A program made the position numbers and the translations under genes. This document shows, in pieces, positions 1-56,446 of a DNA stretch of 56,446 nucleotides. How positions within the stretch are numbered: the stretch's first letter is position 1; each line of letters opens with the position of its first letter. Under the pieces are notes generated by a model. The model did not search any database. It was not told the origin of the DNA and was given only the letters and a program-made list of their open reading frames with translations. Source of the stretch: an uncultured Oscillospiraceae bacterium (GTDB lineage: Bacteria > Bacillota > Clostridia > Oscillospirales > Oscillospiraceae). The stretch lies in NCBI GenBank assembly GCA_947624585.1, contig CANQKZ010000003.1:1-56446 (forward strand), read 5' to 3'.

Positions 1-36
1 CCTTCGGAAATTCATTTTGAAAAGACACGGGAATGG
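1..36 (-). repeat. Family A repeat, left end of a reversed copy cut by the window edge
   Basis: The first 36 bases match the left-end hairpin half and flank of the complete reversed copy near 15400-15430 (CCTTCGGAAATTCATTTTGA then AAAG.CACGGGAATGG). The rest of this copy would lie outside the window. It faces the forward copy that starts about 100 bases further on, giving a head-to-head pair like the one at 42.4-43.3 kb. Confidence 0.6.
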
Positions 37-129
37 CGGCGGTGGCAGTCGTGTCGGGCCGTGTCAGGAAGTCAGGGATTTTGGCGATTATAATTCAGCT
101 TTAAACCCTCGGGGCGCACGACCCGGGAT

Positions 130-455
130 GACCTCCGCCCCCCCAAAACGTGCCCCACAGCAAACACCCACAAAGCGCGGCCCCAAACAGAGACGGCAAC
201 CTACCGTCCACCGCCAGCGTAAGCGGCTAAGCGAAAGTGATGCTGAACCTATTCGACAAAGGACCGCGCGGACATGGTTCCGCCCAGGCCCCGGTCCCCC
301 ACCGCGTGAGCCGACCCGAGATATACGGTAGGAGTCAAAAGTCCCCGCCGACCCCCAAAACCTGATTTTCTCTTCTTTGTTACTTTCTTCTCTTTTGTCA
401 CGGCAAAAGAGAAGAAAGTAAAGAACACTTTCGACGTTGGCAAACGTCGCAAAAC
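130..455 (+). repeat. Family A repeat, diverged forward copy
   Basis: Bases from about 170 carry the family core (CACAAAGCGCGGCCCCAAAC, then CCGCCAGCGTAAGCGGC and GACCGCGCGG.CATGGTTCC) also seen near 8.3, 15.2, 42.7 and 43.0 kb. The right end is a perfect 18-bp hairpin: TTACTTTCTTCTCTTTTG at 380-397 pairs with 404-421 around a 6-base loop. A second hairpin (CGACGTT/AACGTCG) follows near 433-450. No credible gene lies in bases 1-458, and open frames here are not conserved among repeat copies. Confidence 0.65.
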
Positions 456-458
456 CAT

Positions 459-797
459 TTATTTTCCATGATGCTGGGGGACCACGGCAAAAAACCGCAG
501 CGGAGTCTCGCCGTTATTTTGGAGGCTGTGAGTGTGGCCCTCGGGGCAGTAGGTGACGTCGCCGGGGCGGAGGGGCTCGCGCTGGCCGTCGCAGAGCATG
601 ACGCCCTCGCCCTCCAGGATGTAGACGATCTCGCTGGTGCCCTCGTGGGTGTGCATGCCGATGGAGGCGCCGGAGGCCAGGGTGGCGGTCATGATCTTGT
701 TGTGCCCGTCCGTGAACATCCGGGGCTCGAAGAGGCCCCGGCCGCCCTTGAAGCCCTCTATTTGTTGTTGGGGGATGGCGGAAAAATCGATTTTCAT
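459..797 (-). CDS. Cupin-domain protein
   Basis: A 112-residue single-domain cupin, the size of a stand-alone small beta-barrel protein. The first cupin motif is clear around residues 46-66 (GMHTHEGTSEIVYILEGEG), supplying the two histidines and glutamate of the metal site. The second motif (PGDVTYCPEGHTHSLQN) provides the remaining histidine. The start has a good ribosome site (GGAAAGGGAG, about 9 bases before ATG). It is the last gene of a minus-strand run mltG-alaS-unknown-cupin, six bases after its neighbour. Substrate cannot be predicted: such cupins include sugar isomerases, dioxygenases and sensor domains. Confidence 0.85.
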   Translation of the reverse strand: MKIDFSAIPQQQIEGFKGGRGLFEPRMFTDGHNKIMTATLASGASIGMHTHEGTSEIVYILEGEGVMLCDGQREPLRPGDVTYCPEGHTHSLQNNGETPLRFFAVVPQHHGK

Positions 798-803
798 GTG
801 GTT

Positions 804-1321
804 TTACTCCCTTTCCAGGCCCAAAACGTCGTAATATTCGTGGGAAAACCGCAATATGGAGGCGTCGAAATCCCGGCACAGGGTCTTGACGGGGGCGAAG
901 GGGTCCGTGGGTTCAAGGGAAAACTCCCTTTGGATGGCATTTAGGGCCTCCTCCTTGCCGGGGACGCGGTTTTTCGCGTCCTCCCGCAGGAGCTCCCGGT
1001 ACTGGTCCTCGCTCATCCACCAGATCTGGCTGATGACGTTGGCGTCCCGGCAGGAGAGCAGGAAGCTCAGGAACCGCCGCATATTCTCCGCCACGGGCTG
1101 GACGTAGGCGCTGATCTCCCCGAAGGCGGGGTCCACCAGGAACACCCGTTCGTCGTTGGGGAGGAGCACGAAATGTACCCCGTCCACCCCCAGGCTTGCG
1201 AAAAACTCATAATTTTCCGGCGTGCAGAAATAGGGGGTGAAGGATCCGCCGCCCAGGTCCAGTCCCACGGGCGTCAGGTCTGTCTTCATCGCCCGGAGCC
1301 GCGTGAGGTCGTCCCGTGTGC

Positions 1322-1325
<4 letters not shown>
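804..1325 (-). CDS. Hypothetical protein, translationally coupled to alaS
   Basis: A 173-residue soluble protein with no family I recognise, no signal peptide and no membrane segment. It is rich in aromatic and acidic residues (for example FTPYFCTPENYEFFASLG and SQIWWMSEDQYRELL). The GTG start overlaps the alaS stop in a GTGA junction, so translation is probably coupled. An in-frame ATG 12 codons later is possible but lacks a ribosome site. Its position between alaS and a cupin gene gives no clear functional hint. Confidence 0.7.
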
Positions 1326-3988
<2,663 letters not shown>

Positions 3989-4031
3989 GTGTGTGGAACT
4001 CTCCTTAAGAATAGTTTATCTTTGTGCAAAT

Positions 4032-5753
4032 TTAGCTGGCGAACTGGTCGGAGCTTACGAATCTGTTGAACTCGTTATAGGTCTCGAAGAACCGGTGGGT
4101 GCCGGAGACGGACAGGGCGTAGAAATAGAAGTCGGTGTCCGCCGGGTCCAGAGCGGCGCGGATGGAGGCGATGCCGGGGTTGGCGATGGGACCCTCGGGC
4201 AGGCCGGGGTACTTGTAGGTGTTGTAGGGACTGTCGATGTCTGTGGAGAACTCCTCCCCGGTGTCGGCGGTCACATAGTAGATGGTGGCGTCGATCTGGA
4301 GAAGGCCGCCGGTGTCCTGCCGGTCCGGGTGCTCCAGACGGTTGTAGATGACGGAGGCGATGTTGTCCCGCTCGGAATCGACGGCGGCCTCCTTCTCGAT
4401 CATGGAGGCCACGGTCAGGACCTGGTCCCTGGTGTACCCCAGCTCGGCGGCGGCGGCGTCAAACTCGTCGGTCCACTTGTTCTCAAAGTTGTTCAGGAAC
4501 TTTTTGACCACGTTCACCGGGTCGTCGTTCTCGTAGAAGCGGTAGGTGTCCGGGAACAGGTAGCCCTCCAGCCGCTTGGGCTCACCAAGGGTGGAGCTGT
4601 CCAGGAAGTCGTAGTCGAAATCGTAATTCTCCAGGGTGTCCAGAAGGTCCTCCTTCTTGCAGACGCCGTTCTCCTCCATGAGATTGACGATCTGGGTGAG
4701 GGTGTAGCCCTCGGGGACCACCACCTTGACCTCCTTGCGCTGGGCGGCCCTGGGGGCCATGCCGTGGATCATGGCGCGGTAGTCGTAGTTCAGGTTCAGG
4801 GTGTAGGTGCCGGCCTTGACCTTTGTGTCGGCGTGGGAGATGCCGGCGAAGAGCTTGAACAGCCACTTGTGCTCGATGAGCCCGGCGTTCAGAAGCTCGT
4901 CGGCCACCTTGTCCAGGTCCGCCTTCTCCACGGTGACAAGCTCCTTCTCGCCGTCCTCGTTCTCCTCCTCCACCTGTTCGGTGTGAAAGAGGTCCTTTGC
5001 CAGCGTCACCTCCACGGTCTCGTCATGGCCGTCGAAGCCCAGAATGTCCATGGTCCACATCCAGCCGAGACAGGCCAGGACCACGCTGACGCAGATGACG
5101 AAGAGGAAGAGCAGGATGCCGGACAGAAGCCCCGTGCGCCGTGTCCTTCCGCGCCGGAGGGCCTTCTCGTTCACGTCCGGGTACTCCGCGTCGAAGTCGA
5201 ACTCCACCTCGAAGCCGTCGTCCTTCCGGGACCTGCCGCGCCTGGGCGCGGCCACCGGCGCCGGGTCCTCCTCGTCGTCGTAGTACCTCTGAGCCGGACG
5301 CTGCTCGTCTGGCAGACGCTGCTCGTCTGGCAGACGCTGCTCGTCGGGCTGGCGCTGTGCCTCGGATTGGCGCCGTGCGTTGTATGGATCCTCGGCGTAG
5401 GGGTCACGCGCGTCGGGCTGGCGCTTTGTGCCGTAGGGGTCCTGTGCGCTGTAAGGATCCCGGGCGGGGGACGCCGGACGGCGGACGGGCCTCTCATTTT
5501 GGGGCGGGGGCGTCTGGCGCTGAGGCGGGACGCCGGGATTTTTGGCGGGACTCGCCGCCGGACGGGACGTGTAGTCCACGGTGAAGCCGCCCTCCCCCGT
5601 CTGCGCCGGACTCCGGGGCGGAGTCTGGCCGGGGGGCGGCCTGTCGGGCCCGGATCCGGGCGCGGCGGCGCCGTGCGAGGCGCTTTCGGGCGCGTCGACC
5701 TTGAAATCTTCGCCCATCAGCTCTTTCCAGAAATCATCTCTGTTTCCGGACAT
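4032..5753 (-). CDS. mltG: Endolytic murein transglycosylase MltG (YceG-like) with long cytoplasmic tail
   Basis: A membrane-anchored lytic transglycosylase that cleaves nascent glycan strands and sets their length. It has 573 residues. Residues 1-205 are hydrophilic and low-complexity, a single transmembrane helix spans about 209-231 (GILLFLFVICVSVVLACLGW), and the extracellular YceG domain fills the rest. The family signature ASMIEKEA contains the catalytic glutamate at about residue 453. The cytoplasmic tail is far longer than in E. coli MltG and holds DPY and PDEQRL tandem repeats, so it looks disordered and may be a docking region. The start follows a consensus ribosome site, AAAGGAGGT. 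It heads the mltG-alaS run. Confidence 0.95.
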   Translation of the reverse strand: MSGNRDDFWKELMGEDFKVDAPESASHGAAAPGSGPDRPPPGQTPPRSPAQTGEGGFTVDYTSRPAASPAKNPGVPPQRQTPPPQNERPVRRPASPARDPYSAQDPYGTKRQPDARDPYAEDPYNARRQSEAQRQPDEQRLPDEQRLPDEQRPAQRYYDDEEDPAPVAAPRRGRSRKDDGFEVEFDFDAEYPDVNEKALRRGRTRRTGLLSGILLFLFVICVSVVLACLGWMWTMDILGFDGHDETVEVTLAKDLFHTEQVEEENEDGEKELVTVEKADLDKVADELLNAGLIEHKWLFKLFAGISHADTKVKAGTYTLNLNYDYRAMIHGMAPRAAQRKEVKVVVPEGYTLTQIVNLMEENGVCKKEDLLDTLENYDFDYDFLDSSTLGEPKRLEGYLFPDTYRFYENDDPVNVVKKFLNNFENKWTDEFDAAAAELGYTRDQVLTVASMIEKEAAVDSERDNIASVIYNRLEHPDRQDTGGLLQIDATIYYVTADTGEEFSTDIDSPYNTYKYPGLPEGPIANPGIASIRAALDPADTDFYFYALSVSGTHRFFETYNEFNRFVSSDQFAS

Positions 5754-5918
5754 AGGGACCTCCTTTGATCAATACAGAAAAACGGGAATGGAACACCCCC
5801 GCGCCCGGCGGCATAGAATGAGCCAGATGACGGAAGGTCATCGGGCCGCGCCGAAAACGCGCACGGGGCGGTGAAAAACAGTCTGAATGCTGAGCGCGTC
5901 AGCGGAATGGAGATTATC

Positions 5919-6086
5919 ATGAATTGCTTTGGCGGTAACTCTTGTCTGTGGATCATCCTCATCATCATCCTGATCTGCTGCTGCGGCTGCGGCGGCAACA
6001 ACTACGGCAACGGCGGCAATTGCTGCTGCTGCAACAACGGCGGCAACAACGGCTGCGGCAACGACTGCTGCAATCCCTGCTGCTGA
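5919..6086 (+). CDS. Small cysteine-rich single-span membrane protein
   Basis: A 55-residue peptide. I chose the ATG preceded by GGAG at a 6-base spacing rather than upstream in-frame codons. Residues 9-20 (CLWIILIIILIC) form one hydrophobic span. The remaining tail is almost only Cys, Gly and Asn, with cysteines at 3, 9, 20-22, 24, 35-38, 46, 50, 51, 54 and 55 (15 in all). It is transcribed alone, divergently from mltG. The tail could bind metal, cross-link by disulfides or form a surface layer as in spore-coat peptides. None of these is shown by the sequence, and no close family is recognised. Confidence 0.7.
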   Translation: MNCFGGNSCLWIILIIILICCCGCGGNNYGNGGNCCCCNNGGNNGCGNDCCNPCC

Positions 6087-6107
6087 GCGCCGTCGCCGAA
6101 TGACGCC

Positions 6108-6140
6108 CGGTGCGCGGGGCCCAGCGGGGTCCCGCGCCCC
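6108..6140. terminator. GC hairpin between convergent genes
   Basis: GCGCGGG with its complement CCCGCGC, plus inner GCCC/GGGT pairs, makes an 11-bp stem between the cysteine-rich gene (plus) and the cyclo-ligase gene (minus). There is no uridine run, so intrinsic termination is uncertain. Confidence 0.4.
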
Positions 6141-6150
6141 CCTCTGACGG

Positions 6151-6714
6151 TCAGGGGATCAGGACCTCCCCCGCGTCTGTCAGGAGCAGGTCCACGGGGA
6201 TGTCGTGGGGCTGGATGGGGAGAGCAGGAAAGAGCTGAAAGGCACGGACCAGGGCCGCTTTGACGCCTCGGGTTTGGGGGAGGTACCGGTCGTAGTACCC
6301 GCCTCCCCGGCCCAGGCGGCCGCCGTCCCGGGTGAAGGCCGCGCCGGGGACCAGGATGAGGTCAAAGCACTCCGGCGGCACGGTCCCGCTCTCCGGCGGG
6401 GGCGCGGGGATGCCGTATCTGTCCGGGCGCAGCTCCGAAAGGGCGCGGACCCTCCCCGCCTCCATGAGGCCGGGGCCGGTAACGCGGGGCAGGGCCACGG
6501 TCTTGCCCCGCGCCAGCGCCGCCCGGAGGGCGGGCCGGGTGTCCGGCTCGGCGCCCACCCCCAGGTAGAGGAAGACGGTCCGGGCTTGCTCAAACGCGGG
6601 GAGCGTCAGGAGACGCCGGATCAGGACACCGTCCCCCCGGCGCTTCTCCGCCTCCGTCATGGCCCTCTCCGCCCGCCGGACAAGCCCTCTCAGCTCAGAT
6701 TTGGAGTCCGTCAT
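6151..6714 (-). CDS. 5-formyltetrahydrofolate cyclo-ligase
   Basis: Converts 5-formyl-THF to 5,10-methenyl-THF using ATP, returning stored folate to the one-carbon pool. It has 187 residues, the usual length. The diagnostic nucleotide/folate motif LGRGGGYYDRYL lies near residue 140, preceded by DLILVPGAAFTRDG. Its ATG lies inside the last codons of the upstream DJ-1-like gene (20-base overlap), so the two are translated from one message. It is the last gene of a three-gene minus-strand operon. Confidence 0.93.
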   Translation of the reverse strand: MTDSKSELRGLVRRAERAMTEAEKRRGDGVLIRRLLTLPAFEQARTVFLYLGVGAEPDTRPALRAALARGKTVALPRVTGPGLMEAGRVRALSELRPDRYGIPAPPPESGTVPPECFDLILVPGAAFTRDGGRLGRGGGYYDRYLPQTRGVKAALVRAFQLFPALPIQPHDIPVDLLLTDAGEVLIP

Positions 6715-7249
6715 AGTGGATGGCTTCCGCCACCTTGCGCGCCGCCTCCGGGCCCCGGAGGGCCGAGAGGATGGCGAAGGCGAAGTCCCAGGAGGTCCCG
6801 GCGGATCGGCCCGTGATCACATTGCCGTCGGTCACGGCATGGGCGCCGACACGGACCTTCGCGCCGGTGAGCTGTCCCTCCATGCCGGGGTAACAGACGG
6901 CCTCCCGGCCCTCCAAGATGCCGAGCTTTGCCAGCACCGTGGGTCCGGCGCAGATGGCGCAGATGAGCTTTCCCGCGTCGAAGGCCGCCCGGACGGCCCC
7001 GAGGGCGGCGGGGGAATTTTTGATGTTCTCTACGCCCCGGAGCCCGCCGGGGACGATCAGTGCCTCACAGGAGGCGGGGTCGATGCCGTCCACAGACACG
7101 TCGGCCAGGACCTTCACGCCGTGGCTTGCCGTCACGGTCATGCCGGTGACGCCCACAAGCTGCACCTCCACCCGGGCCCTGCGCAAAGCGTCGGAGGGGG
7201 AGAGTGCCTCCACCTCCTCAAATCCGTCGGCCAAAAGAATGTATACCAT
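6695..7249 (-). CDS. DJ-1/PfpI family protein
   Basis: A 184-residue class I glutamine-amidotransferase-like protein of the DJ-1 family (ThiJ/YajL type). The nucleophile elbow ICAICAGPTVLAKLG contains the family cysteine, and the N-terminal glutamate motif ADGFEEVEAL is present. Members act as protein/nucleotide deglycases, chaperones or redox sensors, and which applies here cannot be told. The start chosen follows AAAGGACGG. A TTG eight codons upstream lies before that site and is unlikely. It is second in the operon behind the glycosyltransferase. Confidence 0.9.
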   Translation of the reverse strand: MVYILLADGFEEVEALSPSDALRRARVEVQLVGVTGMTVTASHGVKVLADVSVDGIDPASCEALIVPGGLRGVENIKNSPAALGAVRAAFDAGKLICAICAGPTVLAKLGILEGREAVCYPGMEGQLTGAKVRVGAHAVTDGNVITGRSAGTSWDFAFAILSALRGPEAARKVAEAIHYDGLQI

Positions 7250-7300
7250 ATTATATGTCCGTCCTTTCAAAATGCAACGAAAGCACCGTATTTTTCCGAA

Positions 7301-8023
7301 TCATTTACCCCGTAGCCTCTGGCCCGTCACGCACAGCAGGAACTGGGGCAGGCGCATCATGCGGCCGATGCGGCGGGGCTCCTTTTTGAGGCGGTAGAGC
7401 CACTCCAGATTCATCCTCTGCCAGCACTCGGGGGCCCGCTCCACCACGCCCGCGTACACGTCCAGGGAGCCGCCCAGGCCCGCCATCAGGCGGACGTTGA
7501 GCTTATCCCGGTTTTCCATCATCCACTTCTCCTGCTTGGGCGCCCCCAGGCACACCAGCAGAAGGTCCGGGGCGGCGGAGTTGATCCTGTCGATCACCGG
7601 GCCGTCCTCCTTAAAATACCCGTCGCCCGTACCGGCTATGCGCAGTCCGGGGAAGCGCTCCGAAAGCTTCTGTCCGGCCAGCTCCGCAATGCCGGTCTTC
7701 GCGCCCAGAAGGTAGACGCTCCGGCCCGTTTCGGCCATTTTCCCGAACATATGGAGGGCAAAATCCGCCCCCGGTACCCGCTCGGGCAGGGGACGGCCCA
7801 ATATCTTCGCCCCGTAGATGATGCCGATGCCGTCGGGCAGCACCATAGACGCCTCCCGCACGGCCCTCGCCGCCTCCGGGTCCTGGCGGCAGGTCATCAC
7901 CACCTCCGGGTTAGGCGTCACCACATAGTCGGGCTTCTCCGTTTGGAGCATAGACATCCCCCGCTCCACCGCCTCGGCCATGGTCACGGCGTCAAACTCC
8001 ACGCCAAGCACCTCGATCCTCAT
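7301..8023 (-). CDS. WecG/TagA/CpsF family glycosyltransferase
   Basis: A 240-residue membrane-associated sugar transferase of the GT26 family (TagA/WecG), which adds N-acetylmannosamine-type sugars to lipid-linked precursors of teichoic acid or other surface glycans. Recognisable blocks are TPNPEVVMTCRQDPE, LPDGIGIIYGAKILGRPLPERVPGAD and LLVCLGAPKQEKWM. The C-terminus has the basic membrane-docking helix WLYRLKKEPRRIGRMMRLPQ. The start at MRIEVLG follows AAAGGCGGG. No other wall-polymer genes are adjacent, so the polymer is unknown. It leads the operon from the promoter at 8075-8102. Confidence 0.92.
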   Translation of the reverse strand: MRIEVLGVEFDAVTMAEAVERGMSMLQTEKPDYVVTPNPEVVMTCRQDPEAARAVREASMVLPDGIGIIYGAKILGRPLPERVPGADFALHMFGKMAETGRSVYLLGAKTGIAELAGQKLSERFPGLRIAGTGDGYFKEDGPVIDRINSAAPDLLLVCLGAPKQEKWMMENRDKLNVRLMAGLGGSLDVYAGVVERAPECWQRMNLEWLYRLKKEPRRIGRMMRLPQFLLCVTGQRLRGK

Positions 8024-8074
8024 AAAAGCCCGCCTTTCCGTCCTTTTCCCGTGGACACACTTATAAACCATACT

Positions 8075-8102
8075 ATTTTACCACAAGAGACAATTTTGTC
8101 AA
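8075..8102 (-). promoter_or_regulatory. Sigma-A-type promoter for the glycosyltransferase operon
   Basis: On the minus strand TTGACA, a 16-base spacer and TAAAAT lie about 52 bases upstream of the GT26 start codon, with an AT-rich spacer. Confidence 0.65.
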
Positions 8103-8254
8103 GGCGAAGTGTGTAAATTAAGAAGTCTCAAAAGCCAAAGAGGAGCGCCCTCCGCGCCCCTCTTTGAATCACCCCAACTGAATTTTATAACGCCGCCCCC
8201 ACGGCAACACATCAACAGAGTGACGGAACCCCCCGGACAGCACACCGCCAAAAC

Positions 8255-8585
8255 CGGCCTCACGCCCCCCGCCCACAAAGCGCGGCCCAAAACAGAGCCG
8301 CCCACCTACAGACCACCGCCAGCGTAAGCGGCCAAGCGAAGTTGATGCTGGGACCGATTAAGTCTTCGGACCGCGCGGATATGGTTCCTCCAAGACGTAC
8401 CGACACGGGACGCGGAAGCCGACCCGTGTAACGAAGCTCCAACCCCGGACTACCGCCGCGCCCAACACCGGCCTTTTCTCTCTTTTGCTTCTTTTCTCTC
8501 TTTTGTGCAGTGGCATTTCTCCGCCACGGAACAAAAGAGAGAAAAGAAGACCCCCCCGTCCCTTCGGACGGCCCCCCAAAAAAGG
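8255..8585 (+). repeat. Family A repeat, single forward copy
   Basis: This copy contains the family core (CCCACAAAGCGCGG, CGCCAGCGTAAGCGGCCAAG, GACCGCGCGGATATGGTTCC, CGACCCGTGTAACGAAGC). It ends in the 19-bp perfect hairpin CTTCTTTTCTCTCTTTTGT (8488-8506) paired with 8531-8549, with inner GTGGC/GCCAC. An extra copy of the pyrimidine arm lies just before it (TTTTCTCTCTTTTG). The right end abuts the ypeB 3' end. Bases 8103-8255 upstream show no gene. Confidence 0.75.
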
Positions 8586-8596
8586 CCCCGTCGGCC

Positions 8597-9958
8597 TCAG
8601 ACGGTCAGAGTCCCGGACTCCGACTCCAACAGAAGCAGTATCTGCTCCTCCCGCCCGGTCAGGGCGTTCAGATACACCAGCACGTGTTTCCCCTCCCGCG
8701 TCTGACAGGTGTACTCCTCACACACCGTCTCATTCTTCCCCTCCGTGGGGATCACCGCCGGCCGGTGGGACAAAACCGTCAAGTAGGGCGAGAGGGCGGA
8801 CACCGCCGCGTCGGTATCAAAGGCCGCCGGTCCCAGGCTTCTCACTCCGTGGCACATGGTATACCCCTGTGCCTCCATCCCCACAACACGTTCGGCATCC
8901 AAGGCCACCGTGACCTTCACAAGATCGGGGTAGCAGATCACCCCGTCCTGCTGGTAGGCGAAGCTGGCGGTCATCTCCCCGGCCTCGGTCTGGTGATAGG
9001 TGGGCGTCATGTTGGCATATCCGTGGTTTTCCAGAAAAGTCCGCGCCGCGCGCAGCGCCTCCTCCTCGGTCATGTCCCCCTCGCCGGACTCCCGGGCCGT
9101 GCCGAAATAGACCACCCTGCCTCCCTTGCGGGACACCTCCACCGTCTGGACCTCGTTGTTGTTCTGGAAGGTGAACACGTAGACCGAAACAGGCCGCTCC
9201 CGCACATGGCGGAAGACAAGATCATCCTCCCGCGCCCCCAGGAACTCCGCCGCCGCCCGGGCGGCGGCGTCCTGGCCCACCTCGGGAAGGCCCGCTAAAA
9301 GTCTCGGCTCCGCCCGCTCGATGTGGGCCGAGAAGGGACCATCGTAGATGAGGGTGGGAAGCTCGGGAAGCTCGTCCTCCATGGCCTTGAAGGACCCGAG
9401 GATGCCGGAGCCGGATACCCCCCGCTCCGCTCCCTCCACCGCGTCTTCCGCGTTCTCCAGCGCCGACGCGCTGAGCTGCCCCGCGACGAGCCGCGCCGCC
9501 AGCTCGCTGAGAGCCGCCGACACCTGCCCCGCGCCCTGGGACATGGACGAGAGCGCGGCCCGCTCCGCCTCCCCCAGCCCCACGCCCTGGGCCGCGGAGC
9601 GGGCCAGATAGAACAGATAGTCCCCCGTCTTCGTGAGGAACGCCGCCGTGTGCTCCAGGCGGATGTCCGACCGGGGCAGAGACGAGATGGCCTGCCCCGC
9701 CGCCGCGCAGTGGGCGTACCCCTCGGCGCAGACCGTGCTCACCATGGAGGGCGACGCGGCGCACAGCGCCTTTTGGAGCGTGGCGTCCAGCTCCCCCACC
9801 GCCGTGGCCAGCTCCGTGAAGGCGTGGTCGTATTCCATGTCCGCCGACCGGGCCATCCGCCGGTTCTGCGAAAGCGCTTTGGCCCAGAAGGCCCCCATGA
9901 CCAGCACCGCCGCCAGAGAATAGATGATGATGAGACGTCCCGTCTTTTTGCTGTACAT
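8597..9958 (-). CDS. ypeB: Spore germination protein YpeB
   Basis: YpeB is needed to localise and stabilise the cortex-lytic enzyme SleB in the spore. This protein has 453 residues from the ATG preceded by AAAGGGGTG. It has an N-terminal membrane anchor at about residues 8-28 (LIIIYSLAAVLVMGAFWAKAL), a helical middle region and C-terminal PepSY-like repeats (TEEEALRAARTFLENHGY; SRKGGRVVYFG). Length and order match Firmicutes YpeB. sleB normally sits beside it but is absent here: flanks are a family A repeat and, upstream, a family B element. It implies that the organism sporulates. Confidence 0.9.
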   Translation of the reverse strand: MYSKKTGRLIIIYSLAAVLVMGAFWAKALSQNRRMARSADMEYDHAFTELATAVGELDATLQKALCAASPSMVSTVCAEGYAHCAAAGQAISSLPRSDIRLEHTAAFLTKTGDYLFYLARSAAQGVGLGEAERAALSSMSQGAGQVSAALSELAARLVAGQLSASALENAEDAVEGAERGVSGSGILGSFKAMEDELPELPTLIYDGPFSAHIERAEPRLLAGLPEVGQDAAARAAAEFLGAREDDLVFRHVRERPVSVYVFTFQNNNEVQTVEVSRKGGRVVYFGTARESGEGDMTEEEALRAARTFLENHGYANMTPTYHQTEAGEMTASFAYQQDGVICYPDLVKVTVALDAERVVGMEAQGYTMCHGVRSLGPAAFDTDAAVSALSPYLTVLSHRPAVIPTEGKNETVCEEYTCQTREGKHVLVYLNALTGREEQILLLLESESGTLTV

Positions 9959-9985
9959 ACAAAACACCCCTTTGCCGATAACCCA

Positions 9986-10143
9986 TACTAATCCCTGATC
10001 AAACCCTCCAATTCGCGGCGGTCTTTTTTTCGTCATGCTTCGTCAAACGGCTAGAAAATACACAAAGTATTCCCTGCGCCGTTTTCCTCTCCTGACACAA
10101 AAATCCTCGCTGCTCGGTTGTAGTTTTTAATCAGGGATTAGTA
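9986..10143 (+). mobile_element. MITE-like element, family B copy 1
   Basis: A 158-bp non-coding element bounded by inverted termini TACTAATCCCTGATCAAA and its mirror (17 of 18 paired). The centre has the 20-nt core AAAATACACAAAGTATTCCC (10055-10074) shared with families B and C. Inner arms (TTTTTTTCGTCA / TGACACAAAAA) flank the core, and AAATCCTCGCTGCTCGG follows. It fills most of the gap between the ypeB start and the gltX end. No gene is visible in the rest of that gap. Confidence 0.75.
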
Positions 10144-10220
10144 TTGCGCGGCAAAGGGGCGTTTTAATCTGTGAAATTGTTTCCTTAACAGAAAATTAAT
10201 TATTTTTACTTAGTTTACGC

Positions 10221-10249
10221 TTGACATTCGCGGAAGAATGTGATACATT
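10221..10249 (+). promoter_or_regulatory. Consensus-like promoter reading antisense into gltX
   Basis: TTGACA, a 17-base spacer and TACATT on the plus strand overlap the gltX stop codon and point into its 3' end. The nonamer TTACGCTTG occurs both at 10216 and at 10248, so part of this motif may be a small local duplication. Activity is unproven. Confidence 0.35.
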
Positions 10250-11741
10250 ACGCTTGGAACCTCTCCAACGCGGCCTTGACGCGGCGGATCGTCTCCTCCC
10301 TGCCCAAAATCCGGGCGATCTCCACGGCGCCGCCGGGGGTGACGGCGCGTCCCGTGACGGCGATGCGCAGAGGCCACATGATCTTCGCGTTCTTGACGCC
10401 CTCCGCCTCCGCCACTTTGACAAGGGATGCCAGGATCGTCCCGTCGTCCCAGGGGTCCAGGGACTCCAGCACCGGCAGGAGCTTGGAAAGAGTTTCCAGA
10501 GAGCCGGGGATGTCGGTCTTGGACTTCCTGTGGATGAAGAGCTCCGGGGCGTACTCCGGGAGGGCGTCGAAGAAATCCACCTTCTCGGGGATCTCGGAGA
10601 GCTTCTCCGTCCTCTGCTGGAGGAGGGCCGCGATCTGGGCCGGGTCGGCGCGGGGATTTTTGACCGCCTTGCGGATCCAGGGCGCGGCCACGGCGGCGAA
10701 GTCCTCCGGGGTCATGGCCCGCAGATACTCGGCGTTGAAGTAGGTGAGCTTCTGGATGTCGAACACCGCCGGGGATTTGGAGACGCCGTGGATGTCGAAG
10801 ACCTCCGCAAGCTCCCTCAAATTGTAAATCTCCCGCTCGCCTCCGGGGGACCAGCCCAGGAGGGCCACGTAGTTGACCACCGCCGGGGTCAGGTAGCCCT
10901 GGGCGATCAGGTCCTCGTAGCTGGGGTCCCCGTGGCGCTTGGACATCTTCCGGACGGCGCCGGTGTCCCTGTCCGTCACCATGACGGAGGAGCAGTGGAC
11001 GTAGGTGGGCACCTCCCAGCCGAAAGCCCGGTAGAGAAGATCGTACTTGGGGGCGGAGCTGAGATATTCCGCGCCCCGGACCACATGGGTGATGCCCATC
11101 AGGTGGTCGTCGATGACGTTGGCGAAGTTGTAGGTGGGCAGGCCGTCGGATTTGAGCAAAATCTGGTCCTCCAGCTCCTTGTTCTCCACGGTGATGTCGC
11201 CGTAGACGGCGTCGTGGAAGGTGGTGGAGCCGTCGCGGGGCATCTTCTGGCGGATGACGCAGGACTCCCCGGCGGCGGCGCGGGCGTCCGCCTCCTCGGG
11301 GGTGAGGCTCCGGCAGGGGTCGTCCCCCCGGTCGAAGTCGCCGGAATCCTCCTCGGATTCGGTCTTTTCGCAGAAGCATCGGTAGGCGAAGCCGCGCTCG
11401 ACTAAAAGCTCCGCGTACTCCTTATAAAACTCCCGGCGCTCGGTCTGGATGTAGGGGCCCACGGGACCGCCCACGTCCGGGCCCTCGTCGTGGTCAAGGC
11501 CGCATTCGGCCAGCGTGCGGTAGATCACGTCCACCGCGCCCTCCACCAGGCGCCCCTGGTCCGTGTCCTCGATGCGGAGGATGAATTTTCCGCCGCTGTG
11601 GCGGGCGATGAGCCAGGTGTACAGCGCCGTGCGCAGGTTCCCCACGTGCATATACCCCGTGGGGGAGGGGGCGAAACGGGTCCGCACCCCACCGTGGGGA
11701 ATGCGGGACTCCATCTCCTCAAGCCATTTTTTATCGGGCAT
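10248..11741 (-). CDS. gltX: Glutamyl-tRNA synthetase
   Basis: Class I synthetase that charges tRNA-Glu. It has 497 residues from the ATG that follows GGAGGT at a 6-base spacing. The HIGH-type motif is FAPSPTGYMHVGNLRTALY near residues 20-40 and the KMSKS-type motif is RKMSKRHGD near 250. The C-terminal anticodon-binding helical domain is complete (to LGREETIRRVKAALERFQA). Whether it is discriminating, or also makes Glu-tRNA-Gln for GatCAB, cannot be decided from the sequence. It is monocistronic, with its own promoter back to back with the divergent SEDS operon promoter. Confidence 0.97.
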   Translation of the reverse strand: MPDKKWLEEMESRIPHGGVRTRFAPSPTGYMHVGNLRTALYTWLIARHSGGKFILRIEDTDQGRLVEGAVDVIYRTLAECGLDHDEGPDVGGPVGPYIQTERREFYKEYAELLVERGFAYRCFCEKTESEEDSGDFDRGDDPCRSLTPEEADARAAAGESCVIRQKMPRDGSTTFHDAVYGDITVENKELEDQILLKSDGLPTYNFANVIDDHLMGITHVVRGAEYLSSAPKYDLLYRAFGWEVPTYVHCSSVMVTDRDTGAVRKMSKRHGDPSYEDLIAQGYLTPAVVNYVALLGWSPGGEREIYNLRELAEVFDIHGVSKSPAVFDIQKLTYFNAEYLRAMTPEDFAAVAAPWIRKAVKNPRADPAQIAALLQQRTEKLSEIPEKVDFFDALPEYAPELFIHRKSKTDIPGSLETLSKLLPVLESLDPWDDGTILASLVKVAEAEGVKNAKIMWPLRIAVTGRAVTPGGAVEIARILGREETIRRVKAALERFQA

Positions 11742-11770
11742 AGTATGACCTCCAAAACAGTATTGCCTCA

Positions 11771-11799
11771 AATATACATGATTCCCGTTGGAATTTCAA
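11771..11799 (-). promoter_or_regulatory. gltX promoter
   Basis: On the minus strand TTGAAA, a 17-base spacer and TATATT lie about 30 bases upstream of the gltX start. Its -35 box directly abuts that of the divergent promoter. Confidence 0.65.
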
Positions 11800-11816
11800 G
11801 ACGGTTGTGCTATAAT
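11788..11816 (+). promoter_or_regulatory. Promoter of the FHA-SEDS/PBP operon
   Basis: TTGGAA, a 17-base spacer and a perfect TATAAT, 48 bases before the start codon. The leader contains a direct repeat of ATCAACTCTGAAAG (11817 and 11837). The second copy runs into the ribosome site GAAAGGGGGCGG. Confidence 0.7.
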
Positions 11817-11864
11817 ATCAACTCTGAAAGAAAAAAATCAACTCTGAAAGGGGGCGGAGAAGAA

Positions 11865-13628
11865 ATGGAAAAGCTTAAGGAGGCGCTGGAGCTCATGGAC
11901 CTGGGGGCGCTGTCGCTGTTCGGGGCCTCCGGGCTCATCACGCTGCTCACCCGCTGCGCCCTGCCGGTGCTGGCGGTGCTGGTGCTGGTCCGGTGCGCCG
12001 TGTCCATGCTGACGGGCAAAAGCGAGCGGGAGGTGTGGGGCTGGCTGTCCCTGCCCAACGGGGCGAGGATCGAGCTGACCAACTGGGAGAACATCGTAGG
12101 CCGGGCCGCCTCGGCGGACGTGTGCCTCAACTACCCCTCCGTCTCCCGGACCCACGCGGCCCTGACCAGGGATCCCCGGGGGCACTGGCTCATCCAGGAT
12201 CTGCGGTCCAGGACTGGCACGAAGCTCCGGGGGCACGCCCTCAAAAAGCCCGCCGCCATACACAACGGGGACATCGTGTCCTTCGGGGGCGTGGAGTGCG
12301 TGTTCATCCCCTCCACCGTCCGGGACGAGAAGGACATGGCCCAGGCCCGGATCCGCCCCGGCGCCCGGGTGCGGCCCGGCGCCACTTTGGCGCTTCTGAC
12401 GGAGTTCGTGCTTCTTCTGGGCATCCAGCACGTGGCCGCCGCCGGGGTGGACGTGCATCCGGCGGTGCCGGCAGCGTTTCTTGCGCTGATCGTCCTCATC
12501 TGGGCCTGCTACGCCATCACCCGCGGGCTCCGGCGCACCGGGTTCGAGGTGGAGACCCTGGCCTTCCTGCTCACCGCCATCGGCCTTGGCGTCTGCGCCG
12601 GGTCCGACCCGGAGGGGCTGTGGAAGCAGCTCCTGTGCCTGCTTGCGGGGGTGGCGCTGTACTTCGTCATCGGCTCCTACCTCCGGGACCTGGACAGGGC
12701 CAAGGCCCTCCGGAAGCCCATGGCGATCGTCGGGATCCTGCTCCTGCTTGTGAATCTGGTGACGGCCAGGAGCATCTTCGGGGCCAAAAACTGGGTCCAG
12801 ATCGGGGGCGTCTCCTTCCAACCCTCGGAGCTTGTGAAGATCTGCTTCGTCTTCACCGGCGCCGCCACTCTGGACAGGCTCTTCCAGAGGCGCAACCTCA
12901 TCGCCTTCGTGGCCTTCGCCGCGGCCTGCGTGCTGTGTCTGGCGGCAATGAGCGATTTCGGCACGGCGGCGGTGTTCTTCGCGGCCTACATCGTCATCGC
13001 CTTCATGCGCTCGGGGAGCTTCGCCACGGTGTTCCTGTCCCTGGCGGGGACGGGCATCGGCGTCTTCATGGTGCTGACCGCGCGGCCCTACGTGCTCTCC
13101 CGGTTCTCCGCCTGGGGGCACGCCTGGGAGGACGCCCAGGGGGGCGGCTTCCAGCAGACCAGGACCATGGCGGCGGCGGCCTCCGGCGGGCTCTTCGGGC
13201 TGGGCGGCGGCAAGGGGCGGCTCCACCGGGTCTTCGCCGCCGACACGGACATGGCCTTCGGCATGGTGGCCGAGGAGCTGGGGCTCATCGTGGCGGTCAC
13301 CGCCATCCTGGCCCTGGTGCTCATCGCCCTCTTCGCCGTCCGGTCCTCCGGGCAGGCCAGAAGCTCCTTCTACGCCATCGCCGCCTGCGCGGGCGTCACC
13401 ATCCTGCTGACGCAGCTCATTCTCAACGTGTTCGGGTCGGTGGACATCCTGCCCTTCACCGGGGTGACCTTCCCCTTCGTCTCCAAGGGCGGCTCCAGCA
13501 TGATCTCCGTCTGGGGCCTGCTGGCCTTCGTCAAGGCCGCCGACGCACGGCAGAACGCCTCCTTCGCCATACCGCTGGCCAGGAAGAAGGAGCGGAGACG
13601 GAAAAAATCGGGAGGTGAGGCGGAATGA
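11865..13628 (+). CDS. FHA-domain / FtsW-RodA-SpoVE (SEDS) fusion protein
   Basis: A 587-residue membrane protein. After one N-terminal membrane span (about 20-45) comes an FHA phosphothreonine-binding domain at about 68-145 (signatures IVGRAASADV, SRTHAAL, RSRTGTKLRG, NGDIVSFGG). From about 165 a multi-span SEDS glycosyltransferase follows, with family motifs GGVSFQPSELVKI, DMAFGMVAEELGLI and LPFTGVTFPFVSKGGSS. SEDS enzymes polymerise lipid II together with a class B PBP, and that partner is the next gene, overlapping by ATGA. The FHA domain suggests control by Ser/Thr phosphorylation, as in the mycobacterial fha-rodA-pbpA locus. No kinase gene is in the window. Confidence 0.92.
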   Translation: MEKLKEALELMDLGALSLFGASGLITLLTRCALPVLAVLVLVRCAVSMLTGKSEREVWGWLSLPNGARIELTNWENIVGRAASADVCLNYPSVSRTHAALTRDPRGHWLIQDLRSRTGTKLRGHALKKPAAIHNGDIVSFGGVECVFIPSTVRDEKDMAQARIRPGARVRPGATLALLTEFVLLLGIQHVAAAGVDVHPAVPAAFLALIVLIWACYAITRGLRRTGFEVETLAFLLTAIGLGVCAGSDPEGLWKQLLCLLAGVALYFVIGSYLRDLDRAKALRKPMAIVGILLLLVNLVTARSIFGAKNWVQIGGVSFQPSELVKICFVFTGAATLDRLFQRRNLIAFVAFAAACVLCLAAMSDFGTAAVFFAAYIVIAFMRSGSFATVFLSLAGTGIGVFMVLTARPYVLSRFSAWGHAWEDAQGGGFQQTRTMAAAASGGLFGLGGGKGRLHRVFAADTDMAFGMVAEELGLIVAVTAILALVLIALFAVRSSGQARSSFYAIAACAGVTILLTQLILNVFGSVDILPFTGVTFPFVSKGGSSMISVWGLLAFVKAADARQNASFAIPLARKKERRRKKSGGEAE

Positions 13629-14953
13629 AGAGGATCCACGGCCGCGCCACGGCGGTGTGCCTGCTGGCGGCGCTGATTTTGGGGCTCACGGCCCTCTACG
13701 CGGTCCGCTGGGCCCTCCACGGGGACGAGTGGGCGGGGTTCCCCTCCAACGGGGACGCCTTCCTCTCCGGCCGCATCCGGGCCGGGACCGTCACGGACCG
13801 GGACGGGGAGATCCTCTACTCCGTCCGGGACGGGGAGGGGCACTGGTCGGAGGATGAGACGCTGCGCGTATCCAGCCTCCACATCGTCGGGGACCGGAAC
13901 GGGTTCATCGGCACCGGCGCCATGTTCAACTACGCCCAGATCATCTTAGGCTACGACCCGGTGAACGGGCTCTACAGCCGGAACGGGGAGGGCGGCGTCC
14001 TCCATATGTCCGTGGACGCGGACGCACAACGGGCCGCCTGGGAGGCCCTGGACGGGCGGCGGGGCGCCGTGACCGTGGTGGATTACGTCACCGGCGAGAT
14101 CGTCTGCTGCGTGTCCTCTCCCTCCTTCGACCCGGAGGACCCGCCGGAGATCGCCGCCGACGACACCTCCGGCGTCTACCTGAACAGGCCCCTGTCCGTG
14201 ACCTACACCCCCGGGTCCGTCTTCAAGCTGGTGACGCTGGCGGCGGCCATCGAGAACATCCCGGACCTCTTCGACCGGGACTTCCACTGCTCGGGCTCCA
14301 CGGACATCGGCGGCGGGACCGTCACCTGCACCCGGGCCCACGGGGACATGAAGATCGAGGACGCCCTGGCGGACTCCTGCAACTGCACCTTCGCGGGCCT
14401 TGCCCTGGAGCTGGGCGGGGAGACGCTGAAAACCTACGCGGAGCGGTTCGGCCTCACCCAGAGGCAGGAGGTGGACTCCATGCGCACCGCCGCCGGACGG
14501 TTCGACGCGGCCCCCGACGGGAGCCTCGACCTGGGCTGGTCCGGCGCGGGGCAATACAAGGACCTCGTAAACCCGGCCGCTATGGCCCGGTTCGTCTCCG
14601 CCATCGCAAACCGGGGAGAGGCGGCGAAGCTCACCTTTATCCGGGACGACGCCCGGACGGGGGCGGAGTATGAGCGCATCCTCGCGGAGGACACGGCGGA
14701 GAGGATCGCCGACATGATGGAATACGCCGTGGAGAGGACGTATGGGGCGGAAAAATTTCCGGGGCTGAAGCTGTGCGCCAAATCCGGCACCGCCGAGGTG
14801 GGGACGGAGAAGCCCAACGCCTGGTTTGTGGGGTTCGTCCGGGACAGGACGCGGCCGTACGCTTTCGCGGTGTGTCTGGAGAACGCCGGGTTTGGGGTGG
14901 CGCAAGCCGGGCCGGTGGCGAATGAGGTGCTGCAAGCACTTGTAGGACAGTGA
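13625..14953 (+). CDS. PbpA-like penicillin-binding transpeptidase, partner of the SEDS fusion
   Basis: A 442-residue membrane-anchored peptidoglycan transpeptidase. It has an N-terminal signal anchor (about 8-27) and a short linker region that includes TDRDGEILYS. The transpeptidase domain has all three active-site motifs: SVFK (S198, K201), SCN (S251) and KSGT (K386). It is shorter than typical PBP2/PBP3 because the N-terminal dimerisation region is reduced, as in PbpA/SpoVD-small types. The ATGA overlap with the upstream SEDS gene implies stoichiometric co-translation. Whether it serves elongation, division or sporulation is not determined. Confidence 0.93.
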   Translation: MKRIHGRATAVCLLAALILGLTALYAVRWALHGDEWAGFPSNGDAFLSGRIRAGTVTDRDGEILYSVRDGEGHWSEDETLRVSSLHIVGDRNGFIGTGAMFNYAQIILGYDPVNGLYSRNGEGGVLHMSVDADAQRAAWEALDGRRGAVTVVDYVTGEIVCCVSSPSFDPEDPPEIAADDTSGVYLNRPLSVTYTPGSVFKLVTLAAAIENIPDLFDRDFHCSGSTDIGGGTVTCTRAHGDMKIEDALADSCNCTFAGLALELGGETLKTYAERFGLTQRQEVDSMRTAAGRFDAAPDGSLDLGWSGAGQYKDLVNPAAMARFVSAIANRGEAAKLTFIRDDARTGAEYERILAEDTAERIADMMEYAVERTYGAEKFPGLKLCAKSGTAEVGTEKPNAWFVGFVRDRTRPYAFAVCLENAGFGVAQAGPVANEVLQALVGQ

Positions 14954-14979
14954 GGCTCCGGGGCCGCGAGGCCCTTGAT

Positions 14980-15435
14980 CGGATGGCGTCCGAACGGACG
15001 GGGGGGGGGCCGGCGGGGACTGCCGGGGGGGGACTTCTTTTCTCTCTTTTGTTCCGTGGCAGAGAAATGCCACTGCACAAAAGAGAGAAAAGAAGCAAAA
15101 GAGAGAAAAGGCGGATGGGGCCCGGCGGTTGTCCGGGCCTTGGCGCTTCGTAACGCGGGTCGGCTTCCGCGGTGGCGTGTCGGTACGTCTGGGAGGAACC
15201 ATAGCCGCGCGGTCCTAAGACTTAATTGGTTCCGGCATCCACTTCGCTTGGCCGCTTACGCTGGCGGTGGTCGATGGGTGGGTGGCTCTGTTTGGGGCCG
15301 CGCTTGGTGGGCGGGGGTTGTGGGGCCCGTTTTTGGGGGTGTGTTGTTTGGGGTGGTACGTCGCTCTTTTTTAAATGGTTTTTCAAAATATCTTTCCTTC
15401 GGAAATTCATTTTGAAAAGGCACGGGAATGGGGGC
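14980..15435 (-). repeat. Family A repeat, complete reversed copy
   Basis: Located between convergent pbp and histidine-kinase genes. On the plus strand it starts with the arm CTTCTTTTCTCTCTTTTGT (15034-15052) pairing with 15077-15095, then a third purine arm. The core follows (CGTAACGCGGGTCGGCTTCC, GCGCGGTCCTAAGACTTAAT, CTTGGCCGCTTACGCTGGCG). It closes with a left-end hairpin, TTTTTCAAAAT with TTTCC inside pairing GGAAA and ATTTTGAAAA. No gene is visible in 14954-15478. Confidence 0.75.
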
Positions 15436-15478
15436 GGCGCATATCTCCTCATTGGCGCGTCGAACTTGCGTCCTTTCG

Positions 15479-16783
15479 CTAGATATTTTTTACGGCAAAC
15501 GTTATCTCTACCGACGCTCCGCCGCCGGGGGTGTTTGAGAGTCTGAGCGCCCCGCCGTGCTTGGCGCAGAGGATTCGGCCCGTGGCAAGGCCCAATCCCA
15601 TGTGTTGGCCCGTGGGGTCCTCGGTGTAATAAAGGCTCTGCTTCCTCTTCAAAATCTCCGTTGAAAATCCCGGCCCGTCGTCGGACACCCGCGCCCAAAG
15701 GGTCCCCCCTCGAAGGGCGAATGCAAGGTCAATGTGAGATCGGGCGTATCTCACGGCGTTGGAAAACACATTTTCCAGTACCCGGTAAAAAATCTCCCTG
15801 TCAAGCCCGACCTTGCGCTCGGGCACACCGCAGGACGCGGTCATCTCAAGTCCCCGGGCCTCGGCCAGGACTCCCATGTCTCCGGCGGCCTCCCGAAGGA
15901 AGTCCGGCAGCTCCGCCTCCGTGACGTTCATCTCGGTGTCCTCGATGGCGTCCAGGTCACGAATATAATCGGTATAATTCTCCATGCGGCTCACGGTGGA
16001 GGCCAGGTTGGCCAGGGACTCGCTGAGCTTCCCGTCCGTGAGCGTTCCCGAGGCCGCGCTCTCCCGCAGCCGCTCCACGATCCCCGCCATGATGGCCAGG
16101 GGATTGCGCAGATCGTGGGCGACCGACGCCTGCATGGTGCGCCTCTCCTCCATGCCGCGCCAGAGCTTCAGGTTGTTGTCATAGAGGGCCTTGCGCATCT
16201 CCTCAAAGGACGTACACAGACGCCCCAGCTCGTTATTCAGGCCGCACTCCACAGAGAAATCCAGATCCTGCCCGCTTATGTGCCGGGTCGCCTCGTCCAG
16301 CACCGTGATGGCGGGCGCCAGCTTCTTCCGATAGAACCGCAGAGCGCAAAGAAGGACGCCCACGATGGCGTAGGCCACGGGCAGAGCGCCCATCAGGACG
16401 CCCAGGGCCGTGTAGGCGGCGCGCTCGCCGGGGTCGAGCTGCGAGACGCCGGCCTCGATGCTCTCGACGGAGAAGTCCGCCTCCCCCACCAGAAGTCCCG
16501 GTTCGTCTATCATATCGGGCTTCTTCCTCTCGTTGGACATCCACACCACCGGCTCCGCCCCTCCGTCCAGCGTAAGCTCCACATAGCTGCCCTGATGCTC
16601 CTTCCCGTCCGCCGAGGTCCGCTCGATGATGAGCGCCACCTTGTCCGGCTCCGGGAGGATCCGGCGCCGCGCCGCCCAGCACCCCCACACGGTGACGGCG
16701 GACGCCAACACGACCGTCAGAAGCGTCACGGTCACGGCGGCGGAAAACTCGGTTTTCAGGGAGCCCGTTTTCACTTTTTCCAT
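15479..16783 (-). CDS. Sensor histidine kinase
   Basis: A 434-residue membrane sensor kinase. One N-terminal span (about 14-37), an extracellular loop of about 100 residues, a second span (about 130-152), a HAMP-like linker, then DHp and ATPase domains. The phosphoacceptor motif is SVAHDLRNPLAIM (H223), followed by an N box (NVFSNAVRYA), a G1 box (DDGPGFS) and a G2 box (GLGLATG). It overlaps the response-regulator 3' end by 13 bases, so both are made from one message. The extracellular loop has no domain I recognise, so the stimulus is unknown. Confidence 0.93.
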   Translation of the reverse strand: MEKVKTGSLKTEFSAAVTVTLLTVVLASAVTVWGCWAARRRILPEPDKVALIIERTSADGKEHQGSYVELTLDGGAEPVVWMSNERKKPDMIDEPGLLVGEADFSVESIEAGVSQLDPGERAAYTALGVLMGALPVAYAIVGVLLCALRFYRKKLAPAITVLDEATRHISGQDLDFSVECGLNNELGRLCTSFEEMRKALYDNNLKLWRGMEERRTMQASVAHDLRNPLAIMAGIVERLRESAASGTLTDGKLSESLANLASTVSRMENYTDYIRDLDAIEDTEMNVTEAELPDFLREAAGDMGVLAEARGLEMTASCGVPERKVGLDREIFYRVLENVFSNAVRYARSHIDLAFALRGGTLWARVSDDGPGFSTEILKRKQSLYYTEDPTGQHMGLGLATGRILCAKHGGALRLSNTPGGGASVEITFAVKNI

Positions 16784-17445
16784 CGATACCCCATCCCCCA
16801 TATCGTTTCTATGAATTCCCGGCCCGTGACCTCAAGGAGCTTGTTGCGGATCTTGCGGATATGCTCCTTGACGACCCGGCTGTCGCCCTCGGCGTCCAGG
16901 CCCCAGATCAGCTCGTACATCCGTTCCCGGTCAAAGATTTGGTTCTGATTCATGACCAGGAACTCCACGATCTCGTATTCCCGCCTGGAGAAGCGGATCT
17001 CGCGGCCCTCCCACAGGACCCGCCGCCCCGCCAGATCCACGATGAGCCCGTGGGAGGACACGAGATTTGTATTCCGCTTTTGCCGCTCGTCCCGCCGGAG
17101 ATGGGCTTCCACGCGGGCCGAGAGCTCCGCGAGGCTGAAGGGCTTCGTGATATAGTCGTCGCCCCCGGCCTGAAGTCCGCGAATCTTGTCCTGTTCGCGG
17201 ATCCGCGCCGTGAGGAAGATAATGGGACAGCTCACCGTGTCCCGAATGGACCTGCACAGCTCCAGCCCGTCCATCCCCGGCATATTGATGTCCAGCAGGA
17301 TAAGGTCGGGGCGCAGGCCGAGCCTGTCCAGGACCGCGCCGCTGTCCCCCGCCACATAAACGGTGTAGCCGTCGCTCTCCAGACGCTCCGCCAGCACCCC
17401 GGTCAGCATCGGTTCGTCATCCGCTATCAGGATCTTGTACGCCAC
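16771..17445 (-). CDS. OmpR/PhoB-family response regulator
   Basis: A 224-residue transcription factor with an N-terminal receiver (acidic pair ADDEP, phospho-acceptor D52 in LLDINMPGMDG, T in LTAR, K in TKPF) and a C-terminal winged helix (FSRREYEIVEFLV...VVKEHIRKIRNKL). I prefer the GTG start (MAYKILIADDEP), eight bases after GGAGG. An ATG two codons upstream leaves only two bases. It is cotranscribed with the kinase and preceded by three 11-bp direct repeats that overlap its promoter, suggesting autoregulation. Confidence 0.94.
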   Translation of the reverse strand: MAYKILIADDEPMLTGVLAERLESDGYTVYVAGDSGAVLDRLGLRPDLILLDINMPGMDGLELCRSIRDTVSCPIIFLTARIREQDKIRGLQAGGDDYITKPFSLAELSARVEAHLRRDERQKRNTNLVSSHGLIVDLAGRRVLWEGREIRFSRREYEIVEFLVMNQNQIFDRERMYELIWGLDAEGDSRVVKEHIRKIRNKLLEVTGREFIETIWGMGYRWKK

Positions 17446-17464
17446 GCCCATCGCCTCCCTTTCT

Positions 17465-17514
17465 ATTGTAGAGCATAGCACGGAAAAGTCAAGAAACGGT
17501 CAAGGAACGGTCAC
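17465..17514 (-). promoter_or_regulatory. Two-component operon promoter with three 11-bp direct repeats
   Basis: On the minus strand TTGACT, a 16-base spacer and TACAAT precede the response-regulator gene. The motif GTCA (plus strand) recurs at 17488, 17499 and 17510, exactly 11 bases apart (units GAAAAGTCAA, GAAACGGTCAA, GGAACGGTCAC). The unit nearest the gene is the -35 box itself. An 11-bp spacing is typical of PhoB/OmpR-family tandem binding. Confidence 0.65.
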
Positions 17515-17612
17515 AGAATATCCGCAAAAGAGCCGCGAAGGATACATCTTGTACGGGTAAATTTCCGCTTTTTGGGCAAACTGACCTCATCACTTTCATT
17601 TGGAGGTCTGTT

Positions 17613-18869
17613 ATGCGAAATTATATCGGTATCTGTTCGATTTCCGGCCGGGAGATTTTGGACTCCCGGGGCAACCCCACGGTGGAGGCGGAGTGTGTGC
17701 TGGAGGACGGGACCTGCGCCGTGGGGGCTGCGCCCTCCGGGGCGTCCACGGGGAAATACGAGGCTTGGGAGCGCCGGGACAGCGGGGAGCGGTACGGCGG
17801 CAAGGGCGTGATGGGCGCGGCGGAGAGCGTGTCCGGGGAGATCTGCGAGACGCTGCGCGGCATGAACGGTCTGGACCAGGCGGGGGTGGACCTGCGTCTC
17901 CGGGAGCTGGACGGCACGGACAACCTGTCGCGCCTGGGGGCCAACGCGGTGCTGGCGTCCTCCATCGCCGTGGCCCGGGCGGCGGCTCTGAGCCGGGGAC
18001 TGCCCCTCTGGTCCTACCTGGGCGGCGTCGGGGCGCGGCGTCTGCCCATGCCCATGATGAACGTGCTCAACGGCGGGGTCCACGCGGGCAACGACGTGGA
18101 CATCCAGGAGTTCATGCTGGTGCCCGTGGGCGCGGACAGCTTTTCGGAGGCGGTGCGCCGGTGCGCCGAGGTGTTCCACGCATTGAAAACCGTGGTCCGC
18201 TCCTCCGGCGTGGGGGACGAGGGCGGGTACGCCCCGGAGCTGGAGTCCGACGAGGCGGCCCTCCGGGTGCTGACCGAGGGTGTCCGGGCGGCGGGCTTCG
18301 AGCCAGGGCGGGACTTCCTCTTCGCCCTGGACGCGGCGGCCTCCGAGTGGCAGACGGGAGAGGGGTACTTCCTGCCCAAGCGGAAGGAGAAAATGTCCGC
18401 CCGCCAGCTCATCGACCGCTGGCGCGGGTTCTGCGACAAATACCCGATTTTTTCCATCGAAGACGGCCTCTCCGAGGAGGACTGGGAGGGCTGGCGCGTC
18501 CTGACGGAGGAGCTGGGGGGCCGGGTGAAGCTTGTGGGCGACGACCTCTTCGTCACCAACGCCGCCCGCATCCGGGAGGGCGCGGAGCGGGGCGCCGCCA
18601 ACGCGGTGCTCGTCAAGATGAACCAGATCGGCACCCTCACCGACACGCTCTTCGCCATCGAGACGGCCAAGCGCGCCGGGTATACGCCCATCGTCTCCCA
18701 CCGCTCCGGCGAGACGGAGGACACCACGCTTGCGGACCTCTCTGTGGCCGTCAACGCCCCCCTCGTCAAGACCGGCGCCCCCAGCCGCACGGACCGGACC
18801 GCCAAGTACAACCGGCTCATGAAAATCGAGTCCGAGCTGGGCCGGGGCGGACTTTTTAAAACATTTTAA
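17613..18869 (+). CDS. eno: Enolase
   Basis: Interconverts 2-phosphoglycerate and phosphoenolpyruvate. It has 418 residues, slightly shorter than the usual 425-435, with small deletions and a trimmed C-terminus. Key residues are present: PSGASTGKYEA loop, E203 in GDEGGYAP, the Mg ligands in ALDAAAS, SIEDGL and GDDLFVTN, the catalytic lysine K335 in VKMNQIGT, and SHRSGETED. The start has TGGAGGT seven bases upstream. It is monocistronic, 16 kb from pgk-tpiA, and ends at an intrinsic terminator. Confidence 0.96.
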   Translation: MRNYIGICSISGREILDSRGNPTVEAECVLEDGTCAVGAAPSGASTGKYEAWERRDSGERYGGKGVMGAAESVSGEICETLRGMNGLDQAGVDLRLRELDGTDNLSRLGANAVLASSIAVARAAALSRGLPLWSYLGGVGARRLPMPMMNVLNGGVHAGNDVDIQEFMLVPVGADSFSEAVRRCAEVFHALKTVVRSSGVGDEGGYAPELESDEAALRVLTEGVRAAGFEPGRDFLFALDAAASEWQTGEGYFLPKRKEKMSARQLIDRWRGFCDKYPIFSIEDGLSEEDWEGWRVLTEELGGRVKLVGDDLFVTNAARIREGAERGAANAVLVKMNQIGTLTDTLFAIETAKRAGYTPIVSHRSGETEDTTLADLSVAVNAPLVKTGAPSRTDRTAKYNRLMKIESELGRGGLFKTF

Positions 18870-18890
18870 AATTTTCTTCATTTTTTCCAA

Positions 18891-18918
18891 AAAGGGCGGA
18901 ACATTCCGCTCTTTTTTT
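18891..18918 (+). terminator. Intrinsic terminator of eno
   Basis: The stem AAAGGGCGGAA / TTCCGCTCTTT with a tight loop is followed by a run of seven T. Confidence 0.8.
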
Positions 18919-18980
18919 CGTCATAGTAGGTGAGGGGACCGTAGAAGGAGCCCCTTCGTCAGCGAAAGGAGCGGCGGATC

Positions 18981-19517
18981 ATGAAAAAGGCGATGGCCGT
19001 TGTCCTGGCGGCGGGTTTGATTGCGGGAATCTGCGCGGTCGCGTTATTCGCCCGCCGGGAGCCGTCCTTCGTCCCGCCGAGGCCGGAGGACACGGCGCTG
19101 GAGTTCTGGATATGCGACGACGTGACCGAAACCGACTGGAGCGGTCATGAGGAGGCTGTCGGCTGGTTCGGCGCCGCGGAGTATCTGGGCAGGGGGTACA
19201 GCATGGAAGGGGGAGAGCGGCCCCCGGTGCGGGTGTCCTATATCCTCACCGCCTGGCCGGATCACAGCGACGTGGGAAGCTATGTCACGACGATAGAAAT
19301 AACCGATCCGGCGGTGTCCGTGTACGGATTGACGGTGGACTCCGAACCGGAGGAATTTGAGCGGGTGATGAAATCCATGGGGTACCGGGTGGAATCGGCG
19401 GACGGCGGCCTTCAGACAGCCGCAAGGGGCGGTTTTACCTTCTCCCTTCAGCACGGCGATTCGCCCTCCCTGCGCGTATCCGCCCATGTGAGCAACCGCG
19501 ACGGCGTTGTGTTCTGA
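18981..19517 (+). CDS. Hypothetical membrane-anchored or exported protein
   Basis: A 178-residue protein. The N-terminus is a signal peptide or anchor (MKKAMAVVLAAGLIAGICAV) followed by a small polar domain with many aromatic residues (WICDDVTETDWSGHEEAVGW). The start follows GAAAGGAGCGG. No family is recognised. It lies between eno and a lipoprotein gene on the same strand, with 50 bases before the latter. Confidence 0.7.
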   Translation: MKKAMAVVLAAGLIAGICAVALFARREPSFVPPRPEDTALEFWICDDVTETDWSGHEEAVGWFGAAEYLGRGYSMEGGERPPVRVSYILTAWPDHSDVGSYVTTIEITDPAVSVYGLTVDSEPEEFERVMKSMGYRVESADGGLQTAARGGFTFSLQHGDSPSLRVSAHVSNRDGVVF

Positions 19518-19567
19518 CCGGAGGGTTCCGGTTTTACATTGAAAAATAAAGAGAGGATGTGGATAAA

Positions 19568-20608
19568 ATGAAAAAGAACAAAAATCTCACACTGCTCCTG
19601 GCGATGGCGCTGACCGTGGCGCTGGCTGTCGCCTCCTGCGGGGCGAAGATGGCCGACAGCGAGTCCGGCGGGGGAGACATGATGTACTGGGGCGAAAGCA
19701 ACGCCGCCGCGTCCCCCGGAGCCGCCACGGATTCCGTCACCGGCGGCTGGGACTACGACGTACCCGCCGAGGAAGAGACCGCCGGGGCCTGGGACGGGGC
19801 GGTGGAGAGCGTTGGCACCGCCGTCAAGCCCCAGACGAGCCTTGCGGAGAAGATCATCTACTCCGCCGACGTGACCGTTGAGACGGTGGATTTCGACGGG
19901 GCCGTGGACAGCGTGGAGCGGATGCTCACCAAGTACGGGGCCTTCCTGGAGTCCTCCAGCGTCTCCGGCAAGAGCCTGTCCGAGGTCTACTACGGATACC
20001 AGACCTACCGGACCGCCTATTTCGTCATCCGCGTCCCCGTGGCCTCCTTCCGGAACATGACCGAGGACATGGAGAGCGTGGGCAGCGTCCTGCGCAGCAA
20101 CGTGTACACCGACAACATCACCGAGCGCTACTACGACACCCAGTCCCGGGCGGACTCCTACCGCATCGAGCAGGAGCGGCTGATGGCCATGCTGGAGAAG
20201 TGCGAGACGGTGGCCGACATGATCGAGATCGAGTCGCGCCTGTCGGAGGTCCGCTACCAGCTGGAGTCCCTGGAGTCCACCCTACGCAACTGGCAGAACC
20301 AGGTGGACTACAGCACCGTCACCGTCACCCTCAACGAGGTCCAGGAGTTCACCAAGCAGCCGGAGATCCACCGCACCTACTGGCAGCAGATCGGCGACGG
20401 GCTGAAGGAGACGCTGGAGGACATCGGCGACTTCTTCAAGGACCTGTTCAAGTCCCTTGTGGTGAACCTGCCCACCATCCTTCTTGTTGCCGTGTTCCTG
20501 GCCGCCGCCGCGGCGATCCTGGCGGTGCTGGTCCGCAAATCCCGCGCCCGCGGAGCCGCCCGGCGGAAGGCCGAGGATGCCCAGATCGAGGAGGACGGAA
20601 AGGAGTGA
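19568..20608 (+). CDS. DUF4349-like lipoprotein
   Basis: A 346-residue surface lipoprotein. The signal peptide ends in a lipobox (LAVASC) near residue 22. A Ser/Gly/Glu-rich linker follows, then the DUF4349-type domain (about 95-260: KIIYSADVTVETVDFDGAV, coiled-coil RIEQERLMAMLEKCETVADM and ESRLSEVRYQLESLE). A transmembrane helix at about 300-322 (LPTILLVAVFLAAAAAILAV) and a basic tail close the protein. This lipobox-coil-TM layout matches the family, whose function is unknown. The ATG with AGAGAGGA upstream is preferred over a GTG three codons earlier. Confidence 0.88.
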   Translation: MKKNKNLTLLLAMALTVALAVASCGAKMADSESGGGDMMYWGESNAAASPGAATDSVTGGWDYDVPAEEETAGAWDGAVESVGTAVKPQTSLAEKIIYSADVTVETVDFDGAVDSVERMLTKYGAFLESSSVSGKSLSEVYYGYQTYRTAYFVIRVPVASFRNMTEDMESVGSVLRSNVYTDNITERYYDTQSRADSYRIEQERLMAMLEKCETVADMIEIESRLSEVRYQLESLESTLRNWQNQVDYSTVTVTLNEVQEFTKQPEIHRTYWQQIGDGLKETLEDIGDFFKDLFKSLVVNLPTILLVAVFLAAAAAILAVLVRKSRARGAARRKAEDAQIEEDGKE

Positions 20609-20681
20609 GAGAGGCGAGCCTCTTTCCGCCCCCCGGAAATAAACGGTTCGCCGCCCCAAAAGGGCGGCGCCCGTAAAGCAA

Positions 20682-20731
20682 AAGACCGCTGACTTTTCGC
20701 CGGATCCCCGGCGCGTCGGCGGTCTTATTTT
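20682..20731 (+). terminator. Intrinsic terminator after the lipoprotein gene
   Basis: AAGACCGCTGAC pairs with GTCGGCGGTCTT and is followed by ATTTTGATT. A smaller hairpin, CCGCCC/GGGCGG, precedes it at about 20650-20668. Confidence 0.75.
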
Positions 20732-20744
20732 GATTGCTATAGTA

Positions 20745-21146
20745 TTACATTCTCATAAAAGCGCGGCATCCCATATCCTCGGCCTTAACAAATCCAACCG
20801 ACTGATAAAAGGAGACGGTTTTGGGCGTGTTATCCGTCATCAGCGCCATTTGGTAGGCGGAGGAATAACGATCCATGACCTACCGGAGAAGCTTTGTCCC
20901 TATTCCTCTGCGCTGATATTCAGGAAAAACCAAAATATCCTGAATAAAAACGACAGAAAATCCGTCGCCGACAGCGCGGACGACTCCAACCAACCGGCCG
21001 CCGTCGTATGCGCCCAAAATCAGCAAAGAGTTATCATACGCGTTCTTCAGCATTTCGGGGTTCTCCGTATAATTGGTCCAGCCAACGCTTGAATACAGGC
21101 TGAGTATCGTATCCAAATCGAATGTGGTCAACTCACAGATCGTCAT
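20745..21146 (-). pseudogene. GNAT acetyltransferase interrupted by one in-frame amber codon
   Basis: Read in one frame, the minus strand encodes a 133-codon GNAT N-acetyltransferase: LYSSVGWTNY at the N-terminus, the acetyl-CoA motif PEYQRRGIGTKLL near residues 75-87, then SFYQSVGFVKAEDMG and a stop at 20745-20747. Codon 89, directly after KLLR, is TAG (20880-20882), cutting off the last 44 residues, including the C-terminal strand and helix of the fold. No frameshift is needed, so a single substitution separates it from an intact gene. It is clearly less GC-rich than its neighbours, suggesting recent acquisition. It starts four bases downstream of aroQ, so it may be carried on the aro message. 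Confidence 0.8.
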
Positions 21147-21149
21147 ATG

Positions 21150-21581
21150 TTATCCGTAGTTCTCCGCGAGGAATCTCAGCGCCGCAAGGTAGCCCTCGAA
21201 GCCCAGGCCCTTGACGGTTTTGACAACAGCCTCACGGATATAGCTCACCTTTCGGAACTCGTCTCTCGCGTCCGGGTCGGAGATGTGGACCTCCACGGTG
21301 GGGATGGAGACGGCCTTCACCGCGTCCAAAAGGGCCACGGAGGTGTGGGTATAGGCGCCGGGGTTTATAACGATGCCGTCCGCCCGGCCGTAGGCGCCCT
21401 GGATGGCGTCCACAAGGGCGCCCTCGTGGTTGGACTGGAAAAATTCCACATCCACCCCCAGCCGGTCCGCTTCGGCCCGGATGAGGGCGACGAGGTCGGC
21501 GTAGGTGCTCTTTCCGTAGATGCCCGGCTCCCGGATGCCCAGCATATTCAGGTTGGGTCCGTTAAGTACGAGTATTTTCAC
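21150..21581 (-). CDS. aroQ: Type II 3-dehydroquinate dehydratase
   Basis: Third shikimate-pathway step: 3-dehydroquinate to 3-dehydroshikimate. It has 143 residues, the normal type II length. Active-site motifs: NGPNLNMLGIREPGIYG (with the catalytic Tyr), QSNHEGALVD, NPGAYTHTSVA and VEVHISD (catalytic His). I use a GTG start (MKILVLNGPN) eight bases after GGAG. A GTG three codons upstream overlaps the ribosome site. It overlaps the aroE-aroK end and is the last biosynthetic gene of the aro operon. Confidence 0.95.
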   Translation of the reverse strand: MKILVLNGPNLNMLGIREPGIYGKSTYADLVALIRAEADRLGVDVEFFQSNHEGALVDAIQGAYGRADGIVINPGAYTHTSVALLDAVKAVSIPTVEVHISDPDARDEFRKVSYIREAVVKTVKGLGFEGYLAALRFLAENYG

Positions 21582-22806
21582 AAAAATCACTCCAGATTTT
21601 GTCGGCGGCCTCCTCTAAGGTGCCGTCGTTTTTTACGGTGGCGTCGGCGAACCTTGCGTAGAGCGGGTCGCGCTTTTCGAAGAGCGCCCGGAGGCCCTCG
21701 ATGCCCCCCGCCGACAGGGGGCGGCCCCGGGTGGACAGCTCCTCCAGCGCCCGGTCGATGCGGTAGACGCGCCCGGACTGGTGCAGGATGGGGTAATTCT
21801 CCGGCACGGTGACGCATCCGCCGCCGGTGGTGATGATCTTGCCGGTGCCCGCCGCCATCTCCCGCATGACCTCCGTCTCCAGCCGCCGGAACTCCGCCTC
21901 GCCGCTGTCGGTGATGATGTCCCCGGGCCGCTTGCCGGTGCGAAGGGCGATTGCCCGATCCACGTCCAGAAGCTCCCGGCCCGTCTTTCGCGCCAGGAAT
22001 TTGCCGATGGTGGTCTTCCCGGAGCCGGGCATCCCGATGAGGACGATGTTGGTCACGTCCCGGCGGAGCCTGTCCGCGATCTCCCGAATGCGTCCGTCCT
22101 CGATGCGCTTGCCGAAGAAGTGCTCCTCGGCAAGCTTGGCCTGGGCCACCAGCATGGACAGTCCCCCGGCGCGGGGGATGCCCAGCTCCTCCGCCTGCAT
22201 GAGAAGGCCCGTGCGCAGAGGGTTGAACACCACGTCCATGACCCCCGAAAGCTTCGGGAAGGCCCGCAGATTCACGGGCTGTGCGGGGCAGTTGGGGCTC
22301 ATGCCCACGGGGGTGGTGTTGATGAGGATTTCCGCGTCCGCGTTTTTTTCCAGATTCCCGTAGTTGTTCTCCCCGGAGCGGGAAATGACGGTGATCTCCC
22401 CGGCCCCCAGGGCCCTTGCCGCCGCCGAAGCGGTGTGGGAGGTGCCGCCGGAGCCCAGGATGACCACCTTCCGGCCCGTGAGGTCCATCCCCGCCTCCCG
22501 AAGGGCGTACTCCAGGCCGTACTTGTCCGTGTTCCAGCCGTAGAGCCTCCCCCGGCGGTTAACGACGGTGTTGATGGCGCCGATCTCCCTGGCCGCCGGG
22601 TCCACTACGTCCACAAATTCAAACACGTCCCGCTTGTAGGGGATGGTCACGTTCACCGCGCCGAGATCGGGGCGGCGCAGAAACGCCCCCAGCTCCTCCG
22701 GCTCCAGCTCATAGAGCCGGTAGCCCCGGCACCCCAGCATGGAGTGTATGGCGGGGGAATGGCTGTGGCCCAGCTTCCGGCCCAAAAGCCCGTAGATCCT
22801 TCTCAT
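21562..22806 (-). CDS. aroEK: Shikimate dehydrogenase-shikimate kinase fusion (AroE-AroK)
   Basis: A 414-residue bifunctional enzyme for two consecutive steps, 3-dehydroshikimate to shikimate to shikimate 3-phosphate. Residues 1-250 are AroE: catalytic Lys in NVTIPYKRDV, Asp in NTDKYG, nucleotide loop VILGSGGTSHTA. Residues 251-414 are AroK: P-loop GMPGSGKTTIGK near 257, the substrate-binding Asp in LLDVDRAI, and TTGGGCV. No stop or frameshift separates them, so this is a genuine fusion. The nucleotide loop is GSGGTS rather than the usual GAGGA form. The two steps are normally done by separate proteins. Confidence 0.95.
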   Translation of the reverse strand: MRRIYGLLGRKLGHSHSPAIHSMLGCRGYRLYELEPEELGAFLRRPDLGAVNVTIPYKRDVFEFVDVVDPAAREIGAINTVVNRRGRLYGWNTDKYGLEYALREAGMDLTGRKVVILGSGGTSHTASAAARALGAGEITVISRSGENNYGNLEKNADAEILINTTPVGMSPNCPAQPVNLRAFPKLSGVMDVVFNPLRTGLLMQAEELGIPRAGGLSMLVAQAKLAEEHFFGKRIEDGRIREIADRLRRDVTNIVLIGMPGSGKTTIGKFLARKTGRELLDVDRAIALRTGKRPGDIITDSGEAEFRRLETEVMREMAAGTGKIITTGGGCVTVPENYPILHQSGRVYRIDRALEELSTRGRPLSAGGIEGLRALFEKRDPLYARFADATVKNDGTLEEAADKIWSDFCENTRT

Positions 22807-22839
22807 GTCGCGCCTCCTGTCCGCCGCGCGGGGCGAAAT

Positions 22840-23982
22840 TTATATCTCCTGGTAGTTCCCCAGATACCGCAAAGACCGGCAGGAGTGCTCCAGGCTCTCC
22901 AGCATATCCACCACCTTCGGGTCGCGGACGCTGGCCTCGATCTCGAAGAAGAAGAGGAATTCAAAGTCGTGTCCCACCATGGGGCAGGACTCCAGCTTGA
23001 TCAGGTTCAGCTCCAGGGCGGAGATGTGGCTCAAGACATCGTACAGCGCCCCGGGCCGGTGCTCGCAGGAGAGCACCAGGGTGATGCGGTTGGCGCCGGG
23101 GTAGACCACCGGCTTTTTGGCGATGCAGATGAAGCGGGTGTAGTTGTTGTCGGAGTTCTGGATGCGCCCGCAGCTCAGGGATTCCAGCCCGTACAGCTCC
23201 GCGCAGTTGGAGCTTGAAAGCGCCGCCACGGACCTGTCCGGGCACTGGGCCACGTATTTGGCGGCCACGGCGGTGTTGTCCATCTTCTCCACCTCCACCC
23301 TGTCGCCCAGGGATTTGAGGAACTCACTGCACTGGCCCAGGGCCTGCTCGTGGGAGACGATCTTCTTGATCTCGGAGAGCTTCACGCCCGGCTTGACCAG
23401 CAGCTCGTGGGAGATGCAAAGCCGCTCGGAGCGGACGATGGAGACATCCTTCACCTGGAGAAGGTCGTACACCGCCCGGACGGAGCCGTTGGAGCTGTTC
23501 TCGATGGGCACGATACCGAACTGGCAAAGCCCGCTCTGGACCGCGTCGAAGACGGCCTCGAAGGTCTTCACATAGAGGATATTGCCCCTGGGAAACATCC
23601 GGTCGGCGGCCATCTGGGAGTAGGCCCCCTCCACGCCCTGGCAGGCGATGAGGCCGTTTTCCGGGAACAGCTCCGGCACGTCCACAAGGGACTTTTCGAT
23701 GAAGGAGCGCACGTTGGAGCCGGTGGTACGGTACTTGCGCTGATAGGTGCGGCTCAGCTCAAAGACCGTGGAGAAGAGCCGGTGGGTGTACAGATCGTAC
23801 TCCCCGGACTGCTCCGAGACCCGCCGCAGGATCTCCCGCTCCCGCTCCTTGTTGAGGATGGGCAGGCCGTCCCGGGCCTTCACCTGGGCGACGCCCCTGG
23901 AAAGCTCCATGCGCTCTAAGAAGAGCTTCAGGATCTCCGCGTCCACCCTGTCGATTTTCTCTCTGATTTCAGGCAGTTCCAT
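22840..23982 (-). CDS. pheA: Chorismate mutase / prephenate dehydratase (P-protein)
   Basis: Makes phenylpyruvate from chorismate in two steps, committing flux to phenylalanine. It has 380 residues. The AroQ-type chorismate mutase helices occupy about 1-90 (IREKIDRVDAEILKLFLERM). The prephenate dehydratase occupies about 110-290 (GVEGAYSQMAAD, ENSSNGSVRAVYDLL, catalytic TRF in NNYTRFICIAKK). A C-terminal ACT domain for Phe feedback inhibition occupies about 295-370 (HRPGALYDVLSHISALELN, LESCP). Full length and intact. It starts one base after the aroC stop. Confidence 0.96.
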   Translation of the reverse strand: MELPEIREKIDRVDAEILKLFLERMELSRGVAQVKARDGLPILNKEREREILRRVSEQSGEYDLYTHRLFSTVFELSRTYQRKYRTTGSNVRSFIEKSLVDVPELFPENGLIACQGVEGAYSQMAADRMFPRGNILYVKTFEAVFDAVQSGLCQFGIVPIENSSNGSVRAVYDLLQVKDVSIVRSERLCISHELLVKPGVKLSEIKKIVSHEQALGQCSEFLKSLGDRVEVEKMDNTAVAAKYVAQCPDRSVAALSSSNCAELYGLESLSCGRIQNSDNNYTRFICIAKKPVVYPGANRITLVLSCEHRPGALYDVLSHISALELNLIKLESCPMVGHDFEFLFFFEIEASVRDPKVVDMLESLEHSCRSLRYLGNYQEI

Positions 23983-23983
23983 T

Positions 23984-25063
23984 TTATTTCCCCTCCATAA
24001 GTATATCCAGTATTGTAAAGGCGGTCACGGCCTCGATGACCGGCACCGCGCGGATGGCGACGCATGGGTCGTGTCTCCCCTTGATCTCCAGCTCCGCCGG
24101 TTCCATCCGGGAGACGCTGACCGTCCTCTGCTTGCGCCCGATGGACGGCGTGGGCTTCATGGCGCACCGGAGGACCACCGGCATGCCCGTGGTGATCCCG
24201 CCGACGATGCCGCCCGCGTCGTTTTTGGCGGTCCTGATCTTGCCGTCCTCGATGACATAGGGGTCGTTGTGCTCAGAGCCGCGCATTTTCGCCGCCGCGA
24301 AGCCCGCGCCGAACTCCACGCCCTTCACCGCCGGGACGCCGAAGAGGGCGGCGGCAAGGCGGTTCTCGATCCCGTCGAACATGGGGGACCCCACCCCCGC
24401 CGGGAGGCCCACGGCGGCGCACTCGATGACGCCGCCCACGCTGTCGGCCTCGCTTCTCGCCGCTTCGACGGCGGCGGCCATCCGCGCTCCGGCCCCGTCG
24501 TCCAGCACCGGGAGAGATTTGGCGGCCACGGCCTCGAAGAGCTCCCGGGAGGGCCAAAGGGGGAAGGGCTCGTCCCGCTCGTTCTCAATAGAGAGCAGGT
24601 GCGCCCCCACGAAAATTCCTTTTTCAGCCAAAATCTGCTTCGCGATGCCCCCGGCGATGCACAGCGGCGCCGTGAGACGCCCGGAGAAGTGGCCGGAGCC
24701 CCGCATATCCACCGCCTCGCCGTAGCGCATCCGGGCGGTGTAGTCCGCATGGGAGGGCCGGGGCAGGTCGGTGAGGTTGGCGTAGTCCCCGCTGCGCTGG
24801 TCCGTGTTCTCGATGACGGCGCACAGGGGCGACCCGGCGGTGACGCCGTCCACAAGGCCGGAGAGAAACACGGGCCTGTCGTCCTCCCGGCGCTGGGTGG
24901 AGAGGCGCGAGGTCCCCGGCTTGCGGCGGCACATGAATCTGTACAGTTCCTCCCCGTCTATGGTGACGCCCGCCGGGAGGCCGTCCATCACGAGGCCGAT
25001 GGCCCTGCCGTGGGACTGGCCGAAGACGGAAATTTTCAGCTTGTGACCGGTTTCAGAGGACAT
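23984..25063 (-). CDS. aroC: Chorismate synthase
   Basis: Last step of the common pathway: EPSP to chorismate, an FMN-dependent anti-elimination. It has 359 residues. Family signatures: GQSHGRAIGLVMDGLPAG at the N-terminus, RRKPGTSRLSTQRREDD and GSGHFSGRLTAPLCIAGGIA. The C-terminal RHDPCVAIRAVPVIEAV is complete. The start at MSSETGHKLK follows GGAGG at an 8-base spacing and lies inside the aroA end (11-base overlap), implying coupling. Confidence 0.97.
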   Translation of the reverse strand: MSSETGHKLKISVFGQSHGRAIGLVMDGLPAGVTIDGEELYRFMCRRKPGTSRLSTQRREDDRPVFLSGLVDGVTAGSPLCAVIENTDQRSGDYANLTDLPRPSHADYTARMRYGEAVDMRGSGHFSGRLTAPLCIAGGIAKQILAEKGIFVGAHLLSIENERDEPFPLWPSRELFEAVAAKSLPVLDDGAGARMAAAVEAARSEADSVGGVIECAAVGLPAGVGSPMFDGIENRLAAALFGVPAVKGVEFGAGFAAAKMRGSEHNDPYVIEDGKIRTAKNDAGGIVGGITTGMPVVLRCAMKPTPSIGRKQRTVSVSRMEPAELEIKGRHDPCVAIRAVPVIEAVTAFTILDILMEGK

Positions 25064-26267
25064 CCGCGATCCCTCCAAGTCTTCTGTACTCGTCAAAGAA
25101 GGTGGGGTAGGACTTCTCCACCGCCTCCGCCCCCAGGATGGTCACGGGGCCGTCGGCGCGGGTTGCCAAAATCGCCGCCGCCATGACGATCCGGTGGTCG
25201 TTGGCCCCGTCCACGGTGCAGGATCGGATCCTGTCCGTGCCGGTGACGGCGAGGCTGTCCGGGCCCTCCCGGCACTCCACGCCGAATGAGCGGAGCATAT
25301 TTGCCGTGGCCGTTATGCGGTCCGACTCCTTCATGCGCAGACGGGCGGCGTTGACGAACCGGGTGACCTGACCGTATCTGCCGCTGGACGAGCCGTTCGC
25401 CGTCCCGTAGGAGCGTATCGCCGCGGCCGCGGCCATGGGAGGCAGGAGGTCCGGGGTCTGGGACATATCATATTCCGCCTCGGGCGCCCGGTCGTAGAGC
25501 ATATTGCGCAGCCAGCGGTGAATGACCCTGTCCCCCTGGAGGGAGCTGAAATTGAGTCCCCGGAGATCGATATTGGGGTGGTCGAAAAAGAAGGGTATGT
25601 CCCAGAAGGCCGCCTGGGACCAGTCGGCCTCCACCGCGTAGTCACAGGGCGCGTACCTCTGATTTCCAGGGACGGAAAAGGCGGTAAAATCGCGGTTTTC
25701 TACAGAGATTCCGTACTTTTTCAGCACATCGACCGTTATGGTCACGTACTCCCGGCTCTGGAGCGGGGAGGTGACGCGGATCTCCGAGTCCCCCGGAAGA
25801 AGCGGGAGGGCGTAGAGAAGTCCGGTGACGAACTGGCTGGACACATCCCCCGGAAGCTCATAGACGCCGGGGGTCAGCGCGCCCATCACGTCCAGTTCCT
25901 GATATTTCTGCTCGAAGTGGACGCCGATCTTTCGGAAGATCTCAAAATACGGCTCCTGGGGCCTCTGCATCAGCCGCCCCCGGCCTGTGAATTTGGCCCC
26001 GCCCCGCAGGACCAGGGAGAGGGGGATGAGGAACCGGAGGGTGGACCCGGACTCGCCGCAGTCCAGCACCGGGAAGCCGTCGGAGATGGTGAAAAGCGCG
26101 TCGAGACACGCCGCCGTGGCGGCGATGTCCTTCGACTCTGCAAGGCCCGTCAGCCTCCCCTCCGCCCGGGCCAGACGCGCCGCGATCAGCGCCCGGTGGG
26201 ACAGGGACTTGGAGGGCGGCGGCGTCACGCTGCCCCGGAGCGCGTGGGGTGTGATGCGTATGTCCAT
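25053..26267 (-). CDS. aroA: EPSP synthase (3-phosphoshikimate 1-carboxyvinyltransferase)
   Basis: Joins shikimate 3-phosphate and PEP to give EPSP. It has 404 residues. Substrate-binding motifs are present: PPSKSLSHRALIAARLA at the N-terminus, DCGESGSTLRFLIPL, and near the C-terminus RLRMKESDRITATANML and DGANDHRIVMAAAI. The phosphoenolpyruvate loop that usually reads LGNAGTA is replaced by ..CGESGST, seen in class II-like and other variant enzymes. The start follows GGGAGG. It lies two bases after aroB. Confidence 0.96.
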   Translation of the reverse strand: MDIRITPHALRGSVTPPPSKSLSHRALIAARLARAEGRLTGLAESKDIAATAACLDALFTISDGFPVLDCGESGSTLRFLIPLSLVLRGGAKFTGRGRLMQRPQEPYFEIFRKIGVHFEQKYQELDVMGALTPGVYELPGDVSSQFVTGLLYALPLLPGDSEIRVTSPLQSREYVTITVDVLKKYGISVENRDFTAFSVPGNQRYAPCDYAVEADWSQAAFWDIPFFFDHPNIDLRGLNFSSLQGDRVIHRWLRNMLYDRAPEAEYDMSQTPDLLPPMAAAAAIRSYGTANGSSSGRYGQVTRFVNAARLRMKESDRITATANMLRSFGVECREGPDSLAVTGTDRIRSCTVDGANDHRIVMAAAILATRADGPVTILGAEAVEKSYPTFFDEYRRLGGIADVL

Positions 26268-26269
26268 GG

Positions 26270-27352
26270 TCACCTCCCGGCCGTTTTGGCCATCAGCTCC
26301 AGCACGTCTTCTTTGGGGAGCTTCAGGGGCCGAACACAGCCGATCTTCTCCAACAAAATCAGCGTCACGCTGTCCCCGGCGCTTTTTTTGTCGATGCCCA
26401 CGGCCTTTTCGATGTGGGCGAAATCGCAGTCGATATGCGTGGGCAGGCCCAGGGGGGCCAGGACCTCCGCGATTCTCTCCGGCACGTCCGGTTCCGTGAC
26501 GCCCAGCTCCGCGCCCAGCCTCGCCGCCGTCACCATGCCCGCCGCCACGGCCTCGCCGTGGGACCACTTTTCGTAATCGCCCGCCAGCTCGTAGGCGTGG
26601 CCCAGGGTGTGGCCGAAGTTCAGGATCATCCGAAGGCCCGTGTCGTGCTCGTCCTCGTTGACCACCCGCCGCTTGATGTCGCAGCAGGTGTAGAGGATGC
26701 GCCCGATGTCCGCCATGAGCTTGTCCCGCGTGGGGCGTTGGGCCAGGAAGTCGAAGAAATCCGCGTCCCAGATACACCCGTACTTTATGACCTCCGCCAT
26801 ACCGGCCATGAACACCGGCGGGGGCAGAGTGCGAAGCGTCTCCGGGTCCATGAGCACCAGCTTCGGCTGGAAGAAGGTCCCCGCCAGATTTTTCCCCGTC
26901 CCCAGGTCGATGGCCGTCTTGCCGCCCACGGAGGAGTCCACCTGGGAGAGGAGCGTCGTGGGGATCTGCACCAGGTCCACCCCCCGCAGGACGGTGGAGG
27001 CGGCGAATCCCGCCAGATCTCCCGTAACGCCGCCGCCCAGGGCCACCACCCCGTCGGTGCGGGTGATACCGTGGGCCGTCATCCACTCCCACAGCGCCAC
27101 GAGATTTTCGGCGCTCTTGGAGGTCTCCCCGGCGGGGATCACGTGGGTGTGGACCTCAAAGCTCTCGATCTCCAGCGACGCCACAAGCCGCGCCCCGTAG
27201 AGGGGGGAGACGTTGGAGTCGGTGACGACGAAAAGCCGCTTTGCCTTCGGCAGGGCCGCCTTGATGTGCTTGCCCGCGCCGTCCAGAAGGCCGGGGGCAA
27301 TGAGGATGTCGTACCCCGCGCCCGCGTCCACATGGAGCTTTCTCTCTTCCAT
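26270..27352 (-). CDS. aroB: 3-Dehydroquinate synthase
   Basis: Second pathway step: cyclises DAHP to 3-dehydroquinate, NAD- and metal-dependent. It has 360 residues. Visible signatures are ALGGGVTGDLAGFAAST and TTLLSQVDSSVGGKTAIDLG for the nucleotide and substrate sites, and the metal ligands in the MAEVIKYG region and FGHTLGHAYE. The start has GGCGGGAGG upstream and lies one base after the tyrA stop. Confidence 0.97.
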   Translation of the reverse strand: MEERKLHVDAGAGYDILIAPGLLDGAGKHIKAALPKAKRLFVVTDSNVSPLYGARLVASLEIESFEVHTHVIPAGETSKSAENLVALWEWMTAHGITRTDGVVALGGGVTGDLAGFAASTVLRGVDLVQIPTTLLSQVDSSVGGKTAIDLGTGKNLAGTFFQPKLVLMDPETLRTLPPPVFMAGMAEVIKYGCIWDADFFDFLAQRPTRDKLMADIGRILYTCCDIKRRVVNEDEHDTGLRMILNFGHTLGHAYELAGDYEKWSHGEAVAAGMVTAARLGAELGVTEPDVPERIAEVLAPLGLPTHIDCDFAHIEKAVGIDKKSAGDSVTLILLEKIGCVRPLKLPKEDVLELMAKTAGR

Positions 27353-27353
27353 C

Positions 27354-28193
27354 TCAGGTCCCTCCCGCCGTCGTTTTCAGCTCGCGGCCCTCCCGGAGCA
27401 GCTCCCGGAGCGTCTCCCGGTCCCGGCCCGCGATGGCGTCCCGGTACTCGGTGAGATGCCCGATCAGCGTGTCAAGCTCCCCGGTGAGGAAGTCCGCGTC
27501 CGCCAGAAAGAGCTGGGTCCACATATTCTCGTCCAGATACGCCACCCTGGTCATGTCCCGGAAGGACCCGGCGGAGAAGCCCATGTGGGTCTGGGCCGTG
27601 GGGGACTTGACAAAGGCGGAGCTGGTGATGTGGCACAGCTGCGAGGTGTAGGATATGATCCGGTCGTGCTCCGCCGGGGTGGAGTAGGTGATGGAGCCGA
27701 ATCCCAGGGACAGGAAAAAGGATTTCAGCCGCTCCAGGAGCGGTGCGTCCGCCCGCTCGTCCGGCGTCAGGATCATGGACGCCCCGGCGAACAGGTAGGC
27801 GGCGGAGTTTTTGAATCCCCCGTGCTCCTTGCCCGCCATGGGGTGCCCGCCCACGTAGGCAAAGCCGTACTTCTCCGAAAGGGGCCGCAGCGCCTCCACG
27901 ATGAGCCGCTTGACGCCGCACAGGTCCACTAAGACCGCCGTTTTCGGGATGCGCGGGGCGTTCTCCTCCGCCCAGCCGATCAGCGCCTCGGGAGGCAGGG
28001 CGGCCAGGACAAGGTCGCACTCTCCGATGCTCCGCCCGTCCAGCACGTTGTCGATGGCCCCGGAGGCGAAGGCCAGCGCCATGGTGTCGGAGTTGAGGTC
28101 CGCCCCCAGGACCTGATGGTCTGTGTGAAATTTGATGGCCTTGGCCATGGACCCCCCGATGAGGCCCAGGCCCACGATGCCGATGGTTGACAT
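27354..28193 (-). CDS. tyrA: Prephenate dehydrogenase
   Basis: Oxidises prephenate to 4-hydroxyphenylpyruvate for tyrosine. It has 279 residues. An N-terminal Rossmann motif (GIVGLGLIGGSMAKAI), then the substrate region (GGHPMAGKEHGGF), the conserved HDRIISYTSQLCH and the helical C-terminal domain. There is no ACT regulatory domain, so feedback would act by another route or at transcription. The start MSTIGIVG has AGAAAGGG about 12 bases upstream, a loose spacing. It follows aroF by 28 bases. Confidence 0.95.
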   Translation of the reverse strand: MSTIGIVGLGLIGGSMAKAIKFHTDHQVLGADLNSDTMALAFASGAIDNVLDGRSIGECDLVLAALPPEALIGWAEENAPRIPKTAVLVDLCGVKRLIVEALRPLSEKYGFAYVGGHPMAGKEHGGFKNSAAYLFAGASMILTPDERADAPLLERLKSFFLSLGFGSITYSTPAEHDRIISYTSQLCHITSSAFVKSPTAQTHMGFSAGSFRDMTRVAYLDENMWTQLFLADADFLTGELDTLIGHLTEYRDAIAGRDRETLRELLREGRELKTTAGGT

Positions 28194-28221
28194 GATGAAA
28201 CCAGCCCTTTCTGTAAAAGGA

Positions 28222-29232
28222 TCACTTCTGCTCGGAGACAACCTGGTGGATCGCTCTCAGCTTGTTCGCCAGATGGTCGAACACCGAGGGCTTCAAAGAC
28301 TGGGGTCCGTCGCACATGGCGTGGGCCGGGTCGTTGTGGACCTCGATGATGAGTCCGTCGGCCCCCGCCGCCACGGCGGCGCAGGACAGCGGGTCCACCA
28401 GCTCCCACTTCCCGGCGGAGTGGCTGGGGTCGATGATGACGGGCAGGTGGGAGAGCTTTTTCAGCACCGGGATGGCGCTGATGTCCAACGTGTTCCGGGT
28501 GTACGTCTCAAAGGTGCGGATGCCCCGCTCGCAGAGGATGACCTTCTGGTTGCCCCCGGCCATGATGTACTCGGCGCTCATCAGAAGCTCCTCATAGGTG
28601 TTGGCAAGGCCGCGCTTTAAGAGAATGGGCTTGTCGATGGTGCCCAAAATCTTCAAAAGCTCGAAGTTCTGCATATTTCTCGCGCCCACCTGGATGATGT
28701 CCACGTCCTCGAAGAGGGGCAGATGCTGGGCGTCCATGAGCTCGGTGACGATGGGCAGGCCGGTGACCTCCCGGGCAAGCTTGAGAAGACGGATGCCCTC
28801 GCCGTGGAGGCCCTGGAAGGAGTAGGGAGAGGTGCGGGGCTTGAAGGCGCCGCCGCGCAGGATAGTGGCGCCGCTGGCCTTCACCGCCTGAGCCACCTCG
28901 ATGATCTGGGCCTCGTTCTCCACAGAGCAGGGCCCCGCGATGAGGGTCAGGTTCCCGCCGCCGATCTTCGTGTTCCCCACCTCGATGACCGTGTCGTCCG
29001 GGTGGAACTTGCGGTTGGCGTTCTTGTAGGGCTCCTGGATGCGCTTCACGTCCTCCACGATGTCCAGGGCCAGCAGCAGGTCCATGTCCAGCTTGGAGGT
29101 GTCGCCCACCAGGCCCAGCACCGTCTGATGCTCGCCGATGGAGGTGTGGATGTCGATGCCCTTGCTTCTCAGCCAGTTCATCAAAGAGTCCACCTGGACC
29201 TGATTTGGATTTTCTTTCAGAATGACGATCAT
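28222..29232 (-). CDS. aroF: 3-Deoxy-D-arabino-heptulosonate 7-phosphate synthase (AroF, type I-beta)
   Basis: Entry step of the pathway: PEP plus erythrose 4-phosphate to DAHP. It has 336 residues, with an N-terminal ferredoxin-like regulatory domain of about 70 residues (MIVILKENPNQVQVDSLMNW) fused to the KDPS/DAHPS barrel. Barrel motifs include AGPCSVENEAQ, RGGAFKPRTSPYSFQG, VGARNMQNFELL and VIIDPSHSAGKWELV. The regulatory domain is the type that senses Tyr or Phe in Thermotoga and related enzymes. First structural gene of the operon, directly behind the attenuator, with AAGGAG upstream. Confidence 0.97.
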   Translation of the reverse strand: MIVILKENPNQVQVDSLMNWLRSKGIDIHTSIGEHQTVLGLVGDTSKLDMDLLLALDIVEDVKRIQEPYKNANRKFHPDDTVIEVGNTKIGGGNLTLIAGPCSVENEAQIIEVAQAVKASGATILRGGAFKPRTSPYSFQGLHGEGIRLLKLAREVTGLPIVTELMDAQHLPLFEDVDIIQVGARNMQNFELLKILGTIDKPILLKRGLANTYEELLMSAEYIMAGGNQKVILCERGIRTFETYTRNTLDISAIPVLKKLSHLPVIIDPSHSAGKWELVDPLSCAAVAAGADGLIIEVHNDPAHAMCDGPQSLKPSVFDHLANKLRAIHQVVSEQK

Positions 29233-29255
29233 GATGAATTACTCCTTTTTGGCCC

Positions 29256-29290
29256 AAAAAATTCCCGCAGCCGGTCTGGCCGCGGGAATC
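29256..29290 (-). terminator. Attenuator terminator of the aro operon, with competing antiterminator
   Basis: In the minus-strand transcript ATTCCCGCGGCC pairs with GGCTGCGGGAAT, followed by TTTTTT, 23 bases before the aroF start. The left arm and loop (CGGCCAGACCG, 29272-29282) can instead pair over 11 bp with CGGTTTGGCTG (29324-29334), just after the leader-peptide stop codon. That creates mutually exclusive terminator and antiterminator forms. Confidence 0.8.
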
Positions 29291-29335
29291 AAGGCGTTCA
29301 AATATTTGCCCTTCGCACCTTTTCAGCCAAACCGA

Positions 29336-29410
29336 TCAAGCCTTACCGAAATAAAAGGTAAAGCTGAAGGTATAGGCGAAAAAGCTGTTTGTCGGCGCGG
29401 ACTTTTCCAT
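29336..29410 (-). CDS. Phe/Tyr-rich leader peptide of the aro operon
   Basis: A 24-codon reading frame lies between the operon promoter and the attenuator. It has a ribosome site (GTGAGGTG, four bases before ATG). The middle reads FFAYTFSFTFYF: eight of twelve consecutive residues are Phe or Tyr (six Phe, two Tyr). It ends in TGA directly before the antiterminator strand. This is the layout of pheA/pheST-type attenuation leaders: a ribosome stalled at the aromatic codons for lack of charged tRNA would leave the antiterminator free to form, and smooth translation would favour the terminator. The frame is too short for routine gene finding. Function is inferred from composition and position. 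Confidence 0.8.
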   Translation of the reverse strand: MEKSAPTNSFFAYTFSFTFYFGKA

Positions 29411-29439
29411 GCTGCACCTCACGGGCTGTTATTGGTGAC

Positions 29440-29468
29440 ATCATATCACTTCACCGCCCAAAAGACAA
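29440..29468 (-). promoter_or_regulatory. aro operon promoter
   Basis: On the minus strand TTGTCT, a 17-base spacer and TATGAT, about 30 bases upstream of the leader-peptide start. Confidence 0.7.
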
Positions 29469-29539
29469 GTTGGCAAATTGCACAAAATGTGTGTTTTTCA
29501 AAGAAAACCGCGCTTTGCCCCCGGCGCGCAATTTCACTA

Positions 29540-29568
29540 TTGTCAAATCCGCGCCGGTGGTGTATGAT
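29540..29568 (+). promoter_or_regulatory. degV promoter
   Basis: TTGTCA, a 17-base spacer and TATGAT, divergent from the aro promoter. An inverted GGCGCG..CGCGCC pair surrounds the -35 region. Confidence 0.7.
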
Positions 29569-29624
29569 ATGATTTAATGTGTCGATTCAGCGCGGCGGCG
29601 CCGCGCGGAGAGGAAGAGTGTCCG

Positions 29625-30512
29625 ATGTTTCAAATACTGTCTGACGGAAGCTGCGACCTGACGGCGGAGCAGCTGAGGGAGGCCGGGCTGGAGATCATCC
29701 CCTACTACGTGTCCCTGGACGGGGAGACGTACCTGAAGGAGGCGGAGGAGCTGGATGTCCGGGAGTTCTACGCCTACTGCGCCGCCCACCCGGAGGTGTT
29801 CCCCAGGACCGCCATGCCCACGGTGCAGGACTACATGACCGCCTTTGAAAGGCACCTGAAAAAGGGGGAGGACGTGCTGTGCTACTGCCTCACCGAGAAG
29901 TTCTCCGGCTCCTTCTCCTGCGCCCGGACGGCGGCGGAGATGCTTCGGGAGACTTACCCGGACCGGAGTATCCTGGCGGTGGACTCCACCCTGGCCACCG
30001 GCCTCCAGGGCCTTCTCCTGCTGGAGCTGTCCCGGTACGCCCGGGAGGGCCACACCCTGGAGGAGACCTACAGGCGCGGGGAGGAGATCAAGCGGTCCGC
30101 CGCCATCTACTTCACCATCGAGAACCTGTCCTACCTGTCCCACGGGGGCCGGATCGGGAAGCTCATGGATATGGCCATGCGGTGCGTGGGGATGACCCCC
30201 ATCATCCGCTTTGGCAGCGGCGAGCTCTATCCCGTGGGCGTCAGCATCGGCCGGAAGAACGCCTTCATCAAGGTGACCCAGGCCGTGGGCAAGCTCATCC
30301 GGCAGGGCGTACTGGACCTGGAGCACTACGCCTTCGCCCTGGGCTGGGGGTACAGCCGGGAGGAGGCGGAGCCCTTCTTCAAGCGGATCCGGGACCTCTT
30401 TACGGAGCGCTTCGGGCGGGCGCCCGATTTCGTCCCCATCCAGATCGGCGCCGCCATCGGCGTCCACACGGGACCCCACCCCATCGGCATGGGTTTCATT
30501 GAAAAAGCGTAA
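29625..30512 (+). CDS. DegV family fatty-acid-binding protein
   Basis: A 295-residue cytoplasmic protein of the DegV/FakB family. FakB members present exogenous fatty acids to the kinase FakA, and fakA is not in this window. The N-terminal signature ILSDGSCDLTAEQLRE, the fatty-acid head-group motif TEKFSGSFSCA and AVDSTLATGLQGLLLLE are present. The start at MFQILSDG follows GAGAGGAAG. A short piece of family B repeat begins on the base after its stop codon. Monocistronic or loosely linked to the chromate transporter genes 46 bases on. Confidence 0.92.
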   Translation: MFQILSDGSCDLTAEQLREAGLEIIPYYVSLDGETYLKEAEELDVREFYAYCAAHPEVFPRTAMPTVQDYMTAFERHLKKGEDVLCYCLTEKFSGSFSCARTAAEMLRETYPDRSILAVDSTLATGLQGLLLLELSRYAREGHTLEETYRRGEEIKRSAAIYFTIENLSYLSHGGRIGKLMDMAMRCVGMTPIIRFGSGELYPVGVSIGRKNAFIKVTQAVGKLIRQGVLDLEHYAFALGWGYSREEAEPFFKRIRDLFTERFGRAPDFVPIQIGAAIGVHTGPHPIGMGFIEKA

Positions 30513-30540
30513 TACTAATATTCAATCAAAACGAGACATT
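30513..30540 (+). mobile_element. Truncated left end of a family B element
   Basis: Starting right after the degV stop, 28 bases (TACTAATATTCAATCAAAAC, then GAGACATT) match the left ends of B2 and B3. Similarity ends there, so only a remnant is left. Confidence 0.65.
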
Positions 30541-30558
30541 GGGGGAAGAAATAGGGAT

Positions 30559-31131
30559 ATGAGGGAGAAGCTTCGGAGCGCCCTGTCGCTCTATCTCTAC
30601 TTTTTCAAGATCGGATGGTTCACCTTCGGGGGCGGGTGGAGCATCGTGGCACAGATGCAGACGGACTTCGTGGAGCGGGAGAAGAGGATCGACGGCCAGG
30701 AACTGCTGGATATCGTCAGCGTGGGCCGCAGTCTGCCGGGGACCATGATCGGCAACGTGGCCTACCTCTTCGGCTACCATATGTGCGGCGTTGCGGGCGG
30801 GGTCCTGGCGGTGCTGGGCATCATCACGCCGCCGCTGGTGATCCTGAGCATCGTCACCGTGTTCTACCGGGCCTTCCGGGACAGCGCCCTGGTGGCCCGG
30901 GCACTGGTGGGCGTCCGGGCCGTGGTGGCCCCGGTGATCCTGTCCGCCGTCTGGAAGCTGATGAAGGCGGGCACGGCGCTGCCGAAGATCGCCTTCGCGG
31001 GCCTCATGGTCCTGGGGTGCGCGATGTCCTACATATTCAAGGTGAGCAGCGTTCTGGTGGTGCTCTGCGGCGTGGCCGCCGGGGGCGTCTACTGGCTCCT
31101 TCAGCGGAGAAAGGGGGAGAGCGGCAAATGA
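30559..31131 (+). CDS. Chromate transporter family protein, half 1
   Basis: A 190-residue membrane protein of the CHR family short form. It starts with SLYLYFFKIGWFTFGGGWSI and contains GRSLPGTMIGNVAYLFGYH, the family's first-half signature, followed by several membrane spans. In long CHR proteins two homologous halves are fused. Here the second half is the next gene, overlapping by ATGA. Such pairs expel or exchange chromate, but many Firmicutes members have untested substrates. The start follows GGGGGAAG at a loose spacing. Confidence 0.9.
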   Translation: MREKLRSALSLYLYFFKIGWFTFGGGWSIVAQMQTDFVEREKRIDGQELLDIVSVGRSLPGTMIGNVAYLFGYHMCGVAGGVLAVLGIITPPLVILSIVTVFYRAFRDSALVARALVGVRAVVAPVILSAVWKLMKAGTALPKIAFAGLMVLGCAMSYIFKVSSVLVVLCGVAAGGVYWLLQRRKGESGK

Positions 31132-31667
31132 CCACCGTCCTTCAGCTCTTCTGGAGCTTCCTCCAGATCGGCTTCACCAGCTTCGGGGGGCTGTCCATGA
31201 TCCCCCTCATCAACAGCGAGATGGTGGGCCACGGGTGGATGACCTCCACCGAGGTGTCCGACATCGTGGCCATCGCGGAGATGACGCCGGGACCCCTGGG
31301 GCTCAACTGCGCCACCTTCGCCGGGATCCGCGTAGCGGGCATTCTGGGTGCCCTGGCGGCAAACCTGGGGATGCTGACGCCCACCTTCACCGTCTGCGCG
31401 GCCGCCGCCGTGTTCTTCGAGCGGTTCAAGAAGAGCCGGGTCATGGGCGACATCATGACCGCCGTCCGCCCCGTCTGCATCGGCCTCATCTGGGCCGTCA
31501 TCATCGACCTGTGCCTGACCAACTACACCGCCGGAGGGTCCGTCCAGTGGGCCGGGGTCCTCATCGGCCTCGGCGGGGCGTACCTGCTTTTACGCCGCCA
31601 GTGGAGCGTCCCCAGGGTCATCTGCCTCGCCGCCGCGCTGGGCATGATCTTCTGCAAGGCGGGGTGA
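31128..31667 (+). CDS. Chromate transporter family protein, half 2
   Basis: A 179-residue membrane protein homologous to its neighbour (FWSFLQIGFTSFGGLSMIPL, EMTPGPLGLNCATFAGIRVAG). The TPGP signature is typical of the second CHR half. ATGA overlap with half 1 and the ribosome site AAGGGGGAG indicate production as a heterodimer. Full length for the short form. Confidence 0.9.
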   Translation: MTTVLQLFWSFLQIGFTSFGGLSMIPLINSEMVGHGWMTSTEVSDIVAIAEMTPGPLGLNCATFAGIRVAGILGALAANLGMLTPTFTVCAAAAVFFERFKKSRVMGDIMTAVRPVCIGLIWAVIIDLCLTNYTAGGSVQWAGVLIGLGGAYLLLRRQWSVPRVICLAAALGMIFCKAG

Positions 31668-31695
31668 CCCCGGAGACGCGGAGAGCGGTCCATTA

Positions 31696-32019
31696 TACTA
31701 ATATCCAATCAAAACAAGACATTCACGACGGTCTTTTTAGCATCATACATCGTCAGCCGTCTTGGAAATACATACAGTATTCCCTGCGACGTCTTCCTTG
31801 TCTGACGCTAAAAATCCTCGCCGCTCGGTGTCTTCTTTCAATTGGATATCAGGGAACCTCTGAATAAATCGAAGTGCCGAGATTGGCGAGCAGATTTTTC
31901 GCCAGATGAAATCAAAAAATTGCGGGAATACTGTATGTATTTCAAAATTTTTTGATGAAATATGGCGGACAATATGCCGTCAAGATCGGTGCGGCGATTT
32001 GTTCAGAGGTTCCTTAGTA
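31696..32019 (+). mobile_element. MITE-like element, family B copy 2, interrupted by C1
   Basis: The left terminus is TACTAATATCCAATC. The right terminus ATTGGATAT is split from TTAGTA by the C1 insertion. Net length without C1 and the duplicated bases is about 159. It contains the core GAAATACATACAGTATTCCC (31765-31784) flanked by TTTTTAGCATCA and TGACGCTAAAAA arms. TTA borders both ends. No gene is visible in 31668-32088. Confidence 0.8.
31853..32013 (+). mobile_element. MITE-like element, family C copy 1, nested in B2
   Basis: 161 bp with termini GGAACCTCTGAATAAATCG and CGATTTGTTCAGAGGTTCC (18 of 19 paired). Inner arms ATCAAAAAATT/AATTTTTTGAT flank GGGAATACTGTATGTATTTC (31924-31943), the reverse complement of the family B core. 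The bordering tetranucleotides are TCAG and TTAG, a nearly perfect duplication. Confidence 0.8.
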
Positions 32020-32033
32020 TTACAATGATAAAG

Positions 32034-32066
32034 ATCCCGCGCCGGATCGGAAGCCCGGCGCGGGAT
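32034..32066. terminator. Hairpin downstream of the MATE gene
   Basis: ATCCCGCGCCGG pairs with CCGGCGCGGGAT (12 bp). The T-run on the minus strand is weak (CTTTATC). Confidence 0.55.
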
Positions 32067-32088
32067 ATCATTATAATATAAGGCCCTG

Positions 32089-33543
32089 TCAGGCGGCGGA
32101 GACGGCCTTTTTGCCGTCAGCCCCGTCCGCGTTCTCCGCGTCCCGCGCCTTTTTCTCCCCACGGGACAGCTCCCGGCAGGTGGAGCGGATGAGAAATACG
32201 GCGACGAGGAAAGTCAGCGCGTCGGAGACGGGCATGGACAGGAGCACTCCGTCCAGTCCCCAGAAGAGGGGCAGGAGCAGGGCGAAGCCCACGCCGAAGA
32301 CGATCTCCCGGACCATGGAAAGCGCGGTGGAGGCCGCCGCCTTGCCCATGGCCTGCAAAAAGATGAAGCACGATTTGTTGATACAGGCGAACACCACCAT
32401 GCACAGGTACACCCGGAAGGCTTTCAGGGCGAACCGGGTGTAATAGGCGCTCTCGTTGGCCGCGCCGAAGAGGCGTATCAGCGCCCCGGGGCAAAGCTCC
32501 GCCGCCAGCAGGGCCAGGACGCCCACAGCGGTTTCCGCCGCCAGGAGCCGCAGGAACAGCTCCCGGACCCGCCCCCGGAGCCCCGCGCCCATGTTGAACC
32601 CGGCGATGGGGATGCACCCGGCGGCCATACCCACCACCACGGAGATGACGATCTGGAAGAACTTCATGACGATGCCCACCACCGCCATGGGGATCTGGGC
32701 GTACCGGTCCTGCCCGAACACGGGATCCAGGGCCCCGTACCGGCGGATCATGTTGTTGATGGCGGCCATAGCGGCCACCAGGGAGATCTGGGAGAGGAAG
32801 CTGGTGATCCCCAGCGTCAACGTCCTCCCGATCACCCGCCGGTCGGGCCTGTAGTCCCCCCGTCCCGGCCTCACCGAGCGCATCCGGAGAAGGTACCAAA
32901 CCGACAGCGCCGCCGTCACTGCCTGCCCCAGCACCGTGGCCAGCGCCGCGCCCGTCATGCCCCACCGGAGGGCGAAGATGAACACGGGGTCCAGGACGAT
33001 GTTCACCGCCGCGCCCGCCAGCGTCGCCGCCATGGCGAATTTCGGCGACCCGTCGGCCCGGATCACCGGGTTCATCCCCTGCCCGAACACGTAGAAGGGG
33101 ATCCCCAGGCTTATCCAGAAGAAGTACTCTCGGGAGTACCGGAAGGTCTCCTCATTGACCGTGCCGCCGAAGGCCGTGATGAGGGGATCTGACAGACAGA
33201 GGTAGACAGCCGAAATGAGCACGCCGCCGAGGACCAGCATCCCCACCGCGTTCCCCACGCTCCGTCTGGCGTCCTCCGGCCTCCCCCTGCCCAGGGAGAG
33301 GCTGACGAAGGCGCAGCACCCGTCCCCCGCCATCACCGCGAAGGCCAGGGCGATCACCGTCAGCGGGAACACCGCCGTGTTGGCCGCGTTGCCGCAGGAC
33401 CCCAGGTAGGCCGCGTTGGCGATGAAGATCTGATCCACAATGTTGTAGAGAGCGCCCACCAGCAGGGAGATCACACAGGGCGCCGCGTACCGCCCCATGA
33501 GCTTCCCCAGGGGCAGCTCCCCCAAAGCTCTGTTCGTTTCCAT
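32089..33543 (-). CDS. MATE family efflux transporter
   Basis: A 484-residue transporter of the MATE/DinF superfamily with about twelve membrane spans, exporting drugs or metabolites in exchange for Na+ or H+. Typical blocks: PLGKLMGRYAAPCVISLLVGALYNIVDQIFIA at the N-terminus, GQGMNPVIRADGSPKFAM after span 4 and GFNMGAGLRGRVRELF at the start of the second half. The substrate is unknown. The start METNRALGEL has AAAGGAAA about 12 bases upstream. A TTG two codons earlier would have better spacing. It has its own promoter and a 5' hairpin. Confidence 0.93.
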   Translation of the reverse strand: METNRALGELPLGKLMGRYAAPCVISLLVGALYNIVDQIFIANAAYLGSCGNAANTAVFPLTVIALAFAVMAGDGCCAFVSLSLGRGRPEDARRSVGNAVGMLVLGGVLISAVYLCLSDPLITAFGGTVNEETFRYSREYFFWISLGIPFYVFGQGMNPVIRADGSPKFAMAATLAGAAVNIVLDPVFIFALRWGMTGAALATVLGQAVTAALSVWYLLRMRSVRPGRGDYRPDRRVIGRTLTLGITSFLSQISLVAAMAAINNMIRRYGALDPVFGQDRYAQIPMAVVGIVMKFFQIVISVVVGMAAGCIPIAGFNMGAGLRGRVRELFLRLLAAETAVGVLALLAAELCPGALIRLFGAANESAYYTRFALKAFRVYLCMVVFACINKSCFIFLQAMGKAAASTALSMVREIVFGVGFALLLPLFWGLDGVLLSMPVSDALTFLVAVFLIRSTCRELSRGEKKARDAENADGADGKKAVSAA

Positions 33544-33574
33544 GATCAATATATTTCCTTTCAGACATAAAAAT

Positions 33575-33624
33575 AACGCGCCGGCATCCGATGAGCTGGT
33601 CTTACGCATCAGATGCCGCGCGTT
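33575..33624 (-). promoter_or_regulatory. Large hairpin in the MATE leader
   Basis: On the minus strand AACGCGCGGCATCTGATG pairs with CATCGGATGCCGGCGCGTT and is followed by ATTTTTATG. It begins a few bases after the predicted transcription start and ends about 30 bases before the start codon. It looks like a terminator or attenuator but matches no riboswitch I know. Confidence 0.55.
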
Positions 33625-33631
33625 CATTGTC

Positions 33632-33660
33632 ATTATACCCCTCCCCGCCCGCCGCGTCAA
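33632..33660 (-). promoter_or_regulatory. MATE gene promoter
   Basis: TTGACG, a 17-base spacer and a perfect TATAAT on the minus strand, about 90 bases before the start codon. Confidence 0.75.
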
Positions 33661-33737
33661 AGGGCGTTCCGCACAAAAATTCAGGCGCTCTGTATTGTGC
33701 TCTTTGACAAAAGCGGGGCGCGGGAGTTGATATTTCC

Positions 33738-33800
33738 CCCAATCTTGGCCCCCGGAAGGGCGGTTCTTTCGCCAAAAAGGCAAAAGTAAAAAAGATTGGG
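33738..33800. repeat. Inverted repeat between divergent promoters
   Basis: CCCAATCTT (33738-33746) and AAGATTGGG (33792-33800) are perfect inverted arms about 45 bases apart, between the MATE and trmL promoters. The role is unknown. Confidence 0.4.
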
Positions 33801-33819
33801 AGTTTTTCAACGATTTAAC

Positions 33820-33848
33820 TTGAAAAGTCCGGCGGGAAGTTATAAAAT
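33820..33848 (+). promoter_or_regulatory. trmL promoter
   Basis: TTGAAA, a 17-base spacer and TAAAAT, 18 bases before the start codon, so the leader would be very short. Confidence 0.6.
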
Positions 33849-33866
33849 ATAGGGCGAAGGCGGGGG

Positions 33867-34355
33867 ATGGGAATGGTCAATATCGTGCTGGTGGAGCCGG
33901 AGATCCCACAGAACTGCGGCAACATCGCCAGAACCTGCGCGGCCACCCGGTCCCGTCTCCATCTGGTGAAGCCCCTGGGCTTTGACATCTCCGACCGGGC
34001 CGTGAAGCGGGCGGGTCTTGACTACTGGCATATGGTGGACATCACCGTGTACGAAAGTCTCGGCGAGTTCCTTGAAAAGCACGGGAACGAGGACCTGTGG
34101 CTCGCCACCACCAAGGCCCCCCAAAGCTACGACAGGGCGGCGTTCCGCGACGGGTGCTGGCTGGTCTTCGGCAAGGAGACGGCGGGGCTTCCCGAGTTTA
34201 TGCGGGAACGGTATTTTGAAAAATGTATCCGCCTCCCCATGCGGGAGGACGCCAGGAGCCTGAATCTGGCAAATTCCGTGGCCGTTCTCTGCTACGAGGC
34301 CCTCCGGCAGCAGGGCTTCCCGGGCCTCTCCGGCGCCGGCGGCATGGCGCGGTAA
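33867..34355 (+). CDS. trmL: tRNA (cytidine/uridine-2'-O-)-methyltransferase TrmL
   Basis: A 162-residue SpoU-class (SPOUT) enzyme that 2'-O-methylates position 34 of tRNA-Leu isoacceptors. Family motifs: LVEPEIPQNCGNIARTCAATR (motif 1), LVFGKETAGLPE (motif 2) and IRLPMREDARSLNLANSVAV (motif 3, knot and SAM site). The minimal length without extra RNA-binding domain is typical of TrmL. ATG at 33867 or six bases later are both plausible. Confidence 0.94.
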   Translation: MGMVNIVLVEPEIPQNCGNIARTCAATRSRLHLVKPLGFDISDRAVKRAGLDYWHMVDITVYESLGEFLEKHGNEDLWLATTKAPQSYDRAAFRDGCWLVFGKETAGLPEFMRERYFEKCIRLPMREDARSLNLANSVAVLCYEALRQQGFPGLSGAGGMAR

Positions 34356-34383
34356 GCGTGTTCCCGCGTCATAATTCCGGGGC

Positions 34384-34410
34384 CCCCGCAAAATCGAAGA
34401 TTTTGTGGGG
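34384..34410 (+). terminator. Hairpin downstream of trmL
   Basis: CCCCGCAAAATC pairs with GATTTTGTGGGG (12 bp, one G-U) around a GAA loop. There is no T-run, so it is a weak terminator candidate. The rest of the 183-base gap to pgk shows no gene and no strong promoter. Confidence 0.4.
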
Positions 34411-34538
34411 AGAGGAGGAGCCAAGCCTGCGCCTGAGGACGACCAACGGGAGTCCGAGGTTAAGCGGCTTGAGCGACGACGACGCGCATTTTCCCCTCGT
34501 GGGTTTTTATAAAATAATTTAAGGATTGGAGTATTGAC

Positions 34539-35819
34539 ATGAACTACAACAAGAAATCAGTCCGTGACATCGATCTTGCAGGCAAGAAAGTCCTCCTTCG
34601 CTGTGACTTCAACGTCCCCCTGAAGGGCGGAGTCATCACCAGCGACAAGCGCATCGTCGCCGCTGTCCCCACCATCAAGTATCTGCTTGACCAGGGCTGC
34701 GCCGTCATCGCCTGCTCTCACCTGGGCAAGCCCGAGCCCAGCTTCGAGAAGTGGGCCAAGAAGCAGGCCGAGAAGGGCAAGGCCCCCGAGGACCTGACCG
34801 AGGCCAAGTGGCAGAAGTCCCTGGAGGCCCTGTGCATGGAGCCTGTGGCAAAGCGTCTTTCCGAGCTGCTGGGCAAGGAAGTGATCCTGGCGGGCGACAT
34901 CAACGTGGTGAACGACGATGTCAAGGCGAAGGCCGCCGCCCTGAAGCCCGGCGAGATCATGCTTCTCCAGAACACCCGTTACAACAAGGGCGAGACCAAG
35001 AACGATCCCGCGTTCGCGAAAGAGCTGGCCAGCCTTGCCGACGTCTACGTGTCCGACGCCTTCGGCGCCGTCCACCGCGCCCACGCCTCCACCGCCGGCG
35101 TCGCCGCCTACCTGCCCGCCGTCTCCGGCTTCCTCATCGAGAAGGAGCTGGGCGTCATGGGCAAGGCCCTGGCCGACCCCGACCGTCCCTTCGTCGCCAT
35201 CCTGGGCGGCGCCAAGGTCTCCGACAAGCTCAACGTCATCTCCAATCTCCTTGAGAAGGTGGACACCCTCATCATCGGCGGCGGCATGGCCTACACGTTC
35301 CTGGCCGCCAAGGGCTACTCCATCGGCACCTCCCTCCTGGACGGCGACAAGCTGGACTACTGCAAGGACATGATGGCCAAAGCCGAGGAAAAGGGCGTCA
35401 AGCTCCTCCTGCCCGTGGACACCGTGGTGGCCTCCTCCTTCCCCAGCCCCATTGACGGCCCCGTGGAGGTGGAGACCGTCGCCTCCGACGCCATCCCCGC
35501 CGATAAGATGGGCCTGGACATCGGCGAGAAGACCCGCGAGCTCTTCGCCGCCGCCGTCAAGGAGGCCAAGACCGTCGTGTGGAACGGCCCCATGGGCGTC
35601 TTCGAGAATCCCACCCTGGCCGCCGGGACCGTCGCCGTTGCAAAGGCTCTGGCCGAGTCCGACTGCATCTCCATCGTGGGCGGCGGCGACAGCGCGGCTG
35701 CCTGCGAGCAGCTTGGCTTTGCCGACAGGATCACCCACATTTCCACCGGCGGCGGCGCGTCCCTTGAGTTCCTCGAGGGCAAGGAGCTTCCCGGTGTAGC
35801 CTGCCTGCTGGACAAATAA
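34539..35819 (+). CDS. pgk: Phosphoglycerate kinase
   Basis: Transfers phosphate from 1,3-bisphosphoglycerate to ADP in glycolysis. It has 426 residues, longer than the usual 390-400 because of an insertion after the RxxxHxG-type region (around residues 66-95, [20 protein letters not shown]). Motifs: [51 protein letters not shown] and [13 protein letters not shown]. Codon use is strongly biased, as for a highly expressed gene. The ribosome site is GGATTGGAG. It is followed after 16 bases by tpiA. Confidence 0.97.
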
Positions 35820-35835
35820 GGAGAAACAGAGCGTC

Positions 35836-36609
35836 ATGAACAGAAAATACCGCAAGACCGTCATCGCCGGAAACTTCAAGATGAACAAGCTTCCCTCCGA
35901 GATCAAGGGCTACGCCGAGGAGATGAAGAACCTGGTCCCCCGCGCCCGCTGGTGCGAGACCGTGGTCTGCGCCCCTTTCGTGGACCTGGCCGCGGGGATG
36001 AAGTACCTGAAGGAGGCCCGCATCTCCGTGGGCGCCGAGAACATGAGCGAGCACCCCAGGGGGGCATACACCGGAGAGGTCTCCGGCGAGATGCTCCGGG
36101 ATATGGGCGTCAAGTACGTGATCATCGGCCACTCCGAGCGCCGCCAGTATTTCGGCGAGACGGATCTTACAGTCAACCGGAAGGTCAAGGCCGCCCTGGA
36201 ACTGGGCCTTCAGCCCATCGTCTGCGTGGGCGAGAGCGAGCAGCAGAGGAACCTGGGCCTCACCGAGAGCCTCATCAACTATCAGGTCCGCGCCGCCCTG
36301 GCGGGGGTCACCGACGAGCAGATCCGCAAGGTGGTCATCGCCTACGAGCCCATCTGGGCCATCGGCACCGGCAACACCGCCACCGCCGAGCAGGCCAACG
36401 AGGTCAACCGCTACATCCGCGCCATCATTCGCGGCCTGTACGGCGCCCGCATCGCCCGGGCCACCACCATCCTCTACGGCGGCTCCATGAACGAGAAGAA
36501 CGCCTACGAGCTCCTGGCCCAGCCGGACATCGACGGCGGCCTCATCGGCGGCGCCTCCCTGGTTCCCGAAAAGTTCGCCGCCATCGTCATGGCAGCGAAT
36601 CAGGAGTAA
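35836..36609 (+). CDS. tpiA: Triosephosphate isomerase
   Basis: Interconverts dihydroxyacetone phosphate and glyceraldehyde 3-phosphate. It has 257 residues. Catalytic residues are present: Lys in GNFKMN (about residue 14), His in IGHSERR, Glu in AYEPIWAIGTG, and the phosphate loop GGSMN..GGLIGGASL. In operon with pgk. A family B element begins on the base after its stop codon. Confidence 0.97.
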   Translation: MNRKYRKTVIAGNFKMNKLPSEIKGYAEEMKNLVPRARWCETVVCAPFVDLAAGMKYLKEARISVGAENMSEHPRGAYTGEVSGEMLRDMGVKYVIIGHSERRQYFGETDLTVNRKVKAALELGLQPIVCVGESEQQRNLGLTESLINYQVRAALAGVTDEQIRKVVIAYEPIWAIGTGNTATAEQANEVNRYIRAIIRGLYGARIARATTILYGGSMNEKNAYELLAQPDIDGGLIGGASLVPEKFAAIVMAANQE

Positions 36610-36934
36610 TACTAAGGAACCTCTGAATAAATCGAAGTGCCGAGATTGGCGAGCAGATTTTTCGCCAGATGAAGGCAAAAAATTGCGGGAATACTTTGTG
36701 TATTTCAAAATTTTTTGACGAAATATGGCGGAAAATATGCCGTCAAGATCGGTGCGGCGATTTGTTCAGAGGTTCCCTAATATTCAATCAAAGCAAGACA
36801 TTCGCAACGGTCTTTTTCGCGTCAAGCATCAAGATGCGGCTTGGAAATACATACAGTATTCCCGGTGCCGCCTTCCTCGCCTGACACGAAAAAATCCTCG
36901 CCGCTCGGTGCCTCATTTTAATTGAATATTAGTA
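36610..36934 (+). mobile_element. MITE-like element, family B copy 3, interrupted by C2
   Basis: The left tip TACTAA (36610-36615) is separated by C2 from CTAATATTCAATC. The right end is ATTGAATATTAGTA. It contains the core GAAATACATACAGTATTCCC (36844-36863) and arms TTTTTCGCGTCA / TGACACGAAAAA. TAA borders both ends, the left one being the tpiA stop codon. Net length without C2 and the duplicated CTAA is about 160. Confidence 0.8.
36616..36776 (+). mobile_element. MITE-like element, family C copy 2, nested in B3
   Basis: 161 bp, nearly identical to C1 and in the same orientation on the chromosome. It is flanked by a perfect CTAA duplication (36612-36615 and 36777-36780). The core GGGAATACTTTGTGTATTTC (36687-36706) is the reverse complement of the family B copy 1 core variant. 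Confidence 0.8.
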
Positions 36935-36968
36935 TAAGATCGTTTCCGTTGAAAAGGATTTTCCTCAA

Positions 36969-37004
36969 TTTCCCCGCGCCCCCCGGCGCGGGGAAAATTT
37001 TTTT
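36969..37004 (+). terminator. Intrinsic terminator upstream of the first sigma operon
   Basis: TTTCCCCGCGCC pairs perfectly with GGCGCGGGGAAA around a CCCC loop and is followed by ATTTTTTT. It closes the pgk-tpiA transcript and insulates the sigma-factor promoter 10 bases on. Confidence 0.8.
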
Positions 37005-37013
37005 CTCTTCCAT

Positions 37014-37041
37014 GCAATCGTTTGCCCTCCGAAAGCATCTA
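37014..37041 (+). promoter_or_regulatory. ECF-type promoter of sigma pair 1
   Basis: GCAATC, a 16-base spacer and CATCTATAC occupy the same position as GGAACC-16-CGTCTATAG before the second pair. This suggests both are recognised by their own ECF factors. Confidence 0.45.
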
Positions 37042-37076
37042 TACTATGTCGAAACCAAAGGAAAGGGGGCGGCGCG

Positions 37077-37550
37077 GTGACGGATGAGGAGCTGGCGGCC
37101 CTGGTGCGGGAGCACGGCGGGGCCATGTTCCGGGCGGCCCGGTCCGTGACGGACTCGGACGCCCAGGCCGAGGACGCGGTGGGCCGGGCGGTGCTGACCG
37201 CCTTTGAAAAGCGCTCCTCCCTCCGGGACGAGCGGAAGGCCCGGCCCTGGCTTGTGAAGATCGCGGTCAACTGCGCCCTGGAGGACCGCCGGAGACAGGG
37301 GCGGCTCACGTCCCTGGAGGACCTGCCCGGGGACCTGCCGGCCCCGGAGACGGGGGAGACCTTCTCCGCCCTGCGGGAGGCGGTGTCCGCCCTGCCGGAG
37401 CCCTACCGCGCCTCGGTGACGCTCCACTACTACGAGGGCTTCTCCACCCGTGAGATCGCGGCCCTTCTGGGCCTGCGCCGGGGCACCGTCCTGTCGCGGC
37501 TCTCCCGGGCCAGGGAGATGCTGAAAAAGATGCTGGAGGAGGAAGAATGA
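37077..37550 (+). CDS. ECF-type RNA polymerase sigma factor 1
   Basis: A 157-residue alternative sigma factor. Region 2 is at about 10-70 (MFRAARSVTDSDAQAEDAVGRAVLTAF) and region 4 at about 100-150 (LPEPYRASVTLHYYEGFSTREIAALLGLRRGTVLSRLSRAREML, the helix-turn-helix). The GTG start follows AAAGGGGG at a 6-base spacing. It overlaps the following anti-sigma-like gene by ATGA. Closely related to the sigma factor at 38.8 kb, so the two-gene unit has been tandemly duplicated. Confidence 0.93.
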   Translation: MTDEELAALVREHGGAMFRAARSVTDSDAQAEDAVGRAVLTAFEKRSSLRDERKARPWLVKIAVNCALEDRRRQGRLTSLEDLPGDLPAPETGETFSALREAVSALPEPYRASVTLHYYEGFSTREIAALLGLRRGTVLSRLSRAREMLKKMLEEEE

Positions 37551-38695
37551 TGGATAAATTTGAAAACATCCTTTTCTGGAAGGCCCGGACCGAGTCCCCC
37601 GTCCCGCCTCAGGGCTTTGAGACGCGGCTGGAGGCCGCCATCGCGTCGGCCCGGGCGTCGGCGGCTGCCCGGACGGACGGACGCCGCCCCACGCGGCGGA
37701 CGCGGCCCCTGTGGGCGGCCCTGGCGGCGGCGCTGGCGGTGTGCCTCATATCCGGCACGGCCCTGGCGGTGTCCCCGGCGCTGCGGGACCTCCTCTGGGG
37801 CGGCTTCGAGCCCTATGCCCAGGTGCTGGAGCCCACGGAGAAGAACACCGGTGTCTACGACGGCGTGGAGGCGAGGATCGTGTCGGCTCTCTCCGACGGG
37901 TACATCAACAGGATCCACCTGGAGATCCGTGACCTGACGGGCGACCGGGTCCGGCAGGCCTGGCGGGAATTTCAGGAAACCGGAGACAGGGATTTTCTGC
38001 GCGGTATCCGGTTCACGGTGCGGGCCCCGGAGGCTCTGCACATGGCCGTGATTTCTGGCGGCCGCGCCCCGGAGCCCATAGGATTTGACGAAGAGACGGG
38101 GACCATGACCCTGGAGGCCGCCAGCACCGCCCCCTTTCCCCCGGACATGGAGCGGGCGGCGTACGTGGACATCCTGACCGGCGCTTTCGGGACCGCGCCC
38201 GACACCGACCCCGGCGCCCCTCTGGCCCCGCCCGCCGGGAGCGAACCTCTCGGCAGTTACCCCCGGGAGGGCTGGCATCTGCAGGCGGCCCTCACCTCCA
38301 TCCCCGTCAGGAGCGCGGACGTGGGCGCCGTGGCAGTGGCCCCAAAAAGCTGGAGTGCCTACCGGATAGACCCCGAGGGCGAATTTATGCCCGTGGAGCC
38401 GGAGGACCCCAATATGTACTTCCACACAGTCAACATCTCCCAACTCGGCGTCACCCTGAACCGGGACGGCGACCCCAACGAGGCGGGTAAGTATTTGGAG
38501 ACCCGCGCCGCCCCCGATGAGCTCACCGTGACCTTCCGGGACGGCGCATCCGTGGCCCTGTCCGACGGCCTCTCCTCCGCCTTCTTCGCCGGGGATGTCC
38601 GGCGCGGCTCCGAGAGCTGGCTCTTCCCGGAGCCTCTGGACCCGGAGAGCGTCGTGTCCGTCACCCTGGGCGGCACGGTGATCGAGCTTCCGTAA
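37547..38695 (+). CDS. Putative membrane anti-sigma factor 1 (DUF4179-like)
   Basis: A 382-residue protein with a short cytoplasmic N-terminus (about 60 residues), one membrane span at about 64-83 (LWAALAAALAVCLISGTALAV) and a large extracytoplasmic domain. Position and overlap with an ECF sigma gene, and this topology, indicate an anti-sigma factor that releases its partner on an external signal. The segment ALRDLLWGGFEPYAQVLEP...VSALSDGYINRIHLEIRDL is strongly conserved in the paralogue at 39.3 kb, while the middle of the outer domain differs. No zinc-binding HxxxCxxC motif is seen. Confidence 0.8.
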   Translation: MMDKFENILFWKARTESPVPPQGFETRLEAAIASARASAAARTDGRRPTRRTRPLWAALAAALAVCLISGTALAVSPALRDLLWGGFEPYAQVLEPTEKNTGVYDGVEARIVSALSDGYINRIHLEIRDLTGDRVRQAWREFQETGDRDFLRGIRFTVRAPEALHMAVISGGRAPEPIGFDEETGTMTLEAASTAPFPPDMERAAYVDILTGAFGTAPDTDPGAPLAPPAGSEPLGSYPREGWHLQAALTSIPVRSADVGAVAVAPKSWSAYRIDPEGEFMPVEPEDPNMYFHTVNISQLGVTLNRDGDPNEAGKYLETRAAPDELTVTFRDGASVALSDGLSSAFFAGDVRRGSESWLFPEPLDPESVVSVTLGGTVIELP

Positions 38696-38704
38696 AAACC
38701 GTCT

Positions 38705-38738
38705 TTTCCCCGCGTCCGCTTGGCGCGGGGAAATTTTT
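38705..38738 (+). terminator. Intrinsic terminator between the two sigma pairs
   Basis: TTTCCCCGCG pairs with CGCGGGGAAA and is followed by TTTTT. It is nearly the same hairpin as the one before pair 1 and was evidently copied with the unit. Confidence 0.8.
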
Positions 38739-38749
38739 ATGTCCCTCCG

Positions 38750-38777
38750 GGAACCTTTTTGGGGGTTGAACCGTCTA
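38750..38777 (+). promoter_or_regulatory. ECF-type promoter of sigma pair 2
   Basis: GGAACC, a 16-base spacer and CGTCTA match the general ECF promoter pattern (GGAAC/TGAAC then CGTC). This suggests autoregulation. It lies about 30 bases before the start codon. Confidence 0.6.
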
Positions 38778-38807
38778 TAGATGTCCGGACAGAGAGGAGG
38801 CGGGGCG

Positions 38808-39278
38808 TTGATAGACACGCGGGACGAATTTGTGGAGCTCATACGGGCGAACGCCCGCGCCATGTTCCGGGCGGCCCGGTCGGTGCTGGACTCGGACGCC
38901 CAGGCGGAGGACGCGGTGGGCGAGGCCATCCTGACGGCCTGGCAGAAGCTGGATTCTCTGCGGGACCCGAACGCGGCCAGGACGTGGCTGGTGAGGCTTG
39001 CGGTGAACAAGGCCATCGACGAGCGGCGGCGGACCTCCCGGCTCACCAGCACGGAGGAGCTTTTGGAGCTTGCCGCGCCGGAGCGGGCGGCCTCCCCCTG
39101 GGAGGCGGTGTGCGCCCTCCCGCCGGACCGCCGGACCGCGGTGGTGCTTTACTACTACGAGGGCATGAAGGTCCGGGAGATCGCGCGGGTGCTGAACATA
39201 AGCGTCGGCACGGTGAAGTCCCGGCTTGCACGGGCCAGGCGGGAGCTATGGGAAATGTTGAAGGAGGACGAATTGTGA
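38808..39278 (+). CDS. ECF-type RNA polymerase sigma factor 2
   Basis: A 156-residue sigma factor, paralogue of the one at 37.1 kb. Region 2: MFRAARSVLDSDAQAEDAVGEAILTAWQKL. Region 4: LPPDRRTAVVLYYYEGMKVREIARVLNISVGTVKSRLARAR. I use the TTG start (MIDTRDEFVELI) seven bases after AGGAGG. An ATG nine codons upstream lies before that site and inside the promoter region. GTGA overlap with the next gene. Confidence 0.92.
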   Translation: MIDTRDEFVELIRANARAMFRAARSVLDSDAQAEDAVGEAILTAWQKLDSLRDPNAARTWLVRLAVNKAIDERRRTSRLTSTEELLELAAPERAASPWEAVCALPPDRRTAVVLYYYEGMKVREIARVLNISVGTVKSRLARARRELWEMLKEDEL

Positions 39279-40474
39279 ATACATTTGACAGAAAATTCAA
39301 AAGAATGATCTCCGGCGCCGACGGGGTGCCGGAGGGGTTCGACGGCCGGGTGGAGGCGCGTCTTGCGTCCCTCCCGGAGAGGCGGACGGAGGCGGCCCCG
39401 GCGCGGACCTTCCGTCCCATGCGGAGACGTGCGGCGGCGGCTCTGGCGGCGGTGCTGGCGGTGTGCCTCATCTCCGGCACGGCCCTGGCGGTGTCGCCCA
39501 CGCTGCGGGAGCTTCTCTGGGGCGGCTTCGAGCCATACGTACAAAATCTGGAACCCACGGCGGAGAACACCCACGTCTACGACAACGTGGAGGCAAGGAT
39601 CGTGTCGGCCCTCTCCGATGGGTACATCAACGCCGTTCATGTGGAGCTTCGGGACCTGGAGGGCGACCGGGCAGGGGAACTGTGGCGGGAGTATCAGAGG
39701 ACCGGCGTAAACGCGCTGGAAAAGGACGCCGTCTTTTCCCTCCATGCCGCCGCCGACGCGCTGGAGCAGATGCGGTCCATATTGGAGACGGGAAAATACG
39801 CGGGCGGCAGCGGCGGAACCGCGTTCCCGACGAGGCTCATCGGCTTCGACGGGGAGAGCGGCGTCCTGACGCTGGAGCTGGGCCGCTTCTCCGCCGCCCC
39901 GGAGCGGGAGAAAACGGCAAAGGTGGAGATCAACACCGGCGCCCTGGGGACGGAGCCCGTCACCGTCCGGCACGAAAACCCCGGCGTGCGCTGGAAGCAG
40001 ACCACCGAGGCCAACGGCCAGGTGATAAAGGAGGAATCCGGCGTCGGCGACACCTGGACGGAGATCAAAAAGGGCTGGGTCCTGACCTGCGAGCTTGCCG
40101 CCCTGCCGGTGAGGACCGTGGAGACAAACGGCCTTGCCGTTGAACCGGCGGAGGCGTACCGGCTTGACGGCGGCAAGCGCCTGGCGCTTCCCACGGGCGG
40201 CGAAAGCATCCGTTTCGGCTCCGTGAAGCTCTCCCAGCTCGGCGTGACCCTGTGCGCGGAGGCGGAGGACGGCGTGAAGGCCCTGACGCCGCCCGCCAAA
40301 ATGGCCGTGGTCCTCAAAAACGGCGAGGTCTTTGAACTGACCGGGCGCTTCAGAGCCGATTTCAACGAAAACAGCGGTGAAAGCAGGACCTTCTCCTGGC
40401 TCTTCCCCTCCCCCGTGGACCCCGAATCCGTCGCCAGCCTCACCCTGGGCGGCGTGGAGATCCCCCTGAACTGA
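39275..40474 (+). CDS. Putative membrane anti-sigma factor 2 (DUF4179-like)
   Basis: A 399-residue paralogue of the protein at 37.5 kb with the same layout: cytoplasmic N-terminus of about 50 residues, one span (AAALAAVLAVCLISGTALAV) and an outer domain. The block TLRELLWGGFEPYVQNLEP..VSALSDGYINAVHVELRDL and the ending WLFPSPVDPESVASLTLGG match pair 1 closely. The intervening outer domain is diverged and longer, so the two pairs may sense different signals. The GTG start follows AAGGAGG and overlaps the sigma stop codon. Confidence 0.8.
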   Translation: MNTFDRKFKRMISGADGVPEGFDGRVEARLASLPERRTEAAPARTFRPMRRRAAAALAAVLAVCLISGTALAVSPTLRELLWGGFEPYVQNLEPTAENTHVYDNVEARIVSALSDGYINAVHVELRDLEGDRAGELWREYQRTGVNALEKDAVFSLHAAADALEQMRSILETGKYAGGSGGTAFPTRLIGFDGESGVLTLELGRFSAAPEREKTAKVEINTGALGTEPVTVRHENPGVRWKQTTEANGQVIKEESGVGDTWTEIKKGWVLTCELAALPVRTVETNGLAVEPAEAYRLDGGKRLALPTGGESIRFGSVKLSQLGVTLCAEAEDGVKALTPPAKMAVVLKNGEVFELTGRFRADFNENSGESRTFSWLFPSPVDPESVASLTLGGVEIPLN

Positions 40475-40493
40475 GCAAATCCCATAACGCAAA

Positions 40494-40516
40494 AGCCGCC
40501 GGGCATCCCGGCGGCT
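40494..40516. terminator. Bidirectional terminator between convergent operons
   Basis: AGCCGCCGGG / CCCGGCGGCT with a CAT loop. The minus-strand side is followed by TTTTG, the plus-strand side by CCTTTCATTT. Confidence 0.7.
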
Positions 40517-40520
40517 CCTT

Positions 40521-41150
40521 TCATTTCTCCACTCTCTTCCTGAACCCCCGCGCCGCCAGCGGAAGGGACGCGGCGGACAGGGCGGCGGCCAGGAGCGGCA
40601 GGACGAACACCGGGACACGGCTGCCCATGGCCCGGGCGACGCCCATGGCGGCCTCCGGGGAGGACACGAACAGCGCCGCGCCCACCCCGGCGGTGACGGC
40701 GATGAAGGTGATGCTCAAGATCCGTCCCCTCGTCATGCCGAAGCGGAAATTGACGGGGGACACCACCGCCTGGATCAGCAGCGCCACGGCGGCGTAGACG
40801 CACAGCACCGCCAGGAAATCCGCCCCCTCGGGCTCCGCTATCCCCACAGCCCACCACACCAGCCGGAAGATCACCGAGACCGCCAGGGTCCCCGCCAGAA
40901 GCATCCAGCCCAGTACGTACTTCTCCGCCACGATCTGACGCCGGGAGTAGGGGAGCATCAGCGCCAGCACCTCCCACTTGCTCGTCTCATCCAAAGACAT
41001 GAGCGTGGTGGTGGTCAGCAGGACGGAGTAGAGCACACCGAAGAAGAGGAAGTTCCCCCCGGGCAGGGCGCAGAAAATCGCCATCATGACGAGGAAGAGC
41101 TTCAATTGTGTACAAATCCAGTAGAGATCCTTTCTCAAAAGCGCCTTCAT
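40521..41150 (-). CDS. ABC-2 type transporter permease
   Basis: A 209-residue membrane protein with about six spans (LFLVMMAIFCALPGGNFLFF, YVLGWMLLAGTLAVSVIFRL and others), the permease of an ABC system. The segment MSLDETSKWEVLALMLPYSRRQIVAEKYVL is typical of ABC-2 permeases of the YtrC/D type. It overlaps the ATPase gene by ATGA. Substrate unknown: related GntR-controlled systems respond to cell-wall antibiotics. Confidence 0.88.
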   Translation of the reverse strand: MKALLRKDLYWICTQLKLFLVMMAIFCALPGGNFLFFGVLYSVLLTTTTLMSLDETSKWEVLALMLPYSRRQIVAEKYVLGWMLLAGTLAVSVIFRLVWWAVGIAEPEGADFLAVLCVYAAVALLIQAVVSPVNFRFGMTRGRILSITFIAVTAGVGAALFVSSPEAAMGVARAMGSRVPVFVLPLLAAALSAASLPLAARGFRKRVEK

Positions 41151-41995
41151 TCCCTGTTCCCCCTTGCGAAAAATACGATGACATCCTCTAGACTCGGCCT
41201 CTCCAGCGTCACGGCGGAGTTCACGAGCCTCCGCTCCACCAGGGCCTCCACGCCGTACTTGCCCCGGCGCACCCCGCGCACCGCCTCCTCCGGCAGAGAC
41301 TCAAACTCCGCCTCCGTCACCCGCGCCATGGCGTAGTCCTCCAAAATTCTGTCCTTCTCCTGGCAGAGAAGCAGCTCCCCTTTGTGCAGGAAGGCCACAT
41401 AGTCGCACAACTTCTCCAGGTCCGAGACGATGTGGGACGATATGAGCACCGACCGGTCCTCCCGGCGGGTGAAGTCCTCCAGGATGTCCAGGATCTCATC
41501 CCGCACCATGGGGTCCAGCCCGCCGGTGGGTTCGTCCAGCACCAGGAGCTTCGCGTCGTGGGACAGCGCCGCCGCCAGGGCAAGCTTCATCCGCATCCCA
41601 CGGGAGAAGTCCTTGACCGGCTTCTTCTCCGGAAGTTCCAGCCGCTTCAGGTATTCCCCGTAGGCCCCCGCGTCCCAGCGGGAGTAGGTGTCCGCCATCA
41701 CCCGGCCGATCTGCCGGGCGTTCAGACTGGTTGGGAAGTGGGCCTCGTCCAGCACCACGCCGATGTCGTCCTTGATTTTGGTAAATTCCGGGCTCCGCGC
41801 GTCGGCGCCCAGTACCCGCGCCTCACCGGAGCTGGGCGCGGACGCGCCCATAATGAGGCGGATGAGGGTGGACTTGCCCGCCCCGTTCTCGCCCACCAGC
41901 CCCAGGATGGCCCCCTCGGGCAGGGTGAATTTTACATTTCTCAGCTCAAATCCGGGGTAGACCTTCCCCAGATTGCGCACCTCTATCGCGTTCAT
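41147..41995 (-). CDS. ABC transporter ATP-binding protein
   Basis: A 282-residue ATPase. Walker A GLVGENGAGKSTLIR (about residue 33), signature DFSRGMRMKLALAAAL (a variant of LSGGQ), Walker B LLVLDEPTGGLDP and the switch His in ISSHIVSDLE. The C-terminal extension of about 70 residues resembles exporters of the CcmA/YtrB type. It overlaps the GntR regulator gene by ATGA and drives the permease encoded next. Confidence 0.95.
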   Translation of the reverse strand: MNAIEVRNLGKVYPGFELRNVKFTLPEGAILGLVGENGAGKSTLIRLIMGASAPSSGEARVLGADARSPEFTKIKDDIGVVLDEAHFPTSLNARQIGRVMADTYSRWDAGAYGEYLKRLELPEKKPVKDFSRGMRMKLALAAALSHDAKLLVLDEPTGGLDPMVRDEILDILEDFTRREDRSVLISSHIVSDLEKLCDYVAFLHKGELLLCQEKDRILEDYAMARVTEAEFESLPEEAVRGVRRGKYGVEALVERRLVNSAVTLERPSLEDVIVFFARGNRE

Positions 41996-42369
41996 AGTTC
42001 CTCCTCGCTGAGTGTTTTCAGCATTTTTACAAGCTCCTCCGGGGAAACGCCGGCGGACCGCCCCAGCGTCAGCGCCTGCCGCAGGGAATCCTCGATCTGG
42101 GCAAGCCGCCGCTCCCGCAAAAGCGCGGCGCTGGTCCCCGCCACAAAGGACCCCTTCCCCGGCACTGTCTCGATGTACCCGTCCCGCTCCAGCTCCTCAA
42201 AGGCCCGCTTGGTGGTGATGACGGAGATCCGCAGATCCTTGGCAAGCCCCCGTATGGATGGCAGCGCCTCCCCCGGCTTCAGCTCCCCGGAGATGATGGC
42301 CCCCCGTATGGCCTCCCCCACCTGTTCGTAGATCGGTCGGGGATCGGAATTTGTTATGATGATGTTCAT
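41992..42369 (-). CDS. GntR family (YtrA-type) transcriptional regulator
   Basis: A 125-residue repressor: an N-terminal winged helix at about 8-75 (PIYEQVGEAIRGAIISGELKPGEALPSIRGLAKDLRISVITTKRAFEELE) and the short two-helix effector/dimerisation tail typical of the YtrA subfamily. First gene of a three-gene operon with the ABC transporter. A perfect 16-bp palindrome overlaps its promoter, the likely autorepression site. Confidence 0.94.
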   Translation of the reverse strand: MNIIITNSDPRPIYEQVGEAIRGAIISGELKPGEALPSIRGLAKDLRISVITTKRAFEELERDGYIETVPGKGSFVAGTSAALLRERRLAQIEDSLRQALTLGRSAGVSPEELVKMLKTLSEEEL

Positions 42370-42386
42370 GGTGTACCTCGCAGTCG

Positions 42387-42427
42387 ACTGTATATATACA
42401 GTATACACGGTATGTACGGTTTGTCAA
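42387..42427 (-). promoter_or_regulatory. GntR-ABC operon promoter with palindromic operator
   Basis: On the minus strand TTGACA, a 16-base spacer and TATACT. The perfect palindrome ACTGTATATATACAGT (42387-42402) overlaps the -10 box and start region, placed so that a bound dimer would block transcription. The leader to the start codon is about 20-25 bases. Confidence 0.75.
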
Positions 42428-42454
42428 TAGGGAAAATGAAAAATTTTTTCGGAT

Positions 42455-42882
42455 GCCGTCCGAAAGGGACGGCGGGGGGTCTTCTTTTCTCTCTTTTGTT
42501 CCGTGGCGGAGAAATGCCACTGCACAAAAGAGAGAAAAGAAGCAAAAGAGAGAAAAGGCCGGTGAGGGCCCGGCGATAGTCCGGGCCCGGCGCTTCGTAA
42601 CGCGGGTCGGCTTCCGCGTTCCGTGTCTGTACGCCTGGGTGGAACCATAGCCGCGCGGTCCTAAGACTTAATTGGTTCCAGCATCAACTTCGCTTGGCCG
42701 CTTACGCTGGCGGTGGACGGTAGGCGGATGGCTCTGTTTGGGGCCGCGCTTTGTGGGGGGGTGTTGTGGAGCCCGTTCTGGGGCGTGTCTGTTGTCTGGG
42801 GGGTCACGTCGCTCTTCAATAAGGTTTTTCAAAATATCTTTGCCGAAGGCAAATTCATTTTGAAAAGAATTTTTATTCCCGA
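42455..42882 (-). repeat. Family A repeat, complete reversed copy of a head-to-head pair
   Basis: Arms CTTCTTTTCTCTCTTTTGT (42481-42499) and 42524-42542, a third purine arm, then the core (CGTAACGCGGGTCGGCTTCC, GCGCGGTCCTAAGACTTAAT, CTTGGCCGCTTACGCTGGCG). The left-end hairpin TTTTTCAAAAT..TTTGCC/GGCAAA..ATTTTGAAAA lies at about 42825-42866. No gene in this region. Confidence 0.75.
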
Positions 42883-42939
42883 AAGGGGAGGAATGCGTTC
42901 CCGGTCCTCCCGTGCGGCGTACAGCCCCGGATGACAACC

Positions 42940-43285
42940 GTTTCAAGGCGGGCCCCACAACGACCGCCCACAAAGCGCGGCCCCAAACAGAGCTACCCAT
43001 CCCCTGACAACCACCGACGTAAGCGGCCAAGCGAAGTTGATGCAGAAACCAATTAAGTCTTCGGACCGCGCGGCTATGGTTCCTCCCAGACGTACCGACC
43101 CCCACCGCGTGAGCCGACCCGCGTTACGAAGCGCCAACCCCGGACACCCACCAACCCCAACCGGCCTTTTCTCTCTTTTGCTTCTTTTCTCTCTTTTGTG
43201 CAGTGGGCCCCCGCCCACGGAACAAAAGAGAGAAAAGAAGACCCCCCGTCCGTCCGCCCCCGGACGGACTTCCCCCCCAAGATGT
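42940..43285 (+). repeat. Family A repeat, forward copy of the head-to-head pair
   Basis: Starts about 60 bases after the reversed copy ends. Core CCCACAAAGCGCGGCCCC, GTAAGCGGCCAAGCGAAGTT and GACCGCGCGGCTATGGTTCC. The right hairpin CTTCTTTTCTCTCTTTTGT (43181-43199) pairs with 43222-43240, and a terminal GTCCGTCC/GGACGGAC hairpin follows. Together with its partner it forms arms of several hundred bases. No gene in 42370-43409. Confidence 0.75.
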
Positions 43286-43342
43286 GGTATCCCCGGAATA
43301 ATGCTGAAACTTTTTATTAAATTTCTGCAAAATTGATTTAAC

Positions 43343-43365
43343 TCCCGGGGGAAGTGTGCTATAAT
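43343..43365 (+). promoter_or_regulatory. Promoter of the U32 gene
   Basis: A perfect TATAAT at 43360-43365, 45 bases before the start codon. The -35 region (TTTAAC at 17 bases) is poor. Confidence 0.5.
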
Positions 43366-43409
43366 GCTTTTATCTATGTGACCTGGAGCCGGGAGGGGGA
43401 GAGTCGGAC

Positions 43410-45482
43410 ATGGCGGGGAAAATCGAGCTTCTTTCGCCCGCGGGGAGCGCCGAGGGCGTGGCCGCCGCGGTGCAGTCCGGGGCGGACGCGGTATATCTGA
43501 GCTTTTCGGCGGGAGAGAAGCGGGAGTCCTGGGAGCTTTCCGAGGACGAGCTGGGCCGGGCGGCCCAGTTCTGCCGGGTCCGGGGCGTGAAGGTGTATGT
43601 GTGCCTGGACTTCCCCGCCGCCGACGACTGGTTCCCCGTGGCCCTGGAGCACGCCCGCAGGGCCTCCCGTATGGGGGCCGACGCGCTGGTGGTCAGCGAC
43701 ATCGGCCTCATCTGGGCCCTCCGCCGGGCTCTCCCCTCCATGCCCATCCACGCCGGGGAGGCGCTGGGCATCCACGACTCGGACGGGGTGAAGCTGTGCG
43801 CCGCCATGGGCGTCACCCGGGTGGCCGTGGCAAGGGAACTGAGTTTGGAGGCGCTGCGGAGGATCTGCCGGGAGGCGTCCATCGAGATCGAGTACCCCGT
43901 CCACGGGCCCCTGTGCCCGGCCTACGCCGGGCAGTGCCTGCTTCCCACTCTCAGGGGCGGCGGCGCGGGGCCGTGCCCCCACTGGTGCCTGAAGGAATTC
44001 GCCGCCGGGACGAAGGAGCGCCACCCCCTGGCCATGAAGGACAACTGCCTTCTTGCAAAGCTGGAGGAGTTGCGGGAGGCGGGCGTTTCCGCCGTGCGCA
44101 TCGACGGGCGGGAGAGGCGTCCCGAGTACGCCGCCGCCGTCACCGGGGTCTACTCCAGGGCCTTGGGCACGGGCCGACGCCCCCCGAAGGAGGACCTGGA
44201 GCTTCTGGAAAACGCCTTCCCCGCCGGGGGCTTCACCTCCGGGTACCTGACGGGCGGGGATTTTGCCGATATGCTGGGCGCCGCCGGGGAGGAGCCCCGA
44301 GGGGACACCCCCTTCTACACGGCGGTGCGGAAAAATTACCTGAACCACGAGTACCAGCGGGTGCCGGTGACCTTCGAGGCGGAGTTGAGGCTGGAGACGC
44401 CCTTCACCCTCACCGCCCGGGACCGGGAGGGCAACGTTGTCTCCGGCGAGGGTTCCGCCACGCCGGAGCTGGCCTTCCACAGCGAGCTGACCCCCGCCAT
44501 GGTCCGCACGGAGCTGTACAACACCGGGGGCACACCCTTCGTCTGCGACGGGGTCACCTGCCGGATACAAAAAGGCATTTACATGGACCCCGCCGAGCTG
44601 GGGCCCGTCCGGGATAAGCTCCTCCGGGAGCTGATGCTCCGCCGCACCGGCTTCACCCCCAGGGCCGAGAGCCGGGAGATGGAGCTGCCGCCCTACCCCT
44701 CCCCCACCGATCCGCCGGTGCTGACGGTTTCTGTGCTGAAATGTTCGCAGCTGTCGAACCGCATCCTGCGGCTGGCCCCGCCGGTGGTCTACCTGCCCCT
44801 GGAGGAGGCGGCCTCGGGGGATAAGCGGCTGGAGCCGTTTCTGGACGACAGGCGCGTCTCCGTCTGCGTTCAGCTGCCTCCCGTGTTGTACGATTCGGAG
44901 CTGGGAAAAATAACCGGCCTCCTGCTGAAGGTCCGCCAGATGGGCGTCACGGAGGCCGCCGTCTCCAACCCCGGCCACATCGTCTTCGCCCGGAAGCTGG
45001 GCTTCGCGGTCCGGGGGGACACGGGCCTCAACGTGCGCAACTCCGGCGCTCTGGCGGTACTGCTGAGCCTGAAGCTCAAATCCGCCGCCCTGGCCATGGA
45101 CCTGAACGCGCCCCGGGTGCGGGGGATGAAGAAATATCTGGACACCGAGCTTGTGGTCTACGGACGTATGCCCCTGATGGTCACCGCCGGATGCCTCATC
45201 CGGGCCAGGACCGGCGTCTGCTCCTGCGACACGGCCCTGAGCTTCCCGGACTCCCAGGGCTTTGAATGCCCGGTGACCAGGGGCTTCGAGTGTCGGAACA
45301 CCCTGTGGAGCTCCCAGAAGCTCCACCTCATCCGCCGGAGCCGCGAGTATCTGTCCGCCGGACTCTGGGGCGTGCGCCTGGCTTTCACCACCGAGAACGC
45401 CGACGAGTGCGCCAGGATCTGCGAGCGGTACCTGGAGCTGGGCTCCTACGAGCCCGGGACCACCACCGAAGGGAAATTCTGA
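43410..45482 (+). CDS. U32 family peptidase-like protein (tRNA/rRNA hydroxylation type)
   Basis: A 690-residue protein of the U32 family, whose studied members (TrhP, RlhA) hydroxylate RNA bases rather than cleave proteins. The N-terminal barrel has ELLSPAGSAEGVAAAVQSGADAVY and the cysteine motif HGPLCPAYAGQCLLP followed by CPHWC, matching the family's metal/cluster cysteines. The C-terminal part (about 330-690) is a long-form extension with a second barrel-like region (VSNPGHIVFARKLGF; GRMPLMVTAGCLIRARTGVCSC). Roughly 250-290 residues longer than short U32 proteins. Substrate unassigned. It starts the 43.4-46 kb plus-strand run. Confidence 0.85.
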   Translation: MAGKIELLSPAGSAEGVAAAVQSGADAVYLSFSAGEKRESWELSEDELGRAAQFCRVRGVKVYVCLDFPAADDWFPVALEHARRASRMGADALVVSDIGLIWALRRALPSMPIHAGEALGIHDSDGVKLCAAMGVTRVAVARELSLEALRRICREASIEIEYPVHGPLCPAYAGQCLLPTLRGGGAGPCPHWCLKEFAAGTKERHPLAMKDNCLLAKLEELREAGVSAVRIDGRERRPEYAAAVTGVYSRALGTGRRPPKEDLELLENAFPAGGFTSGYLTGGDFADMLGAAGEEPRGDTPFYTAVRKNYLNHEYQRVPVTFEAELRLETPFTLTARDREGNVVSGEGSATPELAFHSELTPAMVRTELYNTGGTPFVCDGVTCRIQKGIYMDPAELGPVRDKLLRELMLRRTGFTPRAESREMELPPYPSPTDPPVLTVSVLKCSQLSNRILRLAPPVVYLPLEEAASGDKRLEPFLDDRRVSVCVQLPPVLYDSELGKITGLLLKVRQMGVTEAAVSNPGHIVFARKLGFAVRGDTGLNVRNSGALAVLLSLKLKSAALAMDLNAPRVRGMKKYLDTELVVYGRMPLMVTAGCLIRARTGVCSCDTALSFPDSQGFECPVTRGFECRNTLWSSQKLHLIRRSREYLSAGLWGVRLAFTTENADECARICERYLELGSYEPGTTTEGKF

Positions 45483-45532
45483 ATTTTGATATACATTACA
45501 TCTTTTATTTCCACGAGACAGGAGTTTTTTCG

Positions 45533-46120
45533 ATGATCGTTCTGGCGTCCGCCTCCCCCCGCCGGAGGGAGCTGCTTGCGAATATGGGCATCCGGGATTT
45601 CGCCGTCCGCCCCTCCGCCCACGAGGAGCCCTTTGACCCGGCCCTGGAGCCGGGGGAGGCCGTGGAGCGGATCGCGCTTGCGAAGGGGCGGGACATCGCC
45701 GCCTCCGTGTCCCCCGGGGATGTTGTCGTGGCGGCGGACACGCTGGTTTTTCTGGACGGGCGGCCCCTGGGCAAACCCCGGGATGAGCCGGACGCGGCAG
45801 GTATGCTCCGGGCCCTGTCGGGGCGGGAACACACGGTGATCACCGGCCTTGCCGTATTGCGGGACGGGGCGGCGTACACCGCCCATGAGGCCACGTCTGT
45901 CCGGTTCCTGCCCCTTTCCGAGGCGCAGATCGGGTGGTACGTGTCCACCGGCGAGCCTCTGGACAAGGCGGGGGCCTACGGCATACAGGGGCTGGGTTCC
46001 ATGCTGGTGGAGGGGATCCGGGGGGACTACTTCAACGTGGTGGGCCTGCCCGCGGCGCGGCTTGCGAAGCTCCTGGGGCTGGCCGGATACAACGTTTTTT
46101 CAAAGGGTGAGAGAGGTTGA
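45533..46120 (+). CDS. maf: Maf family nucleoside triphosphate pyrophosphatase
   Basis: A 195-residue house-cleaning enzyme that hydrolyses non-canonical or dTTP/UTP nucleotides. The family opening IVLASASPRRRELL, then ADTLVFLDGRPLGKP, GREHTVITGL and KAGAYGIQGLGSMLVEGIRGDYFNVVGLP. The start follows GGAG. Its stop overlaps the mreC start. Maf next to mre genes is a common Firmicutes arrangement linked to septum control. Confidence 0.95.
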   Translation: MIVLASASPRRRELLANMGIRDFAVRPSAHEEPFDPALEPGEAVERIALAKGRDIAASVSPGDVVVAADTLVFLDGRPLGKPRDEPDAAGMLRALSGREHTVITGLAVLRDGAAYTAHEATSVRFLPLSEAQIGWYVSTGEPLDKAGAYGIQGLGSMLVEGIRGDYFNVVGLPAARLAKLLGLAGYNVFSKGERG

Positions 46121-46959
46121 AGGATTTTATCTCCAAAAAGGTGATCTATATTGGCCTTGCGGCCATCCTAGTGGCCGTCCTGGCCGCCGTCACCATGGCG
46201 CTGACGGGCGGGAGCGCGGGCTTCGCGGCCATGCTGTCCGAGCCCTTCTTCAAGCCGGTGAAGAGCGCCATGACAAGTCTTGTGGGCTCTCTGGAGCACA
46301 TCTACGGGTACCTCTACCGGTACGACGAGCTGGAGACGGAGAACGCCGCCCTGAAGGTGCGCGTCGCCCAGCTGGAGCAGGAGTACCGGGAGTACACGGA
46401 GATCAACGAGGAGAACAGCCGTCTCCGTTCCCTCCTGGGCTTCGTGGAGCGCCACGAGGAGATGAAGCTGGAGCCCGCCACCCTCATCAGCTGGACCGCC
46501 TCCAACTTCTCCTCCTCCTTCACCGCCAGCAAGGGGTCCTCCTCCGGCATTGAGCTCTACGACCCGGTGGTGGACGAGTACGGGTACCTGGTGGGCCAGG
46601 TCACCTCCGTCACCGACTCCACCTGCGTGGTCTCCACGGTCATCGACACCACCCTGAGCCTGGGCGCGCAGATGAGCGAGAACGGCGAGACGGGCGTTGC
46701 CGGGGGCGACTTCGAGCTCCTCAAGCAGGGGGATCTGAAGCTGTCCTACATCGGCGACAGCACCGACGTGGTCATCGGGAGCACCGTGGTCACCTCCGGT
46801 TCCGGCGGGGTCTACCCGGCGGGGCTGGTCATCGGCTCCGTCTCCGGCGTGGCGGTCAGCTCCTCCGGCCTCGACCCTTACGCTATCGTGGAACCGGCGG
46901 CGGACATCGAGAACCTGGTACACATCTATGTCATCCGCGACTTCGCTGTCAGCGAGTGA
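46117..46959 (+). CDS. mreC: Rod-shape protein MreC
   Basis: A 280-residue elongasome scaffold: one N-terminal membrane span (about 9-29), a coiled coil (about 65-100: DELETENAALKVRVAQLEQEYREY) and the periplasmic-type double beta-barrel. Standard length. The start is a TTG overlapping the maf stop (TTGA). A GTG eight codons in lacks a ribosome site. mreD and mrdA follow, but mreB, which usually precedes mreC, is not in the window. Confidence 0.93.
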   Translation: MKDFISKKVIYIGLAAILVAVLAAVTMALTGGSAGFAAMLSEPFFKPVKSAMTSLVGSLEHIYGYLYRYDELETENAALKVRVAQLEQEYREYTEINEENSRLRSLLGFVERHEEMKLEPATLISWTASNFSSSFTASKGSSSGIELYDPVVDEYGYLVGQVTSVTDSTCVVSTVIDTTLSLGAQMSENGETGVAGGDFELLKQGDLKLSYIGDSTDVVIGSTVVTSGSGGVYPAGLVIGSVSGVAVSSSGLDPYAIVEPAADIENLVHIYVIRDFAVSE

Positions 46960-46972
46960 GGGGGGCGGCGGT

Positions 46973-47491
46973 ATGCTCAGACGTAAAAACAGCGCCCCGG
47001 TGAAGGCGCTGATCCTGGCCCCCTATCTCCTGATCCTGTACATCCTCCAGTCCACGCTCTTCACACACATCGAGCTTCTGGGCGTAAAGCCCCTGCTCCT
47101 GCCCGTGGCGGCGGCGGGGATCTCCCTCTTCTGCGGGAGGGTGGAGGGCGGCGTCTTCGGCCTCTTCGCCGGGATCCTCATGGACCTCTCCTACAACCAG
47201 CTCACCGTCCAGTTCACGCTTTTGCTCACGTTCCTGGGCGTCCTCCTGGGGCTTTTGTCGGACACCGTCCTGGTCCAGGGCTTCCCCTCCTTCCTCCTCA
47301 GCTGCGTGCTGGAGCTGGCCCTCATCTCCGTCTATCAGGTCCTGTCCGCCGCGGTCCTCCACAGCGCCCCCATGGCGGCCGCCGCCGGGGTGGGCCTTAG
47401 GCAGACGGCCTACTCGCTCCTCTTCTCCCTGCCCGTCTACTACTTCTCCCGCTTCTACTGCCGCGTCACAAGGCAGGGACGGGGGATTTGA
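46973..47491 (+). CDS. mreD: Rod-shape protein MreD
   Basis: A 172-residue polytopic membrane protein with five or six spans (ALILAPYLLILYILQSTLF, LLLPVAAAGISLFCG, GVFGLFAGILMDLSYNQ and others). The GLFAGILMDL segment is typical of MreD. It starts 13 bases after mreC with GAGGGGGG upstream. Partner of MreC in linking wall synthases. Confidence 0.9.
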   Translation: MLRRKNSAPVKALILAPYLLILYILQSTLFTHIELLGVKPLLLPVAAAGISLFCGRVEGGVFGLFAGILMDLSYNQLTVQFTLLLTFLGVLLGLLSDTVLVQGFPSFLLSCVLELALISVYQVLSAAVLHSAPMAAAAGVGLRQTAYSLLFSLPVYYFSRFYCRVTRQGRGI

Positions 47492-47522
47492 CCGGCATTC
47501 GTTTCTCCTGTGAGGTGAAGAT

Positions 47523-49652
47523 ATGGAAAAATACGTAAAGCCCTCCCGTCTCATCGCCATGGCGCTGGTCCTGGCGGTACTGCTCACCGTCTACGCCCTG
47601 ACGCTCTACCGCATCGAGGCGCTGGACGTGAAGGCGCTGACGGACACCTCCGGCAGCCTCACCGCCGTCACCACCACGGTGAAGGCGGCCCGGGGACCCA
47701 TTCTGGACAGGAACGGGACGCTGCTGGTGTCGGACCGGGAGGTCCACGACATCACTATCGTCCGCACCTCCCTTCTCCGGGAGGAGGACCCCAACGGCAC
47801 GGTGCTGAAGCTCCTGAACAAGGCCGACGAACTGGGCGTGGAGCACACGGACACCTTCCCCGTCACCACCACCGCCCCCTTTGAGTTCGACGCCTACGCC
47901 TCCAACACCCAGAGGAGCTGGATGACGGAGTATTACAAATATTTCAAGAACACCCTGGAAACCTACTTCGAGCGGCCCATGGACTACTCGGACGCCAACG
48001 CGGGGCTCACCGCCACGGAGCTCATCAGTTGGATGCGGGAGCACTACTCCATCCCCTACACCGTCCCGGCGGAGGACGCCCGGCGGATCATCGGCGTCCG
48101 GTGGGAGCTGGAGGTGCGGGTCCCCGTCCAGACCAACGACTACGTCTTCGCCGAGGATGTGCCCGACGAGCTGGTGAGCTTCATCGCCGAGCAGAACATG
48201 ACGAGCGTGGTCATCTCCACCCGCTCGGTCCGGGAGTACCACACCGACCACGCGGCGCACCTCCTGGGCTACGTGGGCGCCATGACCCGGGACCAGTACA
48301 ACGACACCTACAAGGCCCTGGGCTACCCCCTCAACGCCCAGGTGGGCCAGTCCGGCGTGGAGGCGGCCTTTGAGGAGTACCTTCACGGCACCGACGGGAA
48401 GATGACCGTCTACCGGGACGCCTCCGGCGCCGTCAACGACGTGGTGACCCAGACCCAAGCCCGGGCCGGAAACTGCGTGTTCCTGACCATCGACATCGGC
48501 CTCCAGGCGGCCACCGAGGCGGCGCTGGAGACCACCATCACCGAGATGAATGCCCAGCGTCTCCAGGAGGCCGAGGAGAACACCCCCTCCAACGAGGCGT
48601 ATCAGGAGCCGGAGCTGGCGAAGGGCGGCGCGGCCGTGATGCTGGAGGTGGACACCGGCGAGGTGCTGGCTATGGCGAGCTACCCCTTTTACGACCCCGC
48701 CGACTACTACACCAACTATTCGGAGCTTTCCTCCGACACCGACAGGTCCCCGCTGACCAACAGGGCCATCGCCGGTATCTATAACCCCGGCTCCACCTTC
48801 AAGATGGTCACCGCCTACGCGGGCCTCTCCGGCGGGACCATCACCACCGAGACCACCTTCGACTGCACCGGCCGGTACATGGAGTACGCCGCCAACCTCT
48901 ACACGCCCCGCTGCACCGGCCGCCACGGGCCTTTGAACGTGGTGGGCGCCCTGGAGAAGTCCTGTAACGTGTTTTTCTTCTCTCTGGGCGACAAGATGGG
49001 CATCAACCGCATGGAGGAGACCGCCCGGCTCTTCGGCTTCGGCGAGCGCACGGGCATCGAGCTCAACGACAAGGCCGGTTACGTGGCATCCCGTGAGCGC
49101 AAGAAGCAGGTCCTGCCCGACGAGGGCTGGTACGCCGCCGACACGCTGATGACCGCCATCGGACAGGGCTACAGCCAGTTCACCCCGGTGCAGATGGCAA
49201 ACTACGTGGCCACCATCGCCAACGGCGGCACCCTCCGGAACCTGACCATGCTGCGCAACGTGTCCAGCTTCGACTATTCCGACATCCTCCTCAAAAAGGA
49301 ACCCACCGTCCGCCGGGTCATCGACGACTCCAACGGGTACATCCCGGTGCTCCAGCGGGGTATGCGGGCCGTTGCCAGGACCGGCACCGCCCGGTTGGCC
49401 CTGGCCAACTACCAGGTGGAGGTGGCGGCCAAGACCGGCACCGTCCAGTCCGACACCTCCGACGTGAACGACGGCGTTTTCGTCTGCTTCGCGCCCTACA
49501 ACGACCCCGAGATCGCCATCGCCGTGGTGGTGGAGAAGGGCGGCTCCGGCTCCGCCATCATCCAGATCGCCAAGGACATGATGGACGCCTACTTCTCCGA
49601 CTCCGGCCTCTCCGCCCAGAGCATCTACACGGACAATTCCCTCATGCGGTGA
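47523..49652 (+). CDS. mrdA: Penicillin-binding protein 2 (MrdA/PBP2)
   Basis: A 709-residue class B transpeptidase for elongation. Signal anchor (about 12-30), PBP dimerisation region with RGPILDRNG and EYHTDHAAHLLGYVG, and a transpeptidase domain with STFK (S424, K427), SCN (S480) and KTGT (K637). Complete, with no truncation. Follows mreD by 31 bases. Its SEDS partner RodA is not adjacent: the only SEDS gene in the window has its own PBP at 13.6 kb. Confidence 0.96.
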   Translation: MEKYVKPSRLIAMALVLAVLLTVYALTLYRIEALDVKALTDTSGSLTAVTTTVKAARGPILDRNGTLLVSDREVHDITIVRTSLLREEDPNGTVLKLLNKADELGVEHTDTFPVTTTAPFEFDAYASNTQRSWMTEYYKYFKNTLETYFERPMDYSDANAGLTATELISWMREHYSIPYTVPAEDARRIIGVRWELEVRVPVQTNDYVFAEDVPDELVSFIAEQNMTSVVISTRSVREYHTDHAAHLLGYVGAMTRDQYNDTYKALGYPLNAQVGQSGVEAAFEEYLHGTDGKMTVYRDASGAVNDVVTQTQARAGNCVFLTIDIGLQAATEAALETTITEMNAQRLQEAEENTPSNEAYQEPELAKGGAAVMLEVDTGEVLAMASYPFYDPADYYTNYSELSSDTDRSPLTNRAIAGIYNPGSTFKMVTAYAGLSGGTITTETTFDCTGRYMEYAANLYTPRCTGRHGPLNVVGALEKSCNVFFFSLGDKMGINRMEETARLFGFGERTGIELNDKAGYVASRERKKQVLPDEGWYAADTLMTAIGQGYSQFTPVQMANYVATIANGGTLRNLTMLRNVSSFDYSDILLKKEPTVRRVIDDSNGYIPVLQRGMRAVARTGTARLALANYQVEVAAKTGTVQSDTSDVNDGVFVCFAPYNDPEIAIAVVVEKGGSGSAIIQIAKDMMDAYFSDSGLSAQSIYTDNSLMR

Positions 49653-49797
49653 CGGGCTTCCGGCAAAACGCTTTTTTGCATGGTAAATTGATTCGCTTTA
49701 TCGCTAAATCGTTTGAGAATTTGTGGATTTTGCCCAAAATCTTGAAGCAATTTCCTGAAAATATCCGAAATGTGAATAAGAATTTCCCTGATTCCGC

Positions 49798-49826
49798 TTG
49801 CAAAAACGGGACACTTCATATATAAT
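49798..49826 (+). promoter_or_regulatory. minD promoter
   Basis: TTGCAA, a 17-base spacer and a perfect TATAAT, 18 bases before the start codon. It lies in an AT-rich 190-base gap after mrdA that otherwise shows no gene. Confidence 0.65.
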
Positions 49827-49843
49827 TCCAAGTGGGGGGTCAT

Positions 49844-50581
49844 ATGGGTACATCGATCGTGATAGCCTCCGGCAAGGGCGGCACCGGCAAGACGGCCAGT
49901 ACCGCCGCCATAGGCTCTTTTCTGGCGCGCTCCGGGCACAGGACCCTGTGCGTGGATATGGACGCGGCCCTTCGCAACCTGGACCTGACGCTGGGCCTCG
50001 CGGAGCGGGTCGCCTTTGACTTCGTGGACGTGCTCTCCGGGCGCGTCTCCCATTCCGACGCGGTGACCGCCCACCCGGACATCGACAATCTCTTCTTCCT
50101 CTCCGCCCCCACGGACCTTCCGGGGGAGGAGACGGCGGAGAACTTCCGGGAGCTTCTGGGGACCCTCACCGGGGAATACGAGTACGTCCTTCTGGACTCC
50201 CCGGCGGGCATCGGTCCCGGTTTCCGGCTGGCCGCCGCCGGAGCGGACATGGGGATCGTGGTGGCGACCGGCGACATCTCCAGCCTCCGGGACGGACAGC
50301 GCACCGCCCAGGAGCTTCGCGCTCTCGGTGTTTCGGAGATCCGCCTGCTGGTCAACCGCGTCAGCCCCCGGACCTTCCGGCGCATCCGCCGCACGGTGGA
50401 CGACGTGATCGACACCGTGGGCGCCCGCCTCATCGGCGTGGTCAGCGAGGACAACGCCGTCTCCATGGCGGGAAATCTGGAGGCGCCCCTTATCAACTAC
50501 GGCGCCCGCCGCGCCTGGGGCCAGTTCAAAAACGTGGCCGCCCGCCTCACCGGGGAAAAGGTGAAGCTCTCCCGGTTGTGA
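49844..50581 (+). CDS. minD: MinD-like septum-site ATPase
   Basis: A 245-residue deviant-Walker ParA/MinD ATPase. Motif SGKGGTGKT near the N-terminus (signature lysines), DMDAALRNLDLTLGL and the switch region LLDSPAGIGPG. The tail (FKNVAARLTGEKVKL) may form the membrane-targeting amphipathic helix. minC and minE are not adjacent, although the order mrdA-minD-mgsA matches Clostridium clusters that normally include them. It could instead be a related ParA-type positioning factor. The start has GGGGGG upstream. Confidence 0.85.
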   Translation: MGTSIVIASGKGGTGKTASTAAIGSFLARSGHRTLCVDMDAALRNLDLTLGLAERVAFDFVDVLSGRVSHSDAVTAHPDIDNLFFLSAPTDLPGEETAENFRELLGTLTGEYEYVLLDSPAGIGPGFRLAAAGADMGIVVATGDISSLRDGQRTAQELRALGVSEIRLLVNRVSPRTFRRIRRTVDDVIDTVGARLIGVVSEDNAVSMAGNLEAPLINYGARRAWGQFKNVAARLTGEKVKLSRL

Positions 50582-50644
50582 GAGACGGGGACTTTTGGCT
50601 TTGTAAGATATTTCAATTTTTAATTTATAAAGGCTGGTGACGGT

Positions 50645-51046
50645 ATGAACATTGCATTGATGGCACACGACAGGAAGAAGGAACTGATGGTGCAGTTTTG
50701 CATCGCCTACTGCGGGATCCTATCCCAGCACTCCATTTGCGCCACGAACACCACCGGACGGCTCGTGAAGGAGGCCACGGGCCTGCCCATAGACCTGTAC
50801 TTGTCCTGCGATCAGGGGGGAGATCAGCAGATGGCGGCGAGGCTCGCCTACAACGAGCTGGACCTGGTGCTGTTCTTCTCCGACCCCACCGACCCCAGGG
50901 CGATGGCCTCCACCAACAAGATCGGAAGACTGTGCGACCAGCAGAACGTGCCCTTCGCCACCAACGTGGCCACCGCCGAGGTGCTGATCCGGGGCCTGAA
51001 GGACGGGATGCTGGACTGGCGCGACATCGTGAACCCCAAGAAGTGA
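50645..51046 (+). CDS. mgsA: Methylglyoxal synthase
   Basis: Converts dihydroxyacetone phosphate to methylglyoxal, a bypass under phosphate limitation or sugar overload. It has 133 residues, short but complete: MNIALMAHDRKKELM, TTGRLV, LSCDQGGDQQMAARLAYNELDLVLFFSDP and NVPFATNVATAEVLI. The catalytic Asp of DQGGDQQ is present. The lysine/arginine phosphate contacts in HDRKK and NTTGR are present. Confidence 0.95.
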   Translation: MNIALMAHDRKKELMVQFCIAYCGILSQHSICATNTTGRLVKEATGLPIDLYLSCDQGGDQQMAARLAYNELDLVLFFSDPTDPRAMASTNKIGRLCDQQNVPFATNVATAEVLIRGLKDGMLDWRDIVNPKK

Positions 51047-51103
51047 CGCGGTCCGCCGCATGAGCGCGGCGCGAAAAGGAAAATCACAAAACAGAAGATC
51101 ATT

Positions 51104-51133
51104 CCCCCGCTTTTTCGGGCGGGGGCTTTGTTT
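51104..51133 (+). terminator. Intrinsic terminator of mgsA
   Basis: CCCCCGC / GCGGGGG with a pyrimidine loop, followed by CTTTGTTTG, just before the hisS ribosome site. Confidence 0.7.
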
Positions 51134-51151
51134 GCGAAAGGACATTTATTC

Positions 51152-52507
51152 ATGGAACGCATAAAACCCCACACTCTCTCCGGCTTCATGGAGCTTCTGC
51201 CCGGGGAGCAGGCGCTGATGGACCGCATTACGGACACCGTCCGCCGGGTCTACGGCCTCTACGGCTTCACCGCCCTGGACACGCCTCTCATCGAAAGCTC
51301 CGACGTGCTCTTAGCCAAGGGCGGCGGGGAGACGGAGAAGCAGATCTACCGCTTCCGGAAGAGCGACAGCGATCTGAGCCTCCGGTTCGACCTGACGGTG
51401 CCTCTGGCGAAGTACGTGGCCCTGAACTACTCCAAGCTCACCTTCCCCTTCCGCCGGTACCAGATCGGCAAGGTCTACCGGGGCGAGCGCCCCCAGCGGG
51501 GCCGGTTTCGGGAGTTTTACCAGGCGGATATCGACGTCATCGGCGACGGGTCCCTCGACATCATGAACGAGGCCGAGGTCCCCTCCATCATCTACCGGGT
51601 GTTCACGGAGCTGGGACTTCACAAATTCGTCATCCGGGTCAACAACAGGAAGATCCTCAACGGCTTCTACGATATGCTGGGCCTCTCCGGCAAGTCCGGG
51701 GACATCATGCGGACCGTGGACAAGCTGGAGAAGATCGGGCCCGAGAAGGTGAAGGCCATTCTCCGCGGCGATTTCGGGATCCCCGAGGATGCGGCAAATC
51801 AGATTTTGGACTTTATGGCGATTCGCGGCGCCAACGACGAGGTGCTGGAGAGTCTGGCGGGATACCTGGGAAAGAACGAAACCTTTGACCGGGGCTTTAC
51901 GGAGCTGAAGACGGTGGTCATGTACCTCAAAGCCTTCGGCGTGCCGGAGGACCATTTCGCGGTGGACCTGACCATCGCCCGGGGGCTGGACTACTACACC
52001 GGCACCGTCTACGAGACGCAGATGACGGACCACCCGGAGGTGGGCTCCATCTGCTCCGGCGGCCGGTACGACGACCTGGCGGGGTATTACACCGACAGGG
52101 CCCTGCCCGGCGTGGGCATCTCCATCGGCCTTACGCGGCTCTTCTTCATCCTCAGCGACTGCGGACTTCTGAACACGGACCTGCCCACCGCCCCGGCGGA
52201 CGTGCTGATTTTGCCCATGACGGAGGACCGGGCCTTCGCCGTGGAGGCCGCCACCAAATTCCGGGAGGGCGGCGTCAGGACGCAGATCTATTCCGAAAAT
52301 AAGAAGTTCAAGGCCAAAATGGCCTACGCCAACCGCCTGGGCGTGCCCTTCGCCGTCCTTTTGGGCGAGGACGAGATTCGTGAGGGCCGGGTGTCCTTAA
52401 AGGACATGACCACCGGCTCCCAGGAGCTTCTGACGGTGAAAGAGGCCGTCCGCCGGGTGACGGAGGCCGCGGCTGTCCGCCGAGCCGCCGCGCCTGTCAG
52501 GGAATGA
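51152..52507 (+). CDS. hisS: Histidyl-tRNA synthetase
   Basis: A 451-residue class II synthetase. Motif 2 region KVYRGERPQRGRFREFYQAD, histidine-specific motif ARGLDYYTGTVYE and motif 3 GVGISIGLTRLFF, then the C-terminal anticodon domain (PADVLILPM..). The N-terminal SGFMELLPGEQALMDRI is typical. The start MERIKPH follows GAAAGG at about 10 bases. A HisZ-type regulatory subunit would lack the ARGLDYYTG box, which is present. No T-box or His leader is seen. Confidence 0.94.
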   Translation: MERIKPHTLSGFMELLPGEQALMDRITDTVRRVYGLYGFTALDTPLIESSDVLLAKGGGETEKQIYRFRKSDSDLSLRFDLTVPLAKYVALNYSKLTFPFRRYQIGKVYRGERPQRGRFREFYQADIDVIGDGSLDIMNEAEVPSIIYRVFTELGLHKFVIRVNNRKILNGFYDMLGLSGKSGDIMRTVDKLEKIGPEKVKAILRGDFGIPEDAANQILDFMAIRGANDEVLESLAGYLGKNETFDRGFTELKTVVMYLKAFGVPEDHFAVDLTIARGLDYYTGTVYETQMTDHPEVGSICSGGRYDDLAGYYTDRALPGVGISIGLTRLFFILSDCGLLNTDLPTAPADVLILPMTEDRAFAVEAATKFREGGVRTQIYSENKKFKAKMAYANRLGVPFAVLLGEDEIREGRVSLKDMTTGSQELLTVKEAVRRVTEAAAVRRAAAPVRE

Positions 52508-52510
52508 GCC

Positions 52511-53026
52511 ATGTCCCTCAAACACACGCTGACCGTTCTGCTCATCCTGCTCATCGCCGTGGCGGTGGTGGGCCTCGTGCTGTGCCGCCCCATGTCGGCG
52601 GAGCGGTACGCCAAAGGCGTCTTCAACCTGGCCGCCGTGGACGGGGCCTACGTCACCGCCTGGGAATACGCCCCGGAGGGGACGGAGCCGGAGGAGCTTC
52701 TTCTGAACACCGAGGACAGGACCCTGTCGCGCCTCACGGACCTCTTCGACGGCAAGGGCTTCGGCATGACGCCGGGGGGGCTCTTCGACCATGAGCTCCC
52801 GGAGCCGGAGGCCGGGGATATCTGCTGGCGGGTCACCCTCCAGTGTACCGTCTCCGACAGCTCCCTCACCGCCGAGTACCGGGGCGGCGAGCTGATGCTC
52901 ACCGGCAGCGGCTCCACCCTGGTCACCGCCCAGGACAAGGACGAGTGGGCGCGGGACGTCTTCGACCTCATCGCCCCCCTCTTCCCGGAGCCGGAACCGG
53001 CGGAGGACGGGGACGTACAGCAGTAA
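52511..53026 (+). CDS. Hypothetical membrane-anchored protein
   Basis: A 171-residue protein with one N-terminal span (about 5-25, LTVLLILLIAVAVVGLVLCR) and a small outer domain rich in acidic residues. It lies three bases after hisS and 44 before aspS, so it is probably cotranscribed. No family recognised. Confidence 0.7.
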   Translation: MSLKHTLTVLLILLIAVAVVGLVLCRPMSAERYAKGVFNLAAVDGAYVTAWEYAPEGTEPEELLLNTEDRTLSRLTDLFDGKGFGMTPGGLFDHELPEPEAGDICWRVTLQCTVSDSSLTAEYRGGELMLTGSGSTLVTAQDKDEWARDVFDLIAPLFPEPEPAEDGDVQQ

Positions 53027-53070
53027 AATACAAATTCTTCCATAAACTACAGATTCGGAGTGATACAGCT

Positions 53071-54846
53071 ATGGTTCAATCACGCACACACACCTGCGGG
53101 GAGCTCCGCATGGAGCACGTGGGGCAGCCTGTCCGGCTCGTGGGGTGGATGGAGAACGTCCGCGCCGTCAGCGCGGGCCTGGCGTTCCTGGTCCTGCGGG
53201 ACTTCTACGGCACCACCCAGGTTGTGGTGGAGGACGAGGCGCTGCTTACGAAGGTGCGCGGCTGGAATAAGGAGTCCACCATCTCCGTCACCGGTACCGT
53301 CCGGGAGCGCAGCAGCAAGAACCCCAACCAGCTCACCGGCGACATCGAGGTGGTCCCAGAGGAGATCGAGCTTCTGGGCCGCTGCCGCTATAACGAGCTG
53401 CCCTTCCAGATCAACCGCTCGAAGGAGGCCGACGAGGCTATCCGCCTCAAATACCGCTACCTTGATCTCCGCAACCCGGAGGTCAAGGCCAATATCGTCC
53501 TGCGCTCCAAGGTGGTGGCCGCTCTGCGCGCGGCCATGATCGACGAGGGATTTCTGGAGATCACCACCCCCATCCTCACCGCCAGTTCCCCCGAGGGCGC
53601 CAGGGACTACCTGGTGCCAAGCCGCAAGCACCCCGGCAAGTTCTACGCCCTGCCCCAGGCCCCCCAGCAGTTCAAGCAGCTGCTGATGACCTCCGGCTTC
53701 GACCGGTACTTCCAGATTGCCCCCTGCTTCCGGGACGAGGACGCCCGTGGCGACCGGTCCCCCGGCGAGTTCTACCAGCTGGACATGGAGATGGCCTTCG
53801 CCGACCAGGAGGATGTGCTGGCCGTCTTAGAGCGGGTGCTGGTGCCGGTCTTTGAAAAATTCGGCAAGTACAGCCGCGTCTCCCAGGCCCCTTTCCGCCG
53901 CATCCGGTATAACGACGCGCTGGAAAAGTACGGCACCGACAAGCCGGACCTGCGCATCGACCTGGAGATTCAAGACGCCACCGCTCACATGTCCCCCATC
54001 GGCTTCGGCCCCTTCGAGGGCCAGACCGTCAAGGCCATTGTGGTCACGGACTTCACCGCCACCCGCAAGCAGATCGACAGGCTCTGCGCGGACGTGGAGG
54101 TCCAGGCCGGACAGAAGCCCTACTGGTTCCGCCTGGACGAGAAGGGCCAGGTGGTGGGCGGCATCGCCAAATTCGTGGAGCCGCATAAGGAGGCCGTTAT
54201 CTCCGCTCTGGACCTGAAGCCCGGGTGCTTCGTTGGCCTCAGTGCCGGGAAGCTCAGCGCCGCCCAGAAGACGGCGGGCGTGATGCGCGTAAAGCTGGGC
54301 GCCCTCTGCCCCAACCACATGGACAGGGAGCAGTACGCCTTCTGCTGGATCGTGGACTTCCCCATGTACGAGATCGGTGAGGAGTCCGGGGAGCTTGAGT
54401 TCTGCCACAACCCCTTCTCCATGCCCAACGGCGGCCTGGAGGTGCTGAAGAAGGCCGCCTCCGGGGAGCTGGACCCCCTGACCATCACCGCCTTCCAGTA
54501 CGACCTGGTGATCAACGGCTACGAGTCCGCCTCCGGCGCCGTTCGTAACCACGACCCGGAGATCATGATCGAGGCATTCAAGCTGGTTCGCCTGGGTGAA
54601 GAGGACGTGAAGAGCAAGTTCCCCGCCATGTACAACGCCTTCTGCTACGGCGCGCCCCCCCACGCGGGCGCCGCCCCCGGCATCGACCGGATGATCATGC
54701 TCCTCACCGGCGAGGATCTGATCCGCGAGGTCATCGCCTTCCCCATGAACAAGTCCGCCCAGGACGTGATGATGGGCGCCCCCGGCGAGGTCACGGACAG
54801 GCAGCTTGCGGAGCTGTCCATCGCCGTCACCGCCCACGAGGAGTGA
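53071..54846 (+). CDS. aspS: Aspartyl-tRNA synthetase
   Basis: A 591-residue bacterial-type class II synthetase. N-terminal OB-fold anticodon domain (VRLVGWMENVRAVSAGLAFL), motif 1 after about residue 140, motif 2 (CFRDEDARGDRSPGEFYQLD), a GAD insertion domain and motif 3 (GAAPGIDRMIMLL). Bacterial length with the insertion intact. Possible mixed Asp/Asn charging cannot be read from the sequence. The start has CGGAGTG upstream. Confidence 0.96.
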   Translation: MVQSRTHTCGELRMEHVGQPVRLVGWMENVRAVSAGLAFLVLRDFYGTTQVVVEDEALLTKVRGWNKESTISVTGTVRERSSKNPNQLTGDIEVVPEEIELLGRCRYNELPFQINRSKEADEAIRLKYRYLDLRNPEVKANIVLRSKVVAALRAAMIDEGFLEITTPILTASSPEGARDYLVPSRKHPGKFYALPQAPQQFKQLLMTSGFDRYFQIAPCFRDEDARGDRSPGEFYQLDMEMAFADQEDVLAVLERVLVPVFEKFGKYSRVSQAPFRRIRYNDALEKYGTDKPDLRIDLEIQDATAHMSPIGFGPFEGQTVKAIVVTDFTATRKQIDRLCADVEVQAGQKPYWFRLDEKGQVVGGIAKFVEPHKEAVISALDLKPGCFVGLSAGKLSAAQKTAGVMRVKLGALCPNHMDREQYAFCWIVDFPMYEIGEESGELEFCHNPFSMPNGGLEVLKKAASGELDPLTITAFQYDLVINGYESASGAVRNHDPEIMIEAFKLVRLGEEDVKSKFPAMYNAFCYGAPPHAGAAPGIDRMIMLLTGEDLIREVIAFPMNKSAQDVMMGAPGEVTDRQLAELSIAVTAHEE

Positions 54847-54847
54847 G

Positions 54848-55285
54848 ATGCTCACAGAGCGCTGTTTCGGCCCCTACAGGACAGAGATCGACCCGGACGC
54901 GGCGCGGGAGTTCTATCGGCGCTTCCCCGGCTGGGACTGTGCCTGCGGCCACTGCCGGAATTTCCTGGCCCTGGCCCGTGGCCGCCGCCTGCCGGAGGAC
55001 ATCCTGACTGTGCTGGACGGTCTCGGCATCCCGCCGGAACGGGCAAGCTACGTGCTGATGCTGTGTCCGGGGGAGGACGGACTTCTCCGCTATGAATTTG
55101 GCTGCCGCCTCCCCGGCCGCGTCCTCAGCGGCCCTGAGCGTGGAGACGGCGGCGGCATTTGGTGCGGCCGCGAACCGGACCCCTCCGCCGACTGCGGCAT
55201 CCAGGAGCCATGCTTCGATCTCATGTTCTTCCGCGACCTGCCCTGGGTGCTGGACGAGCCGGTGGAGGGACCGGCGGAAAATTGA
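54848..55285 (+). CDS. Hypothetical protein with a CxCxxC motif
   Basis: A 145-residue soluble protein starting one base after the aspS stop codon. Residues 29-35 (WDCACGHCRNF) hold a CxCxxC cluster that could bind zinc, with three further cysteines downstream (YEFGCRLPG, IWCGRE, DCGIQEPC). The general look (CGHCRNF, LFRDLPWVLDEP) resembles small uncharacterised Firmicutes proteins, but no family is certain. Confidence 0.65.
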   Translation: MLTERCFGPYRTEIDPDAAREFYRRFPGWDCACGHCRNFLALARGRRLPEDILTVLDGLGIPPERASYVLMLCPGEDGLLRYEFGCRLPGRVLSGPERGDGGGIWCGREPDPSADCGIQEPCFDLMFFRDLPWVLDEPVEGPAEN

Positions 55286-55291
55286 ATCCAC

Positions 55292-55319
55292 CCCCCGGAC
55301 CGCTTTCCGGGGGATTTTT
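55292..55319 (+). terminator. Intrinsic terminator after the aspS operon
   Basis: CCCCCGGA pairs with TCCGGGGG and is followed by ATTTTT. Confidence 0.8.
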
Positions 55320-55340
55320 GGCGTCTTTTCCGTTTTCCTG

Positions 55341-55370
55341 TTGACCGGATGTATGCGGTTCCGGTATAAT
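55341..55370 (+). promoter_or_regulatory. guaA promoter
   Basis: TTGACC, an 18-base spacer and a perfect TATAAT, 35 bases before the start codon. Confidence 0.75.
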
Positions 55371-55404
55371 ATCCTCATCAAAACATTTTGGGAGGTACAT
55401 TTTT

Positions 55405-56388
55405 ATGATCTACGAAAGACGGCCCGAGGACATGACCCGCGTCACGACGCCAGAGCTGGCGGAAGCGTTCATCGCGGAGCAGGTGGAGGCTCTGCGGGAG
55501 CAGATCGGGGAAAAGAAGGTCCTGCTGGCCCTGTCCGGGGGCGTGGACTCCTCCGTGGTGGCGGCGCTGCTCATACGGGCGGTGGGCAGACAGCTCGTAT
55601 GCGTCCACGTCAACCACGGCCTTCTTCGCAAGGGCGAGCCGGAGCAGGTGATCCAGGTATTTCGCAACGAAATGGACGCCAACCTCATCTACGTGGACGC
55701 CTCCGACCGGTTCCTGGAGAAACTTGCGGGCGTCACGGACCCGGAGCGCAAGCGCATGATCATCGGCGGCGAGTTCATCGAGGTCTTCGCCGAGGAGGCC
55801 AGGAAGCTGGACGGCATCGAATTTCTGGCCCAGGGCACCATCTGGCCCGATATTCTGGAGTCCGAACGGGGCATCAAGGCCCACCACAACGCCGGGGGTC
55901 TGCCGGAGGACATGAAGTTCGAGCTGGTGGAGCCGGTGAAGATCCTCTTCAAGGACGAGGTCCGCGCGGTGGGCAAGGCCCTGGGCCTGCCCGACAGCAT
56001 GGTCTACCGCCAGCCCTTCCCAGGCCCCGGCCTCGGCGTCCGGTGTCCCGGCGCCATCACCCGCGACAGGCTGGAGGCGGTGCGCGAGTCCGACGCCATC
56101 CTCCGGGAGGAGTTCGCCAAGGCCGGTCTGGAGGGCAAGGTCTGGCAGTACTTCACCATCGTCCCCGACTTCAAGACCACCGGCGTCAAGGACGGCAAAC
56201 GCGCCTTCGAGTGGCCCGCCGTCATCCGCGCCGTCAACACCCGCGACGCCATGACCGCCACCGTCGAGCCCATCCCCTTCGACCTGATGAACAGAATCGT
56301 AGACCGCATCACCCACGAGGTCCCCGGCATCAACCGCGTCCTGTACGACTACACCCCGAAGCCTACGGGGACGATTGAGTGGGAATAA
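55405..56388 (+). CDS. guaA: GMP synthase, ATP pyrophosphatase subunit only
   Basis: Converts XMP to GMP with ATP and ammonia. It has 327 residues, equal to the C-terminal two thirds of usual bacterial GuaA. The PP-loop LALSGGVDSSVVAALL (about 40-55), HVNHGLLRKGE, QPFPGPGLGVR and the canonical end PTGTIEWE are intact, but the N-terminal class I glutamine amidotransferase domain is absent. A short helical extension takes its place. Archaea use such a stand-alone subunit with a separate glutaminase. Here the upstream DNA contains an unrelated gene, terminator and promoter, so this is not a truncation by the window edge. Confidence 0.93.
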   Translation: MIYERRPEDMTRVTTPELAEAFIAEQVEALREQIGEKKVLLALSGGVDSSVVAALLIRAVGRQLVCVHVNHGLLRKGEPEQVIQVFRNEMDANLIYVDASDRFLEKLAGVTDPERKRMIIGGEFIEVFAEEARKLDGIEFLAQGTIWPDILESERGIKAHHNAGGLPEDMKFELVEPVKILFKDEVRAVGKALGLPDSMVYRQPFPGPGLGVRCPGAITRDRLEAVRESDAILREEFAKAGLEGKVWQYFTIVPDFKTTGVKDGKRAFEWPAVIRAVNTRDAMTATVEPIPFDLMNRIVDRITHEVPGINRVLYDYTPKPTGTIEWE

Positions 56389-56446
56389 CTGACAAAACCC
56401 GCAAAGCCTTGAAAACACTGGGTTTTTGAAGCGGAAACGGGGCATT

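Follow-up and report, generated by a model that had tools for sequence, protein, structure and literature searches.

We found that the aroF gene of an uncultured Oscillospiraceae bacterium is preceded by the parts of a leader-peptide attenuator, and sequence comparison together with RNA folding makes it very probable that this region is a ribosome-mediated transcription attenuator sensing charged tRNA-Phe and tRNA-Tyr. In the window (the whole 56,446-nt stretch of DNA that was analyzed), a promoter-like site, a leader ORF, segment 2, a terminator, aroF and further aro/tyr/phe genes follow one another on the minus strand (Table 1). The initial annotation had proposed a promoter, a leader ORF with its stop codon, an antiterminator strand and a terminator, and all of them lie on this strand at the places and in the order that it gave. 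Judged from sequence and modeling, the region combines what such an attenuator should contain, namely a Phe/Tyr-rich ORF, an intrinsic terminator, 1:2, 2:3 and 3:4 pairings that appear mutually exclusive, and a stop codon at which a ribosome would mask segment 2. The comparison with relatives confirmed that the attenuator parts are present and widespread. The analysis established the parts, their order, their conservation, the competing pairings and the predicted dependence on ribosome position.

In the proposed mechanism, transcription would start near 29433 and a ribosome would then translate the leader ORF. With ample Phe and Tyr, the ribosome would arrive at the stop codon and cover segment 2, which would leave the 3:4 pairing to form and transcription to end near 29256. 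Under a shortage of Phe- or Tyr-tRNA, the ribosome would instead stall in the Phe/Tyr run and open the 1:2 hairpin, and the resulting 2:3 pairing would preclude the terminator so that the eight-gene aro/tyr/phe operon is transcribed. With no ribosome on the leader, the 1:2 hairpin is predicted in the window and termination would be the default. Both the termination event itself and a response of transcription to Phe/Tyr supply, which the initial annotation had also expected, are what we infer from this arrangement.

Table 1. Features of the attenuator region and of the downstream genes in the window.
Feature	Position	Strand	Basis
Promoter-like site: -35 TTGTCT (29468-29463), 17-nt spacer, TG-extended -10 TATGAT (29445-29440)	29440..29468	-	Consensus scan
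Shine-Dalgarno-like GAGGTG of the leader ORF	29415..29420	-	Sequence
Leader ORF, 24 codons and stop, MEKSAPTNSFFAYTFSFTFYFGKA	29336..29410	-	ORF and conservation
Phe/Tyr codon run FFAYTFSFTFYF, 8/12 Phe/Tyr; contains much of segment 1	29348..29383	-	Sequence
Apical hairpin of the 1:2 structure, 29365-29357 with 29347-29339	29339..29365	-	Near-invariant in 31 sequences
Leader stop codon, adjoining segment 2	29338-29336	-	Sequence
Segment 2, 11-nt 5' strand of the antiterminator, CGGTTTGGCTG	29324..29334	-	Pairing analysis, folding
Segment 3, 3' strand of the antiterminator, CGGCCAGACCG, inside left arm and loop of the terminator	29272..29282	-	Pairing, folding
Intrinsic terminator (3:4), stem 29290-29260, U-run to 29256	29256..29290	-	Hairpin of -23.6 kcal/mol
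aroF, DAHP synthase	28222..29232	-	Over NCBIfam curated cut-off
tyrA-like, prephenate dehydrogenase	27354..28241	-	E 1.5e-44, under NCBIfam curated cut-offs
aroB, 3-dehydroquinate synthase	26270..27352	-	Over NCBIfam curated cut-off
aroA, EPSP synthase	25053..26270	-	TIGR01356, 265.1 bits (cut-off 287.25)
aroC, chorismate synthase	23984..25096	-	Over NCBIfam curated cut-off
pheA, chorismate mutase-prephenate dehydratase	22840..23982	-	208.9 bits (cut-off 219)
aroE-aroK fusion, shikimate dehydrogenase and shikimate kinase	21562..22806	-	Both halves match, under curated cut-offs
aroQ, type II dehydroquinase	21150..21590	-	Over Pfam cut-off

The promoter-like site, TTGTCTTTTGG, was present in eight of the 11 same-genus loci for which upstream DNA was compared, and absent from L017, L018 and L023. 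Eight aromatic residues in 12 within a short ORF arose in 2 of 1000 shuffles of the window's upstream region. Segment 2 has two possible partners, the leader ORF (1:2) and the left arm of the terminator (2:3), and the latter duplex (29334-29324 with 29282-29272) includes two G-U wobbles. The leader RNA of the window folded with a z-score of -5.05, a stability equaled by none of 200 shuffles, and its minimum-energy fold consists of a long hairpin between the Phe/Tyr codons and segment 2, a small hairpin in the spacer, and the terminator. A simple terminator scan of the region reported no terminator; the likely reason is that the stem continues into the T-run. A degV-family gene on the plus strand (29577-30512) diverges from the aro operon and shares its intergenic region, with a promoter-like TTGTCA/TATGAT on the degV side at 29540-29568.

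All eight ORFs 3' of the leader were identified by profile matches as aro/tyr/phe genes, of which four (the tyrA-like gene, aroA, pheA and aroE-aroK) had strong E-values yet fell short of the NCBIfam cut-offs. The identical eight-gene order was matched in 22 of the 39 leader loci that had at least 8 kb of downstream sequence. We infer that the operon extends over all eight genes and that one leader switch controls them.

Every same-genus relative that allowed a judgment (28 of 28) has the leader upstream of aroF; a peptide search located 20 of them and an aroF search the other eight. The leader-peptide search (E up to 1) matched 26 of 99 genomes, including that of the window, and aroF lay directly 3' of the peptide match in 21 of the 26 (the window and 20 same-genus relatives); the other five matches (L019, L021, L022, L024 and L026) had no adjoining aroF and were dropped. 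Among 13 further same-genus genomes without a peptide-found locus, four had no aroF match and nine carried aroF, with the leader present in eight of these nine and the ninth ending at a contig edge. Gaps in the alignment of the leader ORF were multiples of three in 66/66 cases versus 15/92 downstream, counted per sequence and with many gaps shared, and codon columns 10, 15, 17, 20 and 21 contained only Phe or Tyr. From these frame-keeping gaps and Phe/Tyr-only columns the leader ORF looks translated. A third-position coding signature was absent from the leader alignment, where the three codon positions varied in 15, 17 and 16 of 24 columns, partly because exchanges between Phe and Tyr alter the second position.

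To follow the leader beyond the genus, we gathered 80 loci from genome records by aroF similarity alone, with no selection for a leader, and 79 of them had enough upstream sequence. A short ORF with at least six aromatics in 12 residues within 320 bases upstream of aroF was found in 62 of the 79 loci, compared with 380 of 7900 shuffles (4.8%) and 4/79 on the antisense strand; the remaining 17 loci had no leader by this threshold. The count of 62/79 may be too low because L065, L071 and L043 fall just under the threshold, with ORFs of five aromatics in 12 that are possibly true leaders; one example, from a genome labelled Faecalibacterium, has a run of Tyr alone. In addition, L089 and L096 were scored as misses since their leaders are farther than 320 bases from aroF. 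L072 and L177 were not long enough for a judgment. Phe and Tyr made up 17.9% and 13.6% of the 1798 residues in the 62 leader peptides and Trp only 0.3%, and therefore Phe/Tyr rather than Trp appear to be read. Leader length and stop position differ among loci, and the leader RNA diverges greatly between families while the Phe/Tyr density persists. Carriers of the leader include a cultured relative, Oscillibacter valericigenes Sjm18-20 (L034). A terminator-like hairpin lay 3' of 82 of 83 leaders (21 of the genus and the 62), a count made without a shuffle control; some of the stems (L002, L010 and others) reach into the aroF ribosome-binding site, and the hairpin of L106 looks spurious.

We then analyzed the competing pairings in 81 loci, which exclude L106 and L105, the latter having no terminator. 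The 1:2 pairing between the leader and segment 2 was better than that of shuffled spacers (p≤0.05) in 63/81 loci, the 2:3 pairing between segment 2 and the terminator arm in 30/81, and the two pairings had 5 nt or more of segment 2 in common in 77/81. At the window locus, the 1:2 pairing had a p of 0.005 against shuffled spacers and the 2:3 pairing was insignificant by the same measure (p 0.27). Among 50 diverged loci, segment 2 paired with its cognate terminator arm at -15.0 kcal/mol versus -11.2 kcal/mol with swapped arms, and for 25/50 arms the cognate partner was within the best tenth. In a close alignment of 31 sequences, the 2:3 antiterminator was 94% paired, with weak covariation (three cells changed on both sides versus 1.6 in shuffles) because segment 2 hardly varies there; nine of the 13 terminator base pairs were changed on both sides among the same 31 sequences.

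To model the ribosome, we folded the transcript up to segment 3 together with a ribosome footprint and read out the probability of the 2:3 pairing, P(2:3). In this folding, the window had a P(2:3) of 0.02 for the ribosome-free transcript, 0.97 when a ribosome was stalled in the Phe/Tyr codons and 0.00 when it stood at the stop codon; the corresponding means over the 81 loci were 0.36, 0.74 and 0.07. Switching in the right sense was predicted for 47/81 loci versus 35/243 shuffled-spacer controls, and P(2:3) with the ribosome at the stop codon was below 0.2 in 72/81 loci and not below 0.2 in the remaining nine. In 11 of the 21 genus loci, the window not among them, the predicted P(2:3) already reached 0.5 or more with no ribosome on the transcript; therefore, default termination would not be general. 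The mutual exclusivity claimed by the initial annotation is in line with the pairing statistics, the folding and the ribosome model. The conservation that it had named as decisive was found for the ORF (28/28 in the genus and 62/79 beyond it) and for the two pairings (63/81 and 30/81), and its reading of the region as a Phe/Tyr leader-peptide attenuator gains support from this conservation, the pairings and the predicted effect of the ribosome.

The folded leader may contain one more element. On the minus strand, GCCC at 29426-29423, before the Shine-Dalgarno-like sequence of the leader, could pair with GGGC at 29311-29308, after segment 2, forming a possible stem between the region where ribosomes bind the leader and the base of the 1:2 hairpin. 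In 20 genus loci, 81.7% of the cells of this stem were paired, with seven changes on both sides versus 2.0 in shuffles; slid by +1, the stem had eight cells changed on both sides and only 44.2% paired. Such a stem may limit translation of the leader when no ribosome is present.

T-box riboswitches bind tRNA directly, with no ORF involved. Such an element (RF00230) likewise senses tRNA charging and precedes aroF in other Bacillota; it was absent from the window at the Rfam gathering score and from 29150-29500 at E up to 10. Elsewhere in the genome of the window there were seven T-box matches, two of them over the Rfam cut-off, and three of the seven are followed by valS, leuA and thrS. All 60 of 60 related genomes contained T-boxes (49 over the cut-off). 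In an even draw of genomes from the class, a leader with a terminator preceded aroF in 37 of 80 usable loci. When 52 of these loci were scanned with Rfam models, 20 had a leader with a terminator and 13 a T-box in sense orientation (11 over the cut-off), with an overlap of 0 (P 5.5e-4). With aromatic density alone, 25/52 passed and four of the 25 had a T-box as well (P 0.13), so this exclusion depends on the terminator requirement; with an ATG start required, 20/52 passed and one overlapped a T-box (P 0.0077). The aromatic ORFs of the four overlapping loci (L216, L218, L227 and L228) are taken for chance ORFs over a T-box, and L206 has a T-box only on the opposite strand. In a draw from the phylum, 142 genomes had a match, the own genome included, and upstream DNA was examined in 78; the leader preceded aroF in 12 of the 29 loci nearest to the query (own copy excluded) and in one of 48 more distant loci, and ten of these 48 had sense T-boxes (seven over the cut-off). 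A same-family genome of this draw (G167, locus L129) had no leader by the threshold. The T-box census used covariance models (E up to 0.01) for 100 loci (L181-L280), and L122-L180 were searched by regular expression.

Several other explanations for the region were weighed. The peptide parts SFT and GKA are near-constant in the genus, as would be expected if the nascent peptide, as in TnaC, arrested the ribosome together with free Phe or Tyr and codon starvation played no part. However, the SFT and GKA codons form both arms of the apical hairpin in the 1:2 structure, and the arms AGCTTTACC and GGTAAGGCT are near-invariant in the 31 sequences. In a same-genus genome (G002, locus L281) the leader has another frame 3' of the aromatic run, and the GGTAAGGCTT arm is still kept though GKA is not encoded there, suggesting that what is conserved in this part is the RNA and not the peptide. 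Some leader codons thus seem to be fixed for the sake of the RNA, and across families it is the Phe/Tyr density that is kept rather than one motif; we consider such an arrest very unlikely. The conserved ORF could also be a functional small protein gene with its own terminator. Against this, it is the Phe/Tyr codons and the arms of the RNA that its conservation follows, not a protein motif, five leader peptides had no NCBIfam match, and length and stop position vary, which leaves this explanation hardly credible.

A weak match to a PyrR site (24.5 bits versus a gathering score of 54) would fit an attenuator that binds a ligand or a protein (a riboswitch, or a PyrR- or TRAP-like system), with the ORF being incidental. 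This is highly improbable: no Rfam family matched the window at the gathering score, alignment gaps within the ORF leave the reading frame intact, and the RNA diverges between families while the Phe/Tyr density holds. For 29150-29500, a search against 4227 Rfam families at E up to 10 gave eight matches, none of them to a leader-peptide family. That a T-box reads tRNA-Phe/Tyr directly has some appeal from the 13/52 class loci with a T-box before aroF and from the 60/60 related genomes, but with no match at the window locus it is refuted there and its probability is negligible. T-box, riboswitch and PyrR-like site were each rejected for the locus, since none reached an Rfam gathering score.

In the enterobacterial pheA (pheL) and pheST attenuators, a leader peptide rich in Phe codons is coupled to mutually exclusive 1:2, 2:3 and 3:4 pairings. 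The region described here resembles these systems and the Rfam Phe_leader, as their architecture is generally known, in its aromatic-codon leader peptide and exclusive pairings. Unlike pheA and pheST, it has Phe and Tyr codons jointly and stands before a whole shikimate/Phe/Tyr operon in Clostridia, and unlike the Rfam leader families it was matched by none of them, even at E 10.

Closer to aroF, the uORFC-13-1 motif is described in the accessible text of PMC8632094 as a predicted uORF with Phe codon(s) and a terminator, exclusively upstream of aroF, with 24 representatives from Acholeplasma and environmental sequences only; that text names no antiterminator, Tyr codons or Clostridia, unlike the present case. 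A leader peptide with Phe-Tyr-Phe at the DAHP synthase gene aroF of Corynebacterium glutamicum is given in the available part of PMC4046766, which concerns Actinobacteria and contains no structural or comparative analysis. His leader attenuators in Bacilli (PMC2965389) and in Eubacteriales/Erysipelotrichales (PMC9413887) and a Leu leader attenuator in S. aureus (PMC5794164) are also Firmicutes leader peptides; as far as the accessible portions of these papers extend, they concern other amino acids and operons and fewer taxa. According to a passage of PMC1262725, classical attenuation was at that time not known for any tRNA-synthetase gene of Firmicutes, and the accessible part of PMC11109978 shows no aroF uORF. 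The background statement of the initial annotation, which set this design in Proteobacteria against Firmicutes aromatic genes better known for T-box or TRAP-type control, is partly out of date, given the His and Leu leaders in Bacilli/Clostridia (PMC2965389, PMC9413887, PMC5794164) and the Acholeplasma aroF uORF (PMC8632094), in what is accessible of these sources. The design is already known, because leader attenuators are in print for aroF, His and Leu. Among the matches listed in a search of mainly open-access literature, there was no report of the element in Clostridia, and a report outside these matches may exist. What is added here, by sequence comparison, is a large, structurally defined Phe/Tyr version of the leader in Clostridia that has no Rfam match in the window. 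This would identify how Phe/Tyr synthesis is controlled in a large bacterial group with poor annotation, and would provide a natural series of lineages, some using a leader peptide and others a T-box to control one and the same gene. Furthermore, it is a leader defined by sequence that annotation models miss, both in Rfam (the window) and in NCBIfam (the five peptides).

A Tyr/Phe leader also precedes aroF in two Treponema loci (L085 and L094), one of which (L094) matches all eight genes. Their aroF sequences fall inside a mostly Clostridia clade (support 99/94) in a tree of loci sampled for their similarity to the query; with such sampling the placement suggests, and does not prove, that the leader and operon were transferred to Treponema. 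A broader picture, to which we give slightly less than an even chance, is that an old attenuator is standard for the shikimate operon over much of Clostridia, is used one-or-other with T-boxes, moved with the operon into gut Treponema and includes the extra stem between the ribosome-binding site and the 1:2 hairpin. A second type of leader, with a recurring motif around F-S/T-x-G-F/Y, was seen in other families (L061, L063, L083, L100, L136, L140, L145, L173, L188 and L206), and some leaders of this type contain Trp, such as SWGYYFFSAGYYFW.
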